Below are positions 1 through 55,142 of a stretch of 55,142 nt of DNA, piece after piece; within the stretch, counting starts at the first letter, position 1, and each line of letters opens with the position of its first letter. The notes beneath the pieces are model-generated. The model was given only the letters and a program-made list of their open reading frames with translations, had not been told where the DNA came from and did no database searches. The position numbers and the translations under genes are program-made. The stretch is from Candidatus Gottesmanbacteria bacterium RIFCSPHIGHO2_02_FULL_39_11 (GTDB lineage Bacteria; Patescibacteriota; Microgenomatia; 2-02-FULL-39-11): contig MFJL01000041.1 in NCBI GenBank assembly GCA_001779195.1, forward strand, positions 80,881 to 136,022. Reading direction: 5' to 3'.

Positions 1-87
1 TTGCATGTTCAAAACTCCGTGCTTAAAAGAACTCGTGATTTGCTTATTCCTCAGCTGGTCAGTGGAAAAAGGGAGTTGAAAAATTGA
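1..87 (+). CDS. hsdS: C-terminal fragment of type I restriction-modification specificity subunit HsdS (5' truncated by window)
   Basis: Frame 1 reads ...LHVQNSVLKRTRDLLIPQLVSGKRELKN*; the 'LKxTRDLLxPxLxSG' ending is typical of HsdS C-termini, and hsdR lies downstream. Confidence 0.75.
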   Translation: MHVQNSVLKRTRDLLIPQLVSGKRELKN

Positions 88-88
88 T

Positions 89-691
89 ATGGATAACCAG
101 ATTGAAAAGATTATGTTACCAAATTGGTATCAATTCGATGTTGAGATCAAAGACTCAAAAGCAACAACAATATCCTTGGTTATAAAAGTAATTGAAGACT
201 TAAAAAGTCAAGATTTGCTCAAAAAATGGTTTTATCTCTATGAATTTTCTACTATCCGAATCAGATTAAAATCATCCGTCAACGAACAAGAGTTGAAACA
301 AAAAATTGATGATTTAGCCAAAAGCAATAAGCTGACTTTTTCAGAAAATAATGATCAAAAATTCGGATCATATTGGGAGGATAAATCTGATCACCCTACA
401 GAAGAATATATGGAAACATTTGCCAATGTTATGCCTTTAATAACTGAACTAAATATCAAAAAATTTAATAAGAAGGTAGTTCACGGCAACTTTCGATTAG
501 TAAATATGCTTTCGCATTGTATCTTTAATAACACTTATCATGGCCTAAATACTGAAGCATATTTTCTTTTAAAACGACTATCTACAAGTTTTGATGTAAA
601 GGATGATCCAGAACTAACAGGCATTGATGAATTAAATGACAAAATTATTCAGGCTTTTGGATTAAATGTACCTATAAAGGCTGAAAAATAA
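89..691 (+). CDS. 200-aa protein of uncertain family inside the RM operon; weak resemblance to lantibiotic dehydratase C-terminal/thiopeptide-type (SpaB_C-like) domain
   Basis: ORF tightly packed between hsdS and hsdR; segments 'KKWFYLYEFSTIRIRLKSS' and 'FRLVNMLSHCIFNNTYHGLNTEAYFLLKRL' are reminiscent of SpaB_C; by eye only. Confidence 0.6.
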   Translation: MDNQIEKIMLPNWYQFDVEIKDSKATTISLVIKVIEDLKSQDLLKKWFYLYEFSTIRIRLKSSVNEQELKQKIDDLAKSNKLTFSENNDQKFGSYWEDKSDHPTEEYMETFANVMPLITELNIKKFNKKVVHGNFRLVNMLSHCIFNNTYHGLNTEAYFLLKRLSTSFDVKDDPELTGIDELNDKIIQAFGLNVPIKAEK

Positions 692-692
692 T

Positions 693-3600
693 ATGAACCA
701 ATTTAGCGAAGACAATTTAGTCGAACAGACGGTTATTAAACTCATTAAAGAGACATGGGGGGACCCGCCTTTCGGCGAGGCAAGTGAAACCTGTCATATA
801 AATGCTTTTACGGATGAGGAGGACGCGAAGTTGGGACGGGAGCATAGAGGGGAAGTAGTTCTCAAAAAATATTTACTTCCTGCACTTCAGAAGATTAATC
901 CGACTCTTTCTGAAGATGTTCTGCGGGAGGGAGTTGATGAAATCACACGGGATAGGTCAAACATGACTTTGGTAAAGGCAAATCAAGAGGTCTATAAATT
1001 ATTAAAAGATGGATTTAACGTTAATGTACAGAAAAAAGATGGAACTTCAGAACCGGAAACGGTTAAGTTTTTTGATTTTGAAACACCTTCCAATAACAAC
1101 TTTCTTTGTGTTTCTCAATTCTGGATAGTCGGAGAAATGTATACCAGAAGGACAGATGTTGTTCTTTTTGTGAACGGAATTCCTCTTGTTCTTCTCGAGT
1201 TGAAAGCCTCTCACAAAAGTTTGGTTGATGCTTATAAAGATAACATCCGTGACTACAAAGACACGATTCCAAAGCTTTTCTGGTACAACATGGGGATTAT
1301 TATTTCAAATGGAATAGAGAATAAATTGGGATCTCTCACTTCTCCTTTTGAGTATTTTAATGAATGGAAAAAGTTAGAAAGCGAAGAGGATGAAACAAAA
1401 AAAGATATAGCAACTCTTATCAAAGGAGTAGGTGAAAGGAAAAGACTTTTGGATATTTTTGAAAACTTTATTCTATTTGATGAGTCCCTTGGAGAAACAA
1501 AAAAGATAATTCCCAGATATTTTCAGTATTATGGCGTCAATCGAGCATTTGAAAGAGTGATTAAGAGGCAGGAGCTAAATGGAAAGTTGGGAGTCTTTTG
1601 GCATACACAAGGCTCAGGAAAATCTTTTGCGATGATATATTTTTCTCAAAAAGTATTTAGAAAATTAAAAGGAAATTTTACATTTGTTATTGTTACCGAC
1701 CGAAAAGAACTTGATAAACAGGCATACAATAATTTTGCCCATGTTGGAGCAGTATATGAAGAGCATGTAAAAGCAGAATCCATTATAGATTTAAAAAATT
1801 TACTAAAACAAGATCACCGGCAAATTTTTACGACCATCCATAAATTTGAAGATATTTTTGGAGTAATTTCAGACAGATCTGATATTATAGTGATGACAGA
1901 TGAAGCTCATAGAAGTCAGTATGATACTTATGCTCAGAATATGAGGAAGTCACTTCCTCATGCTTCTTTTATTGGTTTTACCGGTACACCTCTTATGCTG
2001 CATGGGGAGGAAAAGACACGGAGTACATTTGGAGATTACGTCTCTGTATATAACTTTGGCCAATCCGTAAAAGACGGCTCAACCGTGCCTCTGTTTTATG
2101 AGAATCGCGTTGCAAAACTTGAAAATGTTAATCCTGATCTTGAAAAGGAACTGGGTGAAATAATGGACTATTATGAGATCAACGATGAAGAAGAAGAAAA
2201 AGTAGAACAGGAATTTTCCACTTTTTATCAGCTTATCACCCGTGAAGATAGGTTAAATGCAATTGCTCGGGATATTGTGCAACATTTTGTAGGAAGAGGA
2301 TATAACGGCAAAGCAATGGTTGTTTCAATTGATAAAAAAACTGCCGTTCGGATGTATGTAAAAGTGAAAGCAGAATGGGAAAGACATCTTTCTAAACTTC
2401 GGCTTGATTTATCTCGTGCCAAAGATGAATTTGAACAAGGAAAAATTCAGGAGGAGATTGAAAAACTTGAGAAAGTAGATATGGCTGTTGTTGTGAGCCA
2501 ATCCCAAAATGAAATTGCAGATTTGGAACTATTTGAAATTGAAATGAGGCCTTTACGCGCTCGAATACAGAAAGAAAATCTTGAGGAAGAATTTAAAAAA
2601 GATGACAGTAATCTGAAAATTGTCTTTGTATGCGCCATGTGGCTCACCGGATTTGATGTTCCCACTCTTTCAACGCTTTATCTGGACAAGCCTTTGAAAA
2701 ATCATACCCTAATGCAGGCTATTGCCCGCGCAAATCGTGTAGCTGAAGGAAAAAAGAATGGATTAATTGTTGACTACATTGGAGTCTTTAAAAATGTAGA
2801 GAAGGCACTTGCTTTATATGCAGCAACAAAAACTGGAGATAGTGAAATTATAAAAAGTAAAGATGAGCTTCTCACCGACTTATTGAATTTATTAAAACAG
2901 ACGAAAGAATTGTTAAAGGGGATGGAAATTGAACTAGACGTTTTATTACAGGCACCAAATGAGCAAAAGTTATTACTTATCGAAAAATGGGCAAATAAAA
3001 TACTTGAGAATCAAGATAAGAAAAAAGAATTTTTGAATTTATCATCAGATGTGTACTCTGCATATAAAGCAGTACTGCCAGATCCATCAGCGGAAGACTA
3101 TTATAAAGAAATTACAGCTATTCGAATAATTAGTTCACGCATAAGAGATGTTGGTGCAAAAAGTATAGATACATCTCCTATAAAAAGAGACTTAGAGTTA
3201 TTACTGGATAAATCAATTAGAGCTGGTGAATATGTTGTCCCGCATTATAAACGGTTAAAAGATTTAAGTACTCTTAACGTAGATGCGCTCCACGATTTTT
3301 TCTATAAGTTGGAGAATAAGAACTTACAAATTGAGGCCCTTAAAAGTGATTTAGAAAAAAAGATTCTTGAAATGATGCATAAAAATAAAATACGGGCAAG
3401 ATTTATGGAAAGACTTCTAGCAATACTTACTATGTACAATTCTGGAGCCCATGATATAGATAAGCTTTTTGATGATCTGGTTGAACTTGCAAAAGAGTTA
3501 TCAGAAGAGGAAAAACGTGCAGTAAGAGAGAATCTTACAGAAGAAGAGTTAGCTATTTTTGATCTTTTGCAGAAACAAGATTTAAATCCGGAAGAGAGAG

Positions 3601-3842
3601 AAAAAGTAAAGAAAATAGCAAAGGAGCTTCTGGGAAAGTTAAAGAAAGAGAAATTAGTGATTGATTGGAGAGAAAAAGAAATTGCCCGCGCAGGAGTAAA
3701 AACAACAATTTCTGATATTCTTTATGACTCACTTCCTGAACCAACCTACACAGAGGAGGATTGTAAATTTAAAGGTATTGAGGTTTATAATTTTGTATTC
3801 GAACACTATCTAGATGCTCAAAATTTTGTCTATGAACAATAA
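693..3842 (+). CDS. hsdR: Type I restriction-modification system endonuclease/translocase subunit HsdR
   Basis: N-terminal nuclease-like 'VVLFVNGIPLVLLELKAS', Walker A 'HTQGSGKSFAM', 'DEAHRSQYD', 'GFTGTPL', 'TGFDVPTL'; 1049 aa. Confidence 0.95.
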   Translation: MNQFSEDNLVEQTVIKLIKETWGDPPFGEASETCHINAFTDEEDAKLGREHRGEVVLKKYLLPALQKINPTLSEDVLREGVDEITRDRSNMTLVKANQEVYKLLKDGFNVNVQKKDGTSEPETVKFFDFETPSNNNFLCVSQFWIVGEMYTRRTDVVLFVNGIPLVLLELKASHKSLVDAYKDNIRDYKDTIPKLFWYNMGIIISNGIENKLGSLTSPFEYFNEWKKLESEEDETKKDIATLIKGVGERKRLLDIFENFILFDESLGETKKIIPRYFQYYGVNRAFERVIKRQELNGKLGVFWHTQGSGKSFAMIYFSQKVFRKLKGNFTFVIVTDRKELDKQAYNNFAHVGAVYEEHVKAESIIDLKNLLKQDHRQIFTTIHKFEDIFGVISDRSDIIVMTDEAHRSQYDTYAQNMRKSLPHASFIGFTGTPLMLHGEEKTRSTFGDYVSVYNFGQSVKDGSTVPLFYENRVAKLENVNPDLEKELGEIMDYYEINDEEEEKVEQEFSTFYQLITREDRLNAIARDIVQHFVGRGYNGKAMVVSIDKKTAVRMYVKVKAEWERHLSKLRLDLSRAKDEFEQGKIQEEIEKLEKVDMAVVVSQSQNEIADLELFEIEMRPLRARIQKENLEEEFKKDDSNLKIVFVCAMWLTGFDVPTLSTLYLDKPLKNHTLMQAIARANRVAEGKKNGLIVDYIGVFKNVEKALALYAATKTGDSEIIKSKDELLTDLLNLLKQTKELLKGMEIELDVLLQAPNEQKLLLIEKWANKILENQDKKKEFLNLSSDVYSAYKAVLPDPSAEDYYKEITAIRIISSRIRDVGAKSIDTSPIKRDLELLLDKSIRAGEYVVPHYKRLKDLSTLNVDALHDFFYKLENKNLQIEALKSDLEKKILEMMHKNKIRARFMERLLAILTMYNSGAHDIDKLFDDLVELAKELSEEEKRAVRENLTEEELAIFDLLQKQDLNPEEREKVKKIAKELLGKLKKEKLVIDWREKEIARAGVKTTISDILYDSLPEPTYTEEDCKFKGIEVYNFVFEHYLDAQNFVYEQ

Positions 3843-3861
3843 TAGGGGACTAATAGGGGAC
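3840..3861. repeat. Exact 11-bp tandem duplication (TAATAGGGGAC x2) overlapping the hsdR stop codon
   Basis: taataggggac|taataggggac read directly. Confidence 0.9.
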
Positions 3862-3990
3862 AGTTCTCTTTTCTTTTGAATAGGGAATTGATAAAAAAGG
3901 GATTTTCCGAGTTGGTCTTTGAATAATTCAAGCTGATTTTTTTTAATTGGCTTTAGCGATCTACGATAATATAGAGATTAGGTGTCCATT

Positions 3991-4018
3991 GCAGCCGGGA
4001 GGTGGCTGCTTTTTTTTT
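3991..4018 (+). terminator. Rho-independent terminator downstream of hsdR
   Basis: gcagcc-gggaggt-ggctgc stem-loop followed by a run of T. Confidence 0.7.
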
Positions 4019-4209
4019 AAAAGCAGTTTCTAGTATAACATACCTCATGGCTATTCAGGAAACAAGATGGTTACCGGAAATGAGTGACCATTTTAAAGAA
4101 TTGTTTTTTTCCAAGAATTAATAAGAAATATTACAATAATACAAACATTATTTCCCAAAATTTTTCATGGACTATTTGTTGGGAAGGGGTATAATCATAA
4201 ATTACCTAT

Positions 4210-4393
4210 ATGATCACACCTGAACAACATGAGGTAATGTATGAAAAACTATTACCATATATTCATATGGTTACATACCCGAAATCAGTATACCAAATAC
4301 CGTCAATATACACATATACTAGATCAAGGTTTTCCATTTCCAGTGCATGCAATCGTTGAAAATTATTTTTCTCAATATTTTAAAGAGGAATAA
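4210..4393 (+). other. Two overlapping short ORFs (4210-4359, 49 aa; 4241-4393, 50 aa), hypothetical or frameshifted remnant
   Basis: MITPEQHEVMYEKLLPYIHMVTYPKSVYQIPSIYTYTRSRFSISSACNR* and MKNYYHIFIWLHTRNQYTKYRQYTHILDQGFPFPVHAIVENYFSQYFKEE*; below the ORF-track cut-off. Confidence 0.3.
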
Positions 4394-4410
4394 TATCTAC
4401 CCAGGTATCC

Positions 4411-4635
4411 ATGAAAATTTTTGTTAGAGCAAAATCAAAGAGTAAAAAAGAATATATTAAAAAAATTGATAATACACATTTTACCGTTGCCGTGACTGCG
4501 CCTCCGATTGAAGGAAAAGCAAACCTCGCAATTATTAAGTCCCTTTCCAAATACTTTCATAAACCTGCATCCGGGATACAGATAATATCAGGTGCGAAAT
4601 CCAAAGAGAAAATAGTGGATATAGACTTGTTTTGA
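4411..4635 (+). CDS. DUF167/YggU family protein
   Basis: MKIFVRAKSKSKKEYIKK...FTVAVTAPPIEGKANLAIIKSLSKYF..; typical 'APPxxGKAN' motif. Confidence 0.85.
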   Translation: MKIFVRAKSKSKKEYIKKIDNTHFTVAVTAPPIEGKANLAIIKSLSKYFHKPASGIQIISGAKSKEKIVDIDLF

Positions 4636-4644
4636 ATTAAAAAA

Positions 4645-4653
4645 TGATACAAT
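4645..4653 (+). promoter_or_regulatory. Extended -10-like element TGATACAAT
   Basis: TG-N-TACAAT ending 7 nt before ATG at 4661. Confidence 0.4.
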
Positions 4654-4660
4654 AGGGAGT

Positions 4661-6337
4661 ATGAATAAAATAAAATTCCTTCTGGTGGGAATTTTTTTGT
4701 TGGGAACAATCCTGCGGTTTTTCCAGTTGGGGAAAACTCCCATAGGATTGGAGTGGGATGAGGTGGCTTTAGGGTATGATGCCTATTCGATTCTAAAAAC
4801 AGGAAAAGACCAGTTTGGGAATTTTATGCCTCTGACGTTTAGGTCTCTGGATGATTACAAACCACCTCTCTATATATACTCAGCCGTTCCCGGAGTTGCT
4901 CTTTTTGGAATGAATGAGTTTACCGCCCGTCTTCCTGCGGCAATCTATGGCGCTCTTGGAGTACTACTCACCTATTTTTTAGTTACTGAAATTTTTATAC
5001 GGGAAAAAAAGTCTAAGAGAAATAAAGTTGCTCTTTTGTCTTCTCTTTTTTTGGCAATTTCCCCCTGGAGCCTTCAGTTTAGCAGGGCTGCATTTGAGAC
5101 AAATTTGGCGGTAAGCGTCATTATCTCTGGCGTTTGGCTTTTTTTAAGGGCCATCCGTCTAAAAAGCACAAAAACTTTTATTTTCTCCGCATTTTTCTTC
5201 GGTATATCCCTTTTTTCATATCACAGTGCACGGGTACTCGCTCCCATGATTCTGGTATTCTTATTCTTTCTTTTTAGAAGAAGAATCGATTTTAAAAAGT
5301 TTACCGTTTCTTTTTTAGCGGTGTACGGAATTTTCTTTCTCTTCTTTGTTCCGATTGTCCGGTCTCCAGATGCACAGATACGGTTTCGGGTAACCAATGC
5401 ATTAAATGTTTATGAAAATGAAACGAAAAGTTCAGAGAGGATTTTGAATGATATGAAAGTAGGAGCAGGAGCAGGAGCAAAAATATTTTTTAACCGCAGA
5501 TTATCCGTTTTTAATTATGAAAATTTCCTTACCGTTACTCATAATTATTTAGTTCATTTTGACCCGGAATTTCTTTTTGTAAAAGGAGATGCACTACTTC
5601 ATCATGCTCCTGATTTTGGAATGCTTTATTTCTTTGATCTGTTTTTAATTATTCCAGGCGCAATTATATATAGTGTTAAATACCGGAATCGTCAATCTCT
5701 TATTCTTCCGGCTTGGTTACTTCTTGCACCCATTTCCGCATCTGTAACCACTCAGGTTCCCCATTCAGTGCGAACAGAAGTGATCCTACCCACATTTCAT
5801 ATCTTCTCAGCTCTGGGAGCTGTTTTTTTATATGACTTTCTTAAAAAAGAATCTACGTTTCTTTCATTTGCCGCTGTTTTATTTTTTCTTCCCGTTTTTT
5901 ATTTTTCCATAGGAAAATATTTATACCATTATTATTTCTATACGAATAACTGGGTATCAGATAAATGGATATACGGAAGAAAAGAAGCAGTTTTATACAC
6001 AGAGAATGTCAAAAGTCAGTATGATAAAGTAATAATTTCTCTCTCCGTTGATATGCCTCTTAATTTCTGGCTTTTTTACAGCAGCTATGACCCGGTTACT
6101 TATTTAGCACAAGGGGGAACCCGGTCAAACGGGTTTTTGTATGAAGGAAATGCATATGATAAATACGAATTCCGAAATTTTAACTACAGGGAGATGCAGT
6201 ACTATCCGGGAAAAGTTCTTTTGGTTGGTACTCCCAATAACTTTCCGCAGGGGACTGATGCAGTTAAAACAACATACTATATGGATGGTAGAGAGGCATT
6301 AAAAATTGTGGCGGTGGGTACGGGAAAATCATACTAA
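4661..6337 (+). CDS. GT-C polytopic glycosyltransferase (PMT/ArnT-like, GT39/GT83 type), array copy 1
   Basis: 'LRFFQLGKTPIGLEWDEVALGYDAYSILKTGKDQFGNFMPLTFRSLDDYKPPLY' DE-containing first loop; many TM segments. Confidence 0.85.
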   Translation: MNKIKFLLVGIFLLGTILRFFQLGKTPIGLEWDEVALGYDAYSILKTGKDQFGNFMPLTFRSLDDYKPPLYIYSAVPGVALFGMNEFTARLPAAIYGALGVLLTYFLVTEIFIREKKSKRNKVALLSSLFLAISPWSLQFSRAAFETNLAVSVIISGVWLFLRAIRLKSTKTFIFSAFFFGISLFSYHSARVLAPMILVFLFFLFRRRIDFKKFTVSFLAVYGIFFLFFVPIVRSPDAQIRFRVTNALNVYENETKSSERILNDMKVGAGAGAKIFFNRRLSVFNYENFLTVTHNYLVHFDPEFLFVKGDALLHHAPDFGMLYFFDLFLIIPGAIIYSVKYRNRQSLILPAWLLLAPISASVTTQVPHSVRTEVILPTFHIFSALGAVFLYDFLKKESTFLSFAAVLFFLPVFYFSIGKYLYHYYFYTNNWVSDKWIYGRKEAVLYTENVKSQYDKVIISLSVDMPLNFWLFYSSYDPVTYLAQGGTRSNGFLYEGNAYDKYEFRNFNYREMQYYPGKVLLVGTPNNFPQGTDAVKTTYYMDGREALKIVAVGTGKSY

Positions 6338-6346
6338 GTATTTACC

Positions 6347-7225
6347 ATGACTTTATTTTTAATAGGACTTATTACACTTTTAAATTTCTTTCTTCGTTTT
6401 TTTAGACTTGGCCAAATACCATTCTTTTCAAATTCGTTTCCGGTAAGCATACTCATTGAAAGTGCCATAATTAATGTTATTTCATCATTCCTGATTTTTG
6501 CAATAGCAAAACTTCTTTTTAAGAAAAATAAGATTTCTCTTTTATCATTTTTTGTTTTTTCTGTTCTTCCCTGGATTGTTGAAACAGGAAGAAACGGCGT
6601 TTATTTAAATATCCTGCTTTTCTGGATTCTGATTCTTGTTCTTTTATTACTTGTTCTTAAGAAAATTGTTTATTTTCGGCTTTTTTTAAATATATTCAGA
6701 CCAATACTTTTTATGGCAGGGATGTTAGTAATTTTATTTCTTCTAAAAAAACCTGATTTTATTTTTTCTTTTAACTTAAATTCCTATGCACTTTACCAAG
6801 TTTTGTCCAACACGTTTCATCTTGCATCTTTCGGATTTTTGTTTTTTTCAAACGACAGTTTCTGGCACGGAGGAAATAAAGACACCGGTGTTTTATTTCT
6901 GAGTTTTCTTCCGTTTCTATTTATCGGGGTTGTAGATGTTTTTAAAAAAGACATATCTATAATGGTGATGTTACTTATTATCGGAACTTTACTTTCTGTC
7001 TTAAACCCTTATTTTCCTGAAGTCTTTGAGTTTTATATCGTAATTCCTGTTTTCGTTTTATCAGTTACACGGGGACTTTATGGTCTTCGGACTTTTAACA
7101 AAAAAATAATTTCCTTGTTTATTCTATTATTTATTTTTGAATACACTCTTTTTCTACATGCATACTTTATTCATTATCCTCAAAATACGAGGAGTTATTT
7201 TCAGAATTTGGAAAAACCATTATGA
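6347..7225 (+). CDS. Truncated GT-C paralog lacking the DE catalytic loop and C-terminal region, array copy 2
   Basis: 'FLRFFRLGQIPFFSN' runs directly into 'SFPVSILIESAIINVISSFLIFAIAKLLF...SVLPWIVETGRN'; 'TFHLASFGFLFFSND...TGVLFLSFLPFLFIG' matches later paralog segments. Confidence 0.7.
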   Translation: MTLFLIGLITLLNFFLRFFRLGQIPFFSNSFPVSILIESAIINVISSFLIFAIAKLLFKKNKISLLSFFVFSVLPWIVETGRNGVYLNILLFWILILVLLLLVLKKIVYFRLFLNIFRPILFMAGMLVILFLLKKPDFIFSFNLNSYALYQVLSNTFHLASFGFLFFSNDSFWHGGNKDTGVLFLSFLPFLFIGVVDVFKKDISIMVMLLIIGTLLSVLNPYFPEVFEFYIVIPVFVLSVTRGLYGLRTFNKKIISLFILLFIFEYTLFLHAYFIHYPQNTRSYFQNLEKPL

Positions 7226-8865
7226 AGGAAAAAACAGTCATTTTGTTATTTCTTATTTTTCTTTTTTCATCCCTTCTTCGCTTATACCAACTAGATACCA
7301 TCCCTCCTTCTTTGTATACGGATGAGGTTGACCAAGGATACAATGCCTATTCAGTTATTAAAACAGGAGCAGATGAACACGGAAATTTTTTGCCTGTTTC
7401 ATTCCGTTCTTTCGGAGACTGGAAGCCACCACTTCCGACATATTTAATGATTCCTTTTATGTTTATTCTGGGTCCGAATGATTGGTCAGTAAGACTTTCC
7501 TCTGCCATACTTGGAATAGTAAGTCTCCTCCTTTCTTTTAAGATCGCAAAATTGATATTTGAAAATAACAGATTATCATTTTTATCAGTATTTTTACTTT
7601 CCATTTCTCCCTGGCATTTATTTCAAAGCAGAACTGCAATGCTTGTCATGGTCTCTCTTTTCTTTTTTGAAATAGGAATATACGGATTTTTAAAATATAT
7701 TAAAAATTATAAATTCAGATTTTTACTTTTATCTGTTTTAGGATTTTCACTCTCCATATACTCCTATTACGGACTTCGTCTGATTGTTCCTCTTACATTA
7801 CTTTCACTTTTCCTATGGAAAAGATCTGAGATCTTTTCAAAAAGAAAACATATTTTGTTAGGTGTGGTAATAGGAATTATACTTCTCCTGCCTATCTTTA
7901 TCTCAGGATTAAAAGAGAGAGACGTTCTCTTCGGACGTGCTCGTACTGTTAGTATTTTTTATGACAGGGGAGTAGAACTAAAACAATGGGAGCTTCAAAC
8001 TCAGGATTTTGAAAATACCTACTCTATTCTTACCCGAATTTTCCATAATAAAGTATTTCTTTACGGAAGGGATATTATAAGGAGATATCTTTCTCACTTT
8101 GACTTGGATTATTTATTTTTAAAGGGAGACGGAGCATTTCCATTTCAAGTTCCTCATACCGGAATACTGAATTTTTCAGATATTATTCTTATTCCTTTGG
8201 GGATTTACTTTATAGTGAAGAGAAAGATAAAGAATCAAACTATTCTATGGATCTGGCTAATAATAAGCATTTTGCCTGCATCTTTGACGTTTATAACTCC
8301 TGCTACGAACCGGACGTTTAACGCGGTTGTACCTTTTTCATTTCTTTCTGCTTTGGGATTTATTTTTCTCATTAAATATAAAAGTAAAATGCAGATTAAA
8401 TTAATCATTAGCATTATTTTTATAACGTGCCTTTACAGTTTCAATTACTTCTTGAATTCTTACTTTATTGAGGTTCCCAAAAATTACGGGAATATATGGG
8501 GGTACGGATGGGAAGAAGCAATGCAGTATATACACAGTCAAAAAGACAGGTATAATACTGTCTATATTTCAAGCAACAAAGGGATGCCCTATATTTATTA
8601 CGCATTCTATAATCAAATAGATCCTGACTTTATTCAGAAAAAATTGATAAGACCTTATATTCCCGACGCGTTTGGTTTTGAACCGGTAGATTCGTTTGAA
8701 AATTTATTTTTTTATCGGGGGAGAAGTTTTAAAGAAATCAGAGAAAGCCGTGAAAGTAATATATTAGTTGTTGTACCAAGCGATGAAGATGATTTAAAGG
8801 GAAACCCGGTTAAAGAAATAAAGTATCCAAACGGAAAAAATGCAATTGATATTTACTCATTGTAA
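7222..8865 (+). CDS. GT-C polytopic glycosyltransferase, array copy 3
   Basis: 'TIPPSLYTDEVDQGYNAYSVIKTGADEHGNFLPVSFRSFGDWKPPLPTY'; 4-bp ATGA overlap with previous gene. Confidence 0.85.
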   Translation: MKEKTVILLFLIFLFSSLLRLYQLDTIPPSLYTDEVDQGYNAYSVIKTGADEHGNFLPVSFRSFGDWKPPLPTYLMIPFMFILGPNDWSVRLSSAILGIVSLLLSFKIAKLIFENNRLSFLSVFLLSISPWHLFQSRTAMLVMVSLFFFEIGIYGFLKYIKNYKFRFLLLSVLGFSLSIYSYYGLRLIVPLTLLSLFLWKRSEIFSKRKHILLGVVIGIILLLPIFISGLKERDVLFGRARTVSIFYDRGVELKQWELQTQDFENTYSILTRIFHNKVFLYGRDIIRRYLSHFDLDYLFLKGDGAFPFQVPHTGILNFSDIILIPLGIYFIVKRKIKNQTILWIWLIISILPASLTFITPATNRTFNAVVPFSFLSALGFIFLIKYKSKMQIKLIISIIFITCLYSFNYFLNSYFIEVPKNYGNIWGYGWEEAMQYIHSQKDRYNTVYISSNKGMPYIYYAFYNQIDPDFIQKKLIRPYIPDAFGFEPVDSFENLFFYRGRSFKEIRESRESNILVVVPSDEDDLKGNPVKEIKYPNGKNAIDIYSL

Positions 8866-8879
8866 TTCTACTTAATACT

Positions 8880-10535
8880 ATGTGTATATCTTTTACAAAA
8901 ATATTTTTTATTCTCATTTTTATCTTATCCGTATTTCTTAGGTTTTATGATCTTAGAAATATACCTACCGGATTCTATACAGATGAAGCGGCTTTTGGAT
9001 ACAATGCTTACTCCCTTCTTAAAACAGGAAAAGATGAATTCGGAGTTCTTGTCCCCTTTGTCTTTCATTCATTCGGGGATTATAAATCTCCTTTGTTTTT
9101 TTATTATCTTATTCCATTTGTCGGGTTATTTGACTTAACTATTCTTTCAGTTCGGTCAGGTGCAGTTATCTTGGGTATTGGGATAATTGTCGGAATTTTT
9201 CTCCTTACCTATCTTCTTTCACGGAATAAAAGGCTTTCTCTTACTGCAATGTTAATTTCTTCAATTACGCCGTTGTCATTGCAGTTTAACCGCATGGTTC
9301 ATGAAAATAATTTATCCGTCTTTTTAATATTATACGGGTTAATATTTTTTTTAAAAGCCGAGAAAAATAAATGGTACTTTCTTATATCCGGAATATTATT
9401 CGGCCTAAGTATATATGCATACCATGATGCAAAAATAATAACTCCTTTACTTTTAGGAGGACTCTTTCTTTTTTACAAAAAAAAATATCTTTCCAAAATA
9501 GGACATATCGCAATTTTTTTGGCTCCCATTATTTTACTTTCTTGTATTTTAATTCTTAATCTAATTCGAAGTTCAGGACTTCACCGTCCTTTCTCTGTTC
9601 TTGTATTTAATAACCAGGGAACATTTGCAGATATTATTGCCTGGCGGCAGGACATATCCTATTTCCAAAATAAAGATGTCGCCTTAGTCGGAAAACTTTT
9701 TATTAATAGGCCGATTAACTATGCTTTATCTTTTCTAAGTAATTACCTTTCCCATTACTCACCCTCTTTCCTTTTCTTTTTCGGGGATCCGGTAAAAATA
9801 TACTCAACGGTAGGGACAGGAATTCTCATGGTGAGTTTTTTACCGGTTTTAATTTTCGGATTTGTACTTCTTTTTACCCGCTATAAAAATAACCGGAATA
9901 TTATCCTATGGATTCTACTTATCGGTTCTCTCTCCGGTGCGTTAACTGCGTACGTACCCTCTGCCAGTCGGACCTTTATTCTTATTTTTCCTTTCAGTTT
10001 ATTATCCGCAATGGGTGCGGTTTATTTATCCGGGTTTTTTAAAAAGAAATCTTATTTTATTTCTCTTATTTTGATATTCGTTTTTATCGTCATGTTTGAC
10101 TTTACCCGTTTTTTAAATCTTTATTTTTTTGTAACACCTGTCAGATACGCAAAAGATTGGAATTACGGACGGGAAGAGCTTTTGAAGGAAGTAAATCAGT
10201 ATGCTGGAAATTTCAAGCATATATGGTTTTCAAGGCAGGTCGGAGAATATATTTATCTTCTCTTTTTTAATAAAATTGATCCCAGGCAGTTTCAAAATGA
10301 TTATACATGGGATACAGTTGATAAGTACGGATTTCAATGGGTTAAAAGTTTTGGTAAATATACCTTTGAAACGATTCCTCCGAAACCCTGGATAAATACT
10401 CAAACTCTTTATATCGGACTGCCTGAAAATTTTGACGGCAATGCAATACCTCTGAAAACTATCAAATACCCTTCCGGTAATCCGGCTTATTATATTTTGG
10501 ATTATCATTCTTTTACCCCTCCCAATGAATATTAA
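8880..10535 (+). CDS. GT-C polytopic glycosyltransferase, array copy 4
   Basis: 'NIPTGFYTDEAAFGYNAYSLLKTGKDEFGVLVPFVFHSFGDYKSPLFFY'. Confidence 0.85.
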   Translation: MCISFTKIFFILIFILSVFLRFYDLRNIPTGFYTDEAAFGYNAYSLLKTGKDEFGVLVPFVFHSFGDYKSPLFFYYLIPFVGLFDLTILSVRSGAVILGIGIIVGIFLLTYLLSRNKRLSLTAMLISSITPLSLQFNRMVHENNLSVFLILYGLIFFLKAEKNKWYFLISGILFGLSIYAYHDAKIITPLLLGGLFLFYKKKYLSKIGHIAIFLAPIILLSCILILNLIRSSGLHRPFSVLVFNNQGTFADIIAWRQDISYFQNKDVALVGKLFINRPINYALSFLSNYLSHYSPSFLFFFGDPVKIYSTVGTGILMVSFLPVLIFGFVLLFTRYKNNRNIILWILLIGSLSGALTAYVPSASRTFILIFPFSLLSAMGAVYLSGFFKKKSYFISLILIFVFIVMFDFTRFLNLYFFVTPVRYAKDWNYGREELLKEVNQYAGNFKHIWFSRQVGEYIYLLFFNKIDPRQFQNDYTWDTVDKYGFQWVKSFGKYTFETIPPKPWINTQTLYIGLPENFDGNAIPLKTIKYPSGNPAYYILDYHSFTPPNEY

Positions 10536-12138
10536 GATAGTAATACTAGTACTTCTTATTATGTGTGCCCTTTTTTTAAGAGTCTGGAAAGTGGGGGAGT
10601 TTCCGGTTTCCCTATACGGAGATGAGGAGTCTTTTGCATGGAATGCCTGGAATATTTTAAAAACAGGAGCAGATGAGTTTGGGACCCCTTATCCTCTTCA
10701 GTTTCGTGCATTTGATGACTATAAAGCCCCGATTCCCGTATATCTTTTGGTTCCAGTGTTTGGGGTATTTGGGATGAATCCGGACTCGATACGAATTCCT
10801 ATTTCAGTTGCGTCTGTTCTAACCATAATTGCCATCTATGCATTATCCCGCAGATTTTTTGATGTAAGAGCATCTCTTCTTATTTCATTTACAATCGCAA
10901 TTTCAGCCTGGGACATTCATCTGTCGCGGGGATATTTTGAAGCTACTCTTTCTCTATTATTTTTAGTCTCTGCGCTTTATTTTTTCCTGGGAAATAAAAT
11001 CCGTGACCAACTGTTAAACGCTTTATTTTTTTCCTTATCTGTTTATACGTATTTTACTCCCCGATTATTTTTGATTTTTATGCTTCCGTTACTTCTTGTA
11101 TGGAAGTTAAAAGTTATAAGGAACAAAAAAGAGGCAGTTAAAAAAGTCATAATCAGTTACGGCATTCTTTTTCTAATCTCTATTCCTCTTCTGTATCAGA
11201 CTTTTTTCGGGTATGGACTTTCCCGTTTTTCAAAGCTTTTGGAAGGGTTAAACACACGAGTTGTACAAACTATAGGAGCAGAGAGACAAACTTCAAGCTT
11301 GTCTGAGTTTGTCACCCGAAATCTCGTAAACAAGGCAACCGTTTCTGCTCGTTTTATTATTCAAGGGTATCTCGAGCACTTTTCCTTTAATTTTTATTTT
11401 GTAAATGCAGACACAACTTTGAGATACTTTACGGGAGATAGGGGACTTTTATATTTGTTTGATTTGCCTTTCTTGATTGCCGGTCTTTATAAGTTATGGA
11501 GATATAAAAGAAATGCTTTTTATTTTATTTTTATTTGGCTTTTGACTGCTCCCATTCCCGCTTCAATTGTAGGACGCCCCTTTTCTTTAAGAAGTCTTGC
11601 CATGGCTCCACCTCTTTGGATTATCATAGGATACGGAATATATTCCGTGTTTCAAGAGCTTAGGAACAAGAAAATAAAATATATTTTTTCAGTAATTATT
11701 ACAGGTATTGCAGTTTTCTCTTTACTAGGCTGGTTAATCAGGTACTTTTACTTTTATCCGAAACTAGGTGCTACCTGGTGGGGAGGAATAAATAAAATCG
11801 CTTTGGAGGCGGCATTTAAAGAGCAGGATAAGTATACTCATATATTTCTGTCTGATTATTATTCAGGCATGCCTCTCTCCTTTGCAGTCTATACCCAGGC
11901 TGATCCGCGAGTTTTCCGACAGGCAGTTCTAAATCCTGTCGTTTTAGCAGACGGAAGACACCTTATAAAATTGGGAAAATTTTATTTTGGCTCTCTGGAT
12001 ATCGATAAAACCAGAATGAATAAAAATATCATACCTGTTCACAGTCTTTATTTTGCACGTCCGGAAGAAGCAGTATCTGAAGAAGCTATCCATGCTCCGG
12101 ATGACGGCAGAGTACTATTTTATGTATACCGCAATTGA
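10525..12138 (+). CDS. GT-C polytopic glycosyltransferase, array copy 5
   Basis: 'EFPVSLYGDEESFAWNAWNILKTGADEFGTPYPLQFRAFDDYKAPIPVY'; overlaps previous ORF. Confidence 0.85.
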   Translation: MNIKIVILVLLIMCALFLRVWKVGEFPVSLYGDEESFAWNAWNILKTGADEFGTPYPLQFRAFDDYKAPIPVYLLVPVFGVFGMNPDSIRIPISVASVLTIIAIYALSRRFFDVRASLLISFTIAISAWDIHLSRGYFEATLSLLFLVSALYFFLGNKIRDQLLNALFFSLSVYTYFTPRLFLIFMLPLLLVWKLKVIRNKKEAVKKVIISYGILFLISIPLLYQTFFGYGLSRFSKLLEGLNTRVVQTIGAERQTSSLSEFVTRNLVNKATVSARFIIQGYLEHFSFNFYFVNADTTLRYFTGDRGLLYLFDLPFLIAGLYKLWRYKRNAFYFIFIWLLTAPIPASIVGRPFSLRSLAMAPPLWIIIGYGIYSVFQELRNKKIKYIFSVIITGIAVFSLLGWLIRYFYFYPKLGATWWGGINKIALEAAFKEQDKYTHIFLSDYYSGMPLSFAVYTQADPRVFRQAVLNPVVLADGRHLIKLGKFYFGSLDIDKTRMNKNIIPVHSLYFARPEEAVSEEAIHAPDDGRVLFYVYRN

Positions 12139-13645
12139 AACATTCTTAAATAAAAAGAATCGGATCCAAATTATTTTTTCAGTTCTTTTATGGTTTTTGA
12201 GTATTTTTTCCATTCTTGTGGGAGTTATCAAAGGAGGAATGCCCTTTTGGAATGATCCGGCTCGGGATCTTCTTTTAGCGGTTGATAATATAAGAAAATT
12301 AACACTTATCGGTCCTCCCAGCGGAATACCGGGAATCTTTTACGGCCCCTACTGGATATGGATACTCTCTGTACCTTTACTTATAACCCGTGATCCCCGT
12401 TTTGTAGTATTTTTTACTCTGTGGATTCCTTATCTTATTCTGTTTCCTTTTATTATTTTAAAATTTAAACCGTTTTCACATAGTCTTACCCGCATCGGAA
12501 TCATTTCTTTATTTCTTGTTTCTTACAACCAGTATGGGATTTTTCTTTGGAATCCTCATCTTGCACCCTTTTTATTTCTTATATTATTTGTTGTTTTATT
12601 TTCAATGCCGTTTGAGAGAAAACTGCGTTATTTTTTGGGAGGATTGATTACAGGGATTATCGTTACATTTCATATTTCATTTGGACTTGGCATTTTAATT
12701 GCCGTATCCTTATATATATTAACTGAAACTTTAAGGACTGAATTTACTGGGAATCGCCTTCTGAAAGATAAGCTTCACAAAACTGCATTCAAATTAATAC
12801 TTTTTGTCATAGGTGTAATAATTTCTTTTTTACCCTTTTTAGTATTTGAGTCCCGCCACGGATGGATGCAAGGGAGAGCATTTTTCCATGCAGGTTCAGA
12901 ATCACTTATTAATAATGCATCTGTTGTCAGTCAAAAGGGTCTTACCGGAATTCAAATAATTCAAACCTTTCTTAATGTACCCCAAAATCTTTTTTCGATA
13001 CATAATAATTTATTTTCCATTTTTTTTCTTATAATTCTGATTTCCGGAGTATTTATTTTTCATGTGCACAAAACAGATAAAAACATAGGACACGCTCACA
13101 TGCTTAAATTTCTGTCCATATCTTTGGTTATTCCCATGATAATTTATCTCGTGAGTCGCAATCCCGTTTGGGAATATCATTTTATCGGATTTGAAATGGT
13201 TATTATTCTCATATCTGCAATTTTTTTGGAAAAGATAAAGATATTAAGATATATATTTATAGTCTGGGTTATTTTTTTGTCTTTTTCATCATTTATTAAA
13301 ACCGTTGACTCCCTTCCCGGGGATCCCCGGTTGGTTTCAGGACTTGCATCAAAAGAAGATGCAGTAAAAGTAATAAAAGCTGATGCAAAAAACAGTTCCG
13401 TTGTCTATTTTGCATATGCCCCTTCCCTATATACGTATGACTACGATTATTTATTTAAGTGGCTTATTCCCGGAAAAACTTTTTCAATATTAGGTGCAAC
13501 ACCTATCTATCTTATTATTCCGAAAAGCTCAGACGCGGTGACAGAGGATTTTATCAACTACCGGACACCTCGGGGTAAATATCATACAGATAAAAGATGG
13601 GATTTAATTGACAAAACCATAATTCTAAAACGTGTGAAAACGTAA
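12122..13645 (+). CDS. GT-C-like polytopic membrane protein with variant DPARD motif, array copy 6 (start re-assigned from 12053)
   Basis: 'GGMPFWNDPARDLLLAVDNIRKLTLIGPPSGIPGIFYGPYWIW'; in-frame ATG at 12122 gives a short overlap with upstream CDS. Confidence 0.7.
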   Translation: MYTAIETFLNKKNRIQIIFSVLLWFLSIFSILVGVIKGGMPFWNDPARDLLLAVDNIRKLTLIGPPSGIPGIFYGPYWIWILSVPLLITRDPRFVVFFTLWIPYLILFPFIILKFKPFSHSLTRIGIISLFLVSYNQYGIFLWNPHLAPFLFLILFVVLFSMPFERKLRYFLGGLITGIIVTFHISFGLGILIAVSLYILTETLRTEFTGNRLLKDKLHKTAFKLILFVIGVIISFLPFLVFESRHGWMQGRAFFHAGSESLINNASVVSQKGLTGIQIIQTFLNVPQNLFSIHNNLFSIFFLIILISGVFIFHVHKTDKNIGHAHMLKFLSISLVIPMIIYLVSRNPVWEYHFIGFEMVIILISAIFLEKIKILRYIFIVWVIFLSFSSFIKTVDSLPGDPRLVSGLASKEDAVKVIKADAKNSSVVYFAYAPSLYTYDYDYLFKWLIPGKTFSILGATPIYLIIPKSSDAVTEDFINYRTPRGKYHTDKRWDLIDKTIILKRVKT

Positions 13646-13653
13646 GTCTTAAC

Positions 13654-13662
13654 TGGTACAAT
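13654..13662 (+). promoter_or_regulatory. Extended -10-like element TGGTACAAT
   Basis: TG-N-TACAAT ending 12 nt before ATG at 13675. Confidence 0.4.
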
Positions 13663-13674
13663 ATCAAAACTAGG

Positions 13675-15285
13675 ATGAACTCTAAAATTTTTCTCGGTTT
13701 GATTCTTGGTTTGGCACTTTTCCTTAGGCTATTTCAATTAGGAATCAATCCACCTAGCCTTTACTGGGATGAAGCATCTCTGGGATATAACGCATATTCC
13801 ATCTTGACAAGCGGGAAAGATGAGCATGGGGAAGTTTTTCCCCTTGCACGGTTTATAGCCTTTGGCGACTTTAAGCCTCCTCTTTATATCTATACCGCTT
13901 CACTTTCCATATTGTTTTTCGGATTGACTGAATTTGCGGTTCGTCTGCCTTCATCGCTTGCCGGATTTTTTATGGTACTTTTTACATACCTTCTCTGCCG
14001 GGAGTTGTTTTTCAAAAAAAGAATTTCACTTGTTGCGTCTTTTTTGATTGCCGTTTCTCCCTGGTCCCTGCAGTTTTCCCGTGCCGCGTTTGAGGCAAAT
14101 CTAGGTGCTCTTTTTAATTTAATGGGAATTTATTTTTTTGTTTTATTCAAGCGGAGGAAAATCGCAATTTTCTTATCCGTTATATTTTTTATTTTTTCCT
14201 TCTATACGTTTAATTCAAACCGGATTACTGCACCGTTACTTCTTGCGTTTCTTTTTATTATTAACTTTAAAACCGTCCTTAAAAACTATTTATGGGTCTT
14301 TGTTTCTATTTTAATTGGGATAATTCTTATTCTTCCCAGTAGTCACTACCTAAGAGATCGGGAAAGCAGGGTGAGATTTCAGGAAGTAAGTATTTTTAAT
14401 GACCTTACTCCGGTTGAAATATCAAACCAGAGGAGCCAAAGAGAGGGGAATTCGCCGATTGCTAAAGTTCTTCATAACCGGAGAGTCCTCTTTGCCGTGA
14501 GTTTTCTTAAGCATTTTACGGCAAATTTTGACGGAAGATTTCTCTTTGTAAAAGGGGATGCGAATGCGCGTCTTTCTATTTTGGAAATGGGGGAGTTATA
14601 TCCCATTGAGCTCCCGCTTCTTATATTGGGAGTATGGTATCTTGCTTTGCACAAGAAAAAAACAGGACTTATTATCGCCCTCTGGATGATAATTGCGGTA
14701 ATTCCTGCAGCAACCGCCAAGGAGGTGCCTCATGCTCTTCGAATTGTGTCCATTCTTCCGTCCTACCAGATTATAGGAGCTGTGGGATGTATGTATTTAT
14801 ATCATCTGATTAAATACAGACAGATAAAGATAGGTTTTTTTATTTCCATTTTTATATCCCTTGGGTATGTTTTTTGCGTATATTATTACCTTCATAATTA
14901 TTATTTTCATTATCCGCAGGAATCAAATTTCGCCTGGCAGTATGGATATAAACAAATGGTGCAAAAAGTTTCTCAAATTGAAAATCAGTATAACCGGATA
15001 TTTGTAACAACAGCACTGGGGCGTCCGTATATATACTTTGCTTTTTATAATCGTATAAGTAATCAGGACTTTTTAAAAAATAAAGTCGCAGACAGGGACT
15101 GGTATGGATTCTGGACCGTAAGCAAATTGGGAAAATATTATTTCGATTTTACTCCTCTTCAAAATTCCAGGCAAAATGATTTAATTGTGACAACTCCTGA
15201 GTCAATCCCCGGCGAGTTTAACGTATTTGATACGATTTATGATTTAGAAGGTAAGCCTGTATTGGTTCTTGCAGATAGAAGGTAG
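13675..15285 (+). CDS. GT-C polytopic glycosyltransferase, array copy 7
   Basis: 'NPPSLYWDEASLGYNAYSILTSGKDEHGEVFPLARFIAFGDFKPPLYIY'. Confidence 0.85.
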   Translation: MNSKIFLGLILGLALFLRLFQLGINPPSLYWDEASLGYNAYSILTSGKDEHGEVFPLARFIAFGDFKPPLYIYTASLSILFFGLTEFAVRLPSSLAGFFMVLFTYLLCRELFFKKRISLVASFLIAVSPWSLQFSRAAFEANLGALFNLMGIYFFVLFKRRKIAIFLSVIFFIFSFYTFNSNRITAPLLLAFLFIINFKTVLKNYLWVFVSILIGIILILPSSHYLRDRESRVRFQEVSIFNDLTPVEISNQRSQREGNSPIAKVLHNRRVLFAVSFLKHFTANFDGRFLFVKGDANARLSILEMGELYPIELPLLILGVWYLALHKKKTGLIIALWMIIAVIPAATAKEVPHALRIVSILPSYQIIGAVGCMYLYHLIKYRQIKIGFFISIFISLGYVFCVYYYLHNYYFHYPQESNFAWQYGYKQMVQKVSQIENQYNRIFVTTALGRPYIYFAFYNRISNQDFLKNKVADRDWYGFWTVSKLGKYYFDFTPLQNSRQNDLIVTTPESIPGEFNVFDTIYDLEGKPVLVLADRR

Positions 15286-15287
15286 AT

Positions 15288-16871
15288 ATGAAAAAAATAT
15301 TTATTTTATTCTTAATATTAACTCTTGGTTTTATTTTGCGTTTTTGGCATTTGGGGGATAATCCTCCGTCTTTGGATTGGGATGAAGCTTCTTTGGGATA
15401 TAATGCTTACTCAATTCTAAAAACGGGAGCTGATGAGTATGGTAATTTTCTCCCGCTCTCCATCCGCTCATTCGGGGACTATAAACCTCCTTTATACACA
15501 TATCTTACCATTCCGCCGGTTTCTTTATGGGGACTTAATGAGTACTCAACTCGTTTTGCATCTGCACTTCTCGGGTTTTTTACACTTATTGTTGGATATT
15601 TTCTTGTACGTATACTCTTAAATTTATACTCAGCTAAAATACCGCTTCTTTTTACTTTGTTTTTTGCCATTTCCCCTTGGCATATTCAGTTTAGCCGGAT
15701 CGCGTTTGAATCTAATATCTCCTTATTTTTTGTCTCTCTGGGAATCTGTCTTTTTTTATACGCTTCAAAGCGGCCTAAGCTGTATATCGCGAGCTTTATT
15801 ATGTTAGGACTTTCCCTGTACACATATCATTCTCCAAGACTTATTGTCCCCCTTCTTATAGTTTTTTTAACATTACTCTATAGACGGCATATTCTTCCCA
15901 ATAAAAAGTGGTTTGTAGTAGGTATAATCTGTTTTATTCTTTTAATTCTTCCGGTTCTCAAAGAGCTCAGAGGTAGTACAGGAGCCCGTTTTAGCTCGGT
16001 AAGCAGTCTCACTCCCGAGTCCCTCAGTGAAAGCATCAATCTGATAAAAATTGATAAAGAAAACGGGGATAGATTAGGTATGCTTACCCATAACCGCAGA
16101 CTTATATATGCGCGTGAAATTTTGGGGGGTTATTTGGATCATTTTAATTTTGATTTTTTGTTTTTAAACGGAGATCCGCCTGCCCGTCATCACGCAAACG
16201 GCATGGGAATGATGTACCTGTGGGACTTTATATTTGTAGCAATTGGAGGAATTGTTGTATTAAGAGTTCGTAATGCTGGAATGAAAGTAATGGTTATTTG
16301 GCTTGTTCTTTCCCCTTTGGCATCAGCCCTGACAACCGGTACTCCTCATGCAGTACGCGCACTTTTAATGCTCTTGCCTCTTGTTTATTTTTCGACGATC
16401 GGATTTAATTTTGTTTATACTCGGTATAAAAAATTGACCCGTGTCGCTGTATTTTTTCTTCTTATTAATTTTTACTACTATTTAAATCTCTACTGGATTC
16501 ATTCACCTGTTGAAAGCTCTTCTGATTGGCAGTATGGATACAAACAGGTTGTTTCTGAGGTTGCAAAAAGGGAAAGCGAGTTTGATAAAATTATTGTTAC
16601 TTACCGGTATGACCAGCCGTACATATTTTTTCTTTATTATAATCTTATTGATCCTTCCTGGTATCAGAAAAACTGGGGGACAGGGGAAATCCCAAGAAGT
16701 AACAGAAGTTTTGGAAAATTCGAATTTAGAAATATTGACTGGCAAAAGGATTCATATCTTAAAAATGTCCTTTTTGTCGGAACTGGCGATGAGATACCTT
16801 CGGATATTCCAAATGAGCAAGTTTTACACTTTTTAGACGGATCCGTTGCCTTCCGGGTAGTTGCACGCTAA
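15288..16871 (+). CDS. GT-C polytopic glycosyltransferase, array copy 8
   Basis: 'NPPSLDWDEASLGYNAYSILKTGADEYGNFLPLSIRSFGDYKPPLYTY'. Confidence 0.85.
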   Translation: MKKIFILFLILTLGFILRFWHLGDNPPSLDWDEASLGYNAYSILKTGADEYGNFLPLSIRSFGDYKPPLYTYLTIPPVSLWGLNEYSTRFASALLGFFTLIVGYFLVRILLNLYSAKIPLLFTLFFAISPWHIQFSRIAFESNISLFFVSLGICLFLYASKRPKLYIASFIMLGLSLYTYHSPRLIVPLLIVFLTLLYRRHILPNKKWFVVGIICFILLILPVLKELRGSTGARFSSVSSLTPESLSESINLIKIDKENGDRLGMLTHNRRLIYAREILGGYLDHFNFDFLFLNGDPPARHHANGMGMMYLWDFIFVAIGGIVVLRVRNAGMKVMVIWLVLSPLASALTTGTPHAVRALLMLLPLVYFSTIGFNFVYTRYKKLTRVAVFFLLINFYYYLNLYWIHSPVESSSDWQYGYKQVVSEVAKRESEFDKIIVTYRYDQPYIFFLYYNLIDPSWYQKNWGTGEIPRSNRSFGKFEFRNIDWQKDSYLKNVLFVGTGDEIPSDIPNEQVLHFLDGSVAFRVVAR

Positions 16872-16880
16872 AATAGAGAA

Positions 16881-17825
16881 ATGAAAATACTTGTAACCGG
16901 AGGGGCCGGATTTATTGCCTCACATATTGCGGATAGATACATAGAAAAAGGACACTCTGTTGTTGTTCTTGACAATCTCTCAAGCGGTAAAAGAGAGTAT
17001 GTTCACCCTAAAGCAGTTTTTTATCAGTGCGATATTCGAAAGTATGAAGAGGTAGAAAGGGTTATTAGTTGTGAAAAACCTGAAATAATAAATCACCACG
17101 CAGCTCAGATAAGTGTCAGAAAGTCTGTTGAGGATCCCCCGTTTGATGCAGAGGTAAACCTGGTGGGTCTTTTAAATCTATTGGAAGCAGGAAGAAAAAA
17201 CGGTCTTAAAAAGGTTGTATTTGCCTCTTCAGGAGGAGTTGTATACGGAGATGCACAGGTATTACCAACCCCTGAGGACTATACTCCTTTACAGCCTCTT
17301 TCACCCTACGGGGTTGCAAAACTCGCAAGCGAGTATTATCTGTTTTTTTACAAAAGAACCTATGGAATTTCATTTGTTGCTCTTCGCTATGGAAATGTAT
17401 ACGGCCCCCGGCAAAATCCTCACGGAGAGGCGGGAGTCGTTGCAATTTTTTCCAAAAAGCTCATAAAAGGGGAGTCACCTACTATTAACGGAGATGGAAA
17501 GCAGACACGCGACTATGTGTATGTGGAAGATGTAGTACACGCCAATGTCTTGGCGCTTGCTAGTTCTGCTGAGGGAGCATTTAATATCGGAACTGGGCAA
17601 GAGAGTAATGTTTTAACTATTTTTTCAACTCTTAAGGATATTTTAAAATCCTCACTTACTCCTATTCACGGACCGGCAAAGCAGGGGGAACAGAAAAGAA
17701 GCTGTCTTAATAATTCCAAAGCCAAAAAGCAAATTAAATGGACTCCTCAATTTACATTGCAGGATGGGCTTGAAAGAACAGTTGATTATTTCAAAACTGA
17801 GAGTAATAGTCAGAATGAAAAATAA
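16881..17825 (+). CDS. NAD-dependent epimerase/dehydratase, UDP-glucose 4-epimerase-like
   Basis: '[16 protein letters not shown]', 'SSGGVVYGD', 'SPYGVAKLASEYY', 'RYGNVYGPRQ'. Confidence 0.9.
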   Translation: MKILVTGGAGFIASHIADRYIEKGHSVVVLDNLSSGKREYVHPKAVFYQCDIRKYEEVERVISCEKPEIINHHAAQISVRKSVEDPPFDAEVNLVGLLNLLEAGRKNGLKKVVFASSGGVVYGDAQVLPTPEDYTPLQPLSPYGVAKLASEYYLFFYKRTYGISFVALRYGNVYGPRQNPHGEAGVVAIFSKKLIKGESPTINGDGKQTRDYVYVEDVVHANVLALASSAEGAFNIGTGQESNVLTIFSTLKDILKSSLTPIHGPAKQGEQKRSCLNNSKAKKQIKWTPQFTLQDGLERTVDYFKTESNSQNEK

Positions 17826-19281
17826 TAAAAAAAGAAAAAAAGTGATTGTCATGGGAGCTGGACTTGCAGGACTGGCTTGTGCATATGAACTTTCACAAAA
17901 AAAATTTGATGTTGTAATTATTGAAAAATGGGAGGAGGTCGGAGGTCTTGCCCGAACGATTAAAAAAGGGAAATTTTCATTTGATTCCGGCCCCCACAGG
18001 TGGTACACCAAGAGCAATATGGTGAACAAATGGATGCTGGATCTTCTGGGGGATGAAGTGATACGCGTGCCGCGTCTTACCCGGATTTATTTTGATAAAA
18101 AATTCTTTTATTATCCCATAAAGCTTAAAAACGCAATAGGAGGGATTGGTCTTTGGCGTGCTGTCCGCTCGGTTCTGGATTATCTTATCGCGCGGGTAAA
18201 GTCGCGATTGTTAAAGCCGAAATTGGTAACTATGGAAGATGGGTATGTAAACCAGTTCGGGCATACTCTTTATGAGACCTTTTTTAAAAGATATAGTGAA
18301 AAACTGTGGGGGGTCCCCTGCGACCGGATTTCGGTCGACTGGATTGGACAAAGAACACGGGGGCTTAATCTCTCCACCATCCTTAAGGAAATGATTATCA
18401 AAAGCAAAAAAGTGGTTTCCCTGGTTGATGAGTTTTCATATCCGGAAAGGGGAATCGGGAGAATTGCAGAGAAGATGGCGGATACAGTAAAAAAATACGG
18501 GGGAGAAATACTTCTAAACTCTGAAGTTGTGGAAATTGAAAGAAGGGAAAATCAAATTACTTCAGTGACGGTTAAAGTCAGCGGAAAAGAAAAAAAGATA
18601 GAAGGGGATTATTTTATCTCAAGCATTCCTATTAACGATTTGGTATTTCGCCTGTCTCCCGAAACAGATAGAAGTATATATGCTTTGAGCAAAAAGCTTA
18701 AATACCGAGATGAACTTCAGGTAGCACTTTTTGTATCAAAGACACATATAACACCTGATACCTGGATATACGTCCACTCTAAAGAAATTCCTTTTATGAG
18801 ACTTATGGAAATGGACAACTGGTCAGACAAGTTGTCACCGGTTGGTACCACTACTCTTGTTTTTGAGATTGCATGCAATGAAGGAGATGCCATGTGGAAT
18901 AAAAATGATAAAGACGTTATAGATCTGGTTAAAAAATCATTTGTTGAAGAATTTAGTTTGATTCCGTACAAGACGATTACAGGCGGGTATGTGCACCGGG
19001 TTCCTAAAGAATATCCGGTATACCATATCGGATACCGGCAGGATGTAGATAAAATTAAAAAGTACCTCTCCGGGTTTTTTAATCTCCAGCTTATCGGAAG
19101 AAACGGAACGTTTAGGTACAACAACATGGATCACTCGATTGAAATGGGGCTCTACGCAGCCTGGAATTTAATTTCCGGGAAGAAAAAACATGATATTGAA
19201 TCGGTAAATATAGAGAGAGAATATCTGGAAGAAAAGAAGTTTGAATCACCTGAAGATGAGTTTGTAGAAGAAAAACATTAA
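17815..19281 (+). CDS. FAD-dependent amine-oxidase/UDP-galactopyranose-mutase-like oxidoreductase (start re-assigned from 17764)
   Basis: 'VIVMGAGLAGLACAYELSQKKFDVVIIEKWEEVGGLARTI', 'DSGPHRWYTK', 'YSEKLWGVPCDRISVDW'. Confidence 0.8.
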   Translation: MKNNKKRKKVIVMGAGLAGLACAYELSQKKFDVVIIEKWEEVGGLARTIKKGKFSFDSGPHRWYTKSNMVNKWMLDLLGDEVIRVPRLTRIYFDKKFFYYPIKLKNAIGGIGLWRAVRSVLDYLIARVKSRLLKPKLVTMEDGYVNQFGHTLYETFFKRYSEKLWGVPCDRISVDWIGQRTRGLNLSTILKEMIIKSKKVVSLVDEFSYPERGIGRIAEKMADTVKKYGGEILLNSEVVEIERRENQITSVTVKVSGKEKKIEGDYFISSIPINDLVFRLSPETDRSIYALSKKLKYRDELQVALFVSKTHITPDTWIYVHSKEIPFMRLMEMDNWSDKLSPVGTTTLVFEIACNEGDAMWNKNDKDVIDLVKKSFVEEFSLIPYKTITGGYVHRVPKEYPVYHIGYRQDVDKIKKYLSGFFNLQLIGRNGTFRYNNMDHSIEMGLYAAWNLISGKKKHDIESVNIEREYLEEKKFESPEDEFVEEKH

Positions 19282-19285
19282 CCCT

Positions 19286-20056
19286 ATGAACTCAAAAAAA
19301 AATACAAAAGAAAAAGTTATTGTTGTAATGCCGGCGTATAATGCGGAAAAAACACTTGAAAAAACATACAGAGACATCCCTAAAAATACCGTCAGTGAAG
19401 TAATTGTAGTTGATGATGAGAGTCATGATGCAACCGTTGCCGTTGCCAGAAAGCTCAGGATTCCCGTATTTGTTCATAAAAAAAACTTAGGGTACGGAGG
19501 AAATCAAAAGACATGTTATGAGGAGGCACTTAACCGAAATGGGGATATCATAGTAATGATTCATCCAGATTATCAGTATGATGCCACTCTCACCTCTCAC
19601 TTAATTAAGCCAATTCTGGAGGGACGGTTTGATATTATGCTTGGGAGCCGTATACGAACCAGGAAAGAGGCTCTTACGGGAGGAATGCCTTTGTATAAAT
19701 ACATCAGTAACCGCTTCTTAACGGTTTTGGAAAATATTTTTTTGGGTCTTAATCTGTCTGAGTATCACACCGGATTTAGAGCATTTGACCGGAATGTTTT
19801 AAAAAATCTCCCCTTAAAAAATTTTTCAAACGATTTTGTCTTTGATCAGGAAATTTTAATCTCAGCCCACGCTGCAGGATTTAGGATTGGAGAAATCCCG
19901 GTACCGGTACGCTACTTTCCCGAGGCATCCTCAATTAATTTTTTCCGTTCGAGCATTTACGGTCTTATGATAATGAAATTGCTATTTTTATATATTCTTT
20001 ATACAGTTGGCATTAGAAGCAAAATATTTTCCACTTTCCGCTATGAAAAAGATTGA
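19286..20056 (+). CDS. GT2 glycosyltransferase, dolichyl-phosphate mannose synthase-like
   Basis: 'KVIVVMPAYNAEKTLEKTYRDIP', 'VIVVDDESHD', 'MIHPDYQYDA', 'LGSRI'. Confidence 0.9.
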   Translation: MNSKKNTKEKVIVVMPAYNAEKTLEKTYRDIPKNTVSEVIVVDDESHDATVAVARKLRIPVFVHKKNLGYGGNQKTCYEEALNRNGDIIVMIHPDYQYDATLTSHLIKPILEGRFDIMLGSRIRTRKEALTGGMPLYKYISNRFLTVLENIFLGLNLSEYHTGFRAFDRNVLKNLPLKNFSNDFVFDQEILISAHAAGFRIGEIPVPVRYFPEASSINFFRSSIYGLMIMKLLFLYILYTVGIRSKIFSTFRYEKD

Positions 20057-21761
20057 CATTATTATTTGTCTTTTGATATGCATTCTTACTTTTCTTACTC
20101 TTCGCGATCTGTATAAACCCTTTTTTTATACAAGTCATGACGGTCAGAACCAAATTGTACGGCTGTATTATTTTGATGAGGCTTTGAGAGACGGCCAGTT
20201 TCCTCCCCGGATTGCGGGGGGCCTCTTAAACGGATACAGCTATCCTCTGTTTGTCTTTTCCTACCATATGCCCTGGATTATTGCAGAGCCTTTTTATTTG
20301 ATAACTCGCGACATTTTTGCTTCAATAAAATTCAGCTTCATTCTGGGCTATTTCTTATCGGGTCTTACCATGTATTGGTATTTAAAACGGGTATTCGGAA
20401 GATTTCCTTCTGCTGTCGGGACTTTCTTATATCTCTTTGCTCCCTACCGTTTCGTAAATATATTTGTAAGAGCCGCGATCGGAGATGCAACCTCTTTTAT
20501 TTTTCCTCCTCTTATTTTTTTATCTCTGTATGAACTGACCAAATTTGATAAGTTAGACAGGATGTTTAAAACCGGAGCAAAGTGGATTGTAGTAGGGGCA
20601 ATCGGAATTGCTGGACTTATTTTATCCCATGCGATGGTTTTTGCATTATTTGGCCTATTCTATTTTTTATATTTATTATGGAATTTGGTTTTTACCCGCA
20701 ATAAGAAAAATACTCTTATTGGATTTATTGTAGTACTAATTCTAGGAGTAGCATTATCCGGTTATTATTTTATTCCGTCTTTTTTTGAGAGAGACTATAC
20801 TCAATTTTCCTCAGTTATGAGAAGCATATTTACCGGAAGTACATTTATTCCCTTTAAACAACTTGTCTATTCGCCGTGGGGGTATGGAATGATGAGAGCT
20901 GAGGAGGGCGGAATGAGTTTTCAAGTAGGTATTGCCCAATGGGGAGTTGCCGTATTTACAGTATTAATACTAATTAAGTGGTTAATTAGTAAAAAAAATA
21001 AGAGGGAATATTCTGCATACAGTCTTGGTTTTTACTTTATGATTACATTTATACTTAGCGTTTTAGCTATGCTTCCGGTATCACTTTTCGTCTGGAAACT
21101 TCTGGGCAATATTATAATTATTGATTTTACCTGGAGAATTTTGACAGTCACCGTTTTTTCTTCTTCTGTTTTAGGAGCATTTGCTGTATCTAAAATAAAG
21201 TTTAAATATTTAGTTGGGGTGTTAATTATTTTGGTCGCATTATACGCCAATAGAAATTATTTAAGAATTAATAAAATCCAGGGCTGGGATGTGCCCTTTT
21301 ATCTTAAACTTGAGAAAACTACCAACATGTATGATGAATATACTCCCCAGTGGGTGCAGAGGGAAATTGAAAAAGTTCCCATCCTAGAAAAAATTGGATA
21401 TAGTTCCAAAAGTGTAATAACGGATATAAAGGTAAATTCATCTAATCATTTTTTGGCAGATGTCACAACCTCCCAAAATACAGAGGCAACTCTTAACACT
21501 ATCTATTATCCGGGGTGGGAACTTTTTGTGAATAATATAAAGTCCCCGATTGAGTATAAAAACAGCAGGGGACTAATGAGCTTTTCGCTTCCAAAAGGAA
21601 AGAATACTGTTGAGTTTAAATTCACCGAGACTCCTCTAAGATTAATATCAGATATTATCACAATATTAGCCGGTATGATATCATTATGGGCTGTTATTTC
21701 TTCTTTCAGAATAAAACATAATGAAATTAAGCATGATTTACCAAATAAATCGTCATCCTGA
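20043..21761 (+). CDS. Polytopic membrane protein, YfhO/6-pyruvoyl-tetrahydropterin-synthase-related membrane family (start re-assigned from 20007)
   Basis: 'HDGQNQIVRLYYFDEALRDGQFPPRIAGGLLNGYSYPLFVFSYHMPW'; multiple TM; C-terminal beta-rich tail. Confidence 0.65.
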   Translation: MKKIDIIICLLICILTFLTLRDLYKPFFYTSHDGQNQIVRLYYFDEALRDGQFPPRIAGGLLNGYSYPLFVFSYHMPWIIAEPFYLITRDIFASIKFSFILGYFLSGLTMYWYLKRVFGRFPSAVGTFLYLFAPYRFVNIFVRAAIGDATSFIFPPLIFLSLYELTKFDKLDRMFKTGAKWIVVGAIGIAGLILSHAMVFALFGLFYFLYLLWNLVFTRNKKNTLIGFIVVLILGVALSGYYFIPSFFERDYTQFSSVMRSIFTGSTFIPFKQLVYSPWGYGMMRAEEGGMSFQVGIAQWGVAVFTVLILIKWLISKKNKREYSAYSLGFYFMITFILSVLAMLPVSLFVWKLLGNIIIIDFTWRILTVTVFSSSVLGAFAVSKIKFKYLVGVLIILVALYANRNYLRINKIQGWDVPFYLKLEKTTNMYDEYTPQWVQREIEKVPILEKIGYSSKSVITDIKVNSSNHFLADVTTSQNTEATLNTIYYPGWELFVNNIKSPIEYKNSRGLMSFSLPKGKNTVEFKFTETPLRLISDIITILAGMISLWAVISSFRIKHNEIKHDLPNKSSS

Positions 21762-21818
21762 ACTTGTTTCAGGATCCAGAAGCTAAAACACTGGATCCCG
21801 GGTCAAGCCCGGGATGAC
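21752..21818. repeat. Compound palindromic repeat element (nested hairpins)
   Basis: gtcatcctgaacttgtttcaggatccag-aagctaaaaca-ctggatcccgggtcaagcccgggatgac; outer arms gtcatcc/ggatgac and ggatccag/ctggatcc; inner hairpins cctgaa..ttcagg and cccggg..cccggg. Confidence 0.85.
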
Positions 21819-21833
21819 AATTCGTAATTAGTT

Positions 21834-23546
21834 ATGAAAGAAAAAACAAAGAAACTTTTCAGGAAAATATTTTTACACCGATACCAGCTCCTGATTCTGG
21901 GAGTTATTCTTTTTACATTCCTTGTCAATGCTTTCCATACGCAGTTTCCCGATGAGTTTGACAACATATTCGGAGGATTTCTTATTAACCAGGGTAAGCT
22001 TCCCTATACCGGTTTTTTTACGCATCACAATCCGGGAGCTTATTACTTTGCTTCTCTAATAACTCTTTTTACGGGGAGAAGTTTTGTCCAATTTAGAATC
22101 GTTTTTGCTTTGGTACTTTCTTCTTTTTATGCATTCAGTTATTTTTTTCTTAAAGAAAGACTTAAAGAAAAATCTCTTGATCATTTTCTTGTTTATGGTT
22201 TGATTATTGGGTTGGGCTCCACATACTGGTGGGGACAGATGCTTTTGTCAGAAACATTAGTTGGGTACATGCTCGTTCCCGTCTTTCTTTTAATAATTGA
22301 AAAAGCTTTTTCCAAAATACCTTTTGATTTAAAAGATTTAGTATTTATTTCCGTTCTTACTTTTCTTTCTCTTTTTGTTTCCCTGACTTATATATATTTA
22401 GTTCCCGTAATTATCGGAGTAAGTCTTTATCTGTATTTTAAAGATCAAAAAAAAGTTGCATTCCGGCATATTGTTAAGCCAGCTGCTATCTTTGCTCTTC
22501 CATACGTTCTATTTCTTCTGTATCTGGTTATCAGCGGAAGCTATAAGGAATTTTACTTTGCGTCCGTTACATACAATGTGAAGTATTACATCTATAATTT
22601 TCCCCAGGTAGCCGGTACTTATTCCAGAAATCCGATACGGTATGCCGTTTCAATTGCCCGGACAAATATAAATCAGCTTTTCAGCCTCCTGACCCAAGTA
22701 AAAAATTTCAACTTTTCATATCCGTTGAATATCTCACTCGGAATTGGCATAACAGGTTTATTTATCTATTTGCTTCTTAAAAGAAAATTCACCCTTTTTA
22801 TTTTAGTACTTGGAATGTTTCTCTACACAAACGCAAGAAGCGATCCTCTGGATGTCCATGAGACTGATTTTCATTCAACCGTATACATTATGTGCGCTTC
22901 CGCATTAAGTTTGTTTCTTTTGCATAAAATAAAAGAAGAACTTAATGTTGTCCAAAAAAGATTCTCAGACACTCTTATTCTTTCATCTGTTTTTTTAACT
23001 GTGGGAATTTACTGGGTTTTTAATTTTTACTTCTTGGGAAATCAGTTTATAGACAAAGCATATGGGAAGTTCATGGGTCGTGATCCTCTCATATATGACA
23101 GAGCGCAGACAGCTCAGACACTTAATAAATTAGTTTCTGAAAGTGAGTATTATTGGATCGGACCGTTTGAACTTCAGGAGCTTCTCTATATTAACGGAAA
23201 AGTAGCATCGAGGTATTTTTGGTATCTGCCGGCAAGCTCACGGGATGAAAAAATTCGCACAGAGCTAATTTCAGATTTTGAAAAAAATAAACCGAAAGTT
23301 ATCGTGTATAAAAAATGGTGGGCGAATTTCGGAGTACAGCCTGAGGATTTCAATGGAATTATAGTTAATTATCTGGATAAAAATTATTTTCAGATAAGCG
23401 ATCTTAAAAAAGAGGGATTAAATATTCATGTGAAAGTCGGCAAAGAGCTTAACTTTGATTTTGAAAATGAGTATTTTTTTGATAAAAGCAGAAAAGATGA
23501 GATAGTCAGAGAAATGCTTGATAAGGGGTTAATCGAAGAAATTTAA
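21834..23546 (+). CDS. GT-C-like polytopic glycosyltransferase family protein
   Basis: 'FPDEFDNIFGGFLINQGKLPYTGFFTHHNPGAYYFASLITLFTG' acidic loop plus multiple TM. Confidence 0.7.
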   Translation: MKEKTKKLFRKIFLHRYQLLILGVILFTFLVNAFHTQFPDEFDNIFGGFLINQGKLPYTGFFTHHNPGAYYFASLITLFTGRSFVQFRIVFALVLSSFYAFSYFFLKERLKEKSLDHFLVYGLIIGLGSTYWWGQMLLSETLVGYMLVPVFLLIIEKAFSKIPFDLKDLVFISVLTFLSLFVSLTYIYLVPVIIGVSLYLYFKDQKKVAFRHIVKPAAIFALPYVLFLLYLVISGSYKEFYFASVTYNVKYYIYNFPQVAGTYSRNPIRYAVSIARTNINQLFSLLTQVKNFNFSYPLNISLGIGITGLFIYLLLKRKFTLFILVLGMFLYTNARSDPLDVHETDFHSTVYIMCASALSLFLLHKIKEELNVVQKRFSDTLILSSVFLTVGIYWVFNFYFLGNQFIDKAYGKFMGRDPLIYDRAQTAQTLNKLVSESEYYWIGPFELQELLYINGKVASRYFWYLPASSRDEKIRTELISDFEKNKPKVIVYKKWWANFGVQPEDFNGIIVNYLDKNYFQISDLKKEGLNIHVKVGKELNFDFENEYFFDKSRKDEIVREMLDKGLIEEI

Positions 23547-23550
23547 ATCT

Positions 23551-24381
23551 ATGAAATTGTCTGTAGCCCTAGCAACTTATAATGAAGAAGAGAATATTGC
23601 GAGATGTCTAAACAGCATTTCGGGATGGGCAGATGAAATTGTGATTGTTGATGGGAAATCAAATGACAAGACGGTTGATATAGCCAAAAAATATAATGCC
23701 CGGATAATTTTAAAAGAAAACGAAGAAAATTTTCACAAAAATAAGCAGATAGCAATCGAAAACTGCAAAGGAGAATGGATCTTACAGCTGGATGCGGATG
23801 AGGAAGTGACTAACAACTTAAAAGATGAGATCCTTAAAGTTGTTAGTCATCCTGAGCGACCGAAGGGAGTCGAAGGATCCCGTGTGGAACCTGTTTCCGG
23901 TTACTGGATTCCCCGAAAAAACTACTTTTTAGGAAAATTCTTAAAAAAAGGAGGACAGTATCCGGATTACACATTGAGACTTTACCGAAGGGGAAAGGGA
24001 AAACTTCCTGCTCTAAATGTTCATGAGCAGGCAGAGGTCGCGGGGAAAACAGAGTATCTTAAAAACCCTCTTCTTCATTATAATTATCCTGATCTTAAGC
24101 ACTATTTTGATCATTTTAAAAGATACACAGATATTTTTGCAAATGAAATAATTGATGAGAATTATAAAGAAAAAAGTCGTCATCCTGAGCGACCGAAGGG
24201 AGTCGAAGGATCCCGTTTTCTTTCTTATATGCTTATAAAGCCTTTTACATGGTTTATATCGACATACATTCGCCATAAAGGATTTATGGATGGGTATCAG
24301 GGATTTTTATTTTCCTTTTTTTCATCTCTTCGCTTTCCAGTCTCCTATATTAAAGCATTGAAAATAAACTATAAGAAATGA
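23551..24381 (+). CDS. GT2 glycosyltransferase (WaaE/KdtX-like) carrying two in-frame repeat insertions
   Basis: 'LSVALATYNEEENIARCLNSISGWADEIVIVDGKSNDKTVDIAKKY', 'WILQLDADEEV', 'HEQAEV'; HPERPKGVEGSR occurs twice. Confidence 0.9.
   Translation: MKLSVALATYNEEENIARCLNSISGWADEIVIVDGKSNDKTVDIAKKYNARIILKENEENFHKNKQIAIENCKGEWILQLDADEEVTNNLKDEILKVVSHPERPKGVEGSRVEPVSGYWIPRKNYFLGKFLKKGGQYPDYTLRLYRRGKGKLPALNVHEQAEVAGKTEYLKNPLLHYNYPDLKHYFDHFKRYTDIFANEIIDENYKEKSRHPERPKGVEGSRFLSYMLIKPFTWFISTYIRHKGFMDGYQGFLFSFFSSLRFPVSYIKALKINYKK
23846..23883. repeat. 38-bp hairpin-forming repeat, copy A, in frame inside GT2 CDS
   Basis: gtcatcctgagcgaccgaagggagtcgaaggatcccgt; identical to copy at 24179. Confidence 0.95.
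24179..24216. repeat. 38-bp hairpin-forming repeat, copy B, in frame inside GT2 CDS
   Basis: gtcatcctgagcgaccgaagggagtcgaaggatcccgt; identical to copy at 23846. Confidence 0.95.
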
Positions 24382-25454
24382 CAAACGAAGTAAACAAAAT
24401 AATTTCTGTCGGATTTGTAAAGCCTCCTATTTTAGGTCATAAAAAAAGAGGTATAGGCATTTTTGGCCAAAACCTCATGCAGGCTCTTTCTAAAAGTAAA
24501 AACATACGCATCGAAGAGATAACCGTTGATGATAATAAAAATCAGTTTGATATTATTCACTATCCTTATTTTGATCCTTTCTTTTTAACCCTACCTTTTA
24601 AAAGTCCGGTTCCAACGGTTGTTACAATCCATGACTTAATTCCCTTAAGACTTAAGAAATATTATCCTGCAGGAATTAAAGGAAAAATAAAATGGGAAAT
24701 ACAAAAAAGAGTCATTAGAACTGCCAGTCATATTTGTACGGATTCTTTTTCTTCAAAAGAAGATATTAAAAAATATCTTGCAATTTGCGATGAAAGAATT
24801 TCCGTTGTATACGGGGGGGTAGATGAGGTATATTATTTGCCAATCTCTCAAAAAATAATGGACGAAACTGCGAAAAAATACAATATTATAGAAAAATTCA
24901 TTCTGTATGTCGGAGATATTAATTACAACAAGAATATTCCGGGACTTTTAACTGCTTTTTCACAGATTATTCAAAAGGAGAACATAGATCTTATTCTTGT
25001 GGGTCCCGCTTTTACCCAAAAAACGGTTGAACTTGATGAAATAAAGCAAAAAATAAAAGATTTATCTTTGGGAGAAAAAGTAAAACTGGTCAATTACGTT
25101 TCAAATATGGAACTTAGAAGTTTATACAAACTGGCATCTCTGTATGTTCAGTCTTCCTTTGCTGAGGGGTTTGGACTTTCAGTACTTGAGGCTATGGCTT
25201 CAGGATGTCCAGTTGTTTCATCCCGGGAAACAAGTCTAAAAGAGATTTGTGCAGATGTAGTAGTACCCATTAACCCATATGACGAAACTAATATTTCCGA
25301 AGGAATTATAAAGGCGTTAAAAGATGAAACTCTGAGAAATAAAAATATTCAAAAGGGGATAGCACAGGCCAAAAAATTTACCTGGGAAGATGCTGCGTTA
25401 AAAACTGAAGAAATATATTTGCGTGTTCTTGCTCAATATGAAAAACAGGAGTAA
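24378..25454 (+). CDS. GT4-family glycosyltransferase
   Basis: 'TIHDLIPL', 'ILYVGDINYNKNIPGLLTAF', 'SSFAEGFGLSVLEAMASGCPVVSS'. Confidence 0.9.
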   Translation: MTNEVNKIISVGFVKPPILGHKKRGIGIFGQNLMQALSKSKNIRIEEITVDDNKNQFDIIHYPYFDPFFLTLPFKSPVPTVVTIHDLIPLRLKKYYPAGIKGKIKWEIQKRVIRTASHICTDSFSSKEDIKKYLAICDERISVVYGGVDEVYYLPISQKIMDETAKKYNIIEKFILYVGDINYNKNIPGLLTAFSQIIQKENIDLILVGPAFTQKTVELDEIKQKIKDLSLGEKVKLVNYVSNMELRSLYKLASLYVQSSFAEGFGLSVLEAMASGCPVVSSRETSLKEICADVVVPINPYDETNISEGIIKALKDETLRNKNIQKGIAQAKKFTWEDAALKTEEIYLRVLAQYEKQE

Positions 25455-26595
25455 TTTAATTATTTTAAGTATTTTTTTGATATGGAGAACTGCACTTTTT
25501 GTAATATCGTTTATATCTTTAAAATATTTTCCTTTTCAGCCCAGATTTCCTTACTCAGATATTTTTCTAATCCCCTCAGGATTTCCCAAGTTTCTCTGGT
25601 CATTTGCCAATTTTGACGGAGTGCATTATTTAACCATTATAAACCATGGATACAGTGCTCAATATACCCAGGTGTTTTTCCCTTTTTACCCGTATTTGAT
25701 AAGAATTATTTCGTCAACATTTTATTATGTTTCCCCGATTGTTGTCGGAATTGGACTCTCAAATATTTTTTTTCTTTTATCCCTTTTTCTTTTTAATAAA
25801 TTGATTAATTTAGATAATATTAAAAATGCATTTTGGGCAATTATTTTTTTAATTTCATTTCCTACCTCTTTTTATTTTGGGAGCTTGTATACCGAAAGTC
25901 TTTTCTTTCTCTTGGTGCTTTCCTCTTTTTATTTTGCCCGAAAAAATAAATGGCTAGCAGCCTCTTTTCTAGGGACACTTGCTTCAATGACGAGGTTAAA
26001 CGGAATTTTCTTACTTCCTTCATTACTGGTTGAATGGTTGCTTCAAAAAAAAGTTCCACAAACAAAAATTAGTAATCTGATGAAAGAAGCTTTGAAATGT
26101 CCTGCACTTTATATTGTTCCTCTGGGGCTCCTTATATATATGGCATATCTGCAGCTGACTTTTCACGATGCATTATATTTTTGGCATGCACAGCCTGTCT
26201 TTGGAGCAGAAAGAAGCGGAAGCCAAATAGTGCTTCTTCATCAGGTATTTTATAGGTATTATAAAATACTAACCACAGTTCAGTTCGGTAGTGAAGTTTT
26301 TTTCATCTCTTTTTTGGAATGTTTTTTTACAATTGTGTCTATCTTGTGTTTAATAGGGGCTTACCGGAAGAAAATACGTCTTTCCTATCTTGTCTTTTCG
26401 GTATTCTCAATTCTTATTCCCACACTTACCGGAACACTCTCCAGTATGCCCCGATATGTATTGTTAGCATTCCCTATATATGTGTATTTGTCCTCCATAA
26501 AAAGCGCCCTGTTAAAAATGATTATAATAGCACTATCTTTAATTCTTCTCACTGTATTGACTTCTCTGTTTGCACGGGGTCACTGGGTAGCATAA
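25438..26595 (+). CDS. PIG-V-like GT-C mannosyltransferase (start re-assigned from 25423)
   Basis: 'WSFANFDGVHYLTIINHGYSAQYTQVFFPFYPYLIRII', 'TESLFFLL' typical of PIG-V-like proteins. Confidence 0.8.
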   Translation: MKNRSNLIILSIFLIWRTALFVISFISLKYFPFQPRFPYSDIFLIPSGFPKFLWSFANFDGVHYLTIINHGYSAQYTQVFFPFYPYLIRIISSTFYYVSPIVVGIGLSNIFFLLSLFLFNKLINLDNIKNAFWAIIFLISFPTSFYFGSLYTESLFFLLVLSSFYFARKNKWLAASFLGTLASMTRLNGIFLLPSLLVEWLLQKKVPQTKISNLMKEALKCPALYIVPLGLLIYMAYLQLTFHDALYFWHAQPVFGAERSGSQIVLLHQVFYRYYKILTTVQFGSEVFFISFLECFFTIVSILCLIGAYRKKIRLSYLVFSVFSILIPTLTGTLSSMPRYVLLAFPIYVYLSSIKSALLKMIIIALSLILLTVLTSLFARGHWVA

Positions 26596-26604
26596 AATAC
26601 AAAA

Positions 26605-27285
26605 ATGAAATTGCTAATAGGTATTCCAGCATATAACGAAGCGGGAATAATTACCAAAGTATTATGCTCTCTGCCTAAAACTATACCGGGCATAACCAAA
26701 CTTGATACGTTGGTAGTCGATGACGGGTCAACAGATGAGACCGCGAATTTAGCAGAGAAAGAAAAAGTATATGTAATTAAGCATCTTACCAACCGGGGGT
26801 TAGGCGGAGCATTAAAAACGATACTATATTACGCCAAGACTAACCAGTACGATTTTTTGGTTACATTTGATGCCGACGGTCAGCATGATGCAAGAGATAT
26901 TAAGAGGCTTATTAGCTGTATGAATAATGCACGAAGCGATGTGGTGGTTGGCTCGAGATGGAAAAATAAAACCCGTGCCCCGCTATCCAGGAAATTAATC
27001 AATAAAGCAGCAAATATTACAACCGGAATACTATATGGGATTCTTACATCCGATTCCCAGTCTGGGCTTAGGTTATTTAATCGAAAAGCAATTGAAAAAA
27101 TAGAGTTAAAATTTGACAGGATGGAAGTCTCAAGCGAAATATTCGGGGAAATAGCAAAACGGCGTCTTAAGCTTTCAGAAGTACCTATCCGGGGAATATA
27201 TACAAATTATTCTTTATCAAAAGGCCAGAAGTTATCAAATTCTTTTGATATTATATTCAGACTGATTTTGAGATTTCTTCAATAA
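26605..27285 (+). CDS. GT2 glycosyltransferase, DPM1-like
   Basis: 'IGIPAYNEAGIITKVL', 'VVDDGSTDET', 'TFDADGQHD', 'VVGSRW'. Confidence 0.9.
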   Translation: MKLLIGIPAYNEAGIITKVLCSLPKTIPGITKLDTLVVDDGSTDETANLAEKEKVYVIKHLTNRGLGGALKTILYYAKTNQYDFLVTFDADGQHDARDIKRLISCMNNARSDVVVGSRWKNKTRAPLSRKLINKAANITTGILYGILTSDSQSGLRLFNRKAIEKIELKFDRMEVSSEIFGEIAKRRLKLSEVPIRGIYTNYSLSKGQKLSNSFDIIFRLILRFLQ

Positions 27286-27288
27286 ATT

Positions 27289-27622
27289 ATGGTTACTCCA
27301 ACTCAGGCAGTTTTAAGCTTATTTTTACTTTTTGCGCTAAGCAGGGTCTTTCTTCGGTTTAGGAGCGGGTCGCTTAGAAAAGTAGGATTTTTTTTCTGGG
27401 TTGTTGTTTTTGGATTTGCAATATTAATAGTGATATTTCCTGGTCTTTCAACCGGTGTAGCAAAATTTTTAGGCATTGGACGGGGAGTTGATGCGGTTGT
27501 TTATACTTCCATCGCCTTGTTGTTTTATCTTGTTTTTCGTGTTCATATTATGGTGGAGGATCTAAGGCATGAGATTACGGAACTCGTATCCAAATTAGCG
27601 CTTGATGAGTTTAAGAAAAAGA

Positions 27623-27648
<26 letters not shown>
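27289..27648 (+). CDS. DUF2304 small membrane protein
   Basis: 119 aa, 3 TM, 'GIGRGVDAVVYTSIALLFYLVFRV', next to DPM1-like GT2. Confidence 0.8.
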
Positions 27649-31024
<3,376 letters not shown>

Positions 31025-31028
<4 letters not shown>

Positions 31029-32206
31029 AAATACTATTTATTATTCCTCACTACTATCCATCTGTTTCATTCGGGGGGCCTCCAATTGTTGTGCATCAAC
31101 TGGCCAAATCCTTAGCAAAAGAAAAAGTGGAAGTTTCTGTTTTTTGCGGAGATGCTCTTGATTCAAATCATCGAATTTTAAAACAGGATGCATTTATTGA
31201 TGGGGTAACTATTCATTATTTCAGGGAACTGAGTACTCATCTTGCATATCAGAACAATTTGTATTTAACCCCCGTATTTTTTATTACCCTGATGAGTCAG
31301 ATCGGGCGCTTTGATCTGATACATATCCACGAGCTGTATACAGCCCAGAATTTATTTGCAGGACTTCTTGCATCTAAATCAAAGCCATTTATTATTTCTC
31401 CCCATGGAAGTTTGACGGAAAGCCCGATGAGAGGAAAGGAGATCTTTAAGAAAATGTTTTACTTTATAAGCCGGAATGTCTATAAAAAAGCGGCAAAATT
31501 TATTGCCCTTACAGAAAAAGAGAAAAAGGAATGTTTAACCTGGGGAATACGGGATGAAAAAATAAATATTATCCCTAACGGAATTAATTCACCTCAAACG
31601 GCTTCTAACAAAGAAAAAATAAACTTTAGAAAAAAATGGAAAATACCTGATAGCGCTCAAATTATTCTCTACATGGGCAGACTTCATCCCATCAAACATC
31701 TGGATTTATTGATTATCTCATTTGCACAGGCACGGAAAAAAGATCCTGCAATTTTTTTGATTATTGCCGGTCCTGATGCCGGGATTAAAAGAGATCTTGA
31801 ATATCTGGCAAAAAGCATTCTTCCTCCCACTTCTTATATATTTACAGACATGGTAGGAGATTCGGATAAAAACGTTCTTTTAAATCAGGCCAAAATTTCA
31901 GTATTAACTTCCTATTCGGAAGGTTTGTCGCAATTTGCTCTGGAATCTGTCTCTTACGGAATTCCTCTTATTGCCACGCGTTCGGGAGGACAGGATTTTG
32001 TTACAAAATCTCATTGCGGTCTGGAGGTTTCCGAAAATCCAAATGATATTTCCGAAAGTATTATAAAGTTACTCCATAAAAAAGACTACTATTATCCGTA
32101 TTCAAAAAACGGGAAAATAATGGCTATGGAAAAATATCAGTGGAAGTCAGTTGCTGGAAAATATATAGAATTATACGATTCGATCATAAGAAGGAGTATT
32201 TCATAA
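31025..32206 (+). CDS. GT4-family glycosyltransferase (start re-assigned from 31010)
   Basis: 'PHYYPSVSFGGPPIVVHQLAKSLA', 'LYMGRLHPIKHLDLLI', 'SYSEGLSQFALESVSYGIPLIAT'. Confidence 0.9.
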
Positions 32207-32209
32207 CCT

Positions 32210-34162
32210 ATGTGCGGAATTGGAGGTATGTATCGGTTCGACGGAAAGAAACCGGACTCATCAGTTTTGCAAAAAATGAGTGCCTCTATTGCTCATCGGG
32301 GTCCTGACGGTTCAGGAATTGATATAGAAAGTAACGTGGGGCTTATTCACCGCAGACTTGCAATTATCGATCCGTCCCCAAGGGGCCGCCAACCCATGTC
32401 AACTAAAAACGGTAATTTTCGAATCACATTTAACGGAGAAATATTCAATTACAAAAAAATCAGAAGAAAACTTGAAAATTCCGGGTATCATTTTCGGACG
32501 CATACGGATACGGAAACTCTTCTCTACGGATATGAATTTTGGGGAGAAAATATTGTACATGAGCTTTCCGGACAGTTTGCATTCTGCATATGGGATGTTA
32601 AAAAATCAAAACTCTTTTTGGCTCGGGATCATACCGGAATTATCCCATTGTATTATTTATTCAATAAAAATGTATTTCTGTTTTCATCAGAGGTGAAGGG
32701 ACTTTTGGCATCCGGTCTTATGGATCGGGAAATAAATCCGGAATCAATCCATCATTATCTGTCTATGTTTACGATTCCCTCACCCCTTACCATTTTTAAA
32801 AATGCGCATTCCTTATTATCCGGTCATACTCTTTCTGTTGATGATAAAGGAATACGGACAAAAAAATACTGGGAAATTCCGATTGGTACCTGGTCTCAAA
32901 ATACGATACGGATTCCTGAGGCAAAGGAGAAATTGTCTAAGATTCTTACAAAGTCCGTTATAGAGGCAACCGTTTCAGATGTCCCAATCGGTGCTTTTCT
33001 TTCCGGAGGGATTGACTCATCAACTATTGTCGGGATTATGGCAACTCATACAAAGTCTAAGATTAAGACATATTCTCTTTGGGCTGAGGGCGGGGATGCT
33101 TATGATGAGAGGAAATATGCAAAACTGATTGCGGAAAAGTATGATACGGATCACACAGAATTTACAGTTTCTGAAGATGAAATCATTGCAGAACTCCCAA
33201 ATGTTATTTATTATCTGGACCAGCCAAACGGAGGATCTTTGGAGACATATTTTATTTCAAAATTGACTGCTCAATCGGTAAAAGTTGCCCTTTCCGGTCT
33301 TGGTGGAGATGAATTATTTGCCGGATACCATAAGGATCTGCATTCCATAAAAGAACTTTCTGCCATATATCGGAGTGTACCCTACCCGTTAAGAAATATG
33401 TTTTTAAGACTTTTCCGTTCACTTCCGGTATCTCTTGATCTTAAAAAAACAGCATCAGTTGCAGACCGACTCTTAGGCCTTTCTTCAATAGCACAAAAAT
33501 ATATGTTTCTTTATTTTGCATATCAGGAATATGAAAAAAAGGCGCTTTACTCCCGTGAATTTAGAGACAAAATAGGTAACGCCAATACAGAAAACTACTT
33601 CGGCTCATTTTTTAATCAGGTCAGTCAAATGTCTGATATTGACCAGTTATATTATGTAGACCTGCAGACGTATACCCGGGATGATCTTTTGGAAAACATG
33701 AATATGATGAGTATGGCCCATGCTCTTGAAACACGTGTGCCTTTTTTAAATCCAGATCTGATTCAATTTGCAGCTTCTGTTCCTCCAGCCTGGAAGTTGG
33801 GAGGAAATGTGACCAAAAAAATACTAAAAGATGTTGCCCGCAAGTGGATTCCCGATGAAATTATTTTTCATAAAAAAACGGGTTTTGCCCTACCGAGGGT
33901 GCAGTATATGAACGGCAAATTAAAAAAACACATTTGCTCAGTTTTATCAAAAGAGAGTGTTAGTAAACGCGGTTTTTTTAATCCAAAATATATTTCCGAG
34001 GAGCTCAATCGTTTCTATCACCCGCAAAGTAGTAAAATGCTTTGGAGCGAGCATCTGAGAGTTTGGATATTATTCATATTTGAGTTATGGTGCCGGATTA
34101 ATTTAGACCGGAGAAATTTTATTATATCAAGTACAAAATTAAGCGAATTAACCGGAGTATGA
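32210..34162 (+). CDS. asnB: Asparagine synthase (glutamine-hydrolysing) family amidotransferase
   Basis: N-terminal nucleophile 'MCGIGGMYRF', 'HRGPDGSG', 'SGGIDSSTIVGIM', 'LSGLGGDELFAGY'. Confidence 0.95.
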   Translation: MCGIGGMYRFDGKKPDSSVLQKMSASIAHRGPDGSGIDIESNVGLIHRRLAIIDPSPRGRQPMSTKNGNFRITFNGEIFNYKKIRRKLENSGYHFRTHTDTETLLYGYEFWGENIVHELSGQFAFCIWDVKKSKLFLARDHTGIIPLYYLFNKNVFLFSSEVKGLLASGLMDREINPESIHHYLSMFTIPSPLTIFKNAHSLLSGHTLSVDDKGIRTKKYWEIPIGTWSQNTIRIPEAKEKLSKILTKSVIEATVSDVPIGAFLSGGIDSSTIVGIMATHTKSKIKTYSLWAEGGDAYDERKYAKLIAEKYDTDHTEFTVSEDEIIAELPNVIYYLDQPNGGSLETYFISKLTAQSVKVALSGLGGDELFAGYHKDLHSIKELSAIYRSVPYPLRNMFLRLFRSLPVSLDLKKTASVADRLLGLSSIAQKYMFLYFAYQEYEKKALYSREFRDKIGNANTENYFGSFFNQVSQMSDIDQLYYVDLQTYTRDDLLENMNMMSMAHALETRVPFLNPDLIQFAASVPPAWKLGGNVTKKILKDVARKWIPDEIIFHKKTGFALPRVQYMNGKLKKHICSVLSKESVSKRGFFNPKYISEELNRFYHPQSSKMLWSEHLRVWILFIFELWCRINLDRRNFIISSTKLSELTGV

Positions 34163-35322
34163 AAATTGTACATCTTATCGACTATTTTCAGCCTCGGGTA
34201 GGGTATCAGGAAACTTTTTTGGCAAAAGAGCATAAAAAGTTAGGACATGAGGTTTGTGTTCTCACATCAAATCGGTATTATCCATTCCCAGACTATGAGA
34301 CAACTTATGAAAAACTGTTAGGATCCCGAAGATTATCTGCAGGTAGAAAAGATGAAGAAGGGATTGATACATTGAGATTAGAAAGTATCGAAATACCAAG
34401 TACACCCCTTGTGTATTTAATAGGACTGCAAATGGCATTAACTACTCTAAAACCCGATGTAGTATTTTGCCATGGTGTTCATTCTCTTACATCTTACCTT
34501 ATCGCCTGTGAAAAAAAAGATCTTGGTTTTATACTGATTTATGACACCCATGCGGCTCACTTCAATACTAATCTGACAAACACTTTTCTAAAGCGTGTTT
34601 ATCATTCTGTGTATCAGAAAATCGCGGTTCCTAAAATTTTAAAAGAGAAAAACGTACTATTTGCCATTGGTGAAGATGAACAGTCTTTATTATGCGAGGA
34701 TTTTCATTTGGAAAAAAAAGATGTGCCAATTATTCGGTTAGGCGTTGATTGCGATCGTTTTAAGTACTCAAAAGCACAGAGAAAAAGGATTAGAAAAAAA
34801 CTTCAAGTATCAAGAGATTCTATTTTATGTATCTATACGGGTAAAGTGACTCCAAATAAGGATTTAGACGTACTTATAAATGCAATACAGCATATTAATG
34901 ATGCACGGATAAAACTTCTTGTTGTGGGGAACGGTGATAAAAATTACATAAATACCTTGAAAAAAATGATACATAATAATTGGCTGATTTGGGTGGATTT
35001 TGTTGATAATCAGGAGCTTTTCTCATATTACAGCGCCTCAGATATAGCAATTTGGCCGGGGGATTCTACGATTGCAATTATTGAGGCAATTTCATGTAAA
35101 TTACCTGTAATTCTACCGATTTGGTATGGTACGAAATATCTTGACGGAAGCGGAGGAATATTTCGTTTTAAAAGAGGAAACATTGATGAATTAGTAACAC
35201 AAATCCGTTTTTTAGCTTATAATAATAATCTGAGAAAAGATGTTGCAAAAAAGGTAAGAAGGTATGTTATTTCAGAATTATCATGGAAGGTGATTTCTCA
35301 GCAGACATTACAGTTATTATAA
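34159..35322 (+). CDS. GT4-like glycosyltransferase
   Basis: 'VHLIDYFQPRVGYQETFLAKEHKKLGHEVCVLT', 'IYTGKVTPNKDLDVLI', 'WPGDSTIAIIEAISCKLPVILP'. Confidence 0.85.
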   Translation: MKIVHLIDYFQPRVGYQETFLAKEHKKLGHEVCVLTSNRYYPFPDYETTYEKLLGSRRLSAGRKDEEGIDTLRLESIEIPSTPLVYLIGLQMALTTLKPDVVFCHGVHSLTSYLIACEKKDLGFILIYDTHAAHFNTNLTNTFLKRVYHSVYQKIAVPKILKEKNVLFAIGEDEQSLLCEDFHLEKKDVPIIRLGVDCDRFKYSKAQRKRIRKKLQVSRDSILCIYTGKVTPNKDLDVLINAIQHINDARIKLLVVGNGDKNYINTLKKMIHNNWLIWVDFVDNQELFSYYSASDIAIWPGDSTIAIIEAISCKLPVILPIWYGTKYLDGSGGIFRFKRGNIDELVTQIRFLAYNNNLRKDVAKKVRRYVISELSWKVISQQTLQLL

Positions 35323-36153
35323 ATGCTAAATTCTTATAAGATTATCATCGGTCCTCATACCCAAGAGAAATTAATTGATTGGAAGGAATTATGGAGATAT
35401 CGTGAGCTTTTTTATATTTTGACATGGAGAAATATCAAAATTCGTTACAAGCAGACATTTTTAGGAGTAGTATGGGTGTTATTTCAGCCTTTGATGAGTA
35501 CACTTATCTTTACCGTTTTTTTTGGTAAACTGGCAAAAATTCCCTCATACGATATTCCCTACTCTCTTTTTGTTTTATGCGGTCTGGTTTTTTGGATTTT
35601 TTTTTCAAGTGCTGTAACTCAGGCCAGCACAAGCATGGTGACGAATGAAGGGATTATTAAAAAAGTATATTTTCCCAGAATTATTTTACCTTTATCATTT
35701 GTGATTACCAGTTTTGTGGATTTCCTCATCAATTTAATTATGCTGATCGTCTATAGTTTGATACTAGGTTATATACCCAGTATAGGGATATTTGTTGTAA
35801 TTCCGCTCGGGATAGTAATAACTTTTCTTACTGCCTCAGGATTAGGATTTCTACTGTCAGCCATATATGTAAAATATAGGGATATAGGCTATATTCTTCC
35901 TTTTTTTATACAACTTTTGTTATTTTTATCTCCGGTTATTTATCCGCTGGCTATTGTTTCCGATACCAATAAAAAAATTATGGCTATAAATCCCATGACT
36001 TCAGTAATTGAATCAGTCAGAATGGTATTTTCTAGAAAAGAATTTCTTAGTATTAATATCATCTTAATATCCGTTATTTCCTGTTTGACTGTATTTTTTA
36101 TCGGATTATGGTATTTCAAACGTACCGAAAAATTTTTTGCAGATATTATTTAA
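35323..36153 (+). CDS. wzm: Polysaccharide ABC transporter permease (Wzm/TagG-like)
   Basis: 'ELFYILTWRNIKIRYKQTFLGVVWVLFQPLMSTLIFTVFFGKLAKIPS'. Confidence 0.93.
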   Translation: MLNSYKIIIGPHTQEKLIDWKELWRYRELFYILTWRNIKIRYKQTFLGVVWVLFQPLMSTLIFTVFFGKLAKIPSYDIPYSLFVLCGLVFWIFFSSAVTQASTSMVTNEGIIKKVYFPRIILPLSFVITSFVDFLINLIMLIVYSLILGYIPSIGIFVVIPLGIVITFLTASGLGFLLSAIYVKYRDIGYILPFFIQLLLFLSPVIYPLAIVSDTNKKIMAINPMTSVIESVRMVFSRKEFLSINIILISVISCLTVFFIGLWYFKRTEKFFADII

Positions 36154-36156
36154 CAT

Positions 36157-37419
36157 ATGAAAGCAATAATTGAAGTAAGTAATATTTCTAAAAAGTATCG
36201 TATCGGAAAAACTCAGAGTTATCATACTCTTCGCGATACGATCGTGGAATACATTCATAACCCGTTTCAAACAATTTTTAACAAAAAGGGAAATAAAGAC
36301 GAATTAGCAAATGATGAATTTTGGGCATTGGATAATGTGTCTTTTAAGGTACATGAAGGCGAAGTTTTGGGAGTAGTGGGAAGAAACGGCGCAGGGAAAA
36401 GTACGTTGCTGAAAATATTAAGCCAAATAACCTATCCTTCAAAAGGAAGTATAACAATGCGGGGCAGAGTGGCAAGCCTGCTGGAGGTGGGTACCGGGTT
36501 CCATTCTGAACTTACCGGGAGAGAAAATATTTTTCTTAACGGATCCATACTGGGGATGAAGCAGAAAGAAATTAAAAAAAACTTTGATGCGATCGTTACT
36601 TTTTCTGAGGTCGGCAGATTTTTAGACACTCCGGTAAAATTTTATTCTTCGGGAATGTATATGCGTTTGGCATTTGCAGTTGCTTCTCATCTGCAGTCCG
36701 AGGTATTAATCCTTGATGAAGTTCTGGCTGTAGGAGATATTCAGTTTCAGAAAAAGTGTCTGGGAAAAATGGAAGATGTGGCAAAAAAGGGCAGAACCGT
36801 AATATTTATAAGCCACAATATGAATATGGTACGGCTTTTGTGCGAACAAACTTTACTTCTGGATAATGGAAAAACGGAAGCAATAGGAAAAACCGATAAG
36901 GTTATCGAAAAATATTTGAGAACTTCTACCCGTGTTGATAAAAATCAAAAAACGGACCTTACTAAAATAAACCGTACGTATACAAGTAAACCCATTATTC
37001 AGAAAGCGTGGATTGAAAACGAAAAGGGGACTATTGTCTCGGATGTTTCCATGGGAAGCCCGATAAAAATTTATTACCATTTCAAATCAGATAAAATAAT
37101 CAGTAATCCTGGATTTGGGTGTACTGCATTTAATCTATCCGGACAGCAGATTTTTTCATTTACAAGTTACCTTATTAATACAAAGCAGTATCCGAGCATA
37201 AAAGAAGGAACGGTAGTTTTTAATATTCCGGAGCTGCCTTTATTACCCGGTGATTACTCACTAAGTTTTGGGTTATCTGAAGGAAAATCAGTTACTGTTG
37301 ACCGGGTTGATGCTGCAATGAATCTTATTGTTAAGGAAAAGGATCTTTTTGCAACCGGTACTCTCTATCAAAATGACCACGGTGTCATTTATCTCAAAGG
37401 CACAGTTGATCTTGTATAG
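36157..37419 (+). CDS. wzt: Polysaccharide ABC transporter ATPase with C-terminal Wzt carbohydrate-binding-like domain
   Basis: 'GRNGAGKSTLLKIL', 'LLEVGTGFHSELTGRENIFLNGSILGM', 'ILDEVLAVGD'; C-terminal extension of about 170 aa. Confidence 0.93.
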   Translation: MKAIIEVSNISKKYRIGKTQSYHTLRDTIVEYIHNPFQTIFNKKGNKDELANDEFWALDNVSFKVHEGEVLGVVGRNGAGKSTLLKILSQITYPSKGSITMRGRVASLLEVGTGFHSELTGRENIFLNGSILGMKQKEIKKNFDAIVTFSEVGRFLDTPVKFYSSGMYMRLAFAVASHLQSEVLILDEVLAVGDIQFQKKCLGKMEDVAKKGRTVIFISHNMNMVRLLCEQTLLLDNGKTEAIGKTDKVIEKYLRTSTRVDKNQKTDLTKINRTYTSKPIIQKAWIENEKGTIVSDVSMGSPIKIYYHFKSDKIISNPGFGCTAFNLSGQQIFSFTSYLINTKQYPSIKEGTVVFNIPELPLLPGDYSLSFGLSEGKSVTVDRVDAAMNLIVKEKDLFATGTLYQNDHGVIYLKGTVDLV

Positions 37420-37440
37420 GAAAATACTGGAAAAAATAAA

Positions 37441-38238
37441 ATGAAAACGGTAGGATGCATTATAGCAAGAACCTCTTCCAAAAGACTTCCCGGAAAAGCA
37501 CTTCTGAAAATTAAGGAAAAAAATCTAATGGAATATCTGATTGGTAAAATCAGAAATTCCAAATATATTAATAGTCTTTATATCTGTACCTCAAATATGC
37601 CGGAAGATAAGGTATTACTGGATGTTTCTCGAAAACTCGGAATTAAAAGCTATGCAGGAAGCATTGAATCAGTTATTGACAGACTTCTCTCTGTTGCAGA
37701 AATTGAAAAAGCTGACAGTTTAGTCAGAATAACGGGGGATAATATATTTACTGATGAAACGTTTATCGATCGTATGATTGAGTATAAAAATAACAATCCG
37801 GTAGTAGATTATATACGGACGGAATATCTCCCTCTGGGTGTTACTTCTGAAGTGATATCTGTTGGTGCACTTCGGAGGTGCCGTACCCTCGTTGATCCTA
37901 AGACTACACAATATCTGATGTGGCAGATGTTTAATCCCGATATATTTAACTGTGCCGTACTTTTGCCCCCGCCCTCGATTCGAAGAGAGTATAATAATCT
38001 CTCAATTGATACAAAAAACGATATTGAGAGAACAAAGTTTATCCTTGAAAATGTCAATAAAAAGGGTTGGGTATCCTATATCGATATACTAAATTTAGAT
38101 AAAAAACAGCCAATACCTTTTTTTGAAATTAGTGAAGATTTTAGTATTAAGGTATCAGAGAGTTTAAAAATAACTTTCCAAGAATACCGTAATCTTATGG
38201 GAGAGAAAATTAAAAAATCCGCGCAATTCTCAGCATGA
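37441..38238 (+). CDS. SpsF-like cytidylyltransferase/nucleotidyltransferase
   Basis: 'VGCIIARTSSKRLPGKALLKIKEKNLMEYLIGKI', 'VRITGDNIFTD'. Confidence 0.85.
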   Translation: MKTVGCIIARTSSKRLPGKALLKIKEKNLMEYLIGKIRNSKYINSLYICTSNMPEDKVLLDVSRKLGIKSYAGSIESVIDRLLSVAEIEKADSLVRITGDNIFTDETFIDRMIEYKNNNPVVDYIRTEYLPLGVTSEVISVGALRRCRTLVDPKTTQYLMWQMFNPDIFNCAVLLPPPSIRREYNNLSIDTKNDIERTKFILENVNKKGWVSYIDILNLDKKQPIPFFEISEDFSIKVSESLKITFQEYRNLMGEKIKKSAQFSA

Positions 38239-39275
38239 ACATAAAAATCGGTGATATTGTCGATACGGAAAAAAACCATTCAAACTTTTACCTGTATGCT
38301 GAAACGGCATTTACTCATGAGGGGGATAAATCATACCTTTTAAAGCAAATTGAGTCGGCAAAAAGATCCGGATGTGACGGAGTAAAATTTCAGGTTTTAA
38401 TTAATCCGGATTCTTGTTATCGGCCGGATATTCCCGTTTACAAAAAGCTCGGTAAATGGATATTTTCAGCTTCTCACTGGAGGACAATTATAGAGTTTGC
38501 TAAAAACAAGGGTCTTGAGGTTATAGTTCTTCCTATTGATTTAGAAGCGGCGTGTTTATGCGGTAAGCTTCATTCATTTATTGACGCAATTGAGATACAT
38601 TCGATAAATTTAAATGAGTATTTTATTCTGAGGGAAATTCAGAAGACAAAAAGAACAACAGTGCTAATAAGCGCCGGTGGAGCTTTGTCTTATGAGCTTG
38701 ATTATGCGATTAAATCAATATCACCATACCACAGGAAGGCTCTTATGTTTGGCTATCAGGCATATCCTACGGATTACCATAAGATAAATCTTCTAAAAAT
38801 TAAGGAGCTTCAGGCCTCTTATAAAATTCCGGTAGGTTATGCAGATCATACAGGTTTTGATATCGTTGACTGTAACCGCGTATGCGAATACGCATATCTT
38901 TTAGGAGCGAGAATATTTGAGACCCATATAATTCTTAAGAAAGGTCAGAAGCGAATTGATTATGAAGCAGCGCGTGACGTGAACGGTATACGATCATTAA
39001 GAAAAAGTCTAGATAATCTTGTTAAGATTCTCGGATCTTCCCGGTCTAATAACCTAAGTGAGGAGGAGAAAACATACAGGAATCGTGCCAAGCAGCTGGT
39101 ATGGGTAACTGATCTAAGCAGCGATCAAAAGATAGGTACTGAGCACTTAACATATAAAGTATGTCCGGAGATGAGTGACTACAGGCAGGGTGACATAGAA
39201 ACTTTAATCGGAAAGAGAACGGGGCGGAAAGTCAAAAAAAATTCTGTTGTTAAAAAAGTTGATGTTAAATCCTGA
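38235..39275 (+). CDS. NeuB/SpsE-family synthase, divergent paralog
   Basis: 'NFYLYAETAFTHEGDKSYLLKQIESAKRSGCDGVKFQVL', 'VGYADHTGFD', C-terminal SAF-like region 'IGTEHLTYKVCPE...LIGKRTGRKVKKNSVV'. Confidence 0.8.
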   Translation: MNIKIGDIVDTEKNHSNFYLYAETAFTHEGDKSYLLKQIESAKRSGCDGVKFQVLINPDSCYRPDIPVYKKLGKWIFSASHWRTIIEFAKNKGLEVIVLPIDLEAACLCGKLHSFIDAIEIHSINLNEYFILREIQKTKRTTVLISAGGALSYELDYAIKSISPYHRKALMFGYQAYPTDYHKINLLKIKELQASYKIPVGYADHTGFDIVDCNRVCEYAYLLGARIFETHIILKKGQKRIDYEAARDVNGIRSLRKSLDNLVKILGSSRSNNLSEEEKTYRNRAKQLVWVTDLSSDQKIGTEHLTYKVCPEMSDYRQGDIETLIGKRTGRKVKKNSVVKKVDVKS

Positions 39276-40234
39276 TGTCATATCTTATTGCCGGGAAGTC
39301 AGACATAAATTCACTTCTTTTGTATAATTTTAAGGATATTAAAGTCTTTGAACTGTATTTAGGTACCCTCAGTGATTTTGATGAGAAAAAAATAAATGAA
39401 ATTAAAAAAAACTGCCGTATTTTCTCGGTTCATCAACCTACATATGTAACTCTGAAAGGTAACCATTTCGGGTTTAATCTTTTATCATCTTCTCCGGAAG
39501 GCCAAAAATCAAAAGAGGATTTTAGAGAACTAATGATAAAATGCCACCGACATGGAATTAATCGGGTCGTTTTACACGCAGCGAGGTATGATCCTCATGA
39601 GCTCGACCAAAACGATGCTATTAGTAAATTTATCAATAAATTAAATGGATTTCCTTATCAGTCAAGCATCACAATTGAGTATGATGTTTTATGGTTTAAT
39701 ACTGAATTAACCGATTCTTTACCTCTAATAACGAACTCTGTGGTTTTAAGAGAGATTATACAGAAAACAGCAGTTGGTATTACTTTGGATATTGAACATT
39801 TTATAATTTCAAATTTTTATGTAATGTTTTGTAATCATTTGAAAAATATTAAAAGAAAAGAAAAATCAGAAAAGGATTTTAAGAACTGGATTCATGTAGA
39901 TACTGATATAAAGATTGCAAATTTATATAAAGAATTAAAAAACTTTGTTGAAGAATTTAAAGACCGCATCAATCACATTCATCTAAACGGTACAGACTGG
40001 TATAATTATTTTCTCAAGGAGTCGCTCCCTTTAGTTGGAGAACATCTGCCGTTAGGATATAATGAGGAAAAAATTAAGGATCGAATGGACTATTTTCAAC
40101 TGTCTAACATACTGAGAATGCTTCCCCAAAAAAAGGAAACGGCAATAGTCTTAGAAGTTGGTAAAAGGGATAGTGTGTATGATTATTTTTCAAAAGTTTC
40201 CGATTCCGTTACTTTTCTGAGGAAATATTTATGA
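39275..40234 (+). CDS. Sugar phosphate isomerase/epimerase-like TIM-barrel protein
   Basis: 'RIFSVHQPTYV', 'HGINRVVLHAARYDP', 'VGITLDIEHFI', 'INHIHLNGTDW', 'AIVLEVGKRDS'. Confidence 0.6.
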   Translation: MSYLIAGKSDINSLLLYNFKDIKVFELYLGTLSDFDEKKINEIKKNCRIFSVHQPTYVTLKGNHFGFNLLSSSPEGQKSKEDFRELMIKCHRHGINRVVLHAARYDPHELDQNDAISKFINKLNGFPYQSSITIEYDVLWFNTELTDSLPLITNSVVLREIIQKTAVGITLDIEHFIISNFYVMFCNHLKNIKRKEKSEKDFKNWIHVDTDIKIANLYKELKNFVEEFKDRINHIHLNGTDWYNYFLKESLPLVGEHLPLGYNEEKIKDRMDYFQLSNILRMLPQKKETAIVLEVGKRDSVYDYFSKVSDSVTFLRKYL

Positions 40235-41250
40235 AAAAAATTCGTATAGGCAAATATCAAGTTGAAAATTTCAGCCCTCCCTTTATCATCGCTGAAATAG
40301 GTGCAAATCATAACGGCAGTATGAATTTGGCAATTAAACTTATTGATAAAGCATGTGAATGCGGTTGCCACAGTGTAAAGTTTCAATCATGGTCTAAAGA
40401 GTCCCTTTTTTCCAATATAGTATACAAAAACAATAAAAAACTCGAGAATGATATAGATTCTAATTCTCTTCAGCTCTCCGATTTAGCTAAGCTTAAGAAG
40501 TACTGTGACAAGAAGGGAATTATTTTCTCAACAAGCGTTTTTTCCAAAAAGGAAGTGGATTTTTTTGCAGAACTAAAAATTGAGTACTTAAAAATTGCCT
40601 CAATGGATATTAATAATTATGGATTTTTGGAATATGTAGCCAAAAAATCTTTACCCACTATATTATCAACCGGTCTTGCCGACATGGAAGAAATACATAG
40701 AGCAGTAGGTTGTATCACTAAGTACAATAAAAAATTGATTCTTCTGCATTGTGTCTCTTTATATCCTCCTCGCGATGAGCAAATTCATCTGAATAATATT
40801 GATCTCTTAAGAGAAAATTTCAATTATCCGGTCGGGTTTTCAGATCATTCACAAGGAATAACTATTGCCTTAGCTTCCATTGTGAAAGGTGTATCAGTCA
40901 TTGAAAAGCATTTTACTTTGGATAAGCATATGGCAGGGTGGGATCATGCAATATCTTTAGACTCTAAAGAAATGCATATATTGGTGCGGGAAAGCATGCG
41001 TGTTCCTAATGCTTTAGGAAATGTTATCAGAATTTTAGGCAGGGATGACTTAAAGAAAAGAGTAGGCTTTAGACGAAGTCTGGTATCATCCCGATTTCTT
41101 AAAAGAGGAGATAGGATAAAAGAAGAAGATTTGGAATTTAAACGGCCCGGATACGGTTTGCCTCCGGAAACAATGGGTCGAGTTGTTGGTAGAAAAATAA
41201 AAAGAAATATCCCGAAAGATGAAATAATAAAAGTAAACGATTTTGAATAA
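40231..41250 (+). CDS. Canonical NeuB-family nonulosonate (sialic/legionaminic/pseudaminic-type) synthase
   Basis: 'FIIAEIGANHNGSMNLAIKLIDKACECGCHSVKFQSW', 'LKIASMDINNYGFLEYVA', 'STGLADMEEI', 'VGFSDHSQGI', 'VIEKHFTLDK', C-terminal SAF 'LEFKRPGYGLPP'. Confidence 0.92.
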   Translation: MKKIRIGKYQVENFSPPFIIAEIGANHNGSMNLAIKLIDKACECGCHSVKFQSWSKESLFSNIVYKNNKKLENDIDSNSLQLSDLAKLKKYCDKKGIIFSTSVFSKKEVDFFAELKIEYLKIASMDINNYGFLEYVAKKSLPTILSTGLADMEEIHRAVGCITKYNKKLILLHCVSLYPPRDEQIHLNNIDLLRENFNYPVGFSDHSQGITIALASIVKGVSVIEKHFTLDKHMAGWDHAISLDSKEMHILVRESMRVPNALGNVIRILGRDDLKKRVGFRRSLVSSRFLKRGDRIKEEDLEFKRPGYGLPPETMGRVVGRKIKRNIPKDEIIKVNDFE

Positions 41251-41252
41251 AT

Positions 41253-41699
41253 ATGAAGACTCAACCGAAAATTTTAAACTGGAAATTTCCTAAGTTTGAT
41301 TCAAACGGGATGACACAGTGGTTTTGGATGTGTCAGCATCATAAGAATTTAATTCTTGGTAATTACATTGATATAGGAGCATTCACATACATTAACGCGT
41401 TATACGGAATAACTCTTGGAGATTATGTCCAAATTGGCTCTCATTGTTCTATATATTCTGTGTCCACAATAGATAAAAAGAAAGGACCAGTGTATGTTGG
41501 GCAGTACGCTAAAATTGGCACTCATTCAACCGTTATGCCCGGTATCAAAATTGGTAAACATGCCCTTATAGGCGCGTATAGTTTTGTCAATAAAAATATA
41601 CCTGACGGTGTCTTAGCTTTTGGAATCCCAATCCGTGTTGTCCGGAAACTTACAGAGGAGGAGTTATCAATCCATAGAGATGAATATTCCATTTTATAA
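41253..41699 (+). CDS. Left-handed beta-helix (hexapeptide repeat) acyltransferase
   Basis: 'GNYIDIGAFTYINALYGITLGDYVQIGSHCSIYS...VGQYAKIGTHSTVMPGIKIGKHALIGAYSFV'. Confidence 0.9.
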   Translation: MKTQPKILNWKFPKFDSNGMTQWFWMCQHHKNLILGNYIDIGAFTYINALYGITLGDYVQIGSHCSIYSVSTIDKKKGPVYVGQYAKIGTHSTVMPGIKIGKHALIGAYSFVNKNIPDGVLAFGIPIRVVRKLTEEELSIHRDEYSIL

Positions 41700-42804
41700 A
41701 AACTATTTTACCCATAAAGATATTGAGTATACCAGCCGTGTAATCAAGAGAGGTATGTATTGGGCGAACGGTCCAGAAATTGCGGATTTTGAGAAAATGG
41801 TTGCTAGATTAATTGGTCAGCCGTATGCATTGGCTTTTAACTCAGGTACATCTGCACTGTTTGCAATTTTGGATGTCTTAGGAATTAAAGGAAGTGAAGT
41901 TATTGTTCCCTCTTTTAGTTTTATTGCAACTGCAAATGCGGTAGTGCATGTAGGAGGAATTCCCGTTTTTGCAGATATAGAAGAAAACACGTTTGGATTG
42001 GATCCGCATGATGTTGAAAAAAAAATAACTAAAAAGACAAAGGCAATTATAGCAGTTCATTTTGCCGGCCATCCTTGTCAAATTGAGAAACTGGCACAAA
42101 TTGCAAAAAAATACGGCTTATTATTAATTGAGGATGCTGCAGAGGCAATAGGATCTAAAATTAATAATCATCTGGTTGGAAGTTTTGGTATAGCAAACAT
42201 GTTTAGTTTTACCCCGACAAAAGTAATATCAACAGGAGAAGGAGGTATGGTTGTTACCGGTTCAAAAAAGATTTACGAGAGTCTTAAATTGTTTCGTTCT
42301 CATGGAAGACTTGAAACAGAAGACTATTTCTCATCCATAAAATATATGGATTACATCACTCTGGGATATAATTTCAGAATGCCGACTCTTATCGCCGCGC
42401 AAGGTATTGCCCAAATGGAATCTTTAAATGATGTTATCAAAATGCGTAAAAATTTAGCGGTGCGTTATACTAGAGAGCTCAATGCAATAGATGAACTTAC
42501 CACTCCGGCTCTTCTGCCCAAAGTTTTGGATGTGTTTCAGATGTACACGATCTGCGTAAAAGAAGGAAGAAAAAAAAGAGATGCCCTTCAGCTATACCTA
42601 AATAAACAGGGAATAGTATCTAAAGTATATTTTGAACCGATACATAAAACATATTTTTACCGTGTAAAGAGAAAAGATCGATCAAAGTTGCCGGTGACGG
42701 AAAGAGAATCAGGAAAGGTTCTCTCTTTACCGTTGTATCCTTCTATGAGTACCGACGAACAGGATTATGTTATTAACAAAATAAAATTATTCTTCAAATT
42801 ATGA
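41680..42804 (+). CDS. DegT/DnrJ/EryC1 sugar aminotransferase (start re-assigned from 41620)
   Basis: 'ALAFNSGTSALFAILDVLG', 'IEDAAEAIGSKI', PLP-lysine segment 'FSFTPTKVISTGEGGMVV'. Confidence 0.93.
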   Translation: MNIPFYKNYFTHKDIEYTSRVIKRGMYWANGPEIADFEKMVARLIGQPYALAFNSGTSALFAILDVLGIKGSEVIVPSFSFIATANAVVHVGGIPVFADIEENTFGLDPHDVEKKITKKTKAIIAVHFAGHPCQIEKLAQIAKKYGLLLIEDAAEAIGSKINNHLVGSFGIANMFSFTPTKVISTGEGGMVVTGSKKIYESLKLFRSHGRLETEDYFSSIKYMDYITLGYNFRMPTLIAAQGIAQMESLNDVIKMRKNLAVRYTRELNAIDELTTPALLPKVLDVFQMYTICVKEGRKKRDALQLYLNKQGIVSKVYFEPIHKTYFYRVKRKDRSKLPVTERESGKVLSLPLYPSMSTDEQDYVINKIKLFFKL

Positions 42805-43856
42805 AACACTCTAAAATTACCGGAAAAACAATTTTTATTTCAGGAGGAGTCGGATCAATAGGTTCAGTGATTGTTGAAATGCTTTTGGAAAATTATTCAC
42901 CAAAAGTGATCAGGATTTTTGACAATGATGAAGAGAGTCTTTTTTATGCTATGAGAAAATATTCCAGTGATAAACGGGTAAGATTCATGTTGGGAGATGT
43001 CCGGGATAAGGATCGGGTTGATTGGGCTTTGCGTGATGTAAATACCGTTTTTCATGCCGCTGCGCTCAAGCATGTTTTCTTAAATGAATATAATCCATTT
43101 GAGTCAATTAAAACAAATGTTATAGGTACTCAAAATCTCATTGAAAAATCCTTATCCAACAATATTGAAACATTCATAAACATCTCGACAGACAAAGCGG
43201 TGAGTCCTACAAACGTAATGGGGGCAACTAAATTGTTATCTGAAAAACTTACCTCCGCTGCTAAGCACTATAGAGGAAATGCAAAAACTATTTTGCTTAG
43301 TGTACGTTTTGGAAATGTCCTAAATTCATCAGGATCTGTAATTCCCGTTTTTCTTAAACAGCTTAAGAATAACCAGCCTATGACAATTACGGATAAAAGA
43401 ATGAAACGCTATTTTATGACGGTTGAAGAGGCAGTTACTCTTATATTAAAAGCATCCTTAATTAGTATAGGCGGAGAAGTGTTTATCTTAAAAATGCCAA
43501 AGATGAAAATTTTGGATTTAGCAGAGGTAATAATGGAAGAGTATGTAAAAATTTCTCGTTTTCCTTATACTGCTTCTATAAAAACAATCGGCAAGAAAAC
43601 AGGAGAGAAATTAGACGAGAAGCTTATATCCGAACATGAAAGAGAGCAAACTTTAGAACTTAAAGATATGTACGTGATTCCATTTGGAACAGATGGAACG
43701 GATTTTGAGGCTTTGGAAAGTTTGGCTGTTCGTAAGTATTATATTGAAAAACATAATGCACATTCTCTAAGCATCTCTGTTGCCAAGAAAACTGAAATCC
43801 TCGAGAAGGAACGTATTAGAGGCATAATTTTATCCTTGAAGATTTTTTCTGCCTAA
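42801..43856 (+). CDS. CapD/PseB-like nucleotide-sugar 4,6-dehydratase
   Basis: 'IFISGGVGSIGSVIVEMLL', 'FHAAALKHVFLNEYNPFESIKTNVIGTQNLI', 'ISTDKAVSPTNVMGATKLLSE'. Confidence 0.92.
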   Translation: MKHSKITGKTIFISGGVGSIGSVIVEMLLENYSPKVIRIFDNDEESLFYAMRKYSSDKRVRFMLGDVRDKDRVDWALRDVNTVFHAAALKHVFLNEYNPFESIKTNVIGTQNLIEKSLSNNIETFINISTDKAVSPTNVMGATKLLSEKLTSAAKHYRGNAKTILLSVRFGNVLNSSGSVIPVFLKQLKNNQPMTITDKRMKRYFMTVEEAVTLILKASLISIGGEVFILKMPKMKILDLAEVIMEEYVKISRFPYTASIKTIGKKTGEKLDEKLISEHEREQTLELKDMYVIPFGTDGTDFEALESLAVRKYYIEKHNAHSLSISVAKKTEILEKERIRGIILSLKIFSA

Positions 43857-43916
43857 GCTAGCAATATTAAATAGTTCTGTCTGACTAAAAAAGCTTTTCT
43901 CATAAGAAAAATTTAT

Positions 43917-45569
43917 ATGGATTTAAAAAATATTTTAGGTTATATCAAACGTCCAAAAACAATCGATCCACTGGAGGAGAAGTTAAATCGTATTACAGAT
44001 GAAACTACCCGTTACATCATCAACATAAAAAGATATAAAAAACAAATAAAGATTTTGTATGGGCCGGCCTTTAGCATTTATATACCCTGTTTTGTTCATG
44101 ATACTATCTTTTCGAATATTCTTCGTATTCACGGAGCTGAAATTGTCCCGATTTATTGCGACTCTATTCAGCATGTGGAGTGTAATGTATATGGTGGAGT
44201 TTGGGGCGGAGGAAAAAACTTCAAAAAGAACTGCGCGAATTGTGCTATGAAATCAAGGCACTTGTGGAGTAGTGCCGCATATAATTTGTTGAAATTCTCA
44301 AGTTTTATAACTCGCGGTGAGAGAATTGCCATATACAATATAGTTCGGAAAATAAGCGAAGAAAAATGGATGGAATTTAGTTATCAGGGGCTGTCATTTG
44401 GACAATGGGCCAAAGATACTCTTTTGAACAATTATGTTGTCGGGGATTATCATCTGGTAAATAACAGCAACAAGCTGGGAAAAATTCATATTTCAAATCT
44501 TTTACTTCTAAATTGTGCGTATTCCCGAATACTCCAAAAGGTAAAACCGGATAGAGTAATTACAAATGATAGCTATTATGGTATGTGGGCTCTTATGCAA
44601 AGACTGTGCCAGGAAAGATCGATTCCGTTTTATTCTCACTGGAGCGGAACAAGAAAAGGCGCCTGGTGTTATGCCTATAATGATGCTTCTCTAAATCTCA
44701 ATTTTTCGCCGTCATGGAAGAATTTTGCAAAAATTCCGTTAAAATTGTCTCAAAAGAAAAAAGTTACTAAATGGCTAGACGAGCGGTGTAAAGGAAAAGA
44801 TATGGTACTGGATGCCGCCTCTATTCAAACATACAAATCTAAAGTATTTAATTTAGAAATCATAAAAAAAAATAGACCAATTGCACTTCTTCTTGCCAAT
44901 GTTGTCTGGGACCAGGCTGCCTTGAATAAGGAAACATTTTTTAAAGGAATGATGGAGTGGATAGTAGAAACGATTCACTGGTTTTCGAAACACTCCGAGT
45001 ATCAGCTTATTATTAAGCCGCATCCCATCGAACTTCACCCCGCAATTCCAAAAACTCAGGAGAGTGTATTATCCGTATTGCAAAATAGACGAATAGAAAT
45101 TTCCTCAAACGTAATTATTCTTCCCTCCGATGTTCAAATGACTGCATATCAGTTATTTGATTATGCGGATGTCGGTCTCGTCTATACGTCAACCTCCGGT
45201 ATTGAGATGTCTGCCCGGGGAATTCCTGTTATTACAGCGGGAAGTGCCCCGTTTCGGGGACTTGGATTTACTGTTGATCCGGGAAGTAAGAAAGAATATG
45301 AAGAATATTTGAAAAATTTTCTTACTAAATCAAAAAAAAGAAATAACAAATTTATTGATCTTGCTTATAAATATATTCTTTTCAACTTTTTTCATTATTA
45401 TACAAAGATTGATATTATGGATAATTCTTTTGAAAATGCGCCGGTATTAAAAGTTGGAAAAGTAGAGGATATACTTCCCGGTAAAAATAAATATCTGGAT
45501 TATATAGCAAATTCAATCATGAGGGGATTGCCAATTTTGTCTGAAAATCGATGGCCGCCGGAAAGCTGA
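43917..45569 (+). CDS. Capsule-polysaccharide-synthesis-like (KpsS/KpsC or NulO/Kdo transferase-like) protein with Cys-rich segment
   Basis: 'LIIKPHPIELHP', 'YADVGLVYTSTSGIEMSARGIPVITAG', 'KKNCANCAMKSRHLW'. Confidence 0.6.
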   Translation: MDLKNILGYIKRPKTIDPLEEKLNRITDETTRYIINIKRYKKQIKILYGPAFSIYIPCFVHDTIFSNILRIHGAEIVPIYCDSIQHVECNVYGGVWGGGKNFKKNCANCAMKSRHLWSSAAYNLLKFSSFITRGERIAIYNIVRKISEEKWMEFSYQGLSFGQWAKDTLLNNYVVGDYHLVNNSNKLGKIHISNLLLLNCAYSRILQKVKPDRVITNDSYYGMWALMQRLCQERSIPFYSHWSGTRKGAWCYAYNDASLNLNFSPSWKNFAKIPLKLSQKKKVTKWLDERCKGKDMVLDAASIQTYKSKVFNLEIIKKNRPIALLLANVVWDQAALNKETFFKGMMEWIVETIHWFSKHSEYQLIIKPHPIELHPAIPKTQESVLSVLQNRRIEISSNVIILPSDVQMTAYQLFDYADVGLVYTSTSGIEMSARGIPVITAGSAPFRGLGFTVDPGSKKEYEEYLKNFLTKSKKRNNKFIDLAYKYILFNFFHYYTKIDIMDNSFENAPVLKVGKVEDILPGKNKYLDYIANSIMRGLPILSENRWPPES

Positions 45570-45571
45570 TT

Positions 45572-46654
45572 ATGAAATTATCAGTAATCATTCCAACTCA
45601 CAATCGAGGAAAACAGCTTAAACAGGGGATAGGAAGTGTTTTGAAGATTATTAATGAGTCCGATTGTGAACTTATTGTTGTTGATAATAACTCCTCTGAT
45701 GGTACAAGAAAAATTATTAAAGGATATAAAAATACCCGGTACGTATTTGAAAACAGTACCTCATTTTCTAAGGCTAGAAACACGGGTGCAACGATGGCAA
45801 AAGGAAAGATTTTATTATATCTGGATGATGATGTGATCATTCAGAAGGGATCATTAATATCAACGATTCAAGTGTTTGAAAAATATAAAGACTGTGGTGT
45901 GATCGCAGGAAGAATATTGCCTAAATTTATCAGGAAGCCGCCCAAATGGACTCTTGAATGTCAAAAAAGTTTCAACGGCTGGTCTCTGTATAATTCTGAT
46001 CAAATTCCTGATTTAAAAGATGATATTCAAGAAGTAACATGGGCTGCAGGTCCAGCTATGGCCATAAGACATGACTTATTTAACCAAATAGGCGGATTTC
46101 CACCCGATACAGTAGGAGTAGAAACTAATAATACGGAGGGTCTATTTGAAAAACTCTATATTGGTCCGGGTGATTACGGTGTATGCTATATGATTAGAAA
46201 AATAGGATTTAAACTGTATTACTCATCAAAATTATCAGTATTTCACATTATTTCTCCTATTAGATTGTCTATCTCATTTTGGCGTTCAAGGATAATCGGA
46301 GAAGGACAACATGAAGCAATAACACAGAGAGGAATGTATCATCTTAATGTTATTAAGGCATTAAAAAAAAGAATAATGTTTAAAAACAAACTAAAAGATT
46401 ATCAAAGGAGATATTTATATCAGCTTAGCGCATTGAAGAATCAAATAGGAAAAGACAAGTTATTACCCGAAGAATTATGGATACTATACTATAAAGCATA
46501 CTTGGATATGGATCGCATCCTGAGGAAATATCCAAAACTGTGGAAATATTTATGGAAAATAGGAGCAGATGGTGTGGAAAATCAGAATTATAACTCTGTA
46601 GTTCGTGCTCTTCCTGAGGAATACTTATCACTTTTAAGCAAAAAATATATATAA
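45572..46654 (+). CDS. GT2 glycosyltransferase (start re-assigned from 45551)
   Basis: 'LSVIIPTHNRGKQLKQGIGSVL', 'VVDNNSSDGT', 'YLDDDVII'. Confidence 0.9.
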   Translation: MKLSVIIPTHNRGKQLKQGIGSVLKIINESDCELIVVDNNSSDGTRKIIKGYKNTRYVFENSTSFSKARNTGATMAKGKILLYLDDDVIIQKGSLISTIQVFEKYKDCGVIAGRILPKFIRKPPKWTLECQKSFNGWSLYNSDQIPDLKDDIQEVTWAAGPAMAIRHDLFNQIGGFPPDTVGVETNNTEGLFEKLYIGPGDYGVCYMIRKIGFKLYYSSKLSVFHIISPIRLSISFWRSRIIGEGQHEAITQRGMYHLNVIKALKKRIMFKNKLKDYQRRYLYQLSALKNQIGKDKLLPEELWILYYKAYLDMDRILRKYPKLWKYLWKIGADGVENQNYNSVVRALPEEYLSLLSKKYI

Positions 46655-46728
46655 TTCTATTCTGGAGTTAAACTATAGAATAGATTAATAAGTTAAATAA
46701 TATATTATGGTATTTTAAACGGGAATAT

Positions 46729-47607
46729 ATGAAATCTTTTTTCATTAAAAAAATCGAAAACACACTTCTTAATATACTTGCAAAGAATAATCAATCGATT
46801 AAGAGAGAAATAAATAATAATCAAATTCTCCAAAAACAACTTTTTGCATTTTATCAATCTTTGAAGAATGACCGTAAAAAATTACCTATATTTAAGAATA
46901 CCGGTTTTCGCGTATTTTCACAAAATGATGAAGATGGCTTATTTCTATATATTTTTGCATTAATCGGCTTTACCAATAAGATTTGCATCGATATAGCTTT
47001 CGGCTCTCCCTATGGTGCTAACGTTACCAATCTAATATGTAATTGGGATTTTACAGGTTTATTAATAGAAGGGAAAAATACCGAGGACTCCATCAATTTT
47101 TTTGGAACTCATCCTGATACGTGGATTTACCCTCCCAAAATAATCAAAGCATGGGTAACCAAGGATAATGTGAATCAATTAATCAAAGATAATGGTATCG
47201 TGGGCGAGATTGATCTTTTTTCTCTGGATCTTGATGGTATAGATTACTGGATTTTAAAGAACTTGAATGTAGTTAGTCCCCGGGTGATAATATTAGAATA
47301 TATGAATATTTTCGGGCCGAATATTGCGGTAACTGTTCCCTATAAATCTGATTTTGATAGGTCTAACATACATCCTGATTTTTTCGGAGCTTCCCTTGGA
47401 GCTTTTGTTAAGCTAGGAAAGAAAAAGGGTTATCGGTTAGTAGGGTGTAATAAATACGGATTCAACGCATTTTTTATGAGAAATGATCTAGGGAAGAAGG
47501 AATTTCCGGAAGTTTCTATATCTTCTTGCTTAAACCATCCTGTGGTCTTAGAAGGGCGTAAAAATCGTTTACCGGCTGTAAAAAATCTTGGCTGGATTGC
47601 CGTTTAA
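46729..47607 (+). CDS. FkbM-like/methyltransferase-like protein
   Basis: 'FSQNDEDGLFLYIFALIGFTNKICIDIAFGSPYGANVTNLICNWDFTGLLIEG', 'IDLFSLDLDGIDYWIL'. Confidence 0.55.
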   Translation: MKSFFIKKIENTLLNILAKNNQSIKREINNNQILQKQLFAFYQSLKNDRKKLPIFKNTGFRVFSQNDEDGLFLYIFALIGFTNKICIDIAFGSPYGANVTNLICNWDFTGLLIEGKNTEDSINFFGTHPDTWIYPPKIIKAWVTKDNVNQLIKDNGIVGEIDLFSLDLDGIDYWILKNLNVVSPRVIILEYMNIFGPNIAVTVPYKSDFDRSNIHPDFFGASLGAFVKLGKKKGYRLVGCNKYGFNAFFMRNDLGKKEFPEVSISSCLNHPVVLEGRKNRLPAVKNLGWIAV

Positions 47608-47622
47608 TTAAATTAATATTGT

Positions 47623-48021
47623 ATGGATAAAATTGAGAAAATATTTTGGAAAAAGAAATTATTTGCTTATATTGTACGAAACCAGAAACCCCAAAAAACG
47701 GTATTTATCACTCCCCGGGAATCAAATTTGCAAGTTGGTTTTGTAGTCTATCAGGAGAATAATGAAATTCCTAGACATGTTCATAATCCTATAAGAAGAA
47801 TCTTGGACAGAACAGAGGAAGTATTAATTGTACGTCAGGGACGGGCACGCTTAGATATCTATGATGATGAAAAAAAACGTGTTGATTCTAAAGAAGTTTT
47901 TGAAGGTGACGTGATTATTTTGGTAAACGGAGGTCACGGTTTTCATATATATGAAGATACAGTACTTCTTGAGATAAAACAGGGGCCTTATACGGGAATT
48001 TCCGAAAAAAAGAGATTTTGA
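47623..48021 (+). CDS. Small cupin-fold protein
   Basis: 'NEIPRHVHNPIRRILDRTEEVLIVRQGRARLDIYDD...VFEGDVIILVNGGHGFHIYEDTVLLEIKQGPY'. Confidence 0.7.
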   Translation: MDKIEKIFWKKKLFAYIVRNQKPQKTVFITPRESNLQVGFVVYQENNEIPRHVHNPIRRILDRTEEVLIVRQGRARLDIYDDEKKRVDSKEVFEGDVIILVNGGHGFHIYEDTVLLEIKQGPYTGISEKKRF

Positions 48022-48034
48022 AAATTTCCATTTC

Positions 48035-49672
48035 ATGAAGAAGTACCTCTACCCCAAAATATATAAGAAAATAAAATTAAATAGAATATTAGGTGCGCTT
48101 CGATCATTGTTTCGAATAAATTACTGGTTGCTTCCTCTTTCGATATTAATTACGGGCATTTTCAGCAGACTTATTTATCTTTTATATGATTCTTACGGTT
48201 CATCATGGGACGATTACGGGTTTATGCTTAATATTGAAAAAAGCTTTTTTGAATTTATAGGTAAACATGAGACACAACTTGCAAATACTGTACCATACTG
48301 GATTATTTACAGAATCTCCGGATATAGCTTTTTCGGGTATGTGGTAATACCTGTAATGATAAGCGTAATTACCACTATACTGATATATAAAAAGATTAAA
48401 CAATATTGGAACTCCGTTGCGGTTCTTACATTTTCTTTATTTCTTCTAGCATTCAATAATTACGCTATTTATCTTACAAAATATCCTATGGTTTCCTACG
48501 GGACAAGTTTTTTGGTGACTACCTATTTCTATTTTCTGTTTATTGGATTTCTTGATAAACAATCAAAACCAAAATTATCTTATTGGATTCTGTTATGTTT
48601 TTTAATGGCATTTTTTACCATAGTTACGACAGTTATTCCCATTGTATGCGGAATTACTGCACTATTTGTTATTAAATTCATTAAAAACAAAAAAATTAAT
48701 TTTATAAATTTCATAAAGGGATCCTCGACATTTTTATTAGCATTAATAATTTTTTCTTTGACGTACGCAATAACCTATACGGTTCATTCATTTAATAATC
48801 TTGGAGTTGACAAGCGTTTTGATATGTTGCCGCATTTCTATTCCACTTCAGGTCATGAACAAAATATAATAGGAGCTGGAAATTTTATAATTCAAAATAC
48901 AGAAAGGTTATTTTTAGAATTGTTCGCGTTGCCTTTTCGTGATTCGGTCACAAAACCACTGGGATTTATACTTGAGATATTATTTTTCATCGGATTAGGG
49001 AAAACCATATTTAACTGGAAACAATCTGAAAAAGATTTATTTACCGTTATTTACATTTTTCTTGCTTGGTTTAGTATGCTTGTGGGAGGATTTATCGGAG
49101 TTTACCCCTTCGGAACAAGCAGATACACCGCTTTTTTATTGGTCCCATGCTTAATAATTATTTCATACGGAGTCATAATCGTTACAAGTTGTGTTTCTCC
49201 AATATTTAAACTTTTAATGGAAAAATTGAACGTTAAATTAGTAATTATTTCTGCATCGGTTTCTATAATTATAGTTGGAGCGGTTCTGGATAGTTTTCTC
49301 CTAAATCAAATCCTTAACCATAGTAAATTAAATAGTAAAGCATTAGCTGTAGTTAATAGCTATCAGGGTAATTTAATTCTTTTTTCAAGTTTCATTAATC
49401 CGTTACTATCTATCAAGGCAAGAGATATTTATTCTTCAGGTTTTGATATGGGATGGGGAAAATACAATAATTTAGGGAGTGACTCCGAAGTGCCGATTAC
49501 ATTAAAGAAGAAGCTTCAGGAAGATGAAGGATCGAAGTTATTGATTATAATGGAATCGACTCAGAAATTGGAAAGTTTTCCCCAGTGGAAAAAGGTTATC
49601 GAAGAATACTATAATCTAGAGAACGAAAATGTATCGCCCGCAATAAAGATATTAGTGTATAAAAAGAAATAA
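48035..49672 (+). CDS. Polytopic GT-C-like membrane protein
   Basis: 'DSYGSSWDDYGFMLNIEKSFFEFIGKHETQLANTVPYWIIYRISG' acidic DD loop after TM1; many TM. Confidence 0.6.
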   Translation: MKKYLYPKIYKKIKLNRILGALRSLFRINYWLLPLSILITGIFSRLIYLLYDSYGSSWDDYGFMLNIEKSFFEFIGKHETQLANTVPYWIIYRISGYSFFGYVVIPVMISVITTILIYKKIKQYWNSVAVLTFSLFLLAFNNYAIYLTKYPMVSYGTSFLVTTYFYFLFIGFLDKQSKPKLSYWILLCFLMAFFTIVTTVIPIVCGITALFVIKFIKNKKINFINFIKGSSTFLLALIIFSLTYAITYTVHSFNNLGVDKRFDMLPHFYSTSGHEQNIIGAGNFIIQNTERLFLELFALPFRDSVTKPLGFILEILFFIGLGKTIFNWKQSEKDLFTVIYIFLAWFSMLVGGFIGVYPFGTSRYTAFLLVPCLIIISYGVIIVTSCVSPIFKLLMEKLNVKLVIISASVSIIIVGAVLDSFLLNQILNHSKLNSKALAVVNSYQGNLILFSSFINPLLSIKARDIYSSGFDMGWGKYNNLGSDSEVPITLKKKLQEDEGSKLLIIMESTQKLESFPQWKKVIEEYYNLENENVSPAIKILVYKKK

Positions 49673-49687
49673 GCCATTCCTAATTAT

Positions 49688-50827
49688 ATGAATTTGTCAA
49701 TTCCCGTAAACGAACCTCTGATCGGTATTAAGGAAAAAGAATACCTTTCTGATTGTCTCAAAACCGGCTGGATATCTTCCGTAGGAAAATATATCGATCT
49801 GTTTGAAACTAATTGGGCAAAGTTTTGCGGGAAAAAATACGGGATTGCAGTCAGCAACGGTACTGCAGCTTTACAACTGGCCGTTGATTCATTGAATCTG
49901 TCGACCGGAGACGAAGTAATTATGCCTTCTTTCAGCATTATCTCCTGTGTTCTGGCTGTAGTGCGCAACAAAGCCGTTCCGGTACTAGTTGATTGCGATC
50001 CGGATACATGGACTATGGATGTAAATCAAATAGAAAAGAAAATTACTAATAAAACAAAAGCAATCATGCCAGTGCATATCTACGGACATCCGGTCGATAT
50101 GGATCCGGTTTTGAAAATTGCGAAGAAACACAATTTAGCTATTATTGAAGATGCCGCTGAAGCCCATGGATCTCAATACTACTCTAAAATTAACACCGCG
50201 AAAGGTAAATGGGAAAAATGCGGAAGCTTCGGAACATTAAGCATTTTCAGTTTCTATGCGAATAAGCCAGTTACGACTGGTGAAGGAGGAATGGTTCTGA
50301 CAAATGATGAAAAACTGGCAGAACGGTTAAAATCACTTCGGAATTTATGTTTTTTGCCAAATCGGAGGTTTTGTCATGAGGATTTAGGATATAATTTCAG
50401 ATTGACAAATCTGCAGGCGGCACTCGGAGTTGCTCAAATAGAAAGAATAGATAAAATTATTGCAAAAAAAAGGTGGATTGGAAAACAGTATAATAAGCAA
50501 CTTATGGGATTACCTTTGCAATTACCAAGTGAGAAACCGTGGGCTAAAAATATATATTGGATGTACGGAGTAGTTTTACTGGATAAATACAATCTTGGTG
50601 CACGAATAACCATGGCTAGGATGAAAGAAAAAGGGATAGAAACACGACCCTTTTTCGTAGGGATGCATGAACAGCCTGTATTTAAAAAAATGGAATTATT
50701 TAAAAGAGAAAAATATCCGACGACGGAACGGATTTCAAGAAAAGGCTTCTACTTACCAAGCGGTCTTTCCCTTACGACTGCACAGATTGATTATGTTACA
50801 CAGTCGTTAAGGGAGATTTTATCATGA
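49688..50827 (+). CDS. DegT/DnrJ/EryC1 aminotransferase (perosamine-synthase-like)
   Basis: 'VNEPLIGIKEKEYLSDCLKTGWISSVGKYI', 'VSNGTAALQLAV', 'IEDAAEAHGS', 'FYANKPVTTGEGGMV'. Confidence 0.93.
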   Translation: MNLSIPVNEPLIGIKEKEYLSDCLKTGWISSVGKYIDLFETNWAKFCGKKYGIAVSNGTAALQLAVDSLNLSTGDEVIMPSFSIISCVLAVVRNKAVPVLVDCDPDTWTMDVNQIEKKITNKTKAIMPVHIYGHPVDMDPVLKIAKKHNLAIIEDAAEAHGSQYYSKINTAKGKWEKCGSFGTLSIFSFYANKPVTTGEGGMVLTNDEKLAERLKSLRNLCFLPNRRFCHEDLGYNFRLTNLQAALGVAQIERIDKIIAKKRWIGKQYNKQLMGLPLQLPSEKPWAKNIYWMYGVVLLDKYNLGARITMARMKEKGIETRPFFVGMHEQPVFKKMELFKREKYPTTERISRKGFYLPSGLSLTTAQIDYVTQSLREILS

Positions 50828-51585
50828 ATACTTTTAAGAAATACGCAAATTATTATGATTATCTTTATCAGGATAAAAACTACCATGAAGAAACGGATTA
50901 TATTGACGGACTTATCAGAAAATATCACCTTGATACCAAAAGTATAATTGATTTCGGCTGTGGGACCGGAACCTATGATATGTTATTGGGGGAAAAAGGA
51001 TATGATGTCATAGGGATTGATGTCAGCCGGGAGATGTTAAAAATCGCCGATCACCGTTTAAAGAGATCGAAGCTAAGTAATATTCTATATGAATACGGTG
51101 ATATCCGTATTTTCAGATCAGAAAAAAAGTATGACACGGTATTATCCTTGTTTCATGTCCTGAGTTATCAGACAACGGACAAAGACTTGATGTCTGCGTT
51201 TAAAACAATAAAATTTCATCTTAAGAAAAACGGATTATTCATTTTTGATTTTTGGTTCGGGCCGGCAGTTTTGACATGTAAACCGGAGGTTAAAGTAAAA
51301 AGATTTGAAAATGACAAATTAAAACTTATCCGAATTGCAGAACCTATAATTCACGTAACTGAAAATATTGTAGATGTAAACTACACGCTTTTTATACAGG
51401 ATAAAACAACCGGAAGAATTGAAACATTAACAGAAACCCATAATATGAGGTATCTGTTCGAAACAGAATTAAAGGAAATGCTTAAAAGATCGAATCTTAA
51501 ATTCATACACTCTGAAGAATTCGGAACGGGAAAGCAACCGGGACTTGATACATGGGGCGTTTGCTTTATAGGTACCCATCTATGA
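50824..51585 (+). CDS. Class I SAM-dependent methyltransferase
   Basis: 'IIDFGCGTGTYDMLLGEKGYDVIGIDVSREMLKIA'. Confidence 0.9.
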   Translation: MNTFKKYANYYDYLYQDKNYHEETDYIDGLIRKYHLDTKSIIDFGCGTGTYDMLLGEKGYDVIGIDVSREMLKIADHRLKRSKLSNILYEYGDIRIFRSEKKYDTVLSLFHVLSYQTTDKDLMSAFKTIKFHLKKNGLFIFDFWFGPAVLTCKPEVKVKRFENDKLKLIRIAEPIIHVTENIVDVNYTLFIQDKTTGRIETLTETHNMRYLFETELKEMLKRSNLKFIHSEEFGTGKQPGLDTWGVCFIGTHL

Positions 51586-52871
51586 AACGAGTTCTTATTA
51601 TCTATCCCTATGGTAATATAAACCATAATCCTAATTTGTCTGCAATTGTAACGTCTTTGGAAGAGAACGGATATTATACCGATATATTAAGTCCGCGATT
51701 TCCTACAATAAATCAAAACTTCTCTTCCGAGAAATCCAGTCAGATTTTAATCGACGATTCGGATAAAAACAATTCTAATAAATATATTAAGGCTGTGAAC
51801 CCGGATAATTATTCTTTAGTGATCGGCATAGATAAGGGAATCATCCCTGCCTCAAAAATTGCCGGCAAGGCAAAAGTTTCTTATGGACTTATTTCTTATG
51901 AAATAATTTTCAGAGACGAAATAGGGTTTGATGCGAAGAAGGATGAGATAGAAGCATGTTCCGGAGTTTCATTTGCGGTATGTCAGGATAATATCCGGTC
52001 ACTTCTCTTATCTGAGGAAAATACTATTCCGCTGAATAAAATAATTAACATCCCGGTTGCGGGAAAATATAAATCGCTGATAAAAAAGTCTGATCATCTC
52101 AGAAAAACACTAGGGATAGGTAATGATAAAAGAATTGCTTTATATGCAGGCAGCTTGTCTTCCTGGGGTATGATCGACAGTTTGATAGAACAGGTCAATA
52201 AGTGGCCCAATGACTGGGTTTTGGTATTGCATCCCAGGTACGGGATTGAGAACAGAATATTAAAGTATATTAATAAAATTAAAAAAAATTCCAGAGTTTA
52301 TTTATCTGACACACCGGTAGATACTACAGCGCAGATGGACAAAATTGTGTCTTCTGTAGATTTAGGGATTGCATTATACAAAAGTGATCCAAATCATCCA
52401 GCTTTGGGTAAAAATATTTTATTCATAGGGTTAAGTTCCGGTAAAATTTCAACCTATCTTAATTACGGAATTCCAGTCATGATAAACGAAATCGGACAGA
52501 TGACTGATTATGTAAGAAAGTACAAATTGGGAATTGTTGTTGAAAATATGGAAAAAGCAAATCCGTCAAAGTTTGATTATTACGATTCCAAGAAACTATC
52601 TTCAAGATGTATTAATTTTTTTAAATCCCGGTTAGATTTTGCTTTGTACGAAAAAAGTCTGATATCTATCATCAAAGCTGCCGTTCAAAAAAAGAAGATC
52701 ACAGTTAGTACTGCGGTTGTAGATAATTATATGTTGCCACAAAGCACCATAGAGCAAATGAAGGCATTATACAAAGATTATTTAGAAGTAAATAATAAAT
52801 TCCAGAAACTTAAAAGTGCCGGAATTAACCGTATATTTGATAAATTTAATAGTTATAATAACTTATTATGA
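51582..52871 (+). CDS. Glycosyltransferase (GT4/GT-B-like; start re-assigned from 51552)
   Basis: 'RIALYAGSLSSWGMIDSLIEQVNKWPNDWVLVLHPR', 'GLSSGKISTYLNYGIPVMINEIG'. Confidence 0.7.
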   Translation: MKRVLIIYPYGNINHNPNLSAIVTSLEENGYYTDILSPRFPTINQNFSSEKSSQILIDDSDKNNSNKYIKAVNPDNYSLVIGIDKGIIPASKIAGKAKVSYGLISYEIIFRDEIGFDAKKDEIEACSGVSFAVCQDNIRSLLLSEENTIPLNKIINIPVAGKYKSLIKKSDHLRKTLGIGNDKRIALYAGSLSSWGMIDSLIEQVNKWPNDWVLVLHPRYGIENRILKYINKIKKNSRVYLSDTPVDTTAQMDKIVSSVDLGIALYKSDPNHPALGKNILFIGLSSGKISTYLNYGIPVMINEIGQMTDYVRKYKLGIVVENMEKANPSKFDYYDSKKLSSRCINFFKSRLDFALYEKSLISIIKAAVQKKKITVSTAVVDNYMLPQSTIEQMKALYKDYLEVNNKFQKLKSAGINRIFDKFNSYNNLL

Positions 52872-53560
52872 CGTTATTCGGGAATATTAAATCTATTGCT
52901 TCTAAAAGGGTATTAGTCAATAATATTCAGTCTGAAAACGAATGGCTAAAAAAATTCCGGATAAAAACTTTCATAGATATCGGAGCATATGTCGGAGAAT
53001 ATGTTGATTTTTCGAAAAACTTTTATCCTAAAGCTATTATATATGCATACGAACCAGTCAAAGAAAGTTTCAGTCTTCTTAAAAAGAAAATAGGAATTGA
53101 TCCAAATATTCGAATTTTTAATTATGCCATAGGAGATAAAAATAAGATGCAAAAAATATTCAAAAGTTCCTATTCCCCTTCTTCGTCAATTCTTCCCATG
53201 GCTAATCTCCATAAAACATCATTTCCAAAAAGCGCTAAAAATACCGTTCAAACGGTTCAGGAGTATACGCTAGACTATCTTATGAAGGATATAAATCTTG
53301 CAGAAGACATATTTATCAAAGTGGATACCCAGGGCTATGAGGATAAAGTAATTGATGGAGGGAAAACAATTTTTAAAAAAGCAAAAATTATTCAGATTGA
53401 AGTAAGTTTTGAGGAACTATATGAAAACCAGGTATTATTTCATGATATTTATAAACGGTTATATGCCCTTGGATTTTTTTTTCACGGTATAAAAAATCAA
53501 GTCCGTTCCCCGATTAACGGAACAATTCTTCAGTCTCATGCTTATTTTATAAAACCTTAA
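52868..53560 (+). CDS. FkbM family methyltransferase
   Basis: 'IKTFIDIGAYVGEYVDFSKNFYPKAIIYAYEPVKESFSLL', 'IFIKVDTQGYEDKVIDGG', 'IQIEVSFEELYENQ'. Confidence 0.88.
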   Translation: MTLFGNIKSIASKRVLVNNIQSENEWLKKFRIKTFIDIGAYVGEYVDFSKNFYPKAIIYAYEPVKESFSLLKKKIGIDPNIRIFNYAIGDKNKMQKIFKSSYSPSSSILPMANLHKTSFPKSAKNTVQTVQEYTLDYLMKDINLAEDIFIKVDTQGYEDKVIDGGKTIFKKAKIIQIEVSFEELYENQVLFHDIYKRLYALGFFFHGIKNQVRSPINGTILQSHAYFIKP

Positions 53561-53566
53561 TAAATT

Positions 53567-54487
53567 ATGCTGACGCTTGTTGTTATTATCGGTACCTATA
53601 ATCGAAGGGCCCAACTTCAGAAATGCCTGGAAAGCATAATGGGTAAAGTAAGTCATAGTTGTATGATTTATGTCATCGATGCGGGTTCAAGTGATGGTAC
53701 GATTCAGTATCTTGAGAAATTAGAAAAAAGAAAAAAAATAAAATTTATAAGACAGAAAAAGAAAATAGGCCAAATAAAAAGTTTCAACAAAATTCTTCCA
53801 AAAATTACATCCAAATACGTTTGCTGGTTAAGCGATGATAATGTTGTCGTGGATAATATGCTGGATGAAGCAATAGGAATATTGGATGAAAATAATTCGA
53901 TAGGAATGATTGGTCTGAAAGTGAAGGATATGATGGGAAAATTAAGTCAGGAACCTTACATAGGTTCGGTTTGGTCATCAGGAGTCCTAAATATAAATCA
54001 GGGGATAATCAGAACTGACTTATTTAAAAAAATCGGATATTTTGACGATGCATTTCCGGATTATGGAATGGATGCTGATCTTACTACGAAAGTACTGCTG
54101 GCAGGATACAAAGTAGTCCTTACAAAAAAAATCGCCGTCCTGCATTTTCGGGATTACGGAAAAAATCCCGGAACCAATTCTGAAAAAGAGAGAAGGAAAA
54201 AAATTCTTAGAGCAATAGAAATTTATAAAATTAAGTACCGGACTCTCTGTAGAAATATCAGAGTATCACGCAGAGTATACACTTCACTGCTACCGGTATC
54301 TGCCATATTTATCAGAGCGTGTTGTTCCATTATAAATCTTGCAGGTTTTATAAGAAACTCCGGACTTAGGATAAATCAAAGAGACTTAAGAAACATTTTC
54401 GAATCTGAATATGTTTCTTTGAACGATTTATATTTAAACCGCAGAAAGCTTTACTATTTAGTTCAAAGTATAAATTCACCACATTAA
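53567..54487 (+). CDS. GT2 glycosyltransferase
   Basis: 'LVVIIGTYNRRAQLQKCLESIMG', 'VIDAGSSDGT', 'WLSDDNVVVDNM'. Confidence 0.9.
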   Translation: MLTLVVIIGTYNRRAQLQKCLESIMGKVSHSCMIYVIDAGSSDGTIQYLEKLEKRKKIKFIRQKKKIGQIKSFNKILPKITSKYVCWLSDDNVVVDNMLDEAIGILDENNSIGMIGLKVKDMMGKLSQEPYIGSVWSSGVLNINQGIIRTDLFKKIGYFDDAFPDYGMDADLTTKVLLAGYKVVLTKKIAVLHFRDYGKNPGTNSEKERRKKILRAIEIYKIKYRTLCRNIRVSRRVYTSLLPVSAIFIRACCSIINLAGFIRNSGLRINQRDLRNIFESEYVSLNDLYLNRRKLYYLVQSINSPH

Positions 54488-54488
54488 T

Positions 54489-54497
54489 TGATATAAT
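54489..54497 (+). promoter_or_regulatory. Extended -10-like promoter element TGATATAAT
   Basis: Perfect TG-N-TATAAT in the intergenic gap before the third neuB-like gene. Confidence 0.5.
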
Positions 54498-54542
54498 CTT
54501 CTCCTGGAGTTATCAGATGCTATTTTGTATTTGTAATAATTC

Positions 54543-55142
54543 ATGAAAGACAACAGAACGCTCATAATCAGTAATAAAGAAATCGCGGATGACACAGATT
54601 GTTTTGTAGTTGCTGAAATCGGACATAATCATCAGGGAAGTATTGAGATAGCTAAACAGCTTTTCAAAGCAGCAAAAGAATGTGGTGCTGATGCAGTAAA
54701 GCTTCAAAAGCGGCACAATAAATCTCTCTATACCACTGACTTTTATAACTCTGTATATAATTCAGAAAATGCATTTGGTCCAACTTATGGAAAACATCGG
54801 GAAGCTTTGGAATTCGGTAAAAAAGAATATCTTGAATTAAAGAAATACGCAAAAAGTCTTGGTCTTATTTTTTTTGCGACCGCATGGGATTTTAAAAGTG
54901 CCGATTTTCTTGCAGATATAGAAATGCCATGTTTTAAAATCGCATCAGCAGATCTTCTTAACATTCCTCTTTTAAAACATGTTGCACGCTTTGGTAAACC
55001 AATTATTGTCAGCACGGGCGGATCAACTCTTCCGGATGTAAGACGTGCATATGAAGAGATAGTTAAGCTAAACCCCCAAATTGCAATTCTTCAATGTACG
55101 GCATCGTATCCCTCCGATTTTTCTGAACTTGATTTGCATGTA
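54543..55142 (+). CDS. Third NeuB/SpsE-family synthase (3' truncated by window end; absent from ORF track)
   Basis: Open frame to window end: MKDNRTLIISNKEIADDTDCFVVAEIGHNHQGSIEIAKQLFKAAKECGADAVKLQKRHNKSLYT...FKIASADLLNIPLLKHVARFGKPIIVSTGGSTL... Confidence 0.9.
   Translation, partial: MKDNRTLIISNKEIADDTDCFVVAEIGHNHQGSIEIAKQLFKAAKECGADAVKLQKRHNKSLYTTDFYNSVYNSENAFGPTYGKHREALEFGKKEYLELKKYAKSLGLIFFATAWDFKSADFLADIEMPCFKIASADLLNIPLLKHVARFGKPIIVSTGGSTLPDVRRAYEEIVKLNPQIAILQCTASYPSDFSELDLHV

Follow-up and report, generated by a model that had tools for sequence, protein, structure and literature searches.

A dispersed palindromic repeat in a Patescibacteria genome and its probable double in-frame insertion into a glycosyltransferase gene

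About 75 units of a short palindromic repeat are scattered through this small bacterial genome, and a GT2 glycosyltransferase gene carries the repeat twice within its reading frame. We assign a probability of about 0.88 to the reading that the 39-bp unit in this gene is a monomer of a dispersed CGTC-tagged REP family, which inserted twice into GT2 and stayed in frame. The features concerned, all located in the window (the whole stretch of 55,142 nucleotides that was analysed), are listed in Table 1.

Table 1. Repeat units in the window and the gene that carries two of them.
Feature	Position	Strand	Evidence
GT2 glycosyltransferase ORF, both insertions inside	23551..24381	+	ORF call, 276 aa; PF00535, E 1.4e-21; orthologues at most 65% identical in relatives
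Probable REP insertion 1	23845..23883	+	AGTC + hairpin + CCCGT, 39 bp; residues 99-111, SHPERPKGVEGSR; without counterpart in 37 homologues
Probable REP insertion 2	24178..24216	+	CGTC + hairpin + CCCGT, 39 bp; residues 210-222, RHPERPKGVEGSR; absent from homologues, which mostly have 30 residues at this site; net gain 11
Third REP in the window, wider family, second type GTCATCCTGAACTTGTTTCAGGATC	21752..21776	+	G000:C41:102632-102656

The window contains two identical copies of a 38-mer, at 23846-23883 and 24179-24216, and no third; shuffled sequences would give none. The two copies lie 333 bp apart on the same strand. As the preliminary description had it, they share one reading frame, that of an ORF that remains open. 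The register-keeping unit is nevertheless 39 bp rather than 38, as a codon count shows that the base preceding each 38-mer shares its codon (AGT CAT CCT ... CGT in insertion 1, CGT CAT CCT ... CGT in insertion 2). Each NGTC-hairpin-CCCGT unit is translated as 13 whole codons, (S/R)HPERPKGVEGSR, and because it is 39 bp long and stop-free in that frame, GT2 stayed open and gained 13 codons per insertion. Both units are monomers, not inverted dimers. The hairpin described earlier has real arms (outer ATCCT/AGGAT, inner CGAC/GTCG) and is weaker than an ideal palindrome, with a predicted -9 to -13 kcal/mol as RNA; its predicted stem consists of an outer helix of 5 bp and an inner helix of 4-5 bp, and 8-9 bp are reached only in total. 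The third REP of the window lies outside the GT2 gene and provides the TGA at which the upstream ORF 20007-21761 stops.

The encoded protein is a GT2 enzyme by Pfam assignment; the more specific WaaE/KdtX label was not sustained, as no NCBIfam model passed its cut-off. Both peptides are missing in all 37 GT2 homologues compared, which come from 37 related genomes and of which the 29 best are 45-65% identical. From these orthologues, whose identity is about 60% or lower, we infer that both peptides are clean insertions and not conserved parts of the fold, as had been proposed. At the first site, the segment measures 13-50 residues across homologues and 26 in the window's GT2, and by the family pattern it would follow the helix behind the DxD region and precede the strand GYWIPR. 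At the second, just before IKPFTWF, most homologues have exactly 30 residues and the window's GT2 has 41. Judged from these alignments, site 1 is probably a loop naturally variable in length, while site 2 has an otherwise nearly constant length. The net gain at site 2 is 11 residues rather than 13, which implies either that the 39 bp entered an ancestor with a somewhat shorter segment or that two codons were lost.

One clade of homologues (L113-L120) has a loop of 43-50 residues near LFLRHQxLxxxRDG, at the place of insertion 1. A check of these long orthologue loops for REP units gave none, and the segment is unrelated and lineage-specific. Since some homologues thus have their own unrelated long loop there, site 1 appears permissive. 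The placement of the insertions in loops follows from length variation among homologues, because the single-sequence AlphaFold model of GT2 is too poor (pLDDT 43) to position them; PDB homologues cover only about residues 1-100 and so do not place the insertions.

With up to three mismatches, the 38-mer core occurs in the genome only inside this GT2 gene, and on its own it is therefore not a high-copy repeat. The recurrence anticipated for the 38-mer is instead a property of its family. An arms-only pattern, TCATCCTGAG..AAGGAT, finds 18 units in the genome, and the wider pattern GTCATYCTGA..RGRATC finds 76 matches against 0 for the reversed-pattern control. In the 75 units listed from stretches taken around the wider-pattern matches, the base before GTC is mostly t or c. 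The arms read ATCCTGA/AAGGAT or ATTCTGA/AAGAAT (in general ATYCT..AGRAT), and the variable arm base faces its complement in 51 of the 52 distinct units (T-A in 26, C-G in 25), the remaining one being T-G. Unit centres vary from about 7 to 26 nt and are often self-complementary; their mean folding energy is -4.5 kcal/mol, compared with -1.6 kcal/mol when shuffled, with p<0.05 in 17 of 49. Most units end in a CCCGT tail, which is CC-rich and not CCA. About 19 convergent pairs with spacers of 22-26 bp usually combine one C-arm and one T-arm unit, and units of the second type, GTCATCCTGAACTTGTTTCAGGATC, are mostly single.

These properties can be set beside those of the CGTC-tagged REPs, CGTC-1 to CGTC-4, defined by Di Nocera et al. 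in 2013 (PMC3733652). According to that report, one end of these elements is an unpaired tag, CGTC (or TGTC/CCTC); they have an 8-9 bp stem that opens with complementary AT, a typical loop of 4-5 bases and a short unpaired tail, mostly CCA; inverted dimers predominate. The same text lists loops that differ in length and composition in some species, so that a loop of 4-5 bases is not strictly defining. It describes the elements as mostly intergenic, with some intragenic in frame and tilted towards repair genes, gives R. conorii uvrB and O. terrae uvrA as genes with two insertions, reports no linked transposase genes, and counts two Rickettsia palindromes as members (RPE-4 as CGTC-4, RPE-6 as CGTC-1).

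Measured against this account, the family described here shares the NGTC tag, the AT-first stem, a tail that resembles theirs in being rich in CC, inverted dimers that join unlike arms across spacers of 20-odd bp, a mostly intergenic location with some in-frame intragenic units that sometimes occur twice per gene, and a lack of linkage to transposase genes (Y1_Tnp in our case). The tag itself is CGTC at GT2 site 2 and AGTC at site 1. It differs in its ATYCTGA stem, in having CCCGT rather than CCA as a tail, and in variable, often palindromic centres about 7-26 nt long, where the typical published loop has 4-5 bases. The hosts named in the available part of PMC3733652 do not include Patescibacteria. 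By these features, the family appears to match the CGTC-tagged REPs and yet to be a distinct, additional member of them. Like RPE-4, RPE-6 and RPE-1 of Rickettsia, for which the same source gives in-frame palindromes in many genes including two in uvrB (PMC3733652), it enters coding sequence; unlike them in sequence and host, it has units of about 25-45 bp. With REPINs and the GTAG REPs associated with RAYT (PMC3116915, PMC2817692) it has in common short tagged hairpins, inverted pairs and genome-wide spread, the tag being NGTC and not GTAG. The repeat does not fit a MITE with 15-30 bp TIRs and target-site duplication: the GT2 unit is a single 39-bp hairpin, and no duplicated target is seen in its flanks. 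The suggestion of a selfish or MITE-like repeat survives as a mobile-type repeat family, of the CGTC-tagged REP kind and without the TIRs of a MITE. In the collection of papers searched, none contained the characteristic translated peptides (ILKQVQDD, HAEFISAS, SLRMT and similar), and none surfaced for these repeats in Patescibacteria.

About a dozen genes in the genome carry REP units. In LepA, 24 residues stand in frame in place of 1; TopA has an in-frame pair at residues 379-419, YchF also carries the repeat in frame, and RsmI has in-frame units at two places. Further in-frame units occur in TatD (280 residues against a 253-position profile), SpoU (173 against 142 positions), DegT and a second GT2, and several membrane proteins are candidate hosts. 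Together with the family itself, these in-frame copies in other genes support the original idea of a tolerated, RPE-like palindromic insertion. A preferred phase or orientation, also raised at that stage, is a weak proposal: intragenic units occur on both strands and in several frames, VIL and GIL/DPS among them, and other units are intergenic. The HxE frame is mildly overrepresented, being used in 11 of the 13 forward entries (p=0.02, tallied by hand). This bias requires no special mechanism, since of the other two frames VIL gives a more hydrophobic peptide and the third contains TGA; the excess may simply reflect the more hydrophilic peptide. In three further loci (L008, L019 and L020, oriented 1501-1530), units just 5' of genes stay open and lengthen the N-terminus of the ORF, for instance that of a UvrC-like ORF in L008. 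Such units probably cause start codons to be misannotated.

Of the 59 genomes in the relatives set, this one included, 33 contain family units, with a maximum of 95 per genome, and the reversed-pattern control gave 1 match in total over those 59 genomes. The maximum belongs to G054, a genome of 0.5 Mb with many close convergent pairs and the densest REP load among the genomes examined. The core of the GT2 copies, with at most one mismatch, is restricted to 2 of 380 genomes of the phylum, this one and G016. The G016 copy is read in frame as HPERPKGVEGS in uvrA, a gene identified above the NCBIfam cut-off. This uvrA (L122:2-2530) contains two REP insertions, one a single unit and one a pair, and resembles the O. 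terrae uvrA described in 2013 (PMC3733652). The exact 38-mer was also found in two named GTDB genomes of Actinobacteria, Gordonibacter (L056:4021-4058) and Eggerthella (L057:6358-6395). The Gordonibacter copy lies in frame within the gene of an Lhr-like helicase, so named from its sequence, and yields the peptide HPERPKGVEGSR; in Eggerthella it lies immediately upstream of an ORF or at its start. Four of the five exact core copies found in the two phyla are intragenic and in frame with the same peptide (GT2 twice, UvrA and the Lhr-like helicase). The identity with Gordonibacter and Eggerthella suggests either transfer from one phylum to the other or a strongly constrained sequence.

This recurrence of the same DNA and peptide could mean that the GT2 peptides are functional and selected for their sequence, with the palindrome incidental. 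We consider this very improbable: the proteins that bear the peptide are unrelated, the 37 GT2 homologues do without it, and elsewhere the family is intergenic or lies in other frames and on other strands. Another reading, that this version of the REP is kept since it is translatable, its HPERPKGVEGS(R) frame encoding a surface peptide that does no harm or is of use, would account for identical DNA giving one peptide in genes that are unrelated and come from two phyla; it is a long shot, if a slightly better one, and if true it would mean that a mobile repeat is selected at the level of the peptide. A different question is whether local copying or gene conversion inside the gene, instead of two independent insertions from elsewhere, produced the two GT2 copies. 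Their 38 identical bases on the same strand, 333 bp apart, with a centre otherwise absent from the genome at up to three mismatches, would fit such copying. Plain tandem duplication is excluded, since the flanks of the copies share nothing beyond the unit, and a source copy could sit in the approximately 8% of the genome that is not assembled; we place local copying at somewhat less than even odds.

Mobilization by a RAYT/Y1 transposase of the REPtron type, as for GTAG REPs, seems unlikely, though it has some points in its favor. This genome has five Y1_Tnp genes, a masked relative of the repeat lies close to the Y1 gene of L006, and over 59 genomes the numbers of Y1 genes and units are weakly correlated (rho 0.30, p 0.02, phylogeny ignored). 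The association test, which took in the Y1_Tnp class only (33 loci), found 2 units in the flanks of these genes where 3.75 were expected; in the own genome, no Y1_Tnp gene is flanked by a REP apart from one masked partial match. In G052, 39 units occur although no Y1 gene was detected, G033 and G056 lack units despite their 18 and 13 Y1 genes, respectively, and linkage to a transposase is likewise missing in the published CGTC REPs (PMC3733652). For the preferred reading of a dispersed REP inserted twice, we propose that a unit with an NGTC tag, an ATCCTGA/AAGGAT-arm hairpin and a CCCGT tail entered the GT2 gene twice on the same strand, probably moving as single-stranded hairpin DNA, and that the insertions fell where GT2 tolerates extra residues. 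Out-of-frame insertions would have been eliminated by selection. As their centre is found nowhere else in the genome, one GT2 copy probably derived from the other, or both from one recent source.

In-frame insertion of palindromes is already known from Rickettsia and a few other bacteria; here it also occurs inside many core genes of a Patescibacteria (CPR) genome. Protein-coding palindromes, best known from Rickettsia, are thereby extended to a small genome of this phylum, whose many natural in-frame insertions can be used to study how proteins accommodate foreign segments. The finding also sharpens the question, raised in the literature, of what mobilizes CGTC REPs, as Y1 transposases are present here yet unlinked to the repeat.
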